Shown here one piece after another: positions 1-44,251 of a stretch of DNA of 44,251 bases (position 1 is the first letter of the stretch; the number at the start of each line of letters is the position of its first letter). The notes under the pieces are model-generated. The model was given only the letters and a program-made list of their open reading frames with translations, was not told where the DNA came from and made no database searches. A program made the translations under genes and the position numbers. This DNA is from a virus. The DNA lies in IMG/VR virus record IMGVR_UViG_3300035670_000420, positions 1-44,251 of that record. One strand, 5' to 3'.

Positions 1-221
1 ATAAACCTCCCACTATCTGCTACCCAAGATGAATTTTTAAGTTGAAAGAACTTTCCCATTAACTTAGTAACCTCACCAACCATGTGATAAGTAACTGTTC
101 TAATAAACAATTTCTTACCTACAAAATCCTCTAAACTATCTACTTCCATAATTTCGTCCAGACCTATTTGGTCTTTTATTAACTCGTAAGTTTCGTCACT
201 TACTTCTAGTGTTCTTGTCAT
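1..221 (-). CDS. Hypothetical protein, C-terminus cut by window edge
   Basis: The ATG at 221 follows a GGAGGT ribosome site, and the frame stays open for 73 codons to the left edge. The visible part is acidic at its start (MTRTLEVSDETYELIKDQIG) and looks like a small cytosolic protein. I recognise no domain. It is the most downstream gene seen of the leftward early region. Confidence 0.7.
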   Translation of the reverse strand, partial: MTRTLEVSDETYELIKDQIGLDEIMEVDSLEDFVGKKLFIRTVTYHMVGEVTKLMGKFFQLKNSSWVADSGRF

Positions 222-269
222 AATTACCTCCTAAAATTAAATAAGTTTGTACTCTCTCCTCCGCCTCGC

Positions 270-818
270 TTAATACTTAGCGAGATACGATCCATTTAGG
301 TATGCAACCCAAGGATTCCAACCCTGCTCTGTCCATAGTTGGTGGGCAAGGTCAACATTTTTATAGCAATCGGACATATTTGCAAGTGTCCACTCACCGC
401 CTTTTTTAAGATGAGTAGTGTTAAGCTGAAATATTGAAAGGTCTGCTGTACCATTGCTGTTAATATTTACAGCATTGCAGTTCATACCGCTTTCAGCCTT
501 TGCAACAGCCAAAGCCATTTTGCAGTCCATAAGCCCAAACTTCTCACAGATGTATTTCTCAATATCTGTATCTACTTCTTCCGGATAATCAATAACTACA
601 ATCGGGGATATTACCTGTGCAACTCTAGGCTCTACATTCCATACTTTCTGCCTAGTAACAACAATTGGACTTTTAATTGACAGCTTGTTATCATCAAACC
701 AGAGGGCAACCTTAACAGCGACATAGGGAATCATGGTCAGGAAACCGATGAAGAATATGGCTGAGAGGATTAACTTCCTCTTGGTTGCCTTCTCTATCTT
801 TGGCAGTTTAATTTTCAT
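270..818 (-). CDS. Membrane-anchored lysozyme / transglycosylase-like protein
   Basis: This is a 182-residue protein with a basic N-terminus and one membrane segment (about residues 16-40). An extracellular part follows, with a lysozyme/SLT-like signature: AKAESG around the likely catalytic Glu109, then SIFQLN, a GxxQxN-like motif, and a C-terminal GWNPWVAYLNGSY tail. Proteins of this family cut peptidoglycan glycan strands. The single N-terminal segment without a clear cleavage site suggests a signal-anchor enzyme. The start is fixed by a near-perfect AAAGGAGGTGATTT site. Its start overlaps the end of the upstream gene by 11 bases. It lies far from the main lysis cassette, so it could act at entry or be a moron gene instead of the main endolysin. 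Confidence 0.75.
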   Translation of the reverse strand: MKIKLPKIEKATKRKLILSAIFFIGFLTMIPYVAVKVALWFDDNKLSIKSPIVVTRQKVWNVEPRVAQVISPIVVIDYPEEVDTDIEKYICEKFGLMDCKMALAVAKAESGMNCNAVNINSNGTADLSIFQLNTTHLKKGGEWTLANMSDCYKNVDLAHQLWTEQGWNPWVAYLNGSYLAKY

Positions 819-1038
819 CTAAATCACCTCCTTTTAATGGTTCAAACATAAATTGATACGGATCTTCTTCTTTAACTATTATTTCATCTGGGATTTTGTG
901 GTTCTTTTGAGCATATAGCTTGTAGAACCTACCAAGTAAATTTCTTTTAGCAAGTTGTCTTATGTTCCTCCTAAGAAATCTCTTACAAGATTCATCACTT
1001 GAATTTAGAAACATTTGTTCTATATCAGATAGCTTCAT
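808..1038 (-). CDS. Hypothetical small basic protein
   Basis: A 76-residue protein, basic in its middle (RRNIRQLAKRN) and acidic at its C-terminus. AAAGGA precedes the ATG by about 7 bases. It sits between the replication initiator and the lysozyme-like gene and overlaps both neighbours by 11-14 bases, so it is part of the same operon. I recognise no family. Confidence 0.65.
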   Translation of the reverse strand: MKLSDIEQMFLNSSDESCKRFLRRNIRQLAKRNLLGRFYKLYAQKNHKIPDEIIVKEEDPYQFMFEPLKGGDLDEN

Positions 1039-1540
1039 GGAGTATTCCTTTCTGAACTAAACTCTCTTTTAAGGATTTCATTCCCTCTTGAATTTTTATA
1101 TGTGAAACATCTATATTCTTTTCATTCTTATCATTCTTTACATTCTTATCATTCTTGTTTGTTGTTATCCGTTTGTTATCCGTTTGTTGTCCGTTTGTTA
1201 TCCGTTTGTTAACTGGCTTGTTAACGTCTTGATATGTACCATAGTTTTTTATTGTTATTACAGTAAAAAGGTTGTTAGATTGGCTTGTTATCTCGCCTGT
1301 TAATTTTAGCTTGTCTAAAGCAGTTCTTACCTGCATTATTGATAAATCGCCTATTTCTTGGGATAGATGTTCGTAGCTTGTAATGAGTTCTCCACGTTTA
1401 ATTAAATTACCCTGCCACTTCTGATCTGTGTGATTTGCTCTTAATAGGAGGTGTAAGAACACTCTTACTACGTTTGAGTCTTGATACCACTCCCAGTCAA
1501 GTAGTGTTCTATGCAGTTTTATAAATCCATTATTAGGCAT
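1025..1540 (-). CDS. Replication initiator (DnaD / phage O-like, N-terminal winged-helix type)
   Basis: The N-terminus (MPNNGFIKLHRTLLDWEWYQ, then FLHLLLRANH and LSIMQVRTALDKLKLTGEI) matches the winged-helix half of phage replisome organisers, which bind the origin and recruit host replication proteins. I chose the ATG at 1540 because the family starts here. A GTG at 1615 extends the frame but has no ribosome site and crosses a strong hairpin. The AGGAG upstream of 1540 is about 18 bases away, unusually far. The Asn/Lys-rich linker (about residues 110-145) is encoded by tandem DNA repeats that look like an origin. It follows the Rad52-like gene in the operon. Confidence 0.75.
   Translation of the reverse strand: MPNNGFIKLHRTLLDWEWYQDSNVVRVFLHLLLRANHTDQKWQGNLIKRGELITSYEHLSQEIGDLSIMQVRTALDKLKLTGEITSQSNNLFTVITIKNYGTYQDVNKPVNKRITNGQQTDNKRITTNKNDKNVKNDKNEKNIDVSHIKIQEGMKSLKESLVQKGILHEAI
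1112..1226. repeat. Iteron-like repeats, candidate replication origin
   Basis: Four tandem 11-bp units of GTTATCCGTTT (one with GTTGTCC) occupy 1164-1207. Next to them lie two 16-bp copies of CATTCTTATCATTCTT at 1123-1138 and 1141-1156 in an AT-rich tract. At 1208-1225 is GTTAAC-tggctt-GTTAAC. Phage origins commonly lie inside the initiator gene, with helical-turn-spaced iterons next to an AT-rich unwinding tract. This block fits that plan, but the repeats also encode a plausible Asn/Lys linker. Confidence 0.5.
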
Positions 1541-1661
1541 TTGTGCAGTAGTAGCTTCTCTCCTAAATACTTTAGTGACCTGTGGGTAAGGGCCAGTAAG
1601 GACCACCAGCCCCACCCATAGACCACTAAGGGTCTATGCTCGGGTTACGCTTCTAAAAACC
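1541..1661 (-). promoter_or_regulatory. Structured leader with two mutually exclusive hairpins
   Basis: This 121-base stretch lies between the Rad52-like stop and the initiator ATG. It holds a perfect 8-bp hairpin (CATAGACC 1617-1624 with GGTCTATG 1631-1638, 6-base loop). A second possible stem pairs TGTGGGT and GGGC (1581-1593) with GCCC and ACCCATA (1609-1620). The two share bases 1617-1620 and so compete. Neither is followed by a T-run on the minus strand. It could be a translational switch or part of the origin. Confidence 0.4.
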
Positions 1662-2273
1662 TCACTTGGATTTCCTCTCACTCGCATAAACTTTATCTAA
1701 TGCGGGTTTTTGGCTTATTAGCTTTGTACCTTTTTGGCAGTCGTAACAAGCAACCGGGAGATTCTTGGATTTACAATACTCAACCTCCCTTTGACTTATA
1801 TGACCACCACAAACAGGGCAGTATGTGGCATCTTGTGTGCTATCAGCCCCCAACATTTCATCTGTTAATACAAGATCATCTAAATCTTCTGTCATCTTTT
1901 TAATCTCCTTTTTGGCAGAACTTTTTACCTGACTGAATGTAGGCTTGTTTGGGTCTATATCGTATAAAAATCTTCCTATACCCCACTTCACACCTGCTCT
2001 TTTGAAAGCGTCAGATGCCTCACCTTTTTCAGCTTCAAAGTCTGACTCTGTTCCCATATCCCACTTCCATACCCACTTATCATCTACGAATATCCCGATA
2101 CCGCAGTAGATTTTGTCTCCAAGTATCTTGTAGTCGGTTTGCCAGTTATTTTGTCCAGCAACCTCATCAAGTAAGTCCATAACATCTCTTGCATCTATGT
2201 AAGCAAGTTGGGTACTGCCCGGACCTTTTCTCCACTTGTAAGGTATTTGTTTTGTTAGTTCTTTTAGGTTCAT
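1662..2273 (-). CDS. Rad52-family single-strand annealing protein
   Basis: A 203-residue protein. Residues 8-110 match the Rad52/Sak fold of phage recombinases: PYKWR near the start, AYIDARDVMDLLDEV, then GTESDFEAEKGEASDAFKRA and WGIGRFLYD. Such proteins form rings on ssDNA and anneal complementary strands during phage recombination and replication. The C-terminus carries a zinc-ribbon-like CPVC...C...CYDC set (about residues 153-180). AAGGACAAATA precedes the ATG, and its start overlaps the stop of the upstream gene. It lies next to the replication initiator. Confidence 0.85.
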   Translation of the reverse strand: MNLKELTKQIPYKWRKGPGSTQLAYIDARDVMDLLDEVAGQNNWQTDYKILGDKIYCGIGIFVDDKWVWKWDMGTESDFEAEKGEASDAFKRAGVKWGIGRFLYDIDPNKPTFSQVKSSAKKEIKKMTEDLDDLVLTDEMLGADSTQDATYCPVCGGHISQREVEYCKSKNLPVACYDCQKGTKLISQKPALDKVYASERKSK

Positions 2274-2455
2274 TATTTGTCCTTTTTAACTTGATACTTG
2301 TTGCTTCTTAGAATCTGATCTAAGAAATCTATCATTGCTCCGTTGGCTATAAACTCCACCTCTTTGGGTGTGACTAGCCCGGATTCTACAAAACGGGAAA
2401 AGCCTCTTATTGTTCCCCTCTTGTAGTTTGTTAGTTCTTGTGCTATAGTTCTCAT
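2273..2455 (-). CDS. Hypothetical protein (60 aa)
   Basis: A small protein with AGGAG before the ATG. It is helical and mildly basic, with no recognised domain. It overlaps the Rad52-like gene start by one base and is probably co-translated with it. Confidence 0.6.
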   Translation of the reverse strand: MRTIAQELTNYKRGTIRGFSRFVESGLVTPKEVEFIANGAMIDFLDQILRSNKYQVKKDK

Positions 2456-2482
2456 GTTGATTCTCCTATAGGAAATAAATAC

Positions 2483-2692
2483 TTAGGCAGACGTTTGTGC
2501 GTCTGCTTTTGTTTTCTCCTTTCTTCTTAAATACCTTTTGATTGCTATATGTACCGCCTGTCTTGTGACCGGAGGTTTGAACATATCAGCAATCTTTTGG
2601 TATGTAAGTCCTTGGAGTCTTAATTGGAATATAACTGCATCTCTCTCTAAGTTGAGTTTGCGTTTGTTTTGTGTTAATATGCTGTTAATCAT
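2483..2692 (-). CDS. Small helix-turn-helix protein, possible regulator or excisionase-like
   Basis: A 69-residue protein. The segment LTYQKIADMFKPPVTRQAVH (about residues 31-50) reads as a helix-turn-helix of the sigma-r4/Trp-repressor type. It is followed by a basic tail. I placed the start at the ATG at 2692, because the longer reading frame runs through the terminator and the tRNA remnant. GGAG lies 7 bases upstream but inside the stem of the 2693-2722 terminator. It is the first gene of the leftward replication operon and the nearest gene to attP, a common place for a lysogeny regulator or recombination directionality factor. That role is inferred from position only. Confidence 0.55.
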   Translation of the reverse strand: MINSILTQNKRKLNLERDAVIFQLRLQGLTYQKIADMFKPPVTRQAVHIAIKRYLRRKEKTKADAQTSA

Positions 2693-2722
2693 AAAAAGAC
2701 TCCGATTGCTCGAAGTCTTTTT
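2693..2722. terminator. Strong bidirectional intrinsic terminator
   Basis: AAAAAGACT (2693-2701) pairs with AGTCTTTTT (2714-2722). Read on the minus strand, the stem continues as GACTTCGA-GCAA-TCGGAGTC with a GNRA-type tetraloop and one G-U pair, about 13 bp in total. T-runs flank both sides. It follows the tRNA 3' end on the minus strand by about 15 bases, like a normal tRNA terminator, so integration may restore both tRNA end and terminator. Confidence 0.8.
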
Positions 2723-2738
2723 TCGTTTATATTCAGCT

Positions 2739-2790
2739 TGGTGGGGAGGGTGGGAGTCGAACCCACATTCGTTCACTCAAGCGACTAAAA
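2739..2790 (-). other. attP: attP core: 3' end of a tRNA gene
   Basis: On the minus strand the sequence gives a complete T-arm (GTGGG-TTCGACT-CCCAC, 2750-2766), the acceptor 3' strand CCTCCCC (2743-2749), discriminator A and an encoded CCA (2739-2741). No GGGGAGG acceptor 5' strand or D-arm exists upstream, so this is not a complete tRNA. A tRNA 3' end beside an integrase gene is the classic attachment core, which regenerates the host tRNA on integration. The upstream limit of identity (I give about 2790) cannot be set without the host tRNA. Confidence 0.75.
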
Positions 2791-2816
2791 AAGAGGTCGA
2801 GTAACCTATTACTTAA

Positions 2817-2850
2817 AGAGTACCAAAAATTACAAGACTTGTCAACAAGT
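2817..2850 (-). promoter_or_regulatory. Leftward promoter with overlapping operator-like inverted repeats
   Basis: On the minus strand TTGACA (2840-2845) is followed after 17 bp by TACTCT (2817-2822), a good -35 and a weak -10. The -35 lies inside ACTTGT-CA-ACAAGT (2837-2850). An adjoining ACAAG-A-CTTGT (2832-2842) overlaps it. These could be repressor operators or integrase arm sites. Transcription would run through attP and the terminator into the HTH gene. Confidence 0.45.
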
Positions 2851-2898
2851 ATTTTCTGCGATATCCTATACTGGTTTTTAACCCGCCCTTACAACAAA

Positions 2899-3852
2899 AT
2901 GTCATTTGAGGATTGGCTGCTTACAAAAGGTAGAACTGCCTCAACCATAAAAAAACACCTAATTCGCTTAGAGGTGTTGGGGAGAGAATTGCATGAATGG
3001 ACTGTTGAATATGTAGAGGGATTTATACTCGAAAAGATTAAGGAAGGATCGAGACACACAACTCTCAACGCGTACATAGATACTATAAGACTATATTCAC
3101 AATACAAAAATTACTCTTATGAGCTTCGCAATTATAAACACTATAAGTCTGAGTATGCAATTAAAGGAACTTTCTCTGATGATGAAATACTACAAATAAT
3201 TACACTACCCTGCCCCACCGGAATGGATAAGGACTCTTGGGATAAATACTCACTGCTTTTTTCTCTTTTAGCCTTCACAGGATGTAGACCACAGGAGATA
3301 TGTACAATTAAGCGTAATCAGATAGATTGGGGAAGAAATGTATTCAGTATAGAACATACTAAAACGGGTGTACCAAGATTTGTACCAATCCCCCCAAACC
3401 TTGTTGATACAATAAAAATATACCTTAATACAATAGATAGTGAATACCTATTCATTACAAGGAAAGGAGAGGTATTGAGCGATAAGAGTTACTATCATAA
3501 CTTCAAAAAGAGAATGGAAATACTAGGTATTGATAGACCCCATATTACCCCCTACTCTTTCAGACATTCCTATGCAACTTCATTGCTAGAGGCTGATGTA
3601 AATATACACAAAATAGCAAAACTTATGGGACACAGCATTACTCAAACATCACACTATGAGCATTTAACTACAAAGGATTTACAAAAAGCAATAATAAGAC
3701 ACCCCTTAATAAGAAGTAACGCCCAACCCGATGATATCATAAAAGATATAAAGGAATATGTTGAGGGTTACGAGTTAGATAAACACGTTAACGTAAAGTA
3801 TACACTTTTGTATACTAACCGGGAACTAACCATAAAAATACGCCCTAATTGA
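2899..3852 (+). CDS. int: Tyrosine recombinase / phage integrase
   Basis: This is the only confident plus-strand gene. Counted from the ATG at 2899 it has 317 residues. The N-terminal part (about 1-85) is a SAM-like core-binding domain. The catalytic set is visible: Arg130 in TGCRPQE, Lys155 in HTKTG, Arg222 in YSFRHSYAT (Tyr in place of the first His of HxxR, as in many relatives), His245 in LMGHS and Tyr253 in HYEHL. It would cut attP and the host tRNA attB. A TTG at 2839 would add 20 residues but lies inside the operator-like repeat. Neither start has a ribosome site. It is divergent from the replication operon. Confidence 0.9.
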   Translation: MSFEDWLLTKGRTASTIKKHLIRLEVLGRELHEWTVEYVEGFILEKIKEGSRHTTLNAYIDTIRLYSQYKNYSYELRNYKHYKSEYAIKGTFSDDEILQIITLPCPTGMDKDSWDKYSLLFSLLAFTGCRPQEICTIKRNQIDWGRNVFSIEHTKTGVPRFVPIPPNLVDTIKIYLNTIDSEYLFITRKGEVLSDKSYYHNFKKRMEILGIDRPHITPYSFRHSYATSLLEADVNIHKIAKLMGHSITQTSHYEHLTTKDLQKAIIRHPLIRSNAQPDDIIKDIKEYVEGYELDKHVNVKYTLLYTNRELTIKIRPN

Positions 3853-3872
3853 GATATACTCGCCTAGGGCGT
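3840..3872. terminator. Hairpin between convergent genes
   Basis: ACGCCCTA (3840-3847) pairs with TAGGGCGT (3865-3872) around a 17-base loop, spanning the stop of the integrase. The next gene on the minus strand ends at 3879. The position suggests a bidirectional terminator, although no long T-run follows. Confidence 0.5.
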
Positions 3873-3878
3873 AAATAC

Positions 3879-4721
3879 TTAGAAGTCATTTACTTTTGGA
3901 ACGTAGAACGGAATCCACTCGGTCTTAATTGACTTAATTCCGGTTTCATCAGTTACTACTTCCAAGATGACTCCACCTATGTTCGGAAATAATCCGAGTC
4001 GGGTGAGAAAAGGAGTTTGGGATTGGAAACAACCCATGCTAAATGCTTCAACGTTTCGGTATGCAGGAATGTGGGCTTGAATGTGCCAGTGACCAACAAA
4101 CAACATATGAGGTTTCTGTTCTGGTGCAAGTTGTTCAACGATTTTCTGCAACTTGTATGAACGTGCATATGCAACACCGCCGGCTCCGTGCATCAATGCA
4201 ACCTTGATTCCGTCAATCTTAGCGGTAGCGTAGTAGTCCCCAACGTATTCCATATCCTCACGTTTAGAGCAAACTGCTTTCACGATGTTGTATCCTGCGG
4301 TTTTGTAGAATGACTCATCGTGATTTCCGAGGATCACTTTTGTTGAGATACCCTCGATTTTAGGATAGTTCTCAACCACATAATCCCTTTGTGCATCTGC
4401 CCCATGTACGAACAACTCATACTCCTGACCCCGATAAACCTTTTCACCATCAACTAGGTCTCCACAATGCAACACAACCCTGATTCCACGTCTCTTGCAG
4501 ATGGAATAGAATGTGTAAAGATGGGAGAGTTGCTGGTATTTTGATCCGAGCTGGGTGCAGGAAATAACAGCGAAGCGGTACTTATCACCCGACAGTCTTT
4601 TCACGTCAGGTTCAAAGGTTTTCCCTGTTACTTGAGGTGGAACTTTGGAAGCGAAGTATCCCCGATGGGACAGTTCATCCAAGAGTTCCTGATTGGTGAT
4701 GTTTAGAGTTTTTTGTACCAT
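3879..4721 (-). CDS. Metallophosphoesterase-like protein with altered metal motif I
   Basis: A 280-residue protein. The start at 4721 is fixed by AGGAGGTGTGAC just upstream. Motifs of calcineurin-like phosphoesterases are present: GD at 87-88, GNHD at 132-135, MHG at 177-179 and GHWH at 210-213. The first motif, normally D-x-H, reads S-C-T-Q (54-57), so two metal ligands appear lost or replaced. The N-terminal TNQELLDELSHRGYFA segment resembles a small helix-turn-helix. Phage relatives are often DNA nucleases or phosphatases, but activity here is uncertain. It is the last gene of the 5340-to-3879 operon. Confidence 0.75.
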   Translation of the reverse strand: MVQKTLNITNQELLDELSHRGYFASKVPPQVTGKTFEPDVKRLSGDKYRFAVISCTQLGSKYQQLSHLYTFYSICKRRGIRVVLHCGDLVDGEKVYRGQEYELFVHGADAQRDYVVENYPKIEGISTKVILGNHDESFYKTAGYNIVKAVCSKREDMEYVGDYYATAKIDGIKVALMHGAGGVAYARSYKLQKIVEQLAPEQKPHMLFVGHWHIQAHIPAYRNVEAFSMGCFQSQTPFLTRLGLFPNIGGVILEVVTDETGIKSIKTEWIPFYVPKVNDF

Positions 4722-4731
4722 GTCACACCTC

Positions 4732-4917
4732 CTATAGAACTCCATAACAGATTCTTGATATTTCGTAGTGAACACATTTAAGGTACTCATCATCTTTCAT
4801 GTTTTGAATAGCTCTCTTGTGTGCATCATCTACGTTTGACCCGACTCCTGTGAAGTAGAAAACATCTTCTCCGAGACGGGCCTCGACAGTTGAGTAAAAG
4901 ATTACCAACGTCTCCAT
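4732..4917 (-). CDS. Hypothetical protein (61 aa)
   Basis: GGAGGAAGAA precedes the ATG. Its TAG stop lies inside the ribosome site of the phosphoesterase gene. No domain is recognised. The pattern resembles small phage proteins with a beta-alpha fold (TVEARLGEDVFYFTGVG, then a helix). Confidence 0.6.
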   Translation of the reverse strand: METLVIFYSTVEARLGEDVFYFTGVGSNVDDAHKRAIQNMKDDEYLKCVHYEISRICYGVL

Positions 4918-5147
4918 TTCTTCCTCCGTCTCTTATGTTTCTTTTTATGGCCACCAGTATATGGGTCTGCAACGTGAATTGCTCTGTGGCAGTTTTCACA
5001 AAGTAGAATACAATTACTGGGGATTGACGGGCCACCTCTGCATTTGAAGATTATGTGATGAACTTGAAGGCGGTTATGACGACTTCCAGTAGTGCCGCAA
5101 TGTTGACAAACCTTGTCCCTTTCCCTTACCTCATCCTTGTAGGACAT
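4902..5147 (-). CDS. Small HNH endonuclease-like protein
   Basis: An 81-residue HNH fold. CQHC (14-17) and CENC (50-53) form the zinc knuckles, VHHI (29-32) supplies the catalytic His, Asn45 is in SNCILLC, and the last His is in HRAIH. A very basic tail (KKKHKRRRKKWRRW) probably binds DNA. HNH proteins nick or cut DNA in homing or packaging. This one is far from the terminase, so homing or a recombination role is more likely. GAGGTG precedes the ATG, and its stop overlaps the next gene by 16 bases. Confidence 0.85.
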   Translation of the reverse strand: MSYKDEVRERDKVCQHCGTTGSRHNRLQVHHIIFKCRGGPSIPSNCILLCENCHRAIHVADPYTGGHKKKHKRRRKKWRRW

Positions 5148-5148
5148 C

Positions 5149-5340
5149 TCACACCTCGTCTAACGTGATGTAAAACACCTCGGCCTCAACGACTTGGTAT
5201 AGATAGTGTGCTGGTAACGCAGCCTTTAACCAACACGCCATCATCCATTGCGCCTCCTCTCTGGTAGGGTATTCAGAACCCCTGATTACCTTTTCCTCTG
5301 CGGTTTGGCGGTGGACAAATACAACTCTGTATGACCACAT
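5149..5340 (-). CDS. Hypothetical protein (63 aa)
   Basis: Start set by GAGGAGGTGAGAT. The pattern of strands and a Trp/Met-rich helix (EEAQWMMACWLKAALP) suggests a compact soluble protein. I recognise no family. It is the first gene of the operon running to 3879. Confidence 0.6.
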   Translation of the reverse strand: MWSYRVVFVHRQTAEEKVIRGSEYPTREEAQWMMACWLKAALPAHYLYQVVEAEVFYITLDEV

Positions 5341-5352
5341 ATCTCACCTCCT

Positions 5353-5384
5353 CATAGGTTTTTAACGTGCTTTAGTAACCTATG
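5353..5384. promoter_or_regulatory. Inverted repeat next to ribosome site
   Basis: CATAGGTT (5353-5360) and AACCTATG (5377-5384) form a perfect 8-bp inverted repeat in the leader of the 63-aa gene, ending beside its GAGGAGGTG site. It could be an operator or an mRNA hairpin that affects initiation. Confidence 0.4.
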
Positions 5385-5410
5385 TAAAAGTGAAATAGTA
5401 AATGCAAACA

Positions 5411-5439
5411 AAAAACTCCCCTCATTTCTGAGAGGAGTT
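5411..5439 (-). terminator. Intrinsic terminator after phosphoesterase gene
   Basis: On the minus strand a hairpin (AACTCC-TCTCA-gaaa-TGAG-GGGAGTT with one mismatch) is followed by TTTTTTG. It lies 18 bases after the stop of the 5458-6234 gene and closes that single-gene transcript. Confidence 0.85.
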
Positions 5440-5457
5440 CGAGCAGGGGTGTCACCC

Positions 5458-6234
5458 TTATTTGAACAGGGTGTTGTTATACATAAAAGACCGATTAACT
5501 ATTGGGATTATCTGTGGATAAAACTGATGAGTTTCAAAATCATATTCTGCTACAGCAAATCCTTGTGTCCAGTCGGGAGATACAGCATATACTGGTGTGG
5601 GTGTTTGGTTACAAAGACAACCTGTTTCTATCCAAAACTTTGTGTTACCACTTTGTGTTCTTGTTACATGAGCAAGTCTGTGGCTATGACCTGTAAACCC
5701 GGATGTACCAAACTTATCTATATTAGCATGGGCAGAAAAGCCACTCTTAACCCTAACTGTCTGTCCATGGAAAAACGATACCCCATGTCTTTGAACTATT
5801 CTGTGTGCAGGAACCCACTTAATACCCTTCTTCTTTAATTCAAAAATGTGTGGTACTGATACTAAGTATTCATCATCTGTTGTGAGTCCTGCTAGTTGTT
5901 GAGCATTACGACCTAAATACTTCTGCATTCTTTGTTCATGATTACCCTCAAAATAGGCTATTTCAACATTAGGGTTTCCCTTTTTAGCGGCTTTCACAAT
6001 ATCATCTAAGGCATATCTAGTAGCCCACACTTCGTCTGCAAGGGTATTTTCGTAATATGGGTCTTGGTCGTACTTGGATATTTTAGTAAAGTTTACAAGG
6101 TCTCCCAAAAGGTCAAGGTAGTCGGGTGCATAAAACGTTATGAACTTTAAGACTAACTGTAATGTTTTAATGTCTTGGTCAGGTATATGTAAATCAGAGA
6201 TTATCAAATACCTTTCCTTTTTCTTAGGTTTCAT
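5458..6234 (-). CDS. Metallophosphoesterase (calcineurin-like), intact motifs
   Basis: A 258-residue enzyme with all five metal motifs: SDLH (13-16), GD (44-45), GNHE (97-100), FFHG (154-157) and GHSH (182-185). The family hydrolyses phosphodiesters or monoesters with two metal ions. Phage members include DNA exonucleases and nucleotide phosphatases, so the substrate is open. The gene stands alone, with a host-type promoter upstream and a terminator downstream. It has no ribosome site: the ATG is preceded by TCCTGACC, a sequence seen at two other ATGs in the window. It is distantly related to the 3879-4721 gene. Confidence 0.85.
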   Translation of the reverse strand: MKPKKKERYLIISDLHIPDQDIKTLQLVLKFITFYAPDYLDLLGDLVNFTKISKYDQDPYYENTLADEVWATRYALDDIVKAAKKGNPNVEIAYFEGNHEQRMQKYLGRNAQQLAGLTTDDEYLVSVPHIFELKKKGIKWVPAHRIVQRHGVSFFHGQTVRVKSGFSAHANIDKFGTSGFTGHSHRLAHVTRTQSGNTKFWIETGCLCNQTPTPVYAVSPDWTQGFAVAEYDFETHQFYPQIIPIVNRSFMYNNTLFK

Positions 6235-6259
6235 GGTCAGGATTTAATTTCTAAAAAGT

Positions 6260-6288
6260 AATTTACACCAATTTTAATGAGTTGTCAA
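6260..6288 (-). promoter_or_regulatory. Host-type sigma-70 promoter
   Basis: On the minus strand TTGACA (6283-6288) is followed by exactly 17 bp and TAAATT (6260-6265). It would start transcription about 20 bases before the phosphoesterase ATG. Confidence 0.65.
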
Positions 6289-6438
6289 TCACTTCTTTCG
6301 AGTGCTAAATAGATAGTGGGAACGCTGATATAACAACATTCCCACCAACTAAATATTATTACTTGCTATTCCTACCCCTTTATTTGCAAGCAATCCTGCT
6401 GAACTTATCCGAGTTTTTCAGGGATACAGGAAAACCAA
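6289..6438 (-). terminator. Noncoding gap with terminator-like hairpin at 6316-6345
   Basis: GTGGGAA (6316-6322) pairs with TTCCCAC (6339-6345) around a 16-base loop. It lies downstream of the lysis genes and upstream of the phosphoesterase promoter. No long T-run follows, so termination is probable from position but not certain. I see no gene in the rest of the gap. Confidence 0.4.
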
Positions 6439-6648
6439 TTAAAACTGTGTAAGTCCTCCTGCCTCACCCTCTGGTGCATTTAAGTGCAAAAGTTTGTCTA
6501 TGAATCTAAGACCTGCTATTGCACCTGCTACTGCCAATACTCTAAAACTAAACTGTCCCGAGGATAGTGAATCAATGAGGATTGGGAGTACCGCCAAAAC
6601 AACTACTCTTAATAGCTCTTTTAAGGCCTCAATAAAATCTTTACTCAT
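6439..6648 (-). CDS. Holin-like small membrane protein
   Basis: 69 residues with two hydrophobic segments (about 13-28 and 35-50) joined by a short turn, and a hydrophilic tail. AAGGGGGTGA precedes the ATG. It lies directly after the amidase gene, the usual place for a holin, which would form lesions that let the endolysin reach peptidoglycan. Confidence 0.65.
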   Translation of the reverse strand: MSKDFIEALKELLRVVVLAVLPILIDSLSSGQFSFRVLAVAGAIAGLRFIDKLLHLNAPEGEAGGLTQF

Positions 6649-6654
6649 TAGGAT

Positions 6655-7584
6655 TCACCCCCTTTTGAAGAATCTGTCAACTATTTCTACAATAAGTTCT
6701 TTAACTGTGTATTTCTCTATTGGGTTTGACGCTGATATCTTGGCGTATAAATCTTTGTTTTCTTTATCCAAACTTTCGACCCTTAGTTGTAATGCTTTAT
6801 TTTGGTTGGATAGTTCTATCTTTTCATTTGAAATGGTAGATACTGTATCTTGTAATTGTGATAGGTCAAAACTTAAAGCACTTATCTTTTTATCTTGTTC
6901 TGCTATATCGGTATTTAGATCGGACACAAGTTCTGACAAAGCTTCTACCTGTTGTCTCAGGGCGCGTGACTCTGATTTATACTTTTCTTTCTCGGCCTCG
7001 TTATAAACGTTCTCACTATAAAGTTTTACCCAGTCGTTTATTAGTTCCTCATACGACCAATACTTATTGTATCTAGCAATTTCTTTTAGCTTGAATTGTT
7101 CCTCTACTTCTGTTCCTATATCTTCTGTTAGACTCATAGAATCTCCTTTCGCAATGGCTATAATTTTATCTACATCTAAAGTTCCGGGACATTGCGTTGC
7201 GGATACTTCGGAATGTTTAATAATATGTTCTCTATCTAAGGGTATGTTGTATCTCTCACACACCTCTCTTAATAATTGTCCTGCTGTCTGATAAGTTTTC
7301 TCTGTGGCATTTTTAATAGTTGTAGCATCGTGTTCTATACCGATACTTCTTTGGTTCATCGGATAGTTTCCTGCGTGCCACGCCACCTCATTTTCTTTTA
7401 CCCACTGATATACCAGAACATCTGAAATACCATAATGAGCAGATACGCGAGCATTCGGGTTAAGAAAACGAGAGTTAGCAGACTCAATATCCCCAATACC
7501 AAACCAATGCAAAACAACCCTATCAATAGTTTTACGATATTCTTGACCATCTTTATTTGGACTTCCTTTCCAAACTATATTCAT
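6655..7584 (-). CDS. Endolysin: N-acetylmuramoyl-L-alanine amidase with coiled-coil tail
   Basis: 309 residues. The N-terminal ~140 residues are an Amidase_2/PGRP domain with zinc ligands His26 (VVLHWF), His124 (IIKHSE) and Cys132 (QCPG). It cleaves the amide bond between muramic acid and the stem peptide. The remaining part (about 180-290) is a long charged coiled coil, unusual for an endolysin and more like a spacer or oligomerisation part. No cell-wall-binding repeat is seen. Its start overlaps the stop of the upstream gene (ATGA), so translation is coupled. Confidence 0.9.
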   Translation of the reverse strand: MNIVWKGSPNKDGQEYRKTIDRVVLHWFGIGDIESANSRFLNPNARVSAHYGISDVLVYQWVKENEVAWHAGNYPMNQRSIGIEHDATTIKNATEKTYQTAGQLLREVCERYNIPLDREHIIKHSEVSATQCPGTLDVDKIIAIAKGDSMSLTEDIGTEVEEQFKLKEIARYNKYWSYEELINDWVKLYSENVYNEAEKEKYKSESRALRQQVEALSELVSDLNTDIAEQDKKISALSFDLSQLQDTVSTISNEKIELSNQNKALQLRVESLDKENKDLYAKISASNPIEKYTVKELIVEIVDRFFKRG

Positions 7585-7814
7585 AAACGAAACCCGGGAA
7601 TAACACTTGCAATAACTACACCAAGAACACCTATAAGTATTAAGGTGATTATTCCTGTGGCCCCATTAACAAATCTTTTTATAGGTTCAAACTCATCTTT
7701 TGTGACAAAACACTCTCTTATATCGTGAAATTCCTGTTTCATCTCACTTCTAAGGGCATTTATATTCTCGTATAAGTCTTTTTGGGTGACTTTACCCCCA
7801 TTAGTTTCTGTCAT
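7581..7814 (-). CDS. XhlA/holin-like membrane protein
   Basis: 77 residues with an N-terminal amphipathic helix (YENINALRSEMKQEFHDI) and one C-terminal membrane segment (about 52-71). This layout is that of hemolysin XhlA-type phage proteins, which act with a holin and amidase. It overlaps the fibre gene stop by ATGA and the amidase start in the same way. Confidence 0.6.
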   Translation of the reverse strand: MTETNGGKVTQKDLYENINALRSEMKQEFHDIRECFVTKDEFEPIKRFVNGATGIITLILIGVLGVVIASVIPGFRL

Positions 7815-9094
7815 ATTCTTGGGAAATAACTACCGAGCATAGTCATCATGGCAGCCCCACCCTGTACTACACTCTTTAATTTAATAAACGCTACTGTTCT
7901 ATATTCTGGTTCGTTGGATTGAGAATCTCCCTCTGTTGACGCATTGGCGTAGGTTGATGTACCACTTCCTACTGCCACTGTGTGATATGAGTCCATAGAC
8001 ACTGCATTGTAACTTGTACCAGAATCCTCATTACTATTAGTCGCACCGGAATGGGATGCGTTGGCGCAAGTATGTGTGTGAGTCCCACTTGCCGTATGTG
8101 TGTGATTCTGACTTGCGTGTGTGTGTGTGTTTGCACCACCAGTATCGGCTATATCACCAGAAGTTGCAGTCGACTTCAAATGTCTGCCCTTCATATCTGT
8201 GGTCGTAAGTTCATAGTTTGCTGGGATATTTGCAAGAGTTCCAAGCCACATACCAATCATTCCAACCCTAACATCCCCGTGACCTGTGCGATTTTGTATA
8301 GTCAAAAGCTTTGTATATGCTGGTTCCACTGTCTCTGTTGTTGTGAGTTCTGGTTCTGTAGCCGATATTGTTGCTGTTTGAGAACCAGTTGTTATGGCGT
8401 GTGTGTGGGAACCCGCCCAATTAGTAGCGCCTGCCTCGTTGGAACCAAGTCTTTCCGCGGCAGGGCTTGTTCTAGTATGTGTGTGCGATGCTACTGTATG
8501 TGTGTGAGTTAAATCGTGAACGTTAGTAACAGAACCACCAGTAGTTCCCGCATTAGCACCAGTTCCAGCACCCTTTAGATATTTATCTACTAAATTTGGT
8601 GTTGAGTTGTTGCCATCACAAACATAATGTCCTGTTTTTGAGTCAGTATCTTCATATAAATAAACCCCTAGATTAGGCAAGTTTGATTTTGAAGTGGTAG
8701 GCTTAATAAAAATAACTGAGTAGTAGGGTGGATCGTTTGAAATTGCTGCATAGGTACAAGCCACCTCCGACAAACCACCACCAACAACAGCACTGGTATC
8801 AAATGTAGTTGTATGTCTATGTGTACTTACTGCCAAAGCAGAACCAGAACCAGTTGCATTTGTACTACCACCCGCAACAGTACTCATTGTTAACGAGTGT
8901 ACGTGACTATCTGCGTGGGAGTGTGTTGTACCGGTATGTTCGTGTGTGGCAGCCCCACCCGTATCATTGGGGTCTGTGGCATTAGCAGTACCTTTAGGAT
9001 ATAACCCATCAAGTGTAGTTTCTCGTTCCCAACCTGTAGGAATGTCTGCGTGGTTTCCTGTCCAAATGTAAATTACACCTGCGGGGAAGTTCAT
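7811..9094 (-). CDS. Tail fibre with repeated collar-like, His-rich modules
   Basis: 427 residues. Three related segments begin with VIYIWTGNHADIPTGW, NLGVYLYEDTDSKTGH and IGMWLGTLANIPANY, each followed by a D-G/K-x-L/Y-K motif and a His-rich stretch (HTHT, SHTHA). This is the pattern of phage tail-collar domains. HxH repeats in such fibres can bind metal ions along a trimer axis, as known for T4 fibre tips. The encoding DNA is rich in GTGTGT. AGGAGGG precedes the ATG. It sits between the lysis and fibre genes and probably forms the distal receptor-binding part. Confidence 0.75.
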   Translation of the reverse strand: MNFPAGVIYIWTGNHADIPTGWERETTLDGLYPKGTANATDPNDTGGAATHEHTGTTHSHADSHVHSLTMSTVAGGSTNATGSGSALAVSTHRHTTTFDTSAVVGGGLSEVACTYAAISNDPPYYSVIFIKPTTSKSNLPNLGVYLYEDTDSKTGHYVCDGNNSTPNLVDKYLKGAGTGANAGTTGGSVTNVHDLTHTHTVASHTHTRTSPAAERLGSNEAGATNWAGSHTHAITTGSQTATISATEPELTTTETVEPAYTKLLTIQNRTGHGDVRVGMIGMWLGTLANIPANYELTTTDMKGRHLKSTATSGDIADTGGANTHTHASQNHTHTASGTHTHTCANASHSGATNSNEDSGTSYNAVSMDSYHTVAVGSGTSTYANASTEGDSQSNEPEYRTVAFIKLKSVVQGGAAMMTMLGSYFPRI

Positions 9095-9282
9095 TACTTA
9101 CCCTCCTGATACTCCACTACCTCCGCTAGAAGCCAAAAGGGTTTCTCTATAATCTTTTTTGCTCTTTTTAGAGCAGATTCGTAAGTGGAATCAATTAAAC
9201 GGATAACAGCCTTTTCTTCAAGGTTGCCTAGTTGGTCTTTCTTGTCGTAGCCGACTATGTGAAATATTAGGTATGTTTTCAT
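9094..9282 (-). CDS. Hypothetical protein (62 aa)
   Basis: A compact protein with a beta-strand start (KTYLIFHIVGYD) and a helix (YESALKRAKKIIEK). It overlaps the upstream fibre gene by ATGA. No family is recognised. Confidence 0.55.
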   Translation of the reverse strand: MKTYLIFHIVGYDKKDQLGNLEEKAVIRLIDSTYESALKRAKKIIEKPFWLLAEVVEYQEGK

Positions 9283-10076
9283 ATATTTTGTCCAACAACA
9301 TATCCGTCATAAGTATCTGTACCTGTTACTCTAAAAATAAAGGAATCTTTTTTACTTGCTGTGGTTGTTAAAGTAGGTGTTGTACCATCAGCCCATTTAA
9401 TAGTTGAAAACCAAGTTACTGTTCTTGAACCCACAGAGTCCTGAATAATCTCTATCATAAACATCTGTCCCACCTGTTCATTAGAAACTGTTATAGTTAT
9501 GTTTCCTGCGGGCATTGTAATTTGGTGTATTTTAGTTGATGCGGCGTTAATATTTTGAGTAGCACTTGCAGCAGGTGTATATGTGGTAACACTACCCGAA
9601 CCTGCCATTAGGTAATCTTTTACTGATTTTGCCCACAGTACATCAACAACAAACTCTACTATTGCTCCTACGGAGTGTTCTTGATCTGTTCCGGAGTCAT
9701 CGGCATTTCTCGTTAAACCTGTTAAACTTGTACCCGAAGCACCTGTAAATACTATGTATTCCCTTTTAGTAGGGGTTAAATTACCATTAGAATCAATCCT
9801 ATCTACAACACATACACAAGGACTGTCCTCTGATACATTATTCAAATATGCTGAAATGTCCTCATTTAGTACCATTGTAGTGGCACTTGCCGCTAGAGTT
9901 GAACCTAGTTGCTTTTGTAGAGCATTTTGTGTAGGTGTACTATAAACTCCTACTGTATCACCTATAGATGGTGATGGACTAATAGAAGCTGACGGACTTA
10001 CTGAAGCCGAAGGCGATAGACTCGCTGATGGACTTAAACTAGGACTTATTGATGGCGATAATGATGCTGATGGCAT
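9279..10076 (-). CDS. Tail protein with N-terminal Ser-Pro-Ser repeat
   Basis: 265 residues. Residues 2-38 are Ser-Pro-Ser-x repeats of the type seen in two other genes here. After that comes a globular beta-rich part (about 40-265) with Thr/Ser/Gly-rich strands and no catalytic motif that I recognise. It is probably a fibre or virion decoration protein. There is no ribosome site: the ATG is preceded by the late element at 10077-10112. Confidence 0.7.
   Translation of the reverse strand: MPSASLSPSISPSLSPSASLSPSASVSPSASISPSPSIGDTVGVYSTPTQNALQKQLGSTLAASATTMVLNEDISAYLNNVSEDSPCVCVVDRIDSNGNLTPTKREYIVFTGASGTSLTGLTRNADDSGTDQEHSVGAIVEFVVDVLWAKSVKDYLMAGSGSVTTYTPAASATQNINAASTKIHQITMPAGNITITVSNEQVGQMFMIEIIQDSVGSRTVTWFSTIKWADGTTPTLTTTASKKDSFIFRVTGTDTYDGYVVGQNI
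9962..10073 (-). repeat. Short Ser-Pro-Ser repeat tract
   Basis: It encodes residues 2-38 of the 265-aa protein as units like SPSAS and SPSIS. The same repeat occurs at 12838-14712, 15199-15351 and 16404-16601. Confidence 0.8.
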
Positions 10077-10112
10077 AGTTAATAACTAAAAAAACAAAGG
10101 CTAAATATCAAA
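10077..10112 (-). promoter_or_regulatory. Late element 1 (TTGATA-17-TAGTTA)
   Basis: On the minus strand TTGATA (10106-10111), 17 bp ending in six of a run of seven T, then TAGTTA (10083-10088), 6 bases before the ATG at 10076. The gene has no Shine-Dalgarno site. It is one of seven matching elements. Confidence 0.7.
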
Positions 10113-12066
10113 CCCTTGTTGAACTTGATAAACTTCCCTCACTCATAGGTTGTGCGGTTGCTCTTACACCTAAAAACTCCCAATTTGATGTAGCGTCTGT
10201 TGATTTAACCTCTACCTGTATTGTTCTTGCAGTTTTGTAAAGTTGTGACCATCTGATTATTTCCTCTGATGCAACCATAACTTTAGCTATAGAACTTCCC
10301 CACAAACTACTTCCCCAAGTATCTGTTCCCCAACCTGCTACACCACTACTTCCTACACCTGATATTTCAAAACTCTTAGCAGTAGATGCAGTGCCGCTTC
10401 TATCTTCTAATATAATATTTACATCTAGCGGTCCTGATACATTCTTGAATAAGAAGTATATGGATTTGATAACCTTCATAACATTCCAGTTCTTGAACGC
10501 TTCCTTTTTAGTCTTTAGTGATTTTGCTATTGTAGTCCCACAGTCGTTTTTATACGCTTCCCCAAATACCTTAACATCACCTTGTGTAGTACCAGCACAC
10601 CAATTCTCTGTTCCCGCACTATCTGTATATTTAGTCCACTTGGTTAATCCCCAAGGAGTATTCCAAGGACCCATATAACAGGCTCTTTCAAAGTCATACA
10701 TCATTGTTTCTTTTCTATCCGGGAACGATAATAAGTATTTGTAGTCAATATATGCTGCTGTAGCGTGGTCAAAGTCATTTTTAGTCAATGCCTTAATGTA
10801 GGGTCTAATCCTTGCGGATATCTCTTTAGTTCTAATTTGATTAAGGTATGCCGCCTCACTACCTACAGTAAATAATCCCTTCCTACCAAAGTAAAAGGTG
10901 TTGTTATCAACCCCCACTATAGTATCGGCAGATGAGCAACCTGTAGGTGCTAACATCTGTGCTTGTGGGTCTAGTAAAATATAGTTTCCAAGCGTTAAAG
11001 ATTTCAAAACTAGCTGGTGAACACTATTCTGCATGAATATAAGAATAGAGGCAGGTGTTGTTCCACCTTGAGTTTGAGAACCTGATATCCCAAGCCCTGT
11101 TATTTCATCACCACCATCGGGGTTTATTCTTATGTATCCCCCACCATCAGTCCAATTAAACCTGTCCTGATAAGGATATCTACCTGATATTAAAACAAGT
11201 GAGGGATCTCCGTCTATTCCTGCCAAGACTAACCTATCATCAAACTTTAAGACATATTTAGCCTTAGGACCACCTGTGGTATCTGATAAAGGTGGGAACA
11301 TAATATCTGATTGTGGTGTGCCATAGTCATAGAAAGATGTTTCTGTTGGACCAGTACCACCTATATAAGTTTCATCACCCTGTAAACCTCTGTAGACTGA
11401 ATATCCCTTTAATGTTCCACTTGGGCCGGAAACTGTGTTCCAAGACAACAGAACATTTGTTCCTGTATCTTTAAGGTCAAGAGCCATGTTATCTAAAGTT
11501 ATTGCTGTAGAACCAAGTGTTTCACCAACTTGTGATAGGGCTGTTATTCTCCAAGACCACGTAGTTACACCCGAAGCACCCGATATCATTGTTGCTGTTA
11601 CACCTGTTGGGGATGGTAGGGTTGCGTATGGTAAAAGGTTAGTACCATCATATTTCATAAATGTCTGTTCTGCCTGTGTAATATAAAGGTTTCCACCTAG
11701 TTGTTCTGCCTGTGCATTGTAACCTGATGGAAAGGAGGCACCTGTGATAACTGCATAGGAAGTACCACTCTTTTTAACAAGATATCCCGTGTCTGTTAGT
11801 GCTAGTAAATCATTTGCTGAACTCTGATTATAGTCGTGTAAAAGTCTTATCCAACCCGAACCTGCATCAAAGTATTCTTGTGAACCCCACCTACCTGTAG
11901 GCACGCCCTTACCTGTAAGCATAAGGTTTTGGGCTTCTGCTAACTCTGATGGTTTGAGTTCTGTAGGTCTAAAAATAGAGTTAAGACCACCACTAAAGTC
12001 TGTGTAGTCTATCTCTAAGTCTTTTTGAGGTTTATATTCTGGGATTTTAGTATTTAGTATTGCCAT
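10108..12066 (-). CDS. Tail nozzle / beta-propeller stabilisation protein
   Basis: 652 residues. It begins with a short adaptor-like DFSGGLNSIFRPTELKPSE segment typical of podovirus tail nozzle or gp10-like proteins. It then shows repeated blade-like strands (LLALTDTGYL, LGGNLYITQAE, LILVSG-type), a fibronectin-like insert (about 155-245) and a C-terminal beta part. Such proteins form the short tail tube below the adaptor in P22/T7-like virions. It follows the adaptor gene directly with a GGGGAAGA site. Confidence 0.7.
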   Translation of the reverse strand: MAILNTKIPEYKPQKDLEIDYTDFSGGLNSIFRPTELKPSELAEAQNLMLTGKGVPTGRWGSQEYFDAGSGWIRLLHDYNQSSANDLLALTDTGYLVKKSGTSYAVITGASFPSGYNAQAEQLGGNLYITQAEQTFMKYDGTNLLPYATLPSPTGVTATMISGASGVTTWSWRITALSQVGETLGSTAITLDNMALDLKDTGTNVLLSWNTVSGPSGTLKGYSVYRGLQGDETYIGGTGPTETSFYDYGTPQSDIMFPPLSDTTGGPKAKYVLKFDDRLVLAGIDGDPSLVLISGRYPYQDRFNWTDGGGYIRINPDGGDEITGLGISGSQTQGGTTPASILIFMQNSVHQLVLKSLTLGNYILLDPQAQMLAPTGCSSADTIVGVDNNTFYFGRKGLFTVGSEAAYLNQIRTKEISARIRPYIKALTKNDFDHATAAYIDYKYLLSFPDRKETMMYDFERACYMGPWNTPWGLTKWTKYTDSAGTENWCAGTTQGDVKVFGEAYKNDCGTTIAKSLKTKKEAFKNWNVMKVIKSIYFLFKNVSGPLDVNIILEDRSGTASTAKSFEISGVGSSGVAGWGTDTWGSSLWGSSIAKVMVASEEIIRWSQLYKTARTIQVEVKSTDATSNWEFLGVRATAQPMSEGSLSSSTRV

Positions 12067-12067
12067 C

Positions 12068-12718
12068 TCAATCTTCCCCGATAATGAAGGACTTTGGCAT
12101 TGGAATTTGGTTATTTACACCAATGTTCTTGGCATTTTGAACCTCTATCATATTAGCCAAAATCCTCTCCGCCTCTGCCCTTGCTACAGGAAATCTTGAG
12201 TCCCCTCTTGCTTCTAGTACAAGGGATATAGCACGTTGAACTAAATAATCAGTATTTGAAATCTGTGCGTATTGCGATAATGATGCTAATGTTGACGGAT
12301 ACACTTGAATATCCATTACTATTGAAGCGCCCGAAGATAAGCCTTTAGGAACAATTAAACAAAATCCATCTGAATCATTGCCGTCTAAGTAAGCATATTT
12401 TTCGTTTAGTTGATATGTAAATCTCTCATCTTTAGGAACAATAGGATATTCTGTAGGCGGGTTTGATACATAATCATACAAAGCACTCATTGGTTTTTTG
12501 AAATTGGTTGGTAGTCCTAAAGATATTGTTGACGTTGCTGATATAGTAAAGTTATATGTTTGGTTTAGATTATCCCAATCGTAGGCGTTTGCCCACTCAA
12601 ATAAAGCACGATTAACGTAGTCGGTTCTTGCTGTTAAATCAGAGCTTGTTGGTGTTTCAACTTCCTGATCTACATAGCCTCCGATTCTTTTTAGAATATC
12701 TTCAAGAGTATTACGCAT
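12068..12718 (-). CDS. Head-tail adaptor / tail tubular protein A-like
   Basis: 216 residues. The N-terminal half has DYVNRALFEWANAYDWDNL and a YNFTISATSTISLGLP strand segment, as in podovirus adaptor proteins bound under the portal. The C-terminal helix bundle (residues 155-205) has SLVLEARGDSRFPVARAEAE. Position before the nozzle gene supports this. There is no ribosome site: the late element at 12719-12754 abuts the ATG. Confidence 0.65.
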   Translation of the reverse strand: MRNTLEDILKRIGGYVDQEVETPTSSDLTARTDYVNRALFEWANAYDWDNLNQTYNFTISATSTISLGLPTNFKKPMSALYDYVSNPPTEYPIVPKDERFTYQLNEKYAYLDGNDSDGFCLIVPKGLSSGASIVMDIQVYPSTLASLSQYAQISNTDYLVQRAISLVLEARGDSRFPVARAEAERILANMIEVQNAKNIGVNNQIPMPKSFIIGED

Positions 12719-12754
12719 ACTTAATAACTAAAAAAATGAAGGGGAATTATCAAC
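12719..12754 (-). promoter_or_regulatory. Late element 2 (TTGATA-17-TAGTTA)
   Basis: TTGATA at 12748-12753, a 17-bp spacer, TAGTTA at 12725-12730, and the ATG at 12718 six bases later. The last eleven bases before the ATG are almost identical to those of late element 1. Confidence 0.7.
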
Positions 12755-15700
12755 TACAACTCTATGTATTTATTCCCTGACACCCACATAGCATATCTAC
12801 CTCTGTTTAAGATAAATATTCTGCTATATCCTACAGGTGGTGATGGGCTTGGAGATACCGATGCTGATAGACTAGCCGATGGGGATAAACTAGGTGAAAC
12901 ACTAGCTGATAATGATGCTGACGGAGATAGAGATGGGCTAACCGAAGCACTTACACTAGCCGAAGGGCTTGGACTTACTGACGCTGATGGGCTAACCGAA
13001 GCCGAGATACTCTTTGATATACTTGGGCTTAAAGAAGCACTTGGTGAGATACTCGCACTCTTTGATGGTGATTCGCTTGACGACTTACTTGCCGATGGGG
13101 ACAGGCTTGGTGACTCACTAGCACTCTTTGAAGGAGATACAGATGCAGATAAAGATGGTGATTCTGATGCCGAAGGACTAATTGATGCAGATATACTCTT
13201 GCTAATGCTGGGAGATATAGAAGCAGATGGTGAAAGCGATGGTGATAAAGATGCCGATTCAACAGGCGATGGGCTAGGACTAACCGATGGTGATACGCTA
13301 GGAGATACGCTTGGGCTTTCTGATGCAGATGGGCTGATAGACGCACTAACACTTTTTGAAATAGAGGGACTGATACTAGCACTAGGTGAGATTGATGCTG
13401 ACTTACTAGGGCTTTCGCTTGGGCTGACTGACGCACTTGGCGATAGTGATGCTGATTCTGATTTACTAACAGATGGGCTTATTGATGGGCTTAATGAAGC
13501 ACTCCCCGGACTTGGACTTGGACTTATAGATTTAGAAACTGATGCACTTACACTTGGACTAACACTCGGTGACTCCGATGCGCTTGGACTTACACTAGCT
13601 GATATAGACTTTGAAATGCTAGGAGATAGACTCGCACTTGGAGATATACTCGCAGACTTTGAGGCAGAAACGCTTGGACTAATAGAAGCAGATGGTGAGA
13701 TACTTGCTGACTTACTTGCACTTATACTCGGACTCTCTGAGGCAGAGGGACTGGGGCTGGCTGACTCTGATGCCGAGATACTCGGTGACACACTAGCGGA
13801 AGGTGATAAACTCGCAGATTCAGAGGCAGATACACTAGGGCTAACACTTGCTGATGGTGATAAACTTGCCGACTTACTTGAACTTATACTGGGGCTAATA
13901 CTAGCCGAAGGGCTTAGAGATGCCGAGGTACTTGGACTCTCGCTAGGACTTACTGATGACGAAGGAGAAACACTTGCACTAATAGATTTACTTATAGAAG
14001 AACTTAAACTCGCTGATGGTGAGATAGACGCTGATTTACTAGAACTCACGCTTGGAGATAGTGAGGCACTAGGAGATACAGACGCTGATATAGATTTAGA
14101 AATACTTGGTGAAATACTAGCCGATGGGGATACCGATGCTGATATTGAAGGTGATGTGCTAGGTGATACACTTGCGCTTGTTCCTGCTGTTATACCCCAC
14201 ATATCTGTATAAAGGGTAAAGTTTACTGCCGAAGGGCTTATACTTGGTGATACACTAGGCGATACACTAGCACTTGGCGATAAACTACTACTGACTGAAG
14301 GACTTACACTAGGGCTTGTGCTAGGACTTACTGAAGCACTAAGTGACGGACTTATACTTTTTGAAATAGATGGGCTTACGCTTGATGATGGGGAAACAGA
14401 AGCACTTATTGATTTACTTATAGACTTAGATATTGACGGACTTATGCTAGGTGATACCGAAGCTGATGGGGAGATTGATGCACTTTTTGAAGCACTTACC
14501 GATGGAGATACACTTGAACTTGGGCTTTGTGATGCTGATACAGATGCAGATACGCTAGGACTAACTGACGCAGAAGGGCTTACTGAAGCGCTGGTAGAAG
14601 GTGAGACAGACGGACTAACTGATGCACTAGGCGATAAAGAAGCTGATTTACTTGCTGAAACAGATGGGGATACTGATGGAGAAATACTAGGAGATAGCGA
14701 TGCTGATGGTACAGTTGCACTATAGCTTACTTCTATTTCTATTCTGTAAAACTTAGCCCCAGACCCCAGAGTAGCATTAGACGTGTTCCACAACCTTGTC
14801 TCTAAAGCCTGAACTTTAGTCCATGTCCACCCACCATCTGGGGTAGAGACACTAAACCAATCCGACCACCCCACTGAATCATTAACATTCGCAGGAGTTA
14901 GATTACACAATGTCTCACTTTCCCCATCTGTGTATATGTTTGCATAAACAGAACCAGAGCCAAACGAGTCAGTCCAGTTATAATATAATCTAGCTCTTAT
15001 GGAAGATATTGTTCCTTCAGGAGGTGTGGCACTTGTTCCTTGAATTTTTATGTAGTTTGAAGACGCTGATCCTGAATAACGAGCATAGGCGAAGGTTGAT
15101 GTACTTCCATCATCAGCATTTGTTTCATTATCCCAGTTATTATCAGGGTCACTTGCCGCTTCATCGCTACCATCAAAATAATAAGTAGCTGTAGTTAATT
15201 CAGGGCTAGGGGATATAGACGGGCTGATACTAGCAGACGGAGATACACTAGAAGAAATGCTTGGTGAAATTGAAGCACTTGGACTAACCGATGGTGAAAC
15301 ACTTGCACTTACTGATGGTGAAACTGATGGAGATAGAGATGCTGATGGAACTGGCTCGGTCCATTCGATTCTTATATACCCAGCATATCCAGCACCACCT
15401 ATACCTGTCTTACCTGTTCCACCACCTCCACCACCACCATAAGTTTCACCTGCTAAACCTGTAACATTGTTTCCTGTTGAACCATCCCCACCCTTACCAC
15501 CATATAAAGAAACTGCTGCACCACCTGTAGGTACACTTCCGTTGTTTCCACCTGCTGTAGTACCTGCTGCCGAACCACCACCTGCTGAATCTCCTGCTGT
15601 TCCTGTTCCGCCTGTTCCACCTGTGTTGTGGGTATCACCATACGCGCAAGTCCCACCAGCACCACCTGTATAAACTGTAGGCGCTCTACCACCACCACCC

Positions 15701-16005
15701 CCACCTCCGGTTATTACATTTCCACCAATCGTTAAAGTAGTATTTCCACCAGCACCACCATCTCCATTTACTGCACCCGCTGTCCCAGCAGTTCCTACTG
15801 AATAGGCATAGCTTTGTCCTTGTGTAAGTGATACTGTCTTAATACAACAACCACCACCACCACCACCACCGCCACCCCTACCATTTGTAGATGATGCACC
15901 ACCCGCACCGCCACCACCCCCACCGATTAAGATGATAGTGTGGCTTCCTGTCCACTCTACTGTGAAATTACCTGATCCAGATGTTCTTTCAAAAGGTGAT
16001 GCCAT
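12754..16005 (-). CDS. Giant tail fibre: glycine-rich domain plus long Ser-Pro-Ser repeat
   Basis: 1083 residues. Residues 1-215 form a Gly-rich domain with runs of up to nine Gly, of the polyglycine-rod type known from phage receptor-binding adhesins. Residues 219-268 are a first Ser-Pro-Ser tract. Residues 270-430 form a jelly-roll-like beta domain ([17 protein letters not shown] to [10 protein letters not shown]). Residues 433-1058 are mainly SPSAS/SPSIS/SASVS repeats with one break ([11 protein letters not shown]), ending in a short tip ([18 protein letters not shown]). Such a serine load is typical of O-glycosylated stalks. AAGGAGC precedes the ATG. Nearby glycosyltransferases may modify it. 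Confidence 0.8.
12838..14712 (-). repeat. Long Ser-Pro-Ser-x coding repeat tract
   Basis: About 1.9 kb of degenerate short repeats encode SPSxS units with x mostly Ala, Val, Ile, Leu, Lys or Glu. Serine codons are mixed (AGT, TCA, TCT, AGC), so the DNA is less uniform than the protein. One interruption at about 14190-14225 encodes a non-repeat segment. The tract is likely to vary in length between relatives. Confidence 0.85.
15199..15351 (-). repeat. First Ser-Pro-Ser tract of the giant fibre
   Basis: It encodes residues 219-269 of the 1083-aa protein, between the Gly-rich domain and the jelly-roll-like domain, so it acts as a linker. Confidence 0.8.
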
Positions 16006-17324
16006 TATGCTCCTTGATATACCCTACAACTAACTACGCCACCATTTTTATAGTTTGTTAAATCCGCTACACTACTTGTTAAAGTAAAATTAGTATCTAC
16101 ACTTGACGTGTTGTCTACATCTAACTGTTCCCACTCGTTTGTGTTTTGATTGTATATTTGTAAATAGACTGCTGATGTAGTGGGTGCTAGACTAGACTTC
16201 CCTTTCCAAGTAAATGTTGCATTACCTACCGAAACGTAATCTTTGAATTGGTGAATTGAATACTCACCTGATGCTGGTTGCTCTACCCATACATTATTAT
16301 CACTAGAAGCATTTGTGTAATCTGTTTCTGTGTATATATTTTCTAAATCTGTATCATCTGCTGGAAGTACGGCGTAGTTTCCTCTTGTATATCCTTTCCA
16401 ATCAGGACTAGGGGAAGGACTTATTGATGGGCTTAGACTTGCACTAACTGATGAGCTTACTGATGGCGAAACAGAAGCACTGACACTAGGAGATACACTA
16501 GATGATGGAGATACTGACGCACTTTTTGAAGGACTAATTGAAGCCGATGGGGATACACTAGAACTTACTGAAGGAGATACTGAGGGTGATATAGAGGCTG
16601 ACTCAAATGATAGTTCGTACCCAGCACCACTATTGTAAAGTGTAGATACCTCTGCGTCAGTTAATGCTCTGCTCCAATAAGCCACCTCATCAACATAGGC
16701 TTTACATTTAGCACAGTTGGTTTCACCAGCGTTATTCCAAGCAGTTCCTAAACCACCAATAATACATTCTGTTGCGTAGGCATTTGATGTTCCAGAAGCA
16801 CTATTAGAACCACCCTCTGTCTTAGAACCGTTAACAAATACCTTCATCAACCCCGTGGCTTCGTGGACACCAACTATGTGATACCAGTTAGAGGTTCCAA
16901 GAAGCCCTGTGTGGTCTATCGCTTCTACTGTGGCCACACTAAAAGCATCTCTTGTAAACCATATACCCGGGTCTCCCTGCGCCCTATAAGTTAAGTGGTA
17001 GTAGACATCCGTAGTCTGTGTCATACCGAAGACAAATGTCTGAATACCCGCATAACTTGTTTCGTTGCCTGTTGCAAAATCAGTTCTTAATTTAAACCAA
17101 CATTGAAAAGAACACGCACCACTACTCACACCCAAGTCCTCTGTTATCTTAAAAAACTTAGTGGTGTTAGTAGTTCCAAAGTCTGCACAATAATCAATTA
17201 AACCACCAGAATAGTCTGGTACAGAACCATTATTTGTTAAGGTGTTGTCATTACCAGAACTGTCTGTGGTAAGGGCATCATCATTCATCTTATAGTAAGC
17301 TGTAAGATTATCTGTAAGTGCCAC
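16005..17324 (-). CDS. Tail fibre with LamG/concanavalin-like domain and Ser-Pro-Ser linker
   Basis: 439 residues starting with GTG, preceded by AAAGGACATTATA. Residues 1-240 are a LamG/concanavalin-like sandwich ([59 protein letters not shown]), a fold that often binds sugars. Residues 242-307 are Ser-Pro-Ser repeats. The C-terminal ~130 residues form a beta-rich domain with [11 protein letters not shown]. It probably binds host glycans. It directly follows two glycosyltransferase genes, with overlapping ends. Confidence 0.8.
16404..16601 (-). repeat. Ser-Pro-Ser tract of LamG fibre
   Basis: It encodes residues 242-307 as SPSVS/SPSAS units, matching the tract in the neighbouring giant fibre. 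Confidence 0.8.
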
Positions 17325-18871
17325 TATAATGTCCTTTCAAACTGACTAACTCTCCAATGTTTAGGTTTCTTCCTAAACTCACTAATATCCCATCTACGCT
17401 TAGTAGCGTTTTGATGGACAATATCAAGTATGGGTTCTTTACTCTTAAAATCCCCACACTTAAAATCGTCTATTCTTTCAGGTCTGTTATGTGTTCCGGG
17501 TTCAAACCCTATCTTTCTTGAAAAACCACCTTCCTTACATACCTTAACTAGCTTTCTATAGTGTTGAAGCAATAACTCTCTATTAGCACATAGGTTAGAT
17601 AACCTTCTTGCCTTGTATTGAACTGCATATCCGTCTGTTGCTCTTACTTGCCACCAATTCAAGTTGTAGTAGTAAATATCCTTTTGGGGTGGTGTAAACT
17701 CAAAGTGAGATTTGTTGTAAATAACATCATCTTCACATAGGAAAACCACATCAGTATCTAATGCCTCTAAACCAAGTAAGATTCTGTTGAACATATCAAT
17801 ATACTTTTCCCCTTTAGGCATTTTTATGTTATCCCCAAACTCAGTAGGTTCTGGTGTGATTGTGATAATTCTCCCACTAAAGTTTTTGGTTATACTCTCC
17901 TGACACTTCTTCATTAACTTAGGGTCTTTGTTTAGTAGTGAGTAATAGACAACACCTTTAGAAACTTCCCAATCAGGAACAGGTGAAAACTTATCTATTA
18001 ACCATTGTAGGTCGTGGATACCCTCAAACTTACCTTCCTTGAATAATTGCCTTGAAAACTCTCTAGCCTTGGATACCTGATTACCTGATATCTTATAGGG
18101 AAATCCGAAATCCCCACCTTGAGTCCTAAACATATGTGCATACCAAGTATCGTGATTAACCACCACTCTCCCACCTGATAACCAAGTCTTACACGCTACC
18201 TCTACTCCTTGCTGTCCCCAACTACCAAAATCCTCATCACATAATTTCAACTCCCAATACTTTTCTCTTGTACACATAAAGAAACTACCCTGTAAACTCA
18301 TTGTCTCGGTGAGATTGTCTTTAGCCAACATTTCTTTATACTCTGGTCGTTTAGTATATTCCCCAAAGTATTGAAAATGTAGGGTGTTATCAAATCTATA
18401 AGACTTACTCTGTGGATTAGTTTTACCTATCCACATTATTTCCTTTTTAGTTGGTTCACCACATACAGTACATACACCACTCGGTCCTTGATATCTTCTG
18501 TGTCCGTTAGGGCATACCCAATCAAAAGCGTGTAGATTACGCATTACAGGAACCATCGTATAGTTATCTTTCATCTTAGCCATTAACTTCACATCAAATC
18601 CCTTATCAAAGGCACAATGAGCATCAGTTTTAGCGATATACTTAGCATCTGATAACTCAACTGCACGATTAGTTGCCGCCCTTTGTCCGATAGACTCATC
18701 AAACTTTAGGATTCTGACTCTTTCATCTTTTGGAATGTCGGGAACAGGAACATCGTATCCGTCAAGAACTGCTATAACTTCGGTATTACCCTCTATGTTA
18801 TCTAAAATATTTTGAATGGTTAGTCCTAAGAACTCCTCATTCCTAGCAGGTATAACAATACTTAAATCCAT
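17324..18871 (-). CDS. Two-domain glycosyltransferase (GT2 plus second GT-A-like domain)
   Basis: 515 residues. The N-terminal GT2 domain begins LSIVIPARNEEFL and has the acidic TDAHCAFDKG site (D83-H85) for a metal-bound nucleotide sugar. A four-ligand zinc knuckle (C120, H124, C134, C137) is inserted. The C-terminal part (about 310-515) has FLCEDDVIY, an acidic site like a second transferase domain. Its N-terminal half is a clear paralogue of the next gene's (DAHCCFDKGFDVKM there). AAAGGTTA precedes the ATG. It ends in the start of the LamG fibre gene, which suggests a fibre-linked role. Confidence 0.8.
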   Translation of the reverse strand: MDLSIVIPARNEEFLGLTIQNILDNIEGNTEVIAVLDGYDVPVPDIPKDERVRILKFDESIGQRAATNRAVELSDAKYIAKTDAHCAFDKGFDVKLMAKMKDNYTMVPVMRNLHAFDWVCPNGHRRYQGPSGVCTVCGEPTKKEIMWIGKTNPQSKSYRFDNTLHFQYFGEYTKRPEYKEMLAKDNLTETMSLQGSFFMCTREKYWELKLCDEDFGSWGQQGVEVACKTWLSGGRVVVNHDTWYAHMFRTQGGDFGFPYKISGNQVSKAREFSRQLFKEGKFEGIHDLQWLIDKFSPVPDWEVSKGVVYYSLLNKDPKLMKKCQESITKNFSGRIITITPEPTEFGDNIKMPKGEKYIDMFNRILLGLEALDTDVVFLCEDDVIYNKSHFEFTPPQKDIYYYNLNWWQVRATDGYAVQYKARRLSNLCANRELLLQHYRKLVKVCKEGGFSRKIGFEPGTHNRPERIDDFKCGDFKSKEPILDIVHQNATKRRWDISEFRKKPKHWRVSQFERTL

Positions 18872-20313
18872 TAACCTTTAATGAAAAACCAACTAGCGTG
18901 TTTATCTGACCTTTCCTCTACAGCTTCCTCATCTGTTAGATACAAAGGCTCAATCTTTAGAGCATTTGTGAAATCAAGTACAGCTTGTTTGGCGTTGCAT
19001 TTAGACCTACCGCCTGTATTGTAAAAATCGTGTCCTGATACAATCCCACCTTTTTTAACTTTTCTTAGCCAAAAGATAATATCCAACAACACATACTCGT
19101 ATTTGTGGTTTCCATCTATGTAGACAAAATCAAGTGATTCATCCTCTACTTCTCTATAAGCATCCTCACTTATCTTTCTAATCCAAGTGGGGTTGTACAT
19201 ATCTAACTTCTTATGTGCCATATCCTCATTTACATCATGGGTTCTGTTGTGCGCCCTCTCTCCTACATAGTGAGAGTATTGGTCAACCAAAAGCATGTGA
19301 AGATTAGGAATAATCTCATACATCCTTTTAGCGTTAGCACCTCTAAACACACCTATCTCAGCACCCCTAGTGAATCCCAAGTCTCTAAATAACTCCATAA
19401 GCCCTTTCCTGTTTAATCCTTTTATCGTTCTTGGGTACTTATCACCCACGTTCAAACCAAACCTTTCTTGTATAAATCTGTTTGTCATAACTGAATCCTT
19501 AAAATGCCACGTTGGTACGGGCTTAAAATAATTTATTAACCACCTAAAATCTCTTACTTGTTTATGCCACTTGTTGTTAATCCAACACTTCTTTACATAA
19601 GCTCTTGATTTCATCCACTCATCCATAGGCTTTTTGTATCCGTATGTAGAAACTCTCTTTTTGGCGTGTGCATACCAAGTCTTTCGTGTCAAAACACACT
19701 TCCCACCACCAAGCCACGTCTTTAAGCAAATCTCTTGTGCTTCTCCGCCCATGGTTCCGTAGTTTTTCTCATCCTCACCCTCTATAAAATCAAACCAAGA
19801 CTTGTGCATAAACCAGCAACTACCTTGAAAGGTCATCAAGTCGCATAACTCCTGTCCCTCAACTCTTTTTGCAAACTCAGGCCAATCACAACCCTTCATT
19901 GGGTATTGTTTATCTTCAGGACTTCCTATGTATTGAAACTCGTAGTAGTCATCTTTTCTGTCCCACTTTCTTTTATCTATGGTGTATCTTCGTGGAACCA
20001 TTACCCAATTAGGCTCACAATTGGCTACCATCTTCACGTCAAAGCCTTTATCAAAGCAACAATGGGCATCACACTTCATAATGTATTCACCCTTTGCTTG
20101 TGCTACAGCAGAGTTAATGGCATTTCTCATACCTTTAACTTCAGGTCTTAGGATAGTTTTTAATCTGTCATCTTTGGGTAAGTCCTCCGGCACTGTCGGG
20201 TGTCCGTCTAAGACAACAATTATCTCTATCTCTCCCTCAGCCTTAGCAAATAAATCATTTACAGTATTAGCGAGAAATTCCTCGTTTCTTGAAGGGATTA
20301 TTACTGAAAGCAT
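18871..20313 (-). CDS. GT2 glycosyltransferase fused to a SAM methyltransferase
   Basis: 480 residues. Residues 1-290 form a GT2 domain (LSVIIPSRNEEFL, CDAHCCFDKG with D82-H84). Residues about 314-480 form a class I methyltransferase of the Methyltransf_24 type: GAEIGVFRG (317-325), LLVDQY and DFVYIDGNH (about 395-403). The fusion suggests that a sugar is added and then O-methylated. AGGAGAATAT precedes the ATG. It shares its GT2 part with the gene downstream, so the pair looks like a duplication with different C-terminal modules. Confidence 0.85.
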   Translation of the reverse strand: MLSVIIPSRNEEFLANTVNDLFAKAEGEIEIIVVLDGHPTVPEDLPKDDRLKTILRPEVKGMRNAINSAVAQAKGEYIMKCDAHCCFDKGFDVKMVANCEPNWVMVPRRYTIDKRKWDRKDDYYEFQYIGSPEDKQYPMKGCDWPEFAKRVEGQELCDLMTFQGSCWFMHKSWFDFIEGEDEKNYGTMGGEAQEICLKTWLGGGKCVLTRKTWYAHAKKRVSTYGYKKPMDEWMKSRAYVKKCWINNKWHKQVRDFRWLINYFKPVPTWHFKDSVMTNRFIQERFGLNVGDKYPRTIKGLNRKGLMELFRDLGFTRGAEIGVFRGANAKRMYEIIPNLHMLLVDQYSHYVGERAHNRTHDVNEDMAHKKLDMYNPTWIRKISEDAYREVEDESLDFVYIDGNHKYEYVLLDIIFWLRKVKKGGIVSGHDFYNTGGRSKCNAKQAVLDFTNALKIEPLYLTDEEAVEERSDKHASWFFIKG

Positions 20314-20321
20314 ATATTCTC

Positions 20322-20633
20322 CTAGGAATAACTTAATGAGGCTCTGTTATCCCAAACATTGTTATAAAGGGCATCCCCATCTGCCCAAAGCCTGTTTCCG
20401 TCATTGTCGTATCTGCATATTCTCCAGCAGTTGTCTGCCTCAAGTGATCCCGGGATTGCAAACCCCATGTAGATATATGTACCTGTATCGTTTATTCTCA
20501 TTGTTTCGGGAACATCCTGACTCTTTGTATATGCTTCACCACTTGCAGAATCCCCTACTTTTCCATAGGTTTCCCACTCAATCATTGAAGGTGGACTCCA
20601 CTTTTCATCTGTCATTGCAATTCTTTTAGGCAT
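20322..20633 (-). CDS. Small virion-type hypothetical protein
   Basis: 103 residues, beta-rich, ending with WRICRYDNDGNRLWADGD and WDNRASLSYS. I have seen this ending in small proteins near tail genes of uncultured phages, but no function is known to me. GGAGAGTTTTA precedes the ATG. Confidence 0.65.
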   Translation of the reverse strand: MPKRIAMTDEKWSPPSMIEWETYGKVGDSASGEAYTKSQDVPETMRINDTGTYIYMGFAIPGSLEADNCWRICRYDNDGNRLWADGDALYNNVWDNRASLSYS

Positions 20634-21021
20634 TAAAACTCTCCATCGTCTTTAATTTGTTAGTTATCTGCTGGTTTTCACCTAATAGGTAAATGTATTC
20701 GTATAAAAATTTAAGTCGGGATTCTCCATACCCGGGAGTACCTAGCATGTTGGCTACATATCTTACTTCCCACAGGATATCTTCAAGTGATTCTGCCTTT
20801 TTATTCTTTGTATATTCAAGTATCTTGCTAAGCTCTATGTCGTACTTCTCAACATCTTTAGGGTCCTCGCCCAGTATCTCTGCTATCTTTCCCTTAACAT
20901 AATTAGTATCAATATCGGGGTGGATAAATGTTTGTGGAATCTTCTCCTCCACTACCTCATCTACAGTGACAATAGGGGTTTCTTCCAATTCAATTTTCTT
21001 CAACTCGTTTGGAGATAGCAT
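20626..21021 (-). CDS. Hypothetical protein under late element 3
   Basis: 131 residues from the ATG at 21021. A TTG three codons earlier is possible but lies in the promoter-like element. It is acidic and helical (DIELSKILEYTKNKKAESL, FLYEYIYLLGENQQITNKL), like small virion assembly or tail-associated proteins. There is no ribosome site. It is the first gene after the sigma gene and would head the transcript for two glycosyltransferases and two fibres. Confidence 0.6.
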   Translation of the reverse strand: MLSPNELKKIELEETPIVTVDEVVEEKIPQTFIHPDIDTNYVKGKIAEILGEDPKDVEKYDIELSKILEYTKNKKAESLEDILWEVRYVANMLGTPGYGESRLKFLYEYIYLLGENQQITNKLKTMESFNA

Positions 21022-21057
21022 AACTAACAACTAAAAAAACAGGGGTAATTTTACAAA
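21022..21057 (-). promoter_or_regulatory. Late element 3 (TTGTAA-17-TAGTTG)
   Basis: TTGTAA at 21051-21056, a 17-bp spacer with the T-run, TAGTTG at 21028-21033, and the ATG at 21021. It overlaps the stop codon of the sigma gene, so the sigma factor could act immediately downstream of its own gene. Confidence 0.65.
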
Positions 21058-21863
21058 TAAGATATAAGGTGACTCGATGACGGGCTTTTCTTGAGTCTTT
21101 TTAGAGCATCTCTTTCTAACTGTCTTACTCTTTCCCTTGATATACCAATAGCATTGCCAACATCTTCTAAACTTTCTATAGGTTTATTATCCAACCCAAA
21201 CCTTCTAGTTAGGATATAACTACTTCTCTCATCTAACATCTGTACTGCTTCGAGCAAATCCTTTCTTAGTATATTATCTACAGCATCCTCAAATGTCTGT
21301 GCTTCCTCATCTACAACAGTGTCCTCAAACCTAAAATCATCTCCCCATATATCATCAAGGGATAATACATTGTTCATTCTACTGACTACACTTTCAAGAT
21401 ATTCCTCTGACACATCCAAAAGTTCGGATATAGTTTTAATATCGGGCATCTCATCTCCTTTTGAATAGATATCATCTATTAAGCGTCTGTATTTAGTCTG
21501 CAACCTAACCACATTAGGTGGTGTTCTTATTGTCTTTGATTGTTGGGATACATAGGAGGATATAGCCTGTGTAATCCACTGTTCTGCTACAGTTGAAAAC
21601 TTTACTCCCCTACGCCAGTCATATCTTTCACTTGCCTTTATTAAGCCTTCATTACCAGCCTGTATAATATCTGAAAACGGGATGCCATAACCCGCATATC
21701 TTTTGGCAATGGATACTACGAGTCTAAGATTACTCTCTATCAGTCTATCTTTAGATGCCTTATCTCCTTGTTCAATTCCCTTAGCCAATCGTAACTCATC
21801 TTCGGGAGATAGAAGCTCTACATCTGACAAATGATTTAGATATTCGGACAGTATTGAAATCAT
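21051..21863 (-). CDS. Phage-encoded sigma-70-family RNA polymerase sigma factor
   Basis: 270 residues with a nearly full primary-sigma layout: region 1.2 (LSPEDELRLAKGIEQGD), region 2 (NLRLVVSIAKRYAGYGIPFSDIIQAG), region 3 (IKTISELLDVSEEYLESV) and region 4 (LEDVGNAIGISRERVRQLE). It should bind host core polymerase and direct it to phage promoters. Region 4 keeps the -35 contacts (RERVRQ). Region 2.3/2.4 reads FSTVAEQWITQAIS (about 89-102) where bacterial sigma-70 has FSTYATWWIRQAIT, so residues equivalent to Y430 and W433 are changed. It is the last gene of the operon from 30148. Its start overlaps the upstream gene by ATGA and has no ribosome site. Confidence 0.9.
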   Translation of the reverse strand: MISILSEYLNHLSDVELLSPEDELRLAKGIEQGDKASKDRLIESNLRLVVSIAKRYAGYGIPFSDIIQAGNEGLIKASERYDWRRGVKFSTVAEQWITQAISSYVSQQSKTIRTPPNVVRLQTKYRRLIDDIYSKGDEMPDIKTISELLDVSEEYLESVVSRMNNVLSLDDIWGDDFRFEDTVVDEEAQTFEDAVDNILRKDLLEAVQMLDERSSYILTRRFGLDNKPIESLEDVGNAIGISRERVRQLERDALKRLKKSPSSSHLISYL

Positions 21864-22528
21864 AAGTATTTAACGTCATTAACCTCATAACCTTTGTGGA
21901 TTAGGTTGTTTTCTTCCCAATCCTTTACCCTCCCATGTACCTCACTAAAACTCTCATTAGTTTCATCTATAAAAAACTCAAACTTTTTACCTCTGTTCAT
22001 CCTGTCAAACACATTAAACCAATCCATCCCATATCCCTTAAAGTCTAAGTCCTCATCAAAGCCACCTATGTATTTAAGTGCTGATTTCTTCATAGCACAG
22101 TAATTTCCTTCTACTTCGTTGAAATTACAGGCTCTAAAATCGTTTCTAAGGCTTTTTCTTGGGTCAGTCCATACTTTATTACCTAATTCAGGGTACACTT
22201 TATCGTACTTATCACCTACCCCCGAAATGATAAAGTTGGGTTCTCTATAAAGCCAAAATGCAAACTTCTCTAATCCCTCGGGGATACATAGAGTGTGATC
22301 TTGGATAGAAACTATAATATCTCCTTTTGCTTCTTTGATTAACTTGTTGTAAATCCTGTTGAGGCTCCAGTAGCCACCTGTAAAGTCATCCTTAACCCAC
22401 CTACCCATCTTGGGGTCAAAGGGCGAACCAATAAGCCACTCCCAATCCTCATAGGTTTGTCTTTCAAGTGCTTTTCTAACTATTTCAAGACCTTCGGGTC
22501 TTATTGTAGGTGTTATTACTGATATCAT
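21860..22528 (-). CDS. GT2-family glycosyltransferase
   Basis: 222 residues. ISVITPTIRPEGL at the start, an acceptor-side GDIIVSIQDHTL motif in place of a plain DxD, and GGFDEDLDFKGYGMDW as in GT2 enzymes. Soluble. It overlaps both neighbours by four bases, inside the sugar cluster. Confidence 0.8.
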   Translation of the reverse strand: MISVITPTIRPEGLEIVRKALERQTYEDWEWLIGSPFDPKMGRWVKDDFTGGYWSLNRIYNKLIKEAKGDIIVSIQDHTLCIPEGLEKFAFWLYREPNFIISGVGDKYDKVYPELGNKVWTDPRKSLRNDFRACNFNEVEGNYCAMKKSALKYIGGFDEDLDFKGYGMDWFNVFDRMNRGKKFEFFIDETNESFSEVHGRVKDWEENNLIHKGYEVNDVKYL

Positions 22529-23319
22529 AGGTAAGATAACATCTCCAATGCCCTGTGTTTGTATGTATGCTTGGCAAGAATAAGCTCTCGGGCATTCTTA
22601 ATTATTTGCTTTCTTGCTTTTGTATCCTTAGTATATTTCTTTAGGTTCTCCAGAAACTCCTCATCGTTTCTAAAAGGAACATAGTGTATATATGGTGTTG
22701 CAACCTCACAGTAATCTCCTATCGGATACCACAACATACAACCTATCGCCATACTCTCAAAAAATCTCATATTCAGATCTGTAAGTCCGGGTCTGTTTAG
22801 TATTAACTTTCCCTTACTCATTTCCCTAGAGTAGTCGTCTCCATACATATCGTTGTTCTTGTATAGAGTAAAACCATTATCGTGTGCAATATCAAACAAC
22901 CTTTGTCTTTCTTCATACCCATAACAACCACCCCCACCACCCATTAAACCTATATTAACCAAATCGTATTCAGGCTCTCCCATGTTTCTATGTATATCGG
23001 GGTCAGCAGCCATTGGTAGCCACTTAGCACCCTCGGGGTAGTGGTTAAAGTCCTTACCCGCTAAAAACAACACATCGTACTCACCTATTGGTTCTTTGAA
23101 CTGTCTTCTCGTACTATCTACTTCCCAATAAAAGTTCCTATTAGCCTGTTTTCTTGCCATAATAGGGTCAAACCCTATGTATAAATCAAAGTTAATATCA
23201 ATGTGGTGTTCTTTACCTTGTCTTAGCACCCTATGACCTAGTTCTTTCAATGCTTTAGAAAGGTAATACCCCGCCCTATATTCAGTCTTTTCTGTTTGAT
23301 ATTCGATTAAAATATTCAT
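22525..23319 (-). CDS. GT-B glycosyltransferase, CgeB-like
   Basis: 264 residues. AGYYLSKALKELGHRV near the start, then YDLVNIGLMGG and a C-terminal KGKLILNRPGLTDLNMRFFE and FRNDEEFLENLKKY pattern, as in CgeB-like family-1 transferases used for protein or spore glycosylation. The start at 23319 lies within the end of the nucleotidyltransferase gene (38-base overlap). Confidence 0.75.
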   Translation of the reverse strand: MNILIEYQTEKTEYRAGYYLSKALKELGHRVLRQGKEHHIDINFDLYIGFDPIMARKQANRNFYWEVDSTRRQFKEPIGEYDVLFLAGKDFNHYPEGAKWLPMAADPDIHRNMGEPEYDLVNIGLMGGGGGCYGYEERQRLFDIAHDNGFTLYKNNDMYGDDYSREMSKGKLILNRPGLTDLNMRFFESMAIGCMLWYPIGDYCEVATPYIHYVPFRNDEEFLENLKKYTKDTKARKQIIKNARELILAKHTYKHRALEMLSYL

Positions 23320-23959
23320 ACCACCTATCTAAGTCCTTCGGATAATCAAAGTCATCCGTAAAATCATCTATCTCGTAAAAGTTATCTCCCTTAACGTGGT
23401 TTTTAGGGTTAATACCATTCATAATCCTGTAGTGTTGCCAACCACCACAAGTGTCAATTTCCCCACGTCTTTTCATATCCGCAAGTGTATAAAGAGCATC
23501 TTCGTGTCTTTTTATATCTTTAGGATAAAAACTCTGTGCAAAACACTCTCCCCACTCACAACCTGTAAACTGACTTGCACCATATCTTGCAAAGAGTACC
23601 CAATCCTTACCCTTGTATTCCATAATCGTCTTAACTGCCTCATCAGTAAAGTAGCAATCCCCATAAAAGACTATCGTTCTACCATTCTTATTCCATAGTT
23701 TCTTGGATGATAGAAACTTGTCTGCATCAAAGTTATCAGGATTGAGGTCGGCTTCGTAGTAAGTAGAGCCTTTAATCTTGTATCTCTCGTCATTTCCCCT
23801 ACCTACAACATATACCTTAGCCTTACTATATTTGTTTATTAGCCTTACAGTTCTTTCAAGAATCTTTTCACCATTTATCTCAATTAGATGTTTAGGAACA
23901 CCTTTATAGTTCTGCCACCTTGTTGCTTCTCCCGCACATATAATAATTGCTACTGTCAT
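23282..23959 (-). CDS. Sugar nucleotidyltransferase-like protein
   Basis: 225 residues from the ATG at 23959, with GGAG six bases upstream. The start AIIICAGEATRW...VPKHLIEI is the nucleotide-binding signature of the GT-A-like NTP-transferases (MobA/RfbA/IspD type). IVFYGDCYF supplies an acidic metal site. It would make an activated sugar or alditol for the transferases around it. The signature is shorter than in typical enzymes, and the substrate is unknown. Confidence 0.75.
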   Translation of the reverse strand: MTVAIIICAGEATRWQNYKGVPKHLIEINGEKILERTVRLINKYSKAKVYVVGRGNDERYKIKGSTYYEADLNPDNFDADKFLSSKKLWNKNGRTIVFYGDCYFTDEAVKTIMEYKGKDWVLFARYGASQFTGCEWGECFAQSFYPKDIKRHEDALYTLADMKRRGEIDTCGGWQHYRIMNGINPKNHVKGDNFYEIDDFTDDFDYPKDLDRWYEYFNRISNRKD

Positions 23960-24588
23960 ACAAAGCTCCAATCTACACTTGTTGCTAAATATGGTGTTTC
24001 CATATGTGTAGCCAAACTTGGTACAGGTTGTACTAAAGTATATTTATCTGTAATCTCTTTCCACATTGGCTCATCAGCCCAACCATACTTTTTGAAATCA
24101 TCGGTAATAAGTTGTGGGTGTGTGGCAAATGTTAGAGTTGTAGATGGTATTAACTGCCAACCATCTTTTACACTACCAAGTGGGATAATACTTGGGTGGT
24201 GGTAGGGTGATACAAAATCATATATCCTTAGTGCCTTTTCCATTTCCTCACCGGCATTGGGTAGGAAGTAATAATCATCTTCTAAAAAGAACACTTCGTC
24301 ATCTGCTTCCTTGGCTAAATCTATCTGTCTATAAAAACTTGCAAGATTTCCACTATTCCAATCATCTGTCTGTAGTGTTTCGATAGTATGTTCAAAAGGG
24401 ATAGAATCACAAGCATCTGCAAGTTCTACTGTCGGCTTGTCTATAATGAAATGAACAGTGGGGTTAATACTCTTAAATCCCTCTATAAATGAGTTTAGGC
24501 ATAGTTCTATAAGACCCTGTTTGTCTAGTTCCACAGGTCTTATCTTGTTTATACTGTTAATGCTTGTTAATCTGTATAAGACTTTCAT
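23956..24588 (-). CDS. Glycosyltransferase-like protein with EDD motif
   Basis: 210 residues. VFFLEDDYYFLPNAGEEM provides an acidic metal/nucleotide-sugar site. WNSGNLASFYRQIDLAKEAD before it resembles GT-A folds. It overlaps both neighbours by four bases. The precise family is not clear to me. Confidence 0.65.
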   Translation of the reverse strand: MKVLYRLTSINSINKIRPVELDKQGLIELCLNSFIEGFKSINPTVHFIIDKPTVELADACDSIPFEHTIETLQTDDWNSGNLASFYRQIDLAKEADDEVFFLEDDYYFLPNAGEEMEKALRIYDFVSPYHHPSIIPLGSVKDGWQLIPSTTLTFATHPQLITDDFKKYGWADEPMWKEITDKYTLVQPVPSLATHMETPYLATSVDWSFV

Positions 24589-25133
24589 GCACCAAATGTG
24601 GCGTTAGCTCCCCACTTTTCATAATACTTAATACGATTCCTCTCTCTAATATCGTTTATTCCTGCAATCTTACTTAAAGTGGTAGCACCTATTGGTGGGT
24701 GGTTAAAGTTAACAAATGGGATACTTAACTTATCAAATTCTTTGGATTCTACATTCCTCCAAAAGTCCCAATCATCGTAGTACGCTTGTTCATAGGTCTC
24801 GTCATATCCACCTGTGGCTTCATAGATATATCGAGGAACACAGAATACATGGGCGTGGAAGGGTATCTCCTGTCCGTTGATTAGTGGACAAGTAATAAAC
24901 CCGGGAACACATAATTCGTTTAGATCACCCGATTCCCACACAGCATCATCGTTTACAATCATAATAAAATCCCCATGAGTTATCTTAAAACCCATATTGA
25001 TTTTCTCACCAAGAGAACTCTGTTTTGAAGATATAATAAGTAGTTCATCTACCTTATCTTTAAGGGAATTAAAGCACTCAAATAACTTAGGTTCATCGGG
25101 GTTGTAGTTTGTTATTACAGCAGATAGTTTCAT
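24585..25133 (-). CDS. GT2-family glycosyltransferase
   Basis: 182 residues. KLSAVITNYNPDEPKLFECF at the start, DFIMIVNDDAVW as the acidic site and GGYDETYEQAYYDDWDFW on the acceptor side, as in rhamnosyl-type GT2 enzymes. Coupled to the upstream zinc-ribbon gene by overlap. Confidence 0.8.
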   Translation of the reverse strand: MKLSAVITNYNPDEPKLFECFNSLKDKVDELLIISSKQSSLGEKINMGFKITHGDFIMIVNDDAVWESGDLNELCVPGFITCPLINGQEIPFHAHVFCVPRYIYEATGGYDETYEQAYYDDWDFWRNVESKEFDKLSIPFVNFNHPPIGATTLSKIAGINDIRERNRIKYYEKWGANATFGA

Positions 25134-25300
25134 AGGTGTGGGGCATATGGCCCGTTGGAAGTAATAACTTTAATAGCAGTACCCTTTATATCCACATCAC
25201 TTCCACAATAAGGACATTTAGGTTTATCTTCAGTATTAACCTGAACCATATGGTGACATTTATTACACCAAGCGTTATACACTTTATATTCTTCATACAT
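25130..25300 (-). CDS. Small zinc-ribbon protein (56 aa)
   Basis: This gene starts at 25300 after AAGGAGAATAACAA. It has two Cys pairs, CNKC (12-15) and CPYC (29-32), the spacing of a zinc ribbon, and ends with NGPYAPHL. It overlaps both neighbours by a few bases within the sugar cluster. A binding or scaffold role is possible, but nothing specific can be said. Confidence 0.75.
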   Translation of the reverse strand: MYEEYKVYNAWCNKCHHMVQVNTEDKPKCPYCGSDVDIKGTAIKVITSNGPYAPHL

Positions 25301-25724
25301 TTGTTATTCTCCTTTTAATCTCAGATGTACTAATACCCTCGGTATATGGTACATAAACAAGGGTTATACCATTGCTATCAAGCCATTCCTGTGTAAACTG
25401 CATCTGTGTGTAGTAGTCTTTCTTAGCCCAATCACTACCAACAACAATAAAATCAGGCATAACTTCAAGTATTGCGGGCTTACTATCAGCACCACCTGTG
25501 TTTTCTATAACATCGTCAACCATCCAATATGCAAGTAATATTTCTTCCCTCTCGGAATAGGACATAATAGGTGGTTTACCCTTAAATTGTTCTATAAACT
25601 CATCGGTGTTGAGGGATACTATTACTTCCCCATCATCACCAGCTATTTTTCTACAGGCTTCTAAGAACCTAACATGGCCTTTGTGCGGTAGGTCATAGGA
25701 GCCACCTGTGTAAACTATAGGCAT
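25293..25724 (-). CDS. Glycerol-3-phosphate/sugar cytidylyltransferase (TagD-like)
   Basis: 143 residues. The HxGH motif is at HKGH (14-17) in YTGGSYDLPHKGHVRFL, and the C-terminal ISTSEIKRRI (about 130-139) is the second conserved motif. The family makes CDP-glycerol or related CDP-alditols. It suggests that glycerol- or alditol-phosphate groups are used in the surface or fibre modification. AAAGGATTGTGAA precedes the ATG. Confidence 0.85.
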   Translation of the reverse strand: MPIVYTGGSYDLPHKGHVRFLEACRKIAGDDGEVIVSLNTDEFIEQFKGKPPIMSYSEREEILLAYWMVDDVIENTGGADSKPAILEVMPDFIVVGSDWAKKDYYTQMQFTQEWLDSNGITLVYVPYTEGISTSEIKRRITNV

Positions 25725-26536
25725 TTCACAATCCTTTCAGCTAACTTAATATGGTCAAACTTGCCTACAATAAAGTCTTTTCGTAGGTCTATCTCACTAT
25801 TATTAAAACTAAAAACCATTTGCAAATAGGCTTGTCCTATTTCATCTTCGGGACATTTCCACAAGCCCTGTAGTTCTAAAGATGTTGTTAGTACAGGGGT
25901 ATTGCAGGATAATGCTTCTAGGGCAACCTCATTATCATTGGTAACAACCCCCTGTGCCTGACTATAGACAAGTGGTGTTCTTGTTGATGTAGCAACCAAA
26001 TGATTGCTTTGTACTACCTCCTCAAACTGCTCACTTCCCGATATTAAAGCAAGTGAGCCGGGTGGTAGTTGTTTCACGTTTGCTATAGGCATCGTAAACA
26101 AGGCGGGGTACACTCTGTTTGCTTGTATAGGTCTGAAATAGTCGGTGTCTGTTGCGTAATACTCTATATGAGTGCTAAAGTCCCCTAAACCTTGAGTATT
26201 CAACCCTAAACGATAAATACTATCCTCTGATGGCAAATAGTCTTGCTCTATGACATCATCCCACCCTCTCTTGGTTTCCCCGTAACCTATAACATATCTT
26301 GGGCTAAATCCTCTAAGCCAATACTTCATAGATGAAGCATTATCAAATAGTTGTATTGCAAACTTATCCTTACTGATAAATGCTGGTACATCACTATACC
26401 CGAATACCTTAATGTTGTATTTGTTAGCAAGTATTCTTAATGCACCAAATAAACCGTCATTAAGTAGATACCACCTATCAAGTGGCTTTTGTGATGGTAT
26501 TAAAACTGCTAGTTTTGTTTTATTTCTTTGATTCAT
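25715..26536 (-). CDS. GT-B-like glycosyltransferase
   Basis: 273 residues. The N-terminal half is Rossmann-like (KLAVLIPSQKPLDRWYLLND, IKVFGYSDVPAF). The C-terminal half has GVVTNDNEVALEALSCNTPV, the typical donor-binding end of GT4-like enzymes, in which a conserved Glu precedes EALSC. Divergent. AAGGAGATT precedes the ATG. Confidence 0.65.
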   Translation of the reverse strand: MNQRNKTKLAVLIPSQKPLDRWYLLNDGLFGALRILANKYNIKVFGYSDVPAFISKDKFAIQLFDNASSMKYWLRGFSPRYVIGYGETKRGWDDVIEQDYLPSEDSIYRLGLNTQGLGDFSTHIEYYATDTDYFRPIQANRVYPALFTMPIANVKQLPPGSLALISGSEQFEEVVQSNHLVATSTRTPLVYSQAQGVVTNDNEVALEALSCNTPVLTTSLELQGLWKCPEDEIGQAYLQMVFSFNNSEIDLRKDFIVGKFDHIKLAERIVKCL

Positions 26537-27483
26537 AATCTCCTTGCAACTTCATAAACTACATTAACCGTAACTGCATTTCCTAAACATTTATACCTTT
26601 GAGTGTCCGACACCCCCTCAGTCCACCCATCAGGGAATCCTTGTAGGCGTTCACACTCGGTTGGGGTTAATCGTCTGATTCGCATACCATCGGTATATGA
26701 TGTCCTCCTGATGGTGTTGGTATCGTTGGGCTTATCCCTTCCTTCTTGTGTATTCGGCTCGTCTGTCCGAATGTAACTGCCTCTGTGTTTATCACCTGTT
26801 TGTAAGGTGTGTGCAATGTAGTTCCCTTGTGCATCCGGTTGAATATACTCTGTGTTGCTTTCTGTGATAGGAAATACTTTTGGTCTGGGTTCTCCTCTAA
26901 GATGTCCGACAATGAACACTCTTTCCCTATTCTGGGGAACTCCGAAATCTTTGCTGTTAAGCACTTGCCATTGGAGGTCATACCCCAGTTCTGTAAGCGT
27001 GGCGATGATGGTTTTGAAAGTGAATCCGTTGTCATGAGATAACAATCCTTTAACATTTTCAAGGATGAAATATCTCGGCTTCTTATCTTTAAGTATTCTT
27101 GCGATTTCAAAGAAAAGAGTTCCCCTTGTGTCATCAAATCCTCTGCGTTTTCCAGCAATGCTAAAAGCTTGGCAAGGGAATCCTCCGACCAAGAGGTCGT
27201 GGTCTGGGATTTCACTTGTGGGGACTGTTGTGATGTCCCTTGTATCAACTCTATTGCCTGTTGGTTCACTGTATCCAGTGCGTATGCTGTCTGATCTACC
27301 TTTGTCAGATGCCCTGTTCCCCCCTTCCCCGTCTTGCTTGACCTCGGATATAGACTGTGAGTTTTTATTGTATATTTCTGCTGCATATTTATCCCATTCG
27401 TTAGCATAGACACACTTGTGTCCGAGTCTGTTTAGTGCTAAATCAAATCCTCCAATTCCTGCAAAGAGTGATACATATTTCAT
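26533..27483 (-). CDS. dcm-like: DNA cytosine-5 methyltransferase
   Basis: 316 residues with motif I (FAGIGGFDLAL, 7-17), motif IV PCQ (103-105) in GGFPCQAFSIAG, motif VI ENV (142-144), QNRERVFIVG (motif VIII) and a C-terminal LGNAVTVNVV. It adds a methyl group to cytosine C5, probably for protection from host restriction. The target-recognition region is short. A polar insert (about 46-82) separates motifs I-II from PCQ. It lies alone among sugar genes, overlapping both by four bases. A long second frame runs through it. Confidence 0.9.
   Translation of the reverse strand: MKYVSLFAGIGGFDLALNRLGHKCVYANEWDKYAAEIYNKNSQSISEVKQDGEGGNRASDKGRSDSIRTGYSEPTGNRVDTRDITTVPTSEIPDHDLLVGGFPCQAFSIAGKRRGFDDTRGTLFFEIARILKDKKPRYFILENVKGLLSHDNGFTFKTIIATLTELGYDLQWQVLNSKDFGVPQNRERVFIVGHLRGEPRPKVFPITESNTEYIQPDAQGNYIAHTLQTGDKHRGSYIRTDEPNTQEGRDKPNDTNTIRRTSYTDGMRIRRLTPTECERLQGFPDGWTEGVSDTQRYKCLGNAVTVNVVYEVARRL
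26667..27413 (-). CDS. Overlapping ORF in alternative frame of the methyltransferase
   Basis: A 248-codon frame, shifted by one base inside the methyltransferase gene, is free of stops. It contains CSLSDILEENPDQKYFLSQK, which is read from the same DNA as VFIVGHLRGEPRPKVFPIT. I recall similar CSLSDILE...YFLS segments in predicted proteins of other phages, always over such methyltransferase genes, but cannot check it here. No ribosome site is evident at its ATG. It may be a by-product of conserved DNA. Confidence 0.25.
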   Translation of the reverse strand: MSMLTNGINMQQKYTIKTHSLYPRSSKTGKGGTGHLTKVDQTAYALDTVNQQAIELIQGTSQQSPQVKSQTTTSWSEDSLAKLLALLENAEDLMTQGELFSLKSQEYLKIRSRDISSLKMLKDCYLMTTDSLSKPSSPRLQNWGMTSNGKCLTAKISEFPRIGKECSLSDILEENPDQKYFLSQKATQSIFNRMHKGTTLHTPYKQVINTEAVTFGQTSRIHKKEGISPTIPTPSGGHHIPMVCESDD

Positions 27484-28049
27484 TCAAATTCTTTACTCCA
27501 AACCTTTGCTACCTCTGACCAATCACAAGACTTGGCAAATTCAATACCCTTTATCTGTTCCCCATGCCATCTTGTTGTATCTTTCATCAAAGCTATCAAC
27601 TCCTCTTTGTATTTCTCTCTGACTTTAGGATCGTAGATATCACCCTGAACTTTTACACCTGATTGAACAGTTTCACTTAGTGCCGCCTTTTCTATTACAC
27701 AGGGAACACAACCATCTAACTGACATTCTAGGGCGGTAATACAATGGATTTCATCAAAGTGTGTACTATAAGCCCATATACCACATTTCTGTCTAATCTC
27801 TTTTAATTCATCTTTCCCAACTCTCCCATGATGTGTAATTCCGGGAGCTTTCATCATATCGTTTATCTTCTCTTTCCATGCCTGTCTTTCAGCATTATCG
27901 TGGTACGCTTTATCAAATAAATCCCACCCATAGCAAATGTGTAATTCTGCTTCGGGTACTTCTTCCTTTACCTGTGGCCATATCTTTAATAAATGCTGTA
28001 AACCTCTATCGTAAGATGACCCCCAGAAGCACGTTGTTTGTTTAGACAT
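27480..28049 (-). CDS. C-terminal half of a split GT-B glycosyltransferase
   Basis: 189 residues corresponding to only the second Rossmann domain of GT4: SSYDRGLQHLLKIWPQV, AELHICYGW, APGITHHGRVGKDEL and ECQLDGCVPCVIEKAALSE. The matching N-terminal domain ends the 608-aa protein encoded upstream, and an 86-aa gene lies between. The two halves may assemble, or this half may be inactive alone. AAAGGG precedes the ATG. Confidence 0.75.
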   Translation of the reverse strand: MSKQTTCFWGSSYDRGLQHLLKIWPQVKEEVPEAELHICYGWDLFDKAYHDNAERQAWKEKINDMMKAPGITHHGRVGKDELKEIRQKCGIWAYSTHFDEIHCITALECQLDGCVPCVIEKAALSETVQSGVKVQGDIYDPKVREKYKEELIALMKDTTRWHGEQIKGIEFAKSCDWSEVAKVWSKEFE

Positions 28050-28064
28050 AACTTTTACCCTTTC

Positions 28065-28325
28065 TTAATTTTTAACGCCTGAAATTGACAATTTACTCTC
28101 AAACAGGTAGTCCTCGGGGTTTTTTTGAGAGTGTCTGGTAAGATAAGATAAAATTTCTCTCTTACCATTTATGTAGTCATCTTTAGGCACTAATTTATTA
28201 AATGCTCTGTAAATTGCTTCCTTTTTGAGGCCCTTTTTCTCTATTGCCATTGAAAAGCAAACATAATCACTGTAAACAGGGTTTTCTTCCCTGACTTTCT
28301 CATACAATGCTCTTATAGATCTCAT
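28065..28325 (-). CDS. Small protein inserted between two halves of a glycosyltransferase
   Basis: 86 residues, helical, with KKEAIYRAFNKLVPKDDYI. No nuclease motif is visible. Its ATG overlaps the stop of the 608-aa gene (ATGA), and it ends 15 bases before the C-half gene. The position suggests an insertion that split the transferase. I do not recognise the family. Confidence 0.65.
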   Translation of the reverse strand: MRSIRALYEKVREENPVYSDYVCFSMAIEKKGLKKEAIYRAFNKLVPKDDYINGKREILSYLTRHSQKNPEDYLFESKLSISGVKN

Positions 28326-30148
28326 ATTCTTATCCCATTCCCGACTATTACGAATTTGTCATCCGGGATGTCGGGTAAATTACTACGATGGTATTTAGAC
28401 TTAACAAATATCTTCCCTAGACTTTCCCATCTCTCTTTAGACCAATCAAAGGGAGAGGCAATGTCGTGTAAGTCCATTATGATTTTCTTAGCCTTTAGTT
28501 TCTTGTCTAAAAGATGTGGGGAACGCCATAGAATAAGGATGTTAAACTCATCATTCCAATTTATCATGTAGTAAGGCTTGAATATGACCCCACCATGTTC
28601 TCCAGCTTGTGAACCACAGTCACAATAAACTGTTACTTGGTATCCCATCTTTGCCCACTCTCTTGTTAGTTCTAGTACAGCAGTTTCACTACCACCTATT
28701 CCTGTTTTAAGGTTTTCGGGTCCCCATTCCTCAAAGTGTTTACCACCAAAGGATGCAATATAGGCAATTTCTTTCTTACCCCACTTCTTAGGAGGTAAAA
28801 CATTGTTGGCTATAAATGCGGCATAGGGTTGTTCTACAAGTTCTTGTGGCAATACTTCTAATATATCTGTGATAGTTGGGATATACCCACTATCTTTTAG
28901 CCATTTTGAAAGGTTAAACACGTTCATAGCGGCATCATTTAGGAGTTTTGAGTACATCACATTGCCATATAATCCGTCATCTTTACCCATAAGATTTGCT
29001 CTTATACCCGCCCATTCAACCATTTCTTTTATGTTTTGCTCTCTAAATGCCTTTTGATACATCAAAGTAGCGGCTAAAAGTTTAATTTCATAGGTATTAC
29101 CGATAGTTGAGTTATTCTTAGGTATCTCTAACTGCATACCTAAACTTAACCAATGGTTAGAAAACTCTAAGTTTCCTACCTTTTTATAGGCATCTGCAAG
29201 TCTAAGATAAGGTAAGATGTGTAGGGGATACTCAATAACAGCATTGTGGTAGGTTTCTACTGCCTTTAGGTTGTCATTTTGCTTTTGATATATTAAACCT
29301 GTGTATTCCCAAGAGTTTGCTCTCTCTGCATCCCATCCTGACTGCTCTCTGTATTCTTCAAGTAGGGTTAGTGCTTCCTTTAATGATTCGGGAGTGTTAA
29401 GGTCAAATAGAGTTTTGGCAAGATAAAACTTAGTTCTTGGGTCTTTACCCTGTTCTTCCTCTATCTGTAGTTTTAGTATTAAAGCATTTCTCTCTATAGT
29501 TTGAGATGTCCTTTGTTCGGTTGTTAAATGAATCCATGTGCATAGTTGATTCTTCTGTGGATCAAAGGGATAGTATGTTTGCTTAGGCTTAAAATTGTTA
29601 TCTTTAGGTACACATACCTCATGAAGTCTTGATACCCACTTAAACTTGTTAGGCTTTAGTAGTCTTTCCCTCATATGTTCTATAAGTATCTGTTCTACCT
29701 CGCCTTGTTCGTTTAGTCTTACTGCATAGAGATAGTTAAACATTACAGAGTCATACTTTTTTTCTCTTGCTATTATTGCTGTCTTTTGTAGTTCCTCACC
29801 TGATGCAAGTACATCATCCACATCCGCCCATGTTAGGTAGTCATATTCCTCATCTACCATACCAAAGGATACGTTTCTTGCTTCCGCAAAATGGGTGAAT
29901 ATCCACTTATCATTTACCTTGGAGTAAATCTGTGGGTGAGTTTCGGGATTTGTGGAGATAGACTTACCTTTATACTTTTTAACTATCTCATGAATCTTTT
30001 TATGTTCTCCCGATGTACCTGTTACTGCTACATACAGTCCTTGAACATACGGGGTGAAAGAATCTAAACATCTATCAAAAATATCTGCTTCGCTGTCATC
30101 TTTAACAATCATGCAGAGGGCAATTCTTATAGGTTTTACTTTGGGCAT
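28322..30148 (-). CDS. GT2 - TPR - GT-B N-half fusion
   Basis: 608 residues. Residues 1-240 are a GT2-like domain (RIALCMIVKDD, WADVDDVL acidic site). Residues about 245-360 hold TPR-like helices (KFYLAKTLFDL, AVETYHNAVIEYP, LRLADAYKKVG). Residues about 460-608 are a GT-B N-terminal domain (GIGGSETAVLELTREWAKMG, ending FVIVGNGIRI) that stops where the second domain should begin. The TPR part may hold an acceptor protein, as in O-GlcNAc-type enzymes. There is no ribosome site: CCTGACC precedes the ATG. It is the first gene of the sugar/sigma operon. Confidence 0.8.
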   Translation of the reverse strand: MPKVKPIRIALCMIVKDDSEADIFDRCLDSFTPYVQGLYVAVTGTSGEHKKIHEIVKKYKGKSISTNPETHPQIYSKVNDKWIFTHFAEARNVSFGMVDEEYDYLTWADVDDVLASGEELQKTAIIAREKKYDSVMFNYLYAVRLNEQGEVEQILIEHMRERLLKPNKFKWVSRLHEVCVPKDNNFKPKQTYYPFDPQKNQLCTWIHLTTEQRTSQTIERNALILKLQIEEEQGKDPRTKFYLAKTLFDLNTPESLKEALTLLEEYREQSGWDAERANSWEYTGLIYQKQNDNLKAVETYHNAVIEYPLHILPYLRLADAYKKVGNLEFSNHWLSLGMQLEIPKNNSTIGNTYEIKLLAATLMYQKAFREQNIKEMVEWAGIRANLMGKDDGLYGNVMYSKLLNDAAMNVFNLSKWLKDSGYIPTITDILEVLPQELVEQPYAAFIANNVLPPKKWGKKEIAYIASFGGKHFEEWGPENLKTGIGGSETAVLELTREWAKMGYQVTVYCDCGSQAGEHGGVIFKPYYMINWNDEFNILILWRSPHLLDKKLKAKKIIMDLHDIASPFDWSKERWESLGKIFVKSKYHRSNLPDIPDDKFVIVGNGIRI

Positions 30149-30178
30149 GGTCAGGAAACCTTTCTTTAATTTTATATC

Positions 30179-30208
30179 TATTTATCACTTAGAGGTGGTG
30201 AGTGTCAA
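30179..30208 (-). promoter_or_regulatory. Host-type promoter for the sugar/sigma operon
   Basis: On the minus strand TTGACA (30203-30208) is followed after 17 bp by ATAAAT (30180-30185), or after 18 bp by TAAATA. It lies 31 bases upstream of the ATG at 30148 and just past the previous gene's stop. Confidence 0.55.
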
Positions 30209-30213
30209 TAGTT

Positions 30214-30594
30214 TTATCTAGACATTCTAAACTCAGGTAATTCTTCCATCAATCTATCTATGAATTTCCTGTCATACTTGATTTTAGGGAATATTACCTG
30301 AAGCCATTTATGTAGAGTTTCGGGCATTTCTAACCTGTGCTGAATTATTGCACTACCCTCTTTTTTTATACCCTTATTGAATAGGTATTCTTTACGATAC
30401 AAATCAATACTTCTTTTGAACTCATAATATAGGTTAGGATAGACTTTCTTCCAAACCTTGTATGTTTCAACTAAAATAGCCCAATCCTTGGTGGTTTCTA
30501 CCATACCTGTTGGGCTTGTGTGGATAGACATTTCAATAATGTGGTCTATCCCGTCTGCGACTGATTTTGGTACTGTTACATATTCATCGTACAT
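30214..30594 (-). CDS. Hypothetical protein (126 aa)
   Basis: A helical protein with aromatic-rich segments (YKVWKKVYPNLYYEFKRSI, LHKWLQVIFPKIKYDR). A GGGGGAC site lies about 12 bases before the ATG and is within the terminator hairpin. It is located just after the capsid gene. No family is recognised. Confidence 0.6.
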   Translation of the reverse strand: MYDEYVTVPKSVADGIDHIIEMSIHTSPTGMVETTKDWAILVETYKVWKKVYPNLYYEFKRSIDLYRKEYLFNKGIKKEGSAIIQHRLEMPETLHKWLQVIFPKIKYDRKFIDRLMEELPEFRMSR

Positions 30595-30601
30595 AATATA
30601 A

Positions 30602-30631
30602 ACAAGTCCCCCATATTTCAGAGGGACTTGT
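30602..30631 (-). terminator. Terminator after major capsid gene
   Basis: ACAAGTCCC (30602-30610) pairs with GGGACTTGT (30623-30631). Read on the minus strand it lies 15 bases after the capsid stop and is followed by TTTATATT. Confidence 0.65.
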
Positions 30632-30645
30632 AAAACTAAAAGGTA

Positions 30646-31563
30646 TTAACCATTTTGTGCATACCCAGTTCTCTTAACAGCGTGTTTCTGTCCAAGAGAT
30701 TCTAGGGTTAACTCTGTGATATACATACCTTTATCCGCATCACCTGTCTTTGCGATCTCTACCCACTTAGGTTGTCTGCCTTTCAAGAAAGCCATTCTGA
30801 ACATATCTTTCTTTACAGCATAAACTGTGGTAGTACCTGCTGTGTTTCTGATGTCTTTATGAGGAACTATCGTTACGACTCCTGTGGAGGCTTCGTAAGT
30901 AGAAATATTCCTGTAAAGTTTGTCAGTATCACTTACGTAGTTAGTGATGTTGGTTGTGAAGCCACTAATCTTTCTCTTTATACCCATTGTAACTAAGAGG
31001 GTATCAGCGACATATTCACTACCGACTTCATCCCATGATTCTTGGAATATATCTTCCAACTCTGTGGTGGAGAATGAAGTACCGGATGACCTTGCAGTTA
31101 CGTTAGTGGAAATGACTGCATCAATTCCTGCCATTCCTCTTGCAACACCTGACGCACCTGCGCTAGGACCAGAACCATTCAAGAGAGCAAACTCCATGTC
31201 AGCATTAAGCTGGGAAAGAGCAACTCTTTTCTGGAATACCATTGGGTCATAACCATTTGCTGGTTCAACCGCTAGGTCTGAGCCTGTTACCTGAACTACT
31301 CTCCTTAAAATAGCGGTGTAGTTCGAGGATTTAGCCGGTGAGGTGTGATCTGATATCGTAGCATCAGCGCCCTCTGCAACTGTCGTTACAGATGTAGGTC
31401 TATCTAAATGGAACGTTGTCCAATAGTGTAGAGGCTGAAGTGCTGTTGATGTACCGAGATTTCCAACTAACCAATTACCTCCCAAAGGGGAAGTATCTTT
31501 CAGGATTGATAATAGACTTTCTCTTTTATCAGCCTGATCGTATGTTTGCATTCCTATTGCCAT
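30646..31563 (-). CDS. Major capsid protein, SU10-like (DUF5309) HK97 fold
   Basis: 305 residues. The pattern ESLLSILKDTSPLGGN, HYWTTFHLDRPT, VVQVTGSDLAVEPANGYD and GVARGMAGIDAVIST fits the SU10-type capsid family found in podoviruses. AAGGTGGTGAA precedes the ATG. It sits after the scaffold and before a terminator, as in tailed-phage head operons. No protease or head-fibre gene is seen between. Confidence 0.8.
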   Translation of the reverse strand: MAIGMQTYDQADKRESLLSILKDTSPLGGNWLVGNLGTSTALQPLHYWTTFHLDRPTSVTTVAEGADATISDHTSPAKSSNYTAILRRVVQVTGSDLAVEPANGYDPMVFQKRVALSQLNADMEFALLNGSGPSAGASGVARGMAGIDAVISTNVTARSSGTSFSTTELEDIFQESWDEVGSEYVADTLLVTMGIKRKISGFTTNITNYVSDTDKLYRNISTYEASTGVVTIVPHKDIRNTAGTTTVYAVKKDMFRMAFLKGRQPKWVEIAKTGDADKGMYITELTLESLGQKHAVKRTGYAQNG

Positions 31564-31589
31564 ATATTATTCACCACCTTTCAGTAGCA

Positions 31590-32432
31590 TTATTTGGAAG
31601 TGGCGTTGCTTATTCGTTCTTCAATGGCTTGTAAGTCTCCTCGGAGAGTTCTATCTTTCAAATCAGATAGAGGACTATATTCTCTTGGTTGACCTTTACC
31701 TTGTTGAACGCTTGAAGCCTGTGCCTTTTTAACCTGTGAGTCCTTAAACTCTTTAACAGCTTGTTCCTTAACGGATTCATCTGTTGCAGGTTTATAAACT
31801 TCCATAACTTCTTCAGCGATATTAACTAAGGGCTTATGACTGCCTTCCACCATATTCCTGACTATCCTATCTCTTACGAGTTCAAAGCCTTTCCTATCAA
31901 AGGTTGGGCTTTTAGGGTCAAGCCATGGGTGTTTGGCGTGTGCCTCAGCTACTTCTCGCTGTTCTCTGTCCTGCATTACGCTTTGCCTTGCCTGTTGAGC
32001 TTGTTGTTCTGCTCTTTTTGCTCTCTCATTCGCTTGTATCAGCGTTTGATTAAGTGCATTTATGTCAACGTTTCCATCGTCATCAATAAACTTGGTAGCG
32101 ATGTTATCGACTTGCGCCTCATTTAGATGAGATAAGCTCTTTTGCGGAACCATCTCTTTAGGTTTTGGCGTGAACAAAGAATCAAATACGTTCCCGAGAG
32201 ATTCCTCGCCTTCATATTTTCTGAGTTTTTCTGATAACTCCTTATTAGAGCTTTTCAGTTTCTCGAATTCTTTACGAGTTCTCTCTGTTACCTCGTCAGG
32301 AAGTGCGCTTTCTTCCGGTTCCTCGGTAGATTTTTCATCTGAGGTAGGCATTGCCTCGACCTGATTTTCTTCAGGTACTTCTTGTTGCCCTCCAATGTCC
32401 TCTTGGACATCAGTTAGGTTTTGATCTTCCAT
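31590..32432 (-). CDS. Scaffolding protein
   Basis: 280 residues from the ATG at 32432 with an AAGGGG site. The longer frame from 32480 is less likely. It is highly charged, acidic first and basic later, with a coiled-coil centre (ANERAKRAEQQAQQARQS), as in phage scaffolds that guide capsid assembly and then leave. Location directly upstream of the capsid gene supports this. Confidence 0.75.
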   Translation of the reverse strand: MEDQNLTDVQEDIGGQQEVPEENQVEAMPTSDEKSTEEPEESALPDEVTERTRKEFEKLKSSNKELSEKLRKYEGEESLGNVFDSLFTPKPKEMVPQKSLSHLNEAQVDNIATKFIDDDGNVDINALNQTLIQANERAKRAEQQAQQARQSVMQDREQREVAEAHAKHPWLDPKSPTFDRKGFELVRDRIVRNMVEGSHKPLVNIAEEVMEVYKPATDESVKEQAVKEFKDSQVKKAQASSVQQGKGQPREYSPLSDLKDRTLRGDLQAIEERISNATSK

Positions 32433-32496
32433 ATAATCCCCTTCTGCACAAATATTTATTGAAACGAGTGCGTGCATCACACTCAGGGTTAACTGA

Positions 32497-32525
32497 CAAC
32501 TAATAAACTAAAATGGGAAATGCAA
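32497..32525 (-). promoter_or_regulatory. Late element 7 (TTGCAT-17-TAGTTG), before scaffold
   Basis: TTGCAT (32520-32525), 17 bp, TAGTTG (32497-32502). Unlike the other six, it leaves a leader of about 60 bases, and the scaffold gene has its own ribosome site. This supports a transcriptional role for the element. Confidence 0.5.
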
Positions 32526-32529
32526 ATGG

Positions 32530-35500
32530 TTATACGTTACCTGTACGCAGTTTTTCTAAATCTGCTTTAGATACTTTGAAGTTTGTAGCTGGTAATTTGT
32601 TACCAACATTGAATTTGACACTATCGGGTGTCTTTAGTTTGGCTATTTTAGGAGCACTTCTTGATGATTTACCCTGTACTTTGGGTATAGATAGCTTAAT
32701 TGCCTTAGCCTTTTTGGGTGTCATAGACTTATTTAGGTTTTGTACTGCTTTTTTAAGGAACTGTAATCTACCTATTTCTGCTTCTGCTTCTTCTGCAGAG
32801 ATTAGTTTTAACTCATACATCTTAACTATGTCGTTAATCCTACTTGATATCTTAGATTGATAGTCTGATAGTGTTTCTTTATCTAATGCTGACTTACCTG
32901 TAAGTTCGGGCGGTGTTAAATCAGGATTCTTTTTGATTGATGCTGTCTCACCCTTATCTGAATCCCAATATATCCACTTATCATCTGTTTCCTGCATCTG
33001 ACCTGACTCTTTAACCTTTTCTCTTACCTTTGTTTCCTCTGCATTCTTCTCTCTTGTCTGCATTATCTCTTGATAGGTAGCTTTTTTATCTGTAGATTGT
33101 TTGAGTACCTCAGTTTGTTTTTCGCTTAGTGGTCGTCTATCTTCTTTGAAGTATTCTTTGGCTTCAGGAGTAGAATATTGACCAAATATTGCCGATTGTA
33201 ACTTTCTATTTTCAGGTACTAAAAACCTCGCACCACCTGATTTGGTTGAACTATAACCTTGCTGTCCTGCTTTTAATCCCTGAAATGTCTTTTTAATTTG
33301 TGAACCCGCAGGTGCTAATAAGACTAGGGTTTTAGCCAACTTATCTTTACCCTTAGACTTCTCGTACTCATCTCCGAATATCATCTGATGTGCGCCTGTT
33401 AGTGCTTGTAATGCTGGGGTATCTGCTATTTTCTGCTCCCCTGTAATAAAATCTGAAAATGGGAGGTTGTCTTTCCAATCTAAGCCAATTAACTTCCCTA
33501 TGGTAGCAAGCATCAAAACACTACCCGCACTAAACCTAACAAGTCCTGCTACATCTTTAGACTTTATCATCTCGCCAAGAAACTCTGCTTGTTTTAGATT
33601 GAATGATTGAAACTGTCCGAGGGTTTTATTTATATCACTTCGTAATATTTGTGGTGTGTCTATTGCACCGAATGTGAATTGTGTGTCTCTAACTATTTGT
33701 TTTGCAAAATCTACCGCCTCTACCTCACTCATTCCTTTTGCTATAGCCTTCTTCTTAGCACCATAGTAAGCAGAACCCCTATTTATCTTTTCAGCAAGGT
33801 CAAAGAACGTGAATAAGAACTTGTCGAGTTTCTCAACTCCTCTTTTCATAGCACTCACACTTCTGTCGGCTACAAAACTATCATCTAACACTCCTACTCT
33901 TTTAAGTTCTTCTAATCCGTCTTTAGTACCTAATCTTTTTGCAATATCAACATATCCAAGAATAGTGTATTTTTCCCCTAGCTTAGCGTATGTATTTACC
34001 CCCTGTGTTAAGTTCCTTGTAGCACTACCAATGTTTAGTCCTAAAGCACCTCTATAAATTTGCTTTCTCCACTTGCTTGATAGATACGCTGTCGGTCTTG
34101 CAGTAAATCTATAACCAGCGACAGACTTTATAGCGTTATCAAAAAGAGATTCTAGTTCTGTTGGTCTCATATTTAAGGCGTCTGCGTACTTTTTTACATA
34201 TTTATATGACTCCAAATCCAACGACTCTGACGCATATTTCAACTTTTCGAGAGCCGGATCCATATTAACTTTTCTTGTTGCCCTCTTTACATACGCATCA
34301 AGTGCCGCCCAAACATCCTCTTTATACCCCTGTTTACCTAACCTTTGAGTTACAAAAGGATCATAGACAGAACCGGGTACTTTCTCTGCTATTAACTTTG
34401 CAAATTCAGGGTCTATATCAGTTCCCTCTACGCCTTTTTCCCAAATATGTGTTATGTAGCTTGATATTCTCTTATCTTCAGGTAGTTCTAGTTTATCAGC
34501 CCAATCTTTTAGGTATGTCTTTATCTCGTTTGCTATTTTTAGCTGTGTGTCAGATAGATTAACCTTCTGACCATCTAGGTATTTGAATATAGCTTGGGAA
34601 CTTTCCTTATCAGGTGCTTGTTTATACCATTCGTTTATCTTGTTTAACTCTATGTTCTTATCGGATTTATACTTATCCCAACCCTTCCTTATCAGTTTAG
34701 CTTCCTTTTCAAGTCCCATCTTATTTAATACCTTTTCAGGTGTTCTAAGTACATCAAGTGCGTTAGCTTTCATTTTAGGAGACATTCTGTTTGTCCTTAG
34801 AGATGCCTCAAACTCCGAGAATTCTGGGCTTTTTTGTGGTATAATCCCATCATATGAAGAAGATTCTTTCGATAATTTATTGGTTATCGCCTGTATTTCT
34901 TGTATTGTTTTTCCTATTGGGGTCAGATTACCCTTTGGCGATTCCGATGTATATTTATTGGACTGTGATAGGACTTGCTGTGGCGTTTTTCCTAGGTATT
35001 CTTCTGTTTGTTTTGGTAAAGAGATTTTTGCGTTCTGATTCTGACGAGAAGTTAAGACAGCTTGGGGTTTTGTTTTTAATACTACTTGTTCTTGGGGTAT
35101 CGTTTTTCCTACAGAGCCATTTTTCTGATTAAGTATATCCATTCCCTGTTTTACACTTAGTTTATTAGCCTGTTCTGGTGTTAATCCTGCTTCCTTTACC
35201 AACCTATCATTGTAGGTCATTAAATCTTTTAACTTTTCTTGTCCCCTAACCTTTAAGTCTTGTGGTATAATCTTAGGTAATGAAGGGGTCTCTACAGGCT
35301 TTAAAGCAGTTTCTAAGTTGGGTTGGATTTTTGGTACTTCTGGGCTTATTGGTTGGGGTTTTTGTCCTTTACCCAATTTCCCTGCTTTTTGACTAGCATT
35401 ATCTTGAATAGCTTTTACACCACCGGCTAGGGCAAACCCTAACATTGATTTATTTGCATCAAATTTAACTCTCCATTTACCATCTTCATCTTGATAGGGT

Positions 35501-36381
35501 TCTATCCCAGCCATCATACCGAATATTGCATTGTTATCTTTGTTATTTTTGAAATAAGCTCTAGTACCTTTTATAAACTTATCCTTGGTAGTATAGCTTC
35601 CCTTTTTTGTTCTGAAGTCATTACCAAATATACTCTTTACCTCAGCTCTAACAGCTCTTAAGGCTTCTTCTGGACTGTTAAACTTAGTTTTGCTAAATCC
35701 TTTTACTAATTTGTCCTCAAATCTACCTAAGGCTAAATTTGTAACTGTGTCCAATGCAAGCGAAAGGGTTGGATGAGATTCTCTTATACCAATTGCATCA
35801 GATATAAACATATCCTTTGCGCTACCACTAAAGTCTATATCTAGTGGGTTTTTCCCTGTTCTTAGTTTATTCAAAGACTCAAATGCTGTATTTTCAGCAA
35901 GAGTTGTTCCCTGACCGAACGGGGACATCCTAAAATTAGCGTATAAACCTTGTAGCAATCCCGTACCAGCTTGTAGAGAACCCTTACCTATCTGTCCTAA
36001 AGCGTACTTTCTCTCTGATGTGTCTAACCCACCTTTTAGAGCCTGTGGAACATACGATAATCCCTCGCCAATCTTCGCTCCACCGATTGCACTTTCCCTA
36101 CCACCTTGCCAAAGTGTAGCACCTGTTCTTAACTGACCTAATCCAAGATTAGTTACTGCTCTCAGAGGTTTTGATTTTATTCTATCTGCTTCTTTGGATA
36201 ATACATCTACCTCACTAACTAGATTTCTTTTACCGGAAGTGAAGTCTTGGATGTTCTTTTGAACTTGGGCTGCGGGAGCTACTATATTTTGATTAACAAA
36301 CCCACCATAGTGTGTGGGATTAAGTGCATTCTTAACCTTCTTAATCTTGGATTGAATATACGCTGATATCTTATCTTTCAT
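32530..36381 (-). CDS. Large internal virion / ejection protein
   Basis: 1283 residues from the ATG at 36381, after late element 4 (no ribosome site). The N-terminus has amphipathic and Gly/Ala-rich helices (LGQLRTGATLWQGGRESAIG). The middle (about 380-520) is a polar linker rich in Gln, Lys, Ser and Pro. The later part (about 560-1050) is helical with SATRNLTQGVNTYAKLGEKY and KFLFTFFDLAEKINRGSAYY. A short hydrophobic stretch (SAGSVLMLATIGKLIGL) is present. Podovirus injection proteins have this size and place. No lytic domain is visible. An antisense membrane ORF lies over its linker. Confidence 0.65.
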   Translation of the reverse strand: MKDKISAYIQSKIKKVKNALNPTHYGGFVNQNIVAPAAQVQKNIQDFTSGKRNLVSEVDVLSKEADRIKSKPLRAVTNLGLGQLRTGATLWQGGRESAIGGAKIGEGLSYVPQALKGGLDTSERKYALGQIGKGSLQAGTGLLQGLYANFRMSPFGQGTTLAENTAFESLNKLRTGKNPLDIDFSGSAKDMFISDAIGIRESHPTLSLALDTVTNLALGRFEDKLVKGFSKTKFNSPEEALRAVRAEVKSIFGNDFRTKKGSYTTKDKFIKGTRAYFKNNKDNNAIFGMMAGIEPYQDEDGKWRVKFDANKSMLGFALAGGVKAIQDNASQKAGKLGKGQKPQPISPEVPKIQPNLETALKPVETPSLPKIIPQDLKVRGQEKLKDLMTYNDRLVKEAGLTPEQANKLSVKQGMDILNQKNGSVGKTIPQEQVVLKTKPQAVLTSRQNQNAKISLPKQTEEYLGKTPQQVLSQSNKYTSESPKGNLTPIGKTIQEIQAITNKLSKESSSYDGIIPQKSPEFSEFEASLRTNRMSPKMKANALDVLRTPEKVLNKMGLEKEAKLIRKGWDKYKSDKNIELNKINEWYKQAPDKESSQAIFKYLDGQKVNLSDTQLKIANEIKTYLKDWADKLELPEDKRISSYITHIWEKGVEGTDIDPEFAKLIAEKVPGSVYDPFVTQRLGKQGYKEDVWAALDAYVKRATRKVNMDPALEKLKYASESLDLESYKYVKKYADALNMRPTELESLFDNAIKSVAGYRFTARPTAYLSSKWRKQIYRGALGLNIGSATRNLTQGVNTYAKLGEKYTILGYVDIAKRLGTKDGLEELKRVGVLDDSFVADRSVSAMKRGVEKLDKFLFTFFDLAEKINRGSAYYGAKKKAIAKGMSEVEAVDFAKQIVRDTQFTFGAIDTPQILRSDINKTLGQFQSFNLKQAEFLGEMIKSKDVAGLVRFSAGSVLMLATIGKLIGLDWKDNLPFSDFITGEQKIADTPALQALTGAHQMIFGDEYEKSKGKDKLAKTLVLLAPAGSQIKKTFQGLKAGQQGYSSTKSGGARFLVPENRKLQSAIFGQYSTPEAKEYFKEDRRPLSEKQTEVLKQSTDKKATYQEIMQTREKNAEETKVREKVKESGQMQETDDKWIYWDSDKGETASIKKNPDLTPPELTGKSALDKETLSDYQSKISSRINDIVKMYELKLISAEEAEAEIGRLQFLKKAVQNLNKSMTPKKAKAIKLSIPKVQGKSSRSAPKIAKLKTPDSVKFNVGNKLPATNFKVSKADLEKLRTGNV
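34837..34845 (+). promoter_or_regulatory. Perfect extended -10 box on plus strand
   Basis: TGG-TATAAT (34837-34845) is an exact extended -10 element, eight bases before the ATG of the antisense ORF at 34854. There is no good -35. A start here would give a nearly leaderless mRNA. Confidence 0.35.
34854..35132 (+). CDS. Candidate antisense small membrane protein (92 aa)
   Basis: It reads opposite to the linker of the large virion protein. It shows three hydrophobic segments (about 5-22, 29-52, 69-87) separated by charged loops (VKRFLRSDSDEKLRQ), a natural-looking topology with a Met-Lys-Lys start. There is no ribosome site. AT-rich antisense of a Gln/Lys/Ser linker can give hydrophobic codons by chance, so it may be a shadow. 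If real, exclusion of other phages is a typical role for such proteins. Confidence 0.3.
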   Translation: MKKILSIIYWLSPVFLVLFFLLGSDYPLAIPMYIYWTVIGLAVAFFLGILLFVLVKRFLRSDSDEKLRQLGVLFLILLVLGVSFFLQSHFSD

Positions 36382-36417
36382 AAGATACAACTAAAAAAAT
36401 GGGGAGTAAATATCAAT
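36382..36417 (-). promoter_or_regulatory. Late element 4 (TTGATA-17-TAGTTG)
   Basis: TTGATA at 36411-36416, a 17-bp spacer with the T-run, TAGTTG at 36388-36393, and the ATG at 36381 six bases on. Confidence 0.7.
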
Positions 36418-37625
36418 TAAGCAAATATGTTAGTCTCTTTTTCTTTCTTGTTAGGTGTGTATGAATACATACCATTAAGGATAGATTGTGAGTTTACATT
36501 AGATGGTCCTAGGGCATTTGCGTTAGCCATGTTCTCCTGACCCTGACCTTGAATACTTGCTTGTTGTCCTACCTCTTGCTCGGCATACTGATTCTGTGTA
36601 CCTAGATAGTTTGTCCACTCGGTTGCTTGCTGTTGAAGGCTTGTTATTGCCGCCTGTTTCTGATTCTCTAATTCGTATGTTCTTTGTGTCTGAACATCTT
36701 TCAAGTATTGGACTCTTTCTCTAAACTCATACATAGCCTCTAACTTTAGTTGGGCTTTCTGTTGATTAAGTTCGTTTCTCATACCTTCAATCTCGTTTAG
36801 TTTGTCTTGAAACGCTAACTTGGCTTGGGATAGTGCGGCCTCTGCCTGTTGATTTAACTGTTGAACCATAGAATCTGCTTCTCTTGTAACGTCATTTATC
36901 TTTGTAGTAATACCTTGAATAACCTGATTGGCTGTATTTGTAATTGTTCCTAACTGTTTTTGAAATTCTCTAGCACCTATCTCACTTGCCGCCTGACCTA
37001 CTGATGAAACACCACCGAATGCTTGTCTATTTCTTGCTGTTAGTTCATTGAATAGGTTTCGTGCTGATCCATAGGCATCTTGCTGTTGATATTGTGCTGT
37101 ACCAATCTGATTATTTAAGTTTGAAATACCTGATTGTGCGTTTGATTGTACTGTAGGTATCTGTGAGGTATAAGGTGTGGTGTAGATATTGTAGTAATCC
37201 TGTTCCCCACCTCTTATGGTATTCTCTAATTTGTTAAGATAGTCGTATGATTCATCATATACATTTTCTACTTCTTTTACGTGGTTTAGGTAATCTTCAT
37301 AACTATCAAAACCATACTCTTGGGCTAATAAATCTTGCTCACTAATATCATCTGATGTTTTAATTGTAGAATCTACAGCAGTACCGGGGTTAACTAAATC
37401 CGATGTTGGTGTACCTATTGAAGTATCAACACTTGTAGGAGTAGCAGATGAGGGCTGAATATAATGAGGGCTAGATGGGTCTTGACTCTCTTGACTATAG
37501 TTATAGTCGGTAGTTCTCATACCGGCATCGAATATAGAACCCTTATTACCACCAAACAGACTCTCGGTGATTCCTAATTCTGGTAAACCTAACCAATTTC
37601 CTTGTCCATATAATCCGAATGACAT
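36417..37625 (-). CDS. Internal virion protein, coiled coil
   Basis: 402 residues. An N-terminal low-complexity part (Thr/Ser/Pro/Asp), then a long Gln-rich helical region (about 190-340) with LNQQAEAALSQAKLAFQDKL and KAQLKLEAMYEFRERVQYL. Such Gln/Ala coiled coils are typical of ejection or internal proteins adjacent to portal genes. No catalytic motif. No ribosome site (late element 5). Confidence 0.65.
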   Translation of the reverse strand: MSFGLYGQGNWLGLPELGITESLFGGNKGSIFDAGMRTTDYNYSQESQDPSSPHYIQPSSATPTSVDTSIGTPTSDLVNPGTAVDSTIKTSDDISEQDLLAQEYGFDSYEDYLNHVKEVENVYDESYDYLNKLENTIRGGEQDYYNIYTTPYTSQIPTVQSNAQSGISNLNNQIGTAQYQQQDAYGSARNLFNELTARNRQAFGGVSSVGQAASEIGAREFQKQLGTITNTANQVIQGITTKINDVTREADSMVQQLNQQAEAALSQAKLAFQDKLNEIEGMRNELNQQKAQLKLEAMYEFRERVQYLKDVQTQRTYELENQKQAAITSLQQQATEWTNYLGTQNQYAEQEVGQQASIQGQGQENMANANALGPSNVNSQSILNGMYSYTPNKKEKETNIFA

Positions 37626-37664
37626 AATAACTCACAACTAAAAAAATCAAATGATAAAATCAAA
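37626..37664 (-). promoter_or_regulatory. Late element 5 (TTGATT-17-TAGTTG)
   Basis: TTGATT at 37658-37663, a 17-bp spacer ending in Ts, TAGTTG at 37635-37640. The ATG at 37625 is three bases further than in the other copies. Confidence 0.65.
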
Positions 37665-37893
37665 TGGATTTGAAGTAATCTTGGTTCTTCTTATCGGAGT
37701 AAAAATCGTTTAGTTCTTGAATGGGGAAATCCCCAGCATCCATAAATCCAATACCACATTTCTTGCACTCAACTCTGTTAGCGGCAACTCTATAAAAGAA
37801 ATGACTACACCTCTTGTCATCTAATACAAGATTGTCTGATTCATAGATATCTTCTTCAAAGTCGTCTTTAGATTTTGTAGCTTGATAAGACAT
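37660..37893 (-). CDS. Small zinc-ribbon protein (77 aa)
   Basis: Acidic N-terminus, then CSHFFYRVAANRVECKKCG, giving CxH and CxxC pairs about 12 residues apart. This treble-clef-like pattern is common in small proteins encoded next to phage portals. GGAGGG precedes the ATG. It overlaps the upstream gene by 26 bases. Confidence 0.7.
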   Translation of the reverse strand: MSYQATKSKDDFEEDIYESDNLVLDDKRCSHFFYRVAANRVECKKCGIGFMDAGDFPIQELNDFYSDKKNQDYFKSI

Positions 37894-38179
37894 CGTTGCC
37901 CTCCGCTTTCTTGGTCAGAGAATCCATCATATCTAAATTGTTATCTATAAACTGATTAAGTTTCCTTATTGCCTCTGCTTCTCCGTATGCTTGGGTATAA
38001 GGAAGTATCATATCTTCAATATTTGCGTGGGATTTAGGGTTGGGCCACTCAACCATAGATAAAAGATAAGGTAATAATATATCTTTCCATCCGGGAGTGC
38101 TTACTGTTGCAGATACCTGCTGTGCTTGTGCAAGTAATTCTGCTTCTTCTTTAGTGAGTTTGTTTATGTTTGCTTTCAT
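37868..38179 (-). CDS. Hypothetical protein in head operon (103 aa)
   Basis: Helical (LTKEEAELLAQAQQ, AEAIRKLNQFIDNNLD), between portal and zinc-ribbon genes. The ATG is preceded by TATTAGTTAGGT, with no strong ribosome site; a related AGTTAGGT context occurs at 42961. Confidence 0.6.
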   Translation of the reverse strand: MKANINKLTKEEAELLAQAQQVSATVSTPGWKDILLPYLLSMVEWPNPKSHANIEDMILPYTQAYGEAEAIRKLNQFIDNNLDMMDSLTKKAEGNDVLSSYKI

Positions 38180-38205
38180 ACCTAACTAATATAAAAGCAA
38201 TAAAA

Positions 38206-40167
38206 TTATATCAAGGGTTGTTGAGATTGTCCTTGGGGCATCATACCTTGTTCCATAGGCATTCCCTGTTGTGGCATACCCATTGGTTGTTGTGGTAGTT
38301 GTTCAAACAACTTTTCCCCATCTCCAATACCCATATCTTCAAACACATCAACGAGTAGGTCTTTGACTTTAATCTTGAATCCTTCTTGGGCTAACATCTG
38401 CTGTGTTGCACCACCCATTATTAACTCTAATGCCTTACTTCTACCCTGTATTTGCTCTTGGTATGACCCTACAGCCATTGATTTTACATCAGGGATGTAA
38501 TCATACCTTCCATCTAAGTCATCAGGTGTAATCAAAAGTGAGGCTAATTGACCTGTTTCATCCATTTCAAGTTTAGGTCTAACATCAAAGTTCTCGGGAT
38601 TCTTCTCATTTGGATTCATAATCACAGGATAGTTAGGTACTTGTAGTGATTCAGACATTGCTTTTATTGATGAGTTTGTCATTAAGGATGCGTCTTGTGA
38701 TATTAACTCTCTCATCTCTCTCATTGCCTCCGGTGGTACATCCATTGAATCAAGTCCGAGTTTCTTCATATCATTTAGGATATCTTTACCAACTACTCTT
38801 AGGACTTGAACGTGCTTTGTGGGGTCATCAAACATAAACTGTTGATTATTCTCAAGCCAAAGCATCATTATATCTTTTAAGTATTGCTCTAAGTATATTT
38901 GATTGTATTGGTCTCTTGATTGTTTCTGTTTTTCAAATGATTTAACCTCTGTTGCAGTCTTATCCCCACCCATTGGGTCTATATCAGACATTCCTTGAGT
39001 GGTTTCACCTATTGCTTCATTGAAAGCAGCCTTTAGTGCAGGATATACTGTTTGGAAGTTATTTATAGGACCATTACCTGATTGGTGTTCTTGTACGTTA
39101 TTAACTGAATCCCCTGTTAGCCACACTGCGTTAGGTCCATATACGAGTGTATCTATTCTTACAGATGAGTTGTTAGCAACCTTTATAGGTGGTCGCATGG
39201 TTAGATTCATTTCATCTATAAATCCACCTAACATGGCGTTTGCTGCTCTTTGTAGTGGAAGTACAGACTCAACTTCTGACTCACCATACACATCATCACC
39301 TACCGGATAGTATCTTAGTTGTGCTATTGGTATTCTTTTGTGGTCATAAGGATTATCTATATCTCTAATTATTAGTTTGAATCTAGGAACAAAGGTAATC
39401 CATCTATCTTTTCTATACTCTGTAACTACCTCAATGGTTGGGAATGACCTGTCAGTACCGACTCTATCCTCTAAACCTCTTATCTCTTTGGTTATTGAGT
39501 CATATAGTACATCTCTCCTATCGGATGTAGCAGTCTTTTTATCCGATGACATTAAGTCTTTTAGTTCATTAAGGTTGGTGTAGATAGGTTCAGGTGAGTT
39601 CTCATTTCTTTTCTCTAAATCTTGTAGGGATAGAAACTCTCTAACCTGTACCCAATTAGCATTTTTAACATGATTGGCTGTGAAATCTACAAATACATCC
39701 CTGTTATCTAGTATTTTAAGTTCGTTACCCTCGTAGGTTATCTCATCTCCTACTTCTTTTATTGACCAATATACAAGTCCAAAGGATGCACCGAATATTC
39801 TTGTTTGGATATCTGATAGGGCTACCTTTTCAATCATTGAGCCACCCTCGTCAGCCATATCCCATTGATAGTCTAATACAGCGTTATTGATTTTGGCTTT
39901 GACTACATCCCCACCCTCTCTTGGTACAAGTGTACCTCTAAGTTTAGAGTTGATAAGACGTGATGTCTTTCGTAGTATTGCTGATCTAATTAAAGGGTCA
40001 AATACTCTTGATAAGTAGGGCCATTTGTCAGGCAATACTCCAAAGTATGCGTTTAATGTATCATTCCAACCATTAGTTCTAGTTCGTCTGATATCATTAT
40101 CGTTTGAGGATGTAGTGTAGTGTTCAATTAGTTCAGTTACCAATTCATCTTTCTTTTTCTTAGCCAT
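38206..40167 (-). CDS. Portal protein (P22-like)
   Basis: 653 residues. Features of podovirus portals: GWNDTLNAYFGVLPDKWPYL, SAILRKTSRLINSKLRGTL, RYYPVGDDVYGESEVESVLP, and a C-terminal Gln/Met/Pro-rich tail. Twelve copies form the DNA channel at one capsid vertex and bind terminase. It lies directly after TerL. No ribosome site, but late element 6 abuts the ATG. Confidence 0.85.
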   Translation of the reverse strand: MAKKKKDELVTELIEHYTTSSNDNDIRRTRTNGWNDTLNAYFGVLPDKWPYLSRVFDPLIRSAILRKTSRLINSKLRGTLVPREGGDVVKAKINNAVLDYQWDMADEGGSMIEKVALSDIQTRIFGASFGLVYWSIKEVGDEITYEGNELKILDNRDVFVDFTANHVKNANWVQVREFLSLQDLEKRNENSPEPIYTNLNELKDLMSSDKKTATSDRRDVLYDSITKEIRGLEDRVGTDRSFPTIEVVTEYRKDRWITFVPRFKLIIRDIDNPYDHKRIPIAQLRYYPVGDDVYGESEVESVLPLQRAANAMLGGFIDEMNLTMRPPIKVANNSSVRIDTLVYGPNAVWLTGDSVNNVQEHQSGNGPINNFQTVYPALKAAFNEAIGETTQGMSDIDPMGGDKTATEVKSFEKQKQSRDQYNQIYLEQYLKDIMMLWLENNQQFMFDDPTKHVQVLRVVGKDILNDMKKLGLDSMDVPPEAMREMRELISQDASLMTNSSIKAMSESLQVPNYPVIMNPNEKNPENFDVRPKLEMDETGQLASLLITPDDLDGRYDYIPDVKSMAVGSYQEQIQGRSKALELIMGGATQQMLAQEGFKIKVKDLLVDVFEDMGIGDGEKLFEQLPQQPMGMPQQGMPMEQGMMPQGQSQQPLI

Positions 40168-40203
40168 ACTTGATAACTAAAAAAACAGCAATGAAATATC
40201 AAA
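40168..40203 (-). promoter_or_regulatory. Late element 6 (TTGATA-17-TAGTTA)
   Basis: TTGATA at 40197-40202, a 17-bp spacer, TAGTTA at 40174-40179, and the ATG at 40167 six bases on. It overlaps the TerL stop. Confidence 0.7.
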
Positions 40204-41500
40204 CACTCCACTTGCTAAAGTCGTTTAGGTTATATGGTGTAGGCTCGGGCTTAATGTACGAAACAATAACATATCTTAGTGCATCCATAGCATGGTCATT
40301 AGCCTTTTCAGGTTGGTCGGGTTGGTTTAGGTCTTGTGCTTGGGTTACACTTCTTTCTTTCCACCTATAAGTTTCTATTTCCTTTATTGTATTTACACAA
40401 TTTGAGAATATGAATAGTTTGGGTTGGCTTGTTAGTGTACCACCATTGCTTATAGCATTAACAAAGTGTCCGGGAACAACTTTAAGTCTTTCAGCAACCA
40501 GTTCAATACCATATCGTACCCAATTATCATTAGATGTACCTGTTTCTTTGTTTGCGGGTGTAATGTATATCCCTCTTGTTGCAAACTCACTTATCCATTG
40601 TGCGCCTGACGGGTCACCATACGATGCAACAACCCTACTAGAGTAAGGATTAGAGTTAATAACACCAGCGTGATAATCAATGGTTTGACCTGTGGCATAA
40701 TGCTCGGATATAACGTATATGTTATCATCGGTGTCGGATGCAACCCAGACACAGGCGGTTGGGTTTGTGCTACCAAAATCAATTCCTCTGTAGATATCCC
40801 AGTCATCAGGAACATCAAAGGGTTCGATGACGTGGGTTTCCCTTTCAAAATCTTTATACACCAAGCCTGTATATTTCCTAAAGTCTGCAAGATACTCTTG
40901 GGCAAATGTATCTTCTGTAAGTTCTTTTTTTGCATTGTCTAATTCCTCCTTAGAGATATGCGGATTATCGTAGGAGTTAAATCTCCAAGATTTATAATCC
41001 CCTTCCTGTAATCCAATTTGATATAACTCGTAAAAGTGATTGAAACCTTTGGGTGTAGATATAAACATTGCAGGTGCAACATAGTCAGTTAGTGTTGGTC
41101 TTAATACTTCTGACCATAACCATTCCCAATTTCTTATTGATGCTATTTCATCAATGATTAAGCCTCTTAGTTTAACTCCTCTTAGGTTATCCGGATTCTC
41201 TGCACCTTTTAACTCAATGGTTGAGCCATTCTTTAGTGTTATTGAAAGCTCAACCTCGTTTTTCTTTTGTATCCATTCTTTAGGTACTTCCTTAATGAGT
41301 TCTTTCCAATGTATCATCTTACTCATCTTGTATGTTGGGGATACAATCCAATACCTACCTACATTCTCAACAGCCCATTTTAATATTGTTAGTCGGGATA
41401 GGACTGACTTACCCGCACGTCTACCTGCTACAATTATTTTGAATCTATGAGTGTCTGTTGCAACCTCGTGTTGCCAATCAATTAGTTTTATCTTGGACAT
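40199..41500 (-). CDS. terL: Terminase large subunit
   Basis: 433 residues. ATPase part: AGRRAGKS Walker A (25-32), LIIDE Walker B (114-118) and ISTP (147-150). Nuclease part: GIDFGSTNP (239-247) and DHAMDALRY near the C-terminus. It pumps DNA into the prohead using ATP and cuts concatemers. Its start abuts the stop of TerS (TAATG). Only weak ribosome site features, so coupling is likely. Confidence 0.92.
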   Translation of the reverse strand: MSKIKLIDWQHEVATDTHRFKIIVAGRRAGKSVLSRLTILKWAVENVGRYWIVSPTYKMSKMIHWKELIKEVPKEWIQKKNEVELSITLKNGSTIELKGAENPDNLRGVKLRGLIIDEIASIRNWEWLWSEVLRPTLTDYVAPAMFISTPKGFNHFYELYQIGLQEGDYKSWRFNSYDNPHISKEELDNAKKELTEDTFAQEYLADFRKYTGLVYKDFERETHVIEPFDVPDDWDIYRGIDFGSTNPTACVWVASDTDDNIYVISEHYATGQTIDYHAGVINSNPYSSRVVASYGDPSGAQWISEFATRGIYITPANKETGTSNDNWVRYGIELVAERLKVVPGHFVNAISNGGTLTSQPKLFIFSNCVNTIKEIETYRWKERSVTQAQDLNQPDQPEKANDHAMDALRYVIVSYIKPEPTPYNLNDFSKWSV

Positions 41501-41853
41501 TATTCTTTTACAAATTCAATACTCATCTCACCACCGGCTATGTTTATTTGTGATTGTGGTCTATCGTCTGTTCTTATGGTTCTGTAAAGATTAACAAGTT
41601 CACCAAACTTAGCTCTATCCATTTTTTGTTCTATGAGTTCAAGTGTTTTATCTGCTATAGAGCCTTCTCTTAATGTTATGAATCGTTTCAGGAATGAATC
41701 AAACTCAGCCATTTGCTCGTTTGAAATATCAGAAGCATATCTAATTGCTGTTGCTCTTGATATTCCTAAGATATAGGCTACCTTCTCCCATGTGTATCCG
41801 GCATCTTTGAGAGTCTTACTTGCTTGTTTCATCATTGCTTTTGATACTGTCAT
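41500..41853 (-). CDS. terS: Terminase small subunit
   Basis: 117 residues with an N-terminal HTH (YTWEKVAYILGISRATAIRY, about 20-39) that would recognise the packaging start, a central helix and an acidic C-terminus. GGAGGTAAAAG precedes the ATG. Position upstream of TerL supports it. Confidence 0.75.
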   Translation of the reverse strand: MTVSKAMMKQASKTLKDAGYTWEKVAYILGISRATAIRYASDISNEQMAEFDSFLKRFITLREGSIADKTLELIEQKMDRAKFGELVNLYRTIRTDDRPQSQINIAGGEMSIEFVKE

Positions 41854-42007
41854 CTTTTACCTCCACATACATTGCCTCACCATTGAATTTTGGTAAGTGC
41901 ATAATTTGATCGTAAGCATACTCTCCTACTTCAAATGAAATAGTATAACTACCATCTATCTTTGGTCCTGCTATTTTTACTTTATCTGCTATGAATTGTA
42001 TTCTCAT
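41816..42007 (-). CDS. Hypothetical protein (63 aa)
   Basis: Small beta-rich protein; GGGGG before the ATG. It overlaps TerS by 38 bases. No family recognised. Confidence 0.6.
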   Translation of the reverse strand: MRIQFIADKVKIAGPKIDGSYTISFEVGEYAYDQIMHLPKFNGEAMYVEVKDDSIKSNDETSK

Positions 42008-42354
42008 TTCTTACCCCCTTTAGTTTGTGATAGGTAGTCTTTATAAGCTGTTGCCAACCATATCCCACCATCTTTATCCCAATATTTTTCTTCCTCACAA
42101 AAGTTTCTAAACCCTCTCACAGCTTCTTCTTTCCAAACACTTTCCATTATTTCCATAGTTTCTTCGTGGCACTTGTTCAATGTTTTTATATCTTTTGCTA
42201 CTTCTTTGTATATTTCTTCTCTTTCCTTTTGTATGAGGGTGGAGAGTTCTTCAATTACTTTAGGCATATTAAAGTTGTACTCATCACCATCACCTAAAAA
42301 GTAACTATATTCATCTATTATTTTCTTTACTTTTTCCTCTATCTGTTTATTCAT
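42004..42354 (-). CDS. Hypothetical helical protein (116 aa)
   Basis: Rich in Glu and Lys, helical, with KYWDKDGGIWLATAYKDYL near the end. GGGGAGGAGAATAA precedes the ATG. Overlaps by four bases with both neighbours. No family recognised. Confidence 0.6.
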   Translation of the reverse strand: MNKQIEEKVKKIIDEYSYFLGDGDEYNFNMPKVIEELSTLIQKEREEIYKEVAKDIKTLNKCHEETMEIMESVWKEEAVRGFRNFCEEEKYWDKDGGIWLATAYKDYLSQTKGGKK

Positions 42355-42623
42355 TTATTCTCCTCCCCAGACTTACTCTTGAGGTATTCATCAACTAAGT
42401 CACCTGCATCAATACTCCCTTTAAAACTTGCTACAAACTCAACAAAGTTTCTTATATCATCTTCCCTAACACTATTAAGTTTGGATTCAAAGAGAGTGTT
42501 TATATTGACTTCCTTGAGAACATATCTCGCACCATCTTTTGTGATAGCGAGTACTTGTTCTATAGGAGTATTAGGTGCTTCAAAGTATCTATTTTCTTCA
42601 AACTCTTTCTTTATATCTTTCAT
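42351..42623 (-). CDS. Hypothetical protein (90 aa)
   Basis: Mixed alpha/beta, acidic. AAAGGATAATT precedes the ATG. No recognised domain; part of the early operon. Confidence 0.6.
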   Translation of the reverse strand: MKDIKKEFEENRYFEAPNTPIEQVLAITKDGARYVLKEVNINTLFESKLNSVREDDIRNFVEFVASFKGSIDAGDLVDEYLKSKSGEENK

Positions 42624-42625
42624 AA

Positions 42626-42961
42626 TTATCCTTTCAAACTTTCTCTAACTATTGCACCTACTGAGTGTGCAAATACCTCATCGTAATGTTCTTCCTCTAT
42701 CCACTCAAATATATCTAATACTGCATGACACGCCTCGTGTGTAAGTGTACCTATCTCCTCTGCTGTCTTTGGCTTTCTTGGTAGGGCTATAACACTGTGC
42801 CTGAAAGGTGTGCTAAAGAACCTACCTCTGCAAGTATCCCAATCCAAATCCTTATCAGTAAACTTATGTCCGTTCTTAGTTAATACTTCCTTAATTGACT
42901 TCTTACTACCCCAACAGACTATTACTTTGTATTCATTGTTTAAGATAGGTATTTCCTTCAT
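42626..42961 (-). CDS. HExxH-containing zincin-like protein
   Basis: 111 residues. LTHEACHAVLD (73-83) contains HExxH, and EVFAHSVG 16 residues later could supply the third ligand, as in small metallopeptidases. The N-terminal CWGSKKS segment is variable. Phage proteins of this type are of unknown substrate; they could be proteases, or the motif may be structural. There is no clear ribosome site; AGTTAGGT lies before the ATG. Confidence 0.6.
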   Translation of the reverse strand: MKEIPILNNEYKVIVCWGSKKSIKEVLTKNGHKFTDKDLDWDTCRGRFFSTPFRHSVIALPRKPKTAEEIGTLTHEACHAVLDIFEWIEEEHYDEVFAHSVGAIVRESLKG

Positions 42962-42984
42962 ACCTAACTTGTAATAACCTAAAC

Positions 42985-43140
42985 TTAATATTTCAAATAC
43001 TTATAGCTCCAAGCATCTGTTCTGTTTACCCTCCTGTTATACTTAGTGGAACATACTGTTGAGCAGAACATTCTACCTTTGTAGGTACTCTCAAACTTCT
43101 TACCACACTCTTTGCATTTGTATTTATGAATTGTTGGCAT
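42985..43140 (-). CDS. Small Cys4 zinc-finger protein (51 aa)
   Basis: Starts at 43140 after AAGAGGATATCAAAG. It shows CKEC (9-12) and CSTVC (26-30), a zinc-knuckle pattern with KKFESTYKGRMF between, then a basic tail. It overlaps the end of the next gene by 17 bases. Probably nucleic-acid binding. Confidence 0.7.
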   Translation of the reverse strand: MPTIHKYKCKECGKKFESTYKGRMFCSTVCSTKYNRRVNRTDAWSYKYLKY

Positions 43141-43333
43141 CTTTGATATCCTCTTTTAACTTATTAACCGTGTTGTCCCTTTCTTCTTGTTCTTGCTCTC
43201 TAACCCACTCATCATATCTTTCACTTTCATCTTTAGTGAACAAGTCGTAGATAAAACTCATTAGTGAGTAAATAAACAAGACAGCGTAATAAGCGAGTAG
43301 TGTTATTCCGGCAATAATAAATACAGCTTTCAT
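43124..43333 (-). CDS. Membrane-anchored coiled-coil protein (69 aa)
   Basis: One membrane segment (about 3-30) followed by a charged Glu/Arg-rich coiled coil. AAAGGAGAAAAA precedes the ATG. The function is unknown; it sits among early genes. Confidence 0.65.
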   Translation of the reverse strand: MKAVFIIAGITLLAYYAVLFIYSLMSFIYDLFTKDESERYDEWVREQEQEERDNTVNKLKEDIKDANNS

Positions 43334-43632
43334 TTTTTCTCCTTTAGGTAAGCCGATAATATGGCTAAATAATTAACTGCATCCTTTATCGTATCCTCAA
43401 TTCTTTCATCTACTACATCAGGTTCTTTGTCTAAGAGGTTTGATATTCTTGATAGTTTATCTGTCAATCTCACAAGTATTGCCCTGTCTATTGGAACTCC
43501 TACATATGTGGAGAATCTAAAGTTCTTAAAAGCATCTTGTTCGGTTGCATAATCTCTATTCTTCTTTGAGACTATACCTCTACAATCCTTGTAAAACCTA
43601 TCTATATAATCTAACAATCCAACTGTAGTCAT
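43330..43632 (-). CDS. Nmad1/DUF1599 nucleotide-modification-associated protein
   Basis: 100 residues from the ATG at 43632, after AAGGAAGGAC. The sequence KKNRDYATEQDAFKNF, then RLTDKLSRISNLLD and DTIKDAVNYLAIL fits the domain often found near DNA-modifying or nucleotide-metabolising phage genes. An ATG at 43671 would extend it but overlaps the nuclease gene by 43 bases. Confidence 0.75.
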   Translation of the reverse strand: MTTVGLLDYIDRFYKDCRGIVSKKNRDYATEQDAFKNFRFSTYVGVPIDRAILVRLTDKLSRISNLLDKEPDVVDERIEDTIKDAVNYLAILSAYLKEKK

Positions 43633-44024
43633 CTTATAGTTGTCCTTCCTTTCCTTATGTACGAAACCCACCCACTCTCCAATGCGTAAGCCATAAAGGT
43701 TAGTAAGTCCTCAAACCTAATAACTGCTAATGGTTCGTTGCAGTAGTTTCTACTCATAACAAGTATTGGCATTTTTCCAAGTCCGGCTTGTGAGGATGCT
43801 TGATCCCAATATTCAGGTACATTCCATTTCTCACTATTCTTACACTCAATGGATACCGGGAGATTGATGAATATGTCTGACTTAAATCCTTCTATTGCAC
43901 CACTCATGGGCATACGTTTTGCTTGTACTCCGTATTCTCTTAATACCTCGTTTATTCTTTTTGCGACTTCCTTTTCAAGTCTTGTGCCTTTTTGTTTCTT
44001 AGAGGCAGGTGTATTTGCAGTCAT
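43629..44024 (-). CDS. PD-(D/E)XK nuclease, Holliday-junction-resolvase-like
   Basis: 131 residues. KGTRLEKEVAKRINEV at the start and SDIFINLPVSIECKNSEKW (about 49-67) give the D...ExK core of the nuclease superfamily. Gly/Met-rich RMPMSGAIEGF precedes it. Such enzymes resolve branched DNA before packaging. No ribosome site: a 27-codon frame ending in TGA overlaps its ATG and may couple translation. Confidence 0.75.
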   Translation of the reverse strand: MTANTPASKKQKGTRLEKEVAKRINEVLREYGVQAKRMPMSGAIEGFKSDIFINLPVSIECKNSEKWNVPEYWDQASSQAGLGKMPILVMSRNYCNEPLAVIRFEDLLTFMAYALESGWVSYIRKGRTTIR

Positions 44025-44127
44025 AAGAAGTAAAATAAATTACCAACTTTCTTATAGAACCTTCTACCGAAATATTTAGATTTAATTAGTTGTTTGTATG
44101 TCATAAGGCAGGTAAAATTTAATACAA

Positions 44128-44251
44128 CCCCGACCCCGACCTCGACCACGACCACGACCTCGACCCCGACCCCGACCTCGACCACGACCACGACCACGAC
44201 CTCGACCCCGACCCCGACCTCGACCACGACCCCGACCACGACCACGACCAC
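44128..44251 (+). repeat. GACCNC hexanucleotide tandem repeat at window end
   Basis: About 20 units of GACCNC, N being C, T or A, run to the edge. The order of N shows a larger pattern (roughly CTAATC, CTAAATC, CTACAAA). It is GC-rich in contrast to the rest. On the minus strand N is the third base of GGT-CGN (Gly-Arg), on the plus strand of CCN-CGA (Pro-Arg), so both dipeptides are unaffected by the variation. Confidence 0.75.

Follow-up and report, generated by a model that had tools for sequence, protein, structure and literature searches.

Known systems in which integration alters gene expression

The nearest described systems, in the parts of the literature covered here, are Tn916, through its Porf7, canT and T1 elements, and ICEKp1. 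Tn916, a conjugative element, has a promoter at one end, Porf7, which the excised circle alone connects to the operon for DNA processing, replication and conjugation; at the opposite end is a terminator, T1, which insulates the element from host transcription, and beside the promoter is an RNA antiterminator, canT, which is processive and acts on foreign terminators too (PMC11658703). ICEKp1 has a tRNA target, at which the host tRNA promoter reads into the element and stem-loops attenuate that transcription; a 3'-end promoter is used in the excised form, the int promoter is switched according to state, and a 15-bp stretch spanning att may, in its authors' suggestion, pair with one of the stem-loops and so relieve the attenuation (PMC13023037). 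In mycobacteriophage BPs the attP site is internal to the repressor gene, and the repressor becomes shorter on integration (PMC4557955). Tyrosine integrases and host tRNA targets are also found in tRNA-dependent lysogeny, where the phage carries its own tRNA copy without rebuilding the tRNA (PMC10865867). Among the titles and abstract openings listed in searches of the open-access literature, which leaves out most subscription papers, there was no phage with a promoter-operon pair or an attenuator split by attP.

Here we describe a locus in a virus record of 44,251 bases (the window, i.e. the whole stretch of DNA analysed) that resembles Tn916 in having a promoter and an operon on opposite sides of a core (here a presumed one) and a predicted terminator at the operon end, and that may have a counterpart of the Tn916 antiterminator in an RNA arm on the promoter side. 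It differs in that Tn916 is a conjugative element with a processive canT, whereas the present locus belongs to a phage with a presumed tRNA site, and its arm is complementary to a single terminator. The ICEKp1 switch controls the integrase gene and favours re-integration, whereas here it is a replication operon that would be controlled, and the integrase runs the other way. The initial annotation had drawn a parallel with mycobacteriophages, which holds insofar as attP placement in BPs makes integration itself alter phage gene control; in BPs, however, that site falls within the repressor gene, whereas no repressor was found in the window and it is the link between promoter and operon that would be cut, so that Tn916 and ICEKp1 are nearer. 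Unlike the phages of tRNA-dependent lysogeny as described there, the window carries a tRNA 3' end through CCA and no phage tRNA gene that we could find. We propose, with a probability of about 0.38, that the replication operon is under an excision-coupled switch in which promoter separation and an RNA switch act together, probably a phage form of excision-coupled expression.

Gene content of the window and its replication operon

The window encodes terminase, portal and major head proteins, no conjugation families were found by Pfam among 38 of its proteins, and it is a tailed phage, not a Tn916-like conjugative element. We read the contig as the unintegrated form because the integrase and the early operon are contiguous on it, and, as a terminal repeat was not found in the window, a circular form is assumed. 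The right end of the contig (44127-44251) consists of about 21 copies of the hexamer ACCACG, at which the assembly probably broke. Elsewhere in the window, a sigma-70-like factor with regions 1.2, 2, 3 and 4 is encoded at 21051-21863 (minus strand), immediately ahead of a series of glycosyltransferase and nucleotidyltransferase genes, and the interval 21860-30148 holds adjoining glycosyltransferases, a cytidylyltransferase and a C5 cytosine DNA methylase, several of these matches being weak.

The replication operon is on the minus strand. Its first gene (2483-2692) encodes a 69-residue helix-turn-helix (HTH) protein (HTH_23, 21.1 bits, below the cut-off of 24.6) and is taken to start at the ATG at 2692-2690; its frame stays open upstream to a GTG at 2776, inside the leader. 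A 60-residue ORF for which no family was found (2273-2455), a Rad52-like annealing protein (1662-2273; PF04098, E 1.4e-14) and a replication initiator-like protein (1025-1615; Phage_rep_org_N, E 0.0013, below cut-off, start codon uncertain) follow on the same strand. Within the initiator-like gene, at 1162-1211, are four and a half copies of an 11-bp repeat, TTGTTATCCGT, possibly origin iterons, which also lie behind some of the matches to the replication genes of other phages. Divergent from the operon is a tyrosine integrase (2899-3852, plus strand; PF00589, E 2.1e-27), whose start at ATG 2899 was chosen by alignment with a related phage, L004, the frame also having an upstream TTG at 2839. 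A possible integrase promoter, TTGTCA-17-TATCCT (2839-2867, plus strand), comes from a consensus scan only and overlaps the operon promoter described below.

None of the 38 different window proteins scanned with Pfam was CI- or LexA-like; nine more were scanned with PHROGs only, and the remaining small ORFs lay outside the repressor scan. Within this coverage no other means of maintaining lysogeny came to light, although a repressor of unrecognised type may be present, and the HTH protein could be one.

The presumed attachment core

Between the integrase and the operon, the minus strand at 2739-2768 can be read directly as the 3' end of a tRNA, comprising the T arm, the acceptor strand and CCA, and no complete tRNA was found in the window. 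Rfam reports only the T arm in the leader region; a tmRNA was considered as the target and set aside, the match being to that arm alone at 15.1 bits (cut-off 47). The position of a tyrosine integrase next to a tRNA end is a trait of tRNA-targeting temperate phages, and 30 bases (ATGTGGG...CCACCA) are identical and in the same place in the window and L004, with differing flanks. On the strength of the adjoining integrase and this shared identity, we take the tRNA end as the presumed attP core. The core is intergenic provided that the HTH gene starts at ATG 2692; a start at GTG 2776 would make the gene span it. The initial annotation had placed attP between a promoter and the operon, a geometry borne out for the presumed core.

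Among viral contigs, the core 27-mer occurs, besides the window, in L004 and L005 only, and the L005 copy falls inside a complete tRNA-Tyr; the integration target may be tRNA-Tyr. L005 is a 121-kb viral contig, possibly from the same host as the window, with seven tRNA genes in 2.5 kb (438-2887).

A predicted promoter facing the operon across the presumed core

On the integrase side of the core, and facing the replication operon, the minus strand carries TTGACA-17-TACTCT with an extended -10 TG (2817-2845; -35 at 2845-2840, -10 at 2822-2817), where the initial annotation had placed a TTGACA promoter, and the order from promoter through tRNA 3' end and terminator to the HTH, Rad52-like and initiator genes is also as it was given there. 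The -10 matches the consensus at three of six positions, and for that reason the site is absent from a standard consensus scan, which gave no minus-strand site at all between 1 and 3416. Including the TG brings its score to 10 out of a possible 13, a value reached by 1.5% of 1000 dinucleotide shuffles of the same 130-base stretch. Taken alone the window promoter is thus marginal, and the case for it depends on the relatives. A second promoter immediately upstream of 2692, which had been named as evidence that would speak against the arrangement, is absent: between the -10 and the HTH ATG no other site scores at least 8.

In five of the seven distinct phages examined, the early operon is faced, from the integrase's side of the presumed core, by a sigma-70-like promoter (the window, L004, L044, L080 and L113, but not L037 and L114; L045 nearly duplicates L044, and L115, whose match figures equal those of L114, is taken as a copy of it). 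Five further integrase relatives (L002, L003, L010, L116 and L117) stand outside this count. In L004 the promoter is TTGACA-16-TATAAT with TG (score 13, reached in 0 of 1000 shuffles), in L044 TTGACA-18-TATAAT (score 12, shuffle frequency 0.001), in L113 TTGACT-17-TATTAT (score 10, 0.023) and in L080 TTGACA-17-TAATCT (score 9, 0.182, alone not significant). No stronger site precedes the first ATG in any of the five; the best other site between promoter and first ATG scores 9 in L004, 9 in L044 and 8 in L113, and in the window and L080 none reaches 8. The stretch from core to ATG is 22 nt in L080 and 13 nt in L113 as set here, too short for a promoter.

The presumed cores of all five phages are deduced from sequence alone, and the early operon of L080 and L113 is judged from its position. 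The L044 core (1181-1210) consists of two inverted 11-base arms separated by 8 bases, and that of L080 is a nested inverted repeat. The L080 leader from promoter to first ATG (7335-7412) forms one long hairpin around the presumed core, with a z of -4.93 and no U run. In L113 the core reads as a tRNA 5' half whose direction is opposite to that of the operon (an Rfam tRNA match of 15.9 bits, below the cut-off of 29, with E 0.96); the presumed site, at 3741-3780, seems to carry this half up to the anticodon and not the usual 3' half. L113 also encodes a 245-residue protein that we take to resemble the ERF annealing protein. Of the two phages in which the layout is absent, L037 has a distant integrase and a tRNA-like stretch 3' of int that is seen by eye (ARAGORN lists none there), and in L114 the genes are co-directional with int. 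The recurrence of the layout across different presumed attachment sequences favours a selected arrangement.

These comparisons bear on whether the site is simply an ordinary attP, in which the terminator takes over from the tRNA gene's own once the phage has integrated, the promoter match arises by chance or has some other use, and operon transcription starts from an unrecognised promoter of its own or depends on a phage-specific sigma factor. Such an explanation would fit a window promoter that lies under the scan threshold and an L080 promoter that is not significant by itself, and, since the phage has its own sigma-70-like factor, its operon promoters might not resemble sigma-70 sites; near-perfect promoters at the corresponding position in L004 and L044, and the absence from all five phages of any stronger site closer to the operon, nevertheless make it unlikely. 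We think it quite probable that integration detaches the operon from its promoter, i.e. the promoter-separation half of the proposed switch.

The wider searches for host, lysogens and relatives returned little. A genome scan with a two-member integrase alignment gave one distant contig of a Lachnospiraceae MAG (27% identity), and the core 28-mer was found in 0 of 299 genomes of the phylum of that MAG, which need not be the phylum of the host. Among the matches listed, cultured phages have integrases 22-32% identical and terminases 31-35% identical. The metallophosphatase next to int, used as bait, gave six loci, one of them in L004's own record, and the integrase profile had no match in the DNA of the other five. 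Four of 50 records of terminase relatives have a related integrase, two of these records being near-identical, and 37 further such records gave none (0 of 37). The other 46 of the 50 (records behind L030-L105) are without an integrase of this kind, many of them being fragments; the phage group may be mostly non-temperate or have other integrases. In L106, a 77-base tRNA-Ser(GCT)-like gene lies 3' of an integrase (1146-1222, minus strand); it lacks the long variable arm that a tRNA-Ser would be expected to have.

A terminator-like hairpin at the start codon

Between the core and the first gene, an intrinsic-terminator hairpin with 13-base arms, a 4-base loop and a U run (2693-2722, minus strand) touches the start codon, its last base directly preceding the HTH ATG, and its 3' arm contains GGAG 7 nt before the AUG. 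Hairpins so placed are rare: under a widened rule, 8 of 1163 ORFs from 31 loci have a terminator-like hairpin no more than 8 nt from the ATG, the first genes of the window and of L004 being among the eight. The first rule, which required a T run beyond the stem, had found 2 of 774 ORFs in 18 loci, with window, L004 and L044 not among them, and was widened knowingly after that result; L044 is still missed because of an A-C mismatch in its stem. The hairpin at the ATG is present in the window, L004 and L044, whose integrases are 42% (L004) and 39% (L044) identical to that of the window and whose terminator 5' arms are similar, and is absent in L080 and L113.

Because integration at the 3' end of a tRNA gene puts the operon behind the host tRNA promoter, the operon would then need insulation, and the predicted terminator would supply it against host tRNA transcription. 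L113, in which the tRNA piece is oriented opposite to the operon and a terminator is not apparent, fits this insulator logic. The circular phage needs a way past the terminator, and pairing of the leader across the core may provide one.

Complementarity and folding of the leader RNA

Upstream of the core, the leader contains a presumed antiterminator arm (2784-2804, minus strand) that has oligo-U and is complementary to the 5' arm of the terminator; a repeat search aligned 2804-2784 with 2726-2706, i.e. the terminator 5' arm and its flank, at 81% complementarity over 21 nt with the core between them. All three phages with a terminator at the ATG show this complementarity between the terminator 5' arm and leader sequence preceding the core. 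Against shuffled leaders, the energy of the arm-terminator duplex stands at a frequency of 0.072 in the window, 0 of 2000 in L004 and 0.0025 in L044; against windows of the same record outside att the counts are 118/17598, 25/5086 and 10/8396, and against AT-matched windows 66/10262, 2/1820 and 0/2200, in the same order. The complementarity is beyond chance in L004 and L044 and less firm in the window, where it is marginal against shuffles. Three independent leaders are too few for covariation.

The leader folds of lowest energy in L004 and L044 are antiterminators, and that of the window is a very stable fold (z -4.83) of terminator form. Before the terminator 3' arm exists, the antiterminator is the minimum-energy fold in all three. 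When the upstream part alone is shuffled, such a truncated-leader fold is reached in 3/1000 cases for the window, 0/1000 for L004 and 177/1000 for L044 (cut at 1264). The L044 result varies with the cut (157, 87, 15, 2 and 11 of 500 at ends 1262, 1264, 1266, 1268 and 1270) because its pairing includes the terminator loop. At the end of the U run, terminator pairs stand at 0.46 with the arm against 1.00 without it in L004, 0.01 against 0.99 in L044, and 1.00 either way in the window; five bases later, through the AUG, the values are 0.43 against 1.00, 0.68 against 0.85, and again 1.00 either way, so that the effect of the arm in L044 is small once these bases are out. As the window leader at equilibrium takes the terminator form with or without the arm, its antiterminator could act only during RNA synthesis, before the terminator is complete. 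Folding thus supports an antiterminator best in L004, partially and with mixed results in L044, and only kinetically in the window.

Two other candidates from the leaders were rejected. A GGAG or AGG is located 5-10 nt before the AUG, within the terminator 3' arm (motifs of this type precede 13 of 34 window genes tested under our own rule), and freeing of this ribosome-binding site by the antiterminator is unsupported at equilibrium, the motif being unpaired at 0.00 in the window, 0.14 in L004 and 0.09 in L044. Rfam matches in the L044 leader were all under their cut-offs and are taken as chance.

The same results can be read as promoter separation without an RNA switch, the terminator serving as insulator, phage transcription being allowed by a leaky terminator or an antitermination factor, and the leader complementarity being incidental or serving DNA binding by the integrase. 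We regard this as a possible explanation, at clearly less than even odds. The layout holds in L080 and L113, both of which are without the terminator at the ATG, the window leader keeps its terminator form whatever the arm, and the Tn916 terminator is passed by a processive cis-acting RNA and not by local pairing (PMC11658703); against this stand the beyond-chance complementarity and the minimum-energy antiterminator folds of L004 and L044. The idea that promoter and terminator delimit a short non-coding transcript, about 120 nt in length, and that the HTH gene is expressed through leakage alone would suit the very stable terminator-form fold of the window leader, but we hold it to be very improbable, given a terminator that abuts the first gene's ATG, no stronger operon promoter in sight, leaders in L004 and L044 whose minimum-energy form is the antiterminator, and nothing in Rfam here except the T arm. 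The RNA half of the proposed switch, in which antiterminator pairing across the presumed attP would be lost on integration, remains tentative, a little short of an even chance.

A proposed excision-coupled switch and its implications

Under the proposed switch, with both halves acting, the promoter at 2845-2817 in the circular phage would fire leftward across the attP core, and in the emerging leader the arm at 2804-2784 would pair with the terminator 5' arm across the tRNA-like core, letting RNA polymerase pass so that the HTH, Rad52-like and initiator proteins could be made. On integration at the 3' end of a host tRNA gene, promoter and arm would stay at the integrase end of the prophage, facing host DNA, and the operon would sit behind the host tRNA, whose transcripts would meet the terminator without the arm and stop. 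Judging from this geometry, the operon is likely silenced on integration; replication would be off in the prophage without need for a dedicated repressor, and excision would bring back the linkage of promoter, arm and operon at once.

A stronger reading, which we consider doubtful, is that a temperate phage lineage keeps lysogeny without a repressor by means of an RNA attenuator split by attP, the nascent RNA itself directly sensing circle versus prophage. If the proposal is true, the principle of Tn916 and ICEKp1 would extend to tailed phages, applied there to replication genes, and the signature of promoter, arm, core and terminator at the ATG could be used to look for more such phages. The state of the DNA would be sensed by RNA folding across the attachment site, and the choice between lysis and lysogeny would be set by recombination itself and not by a repressor.
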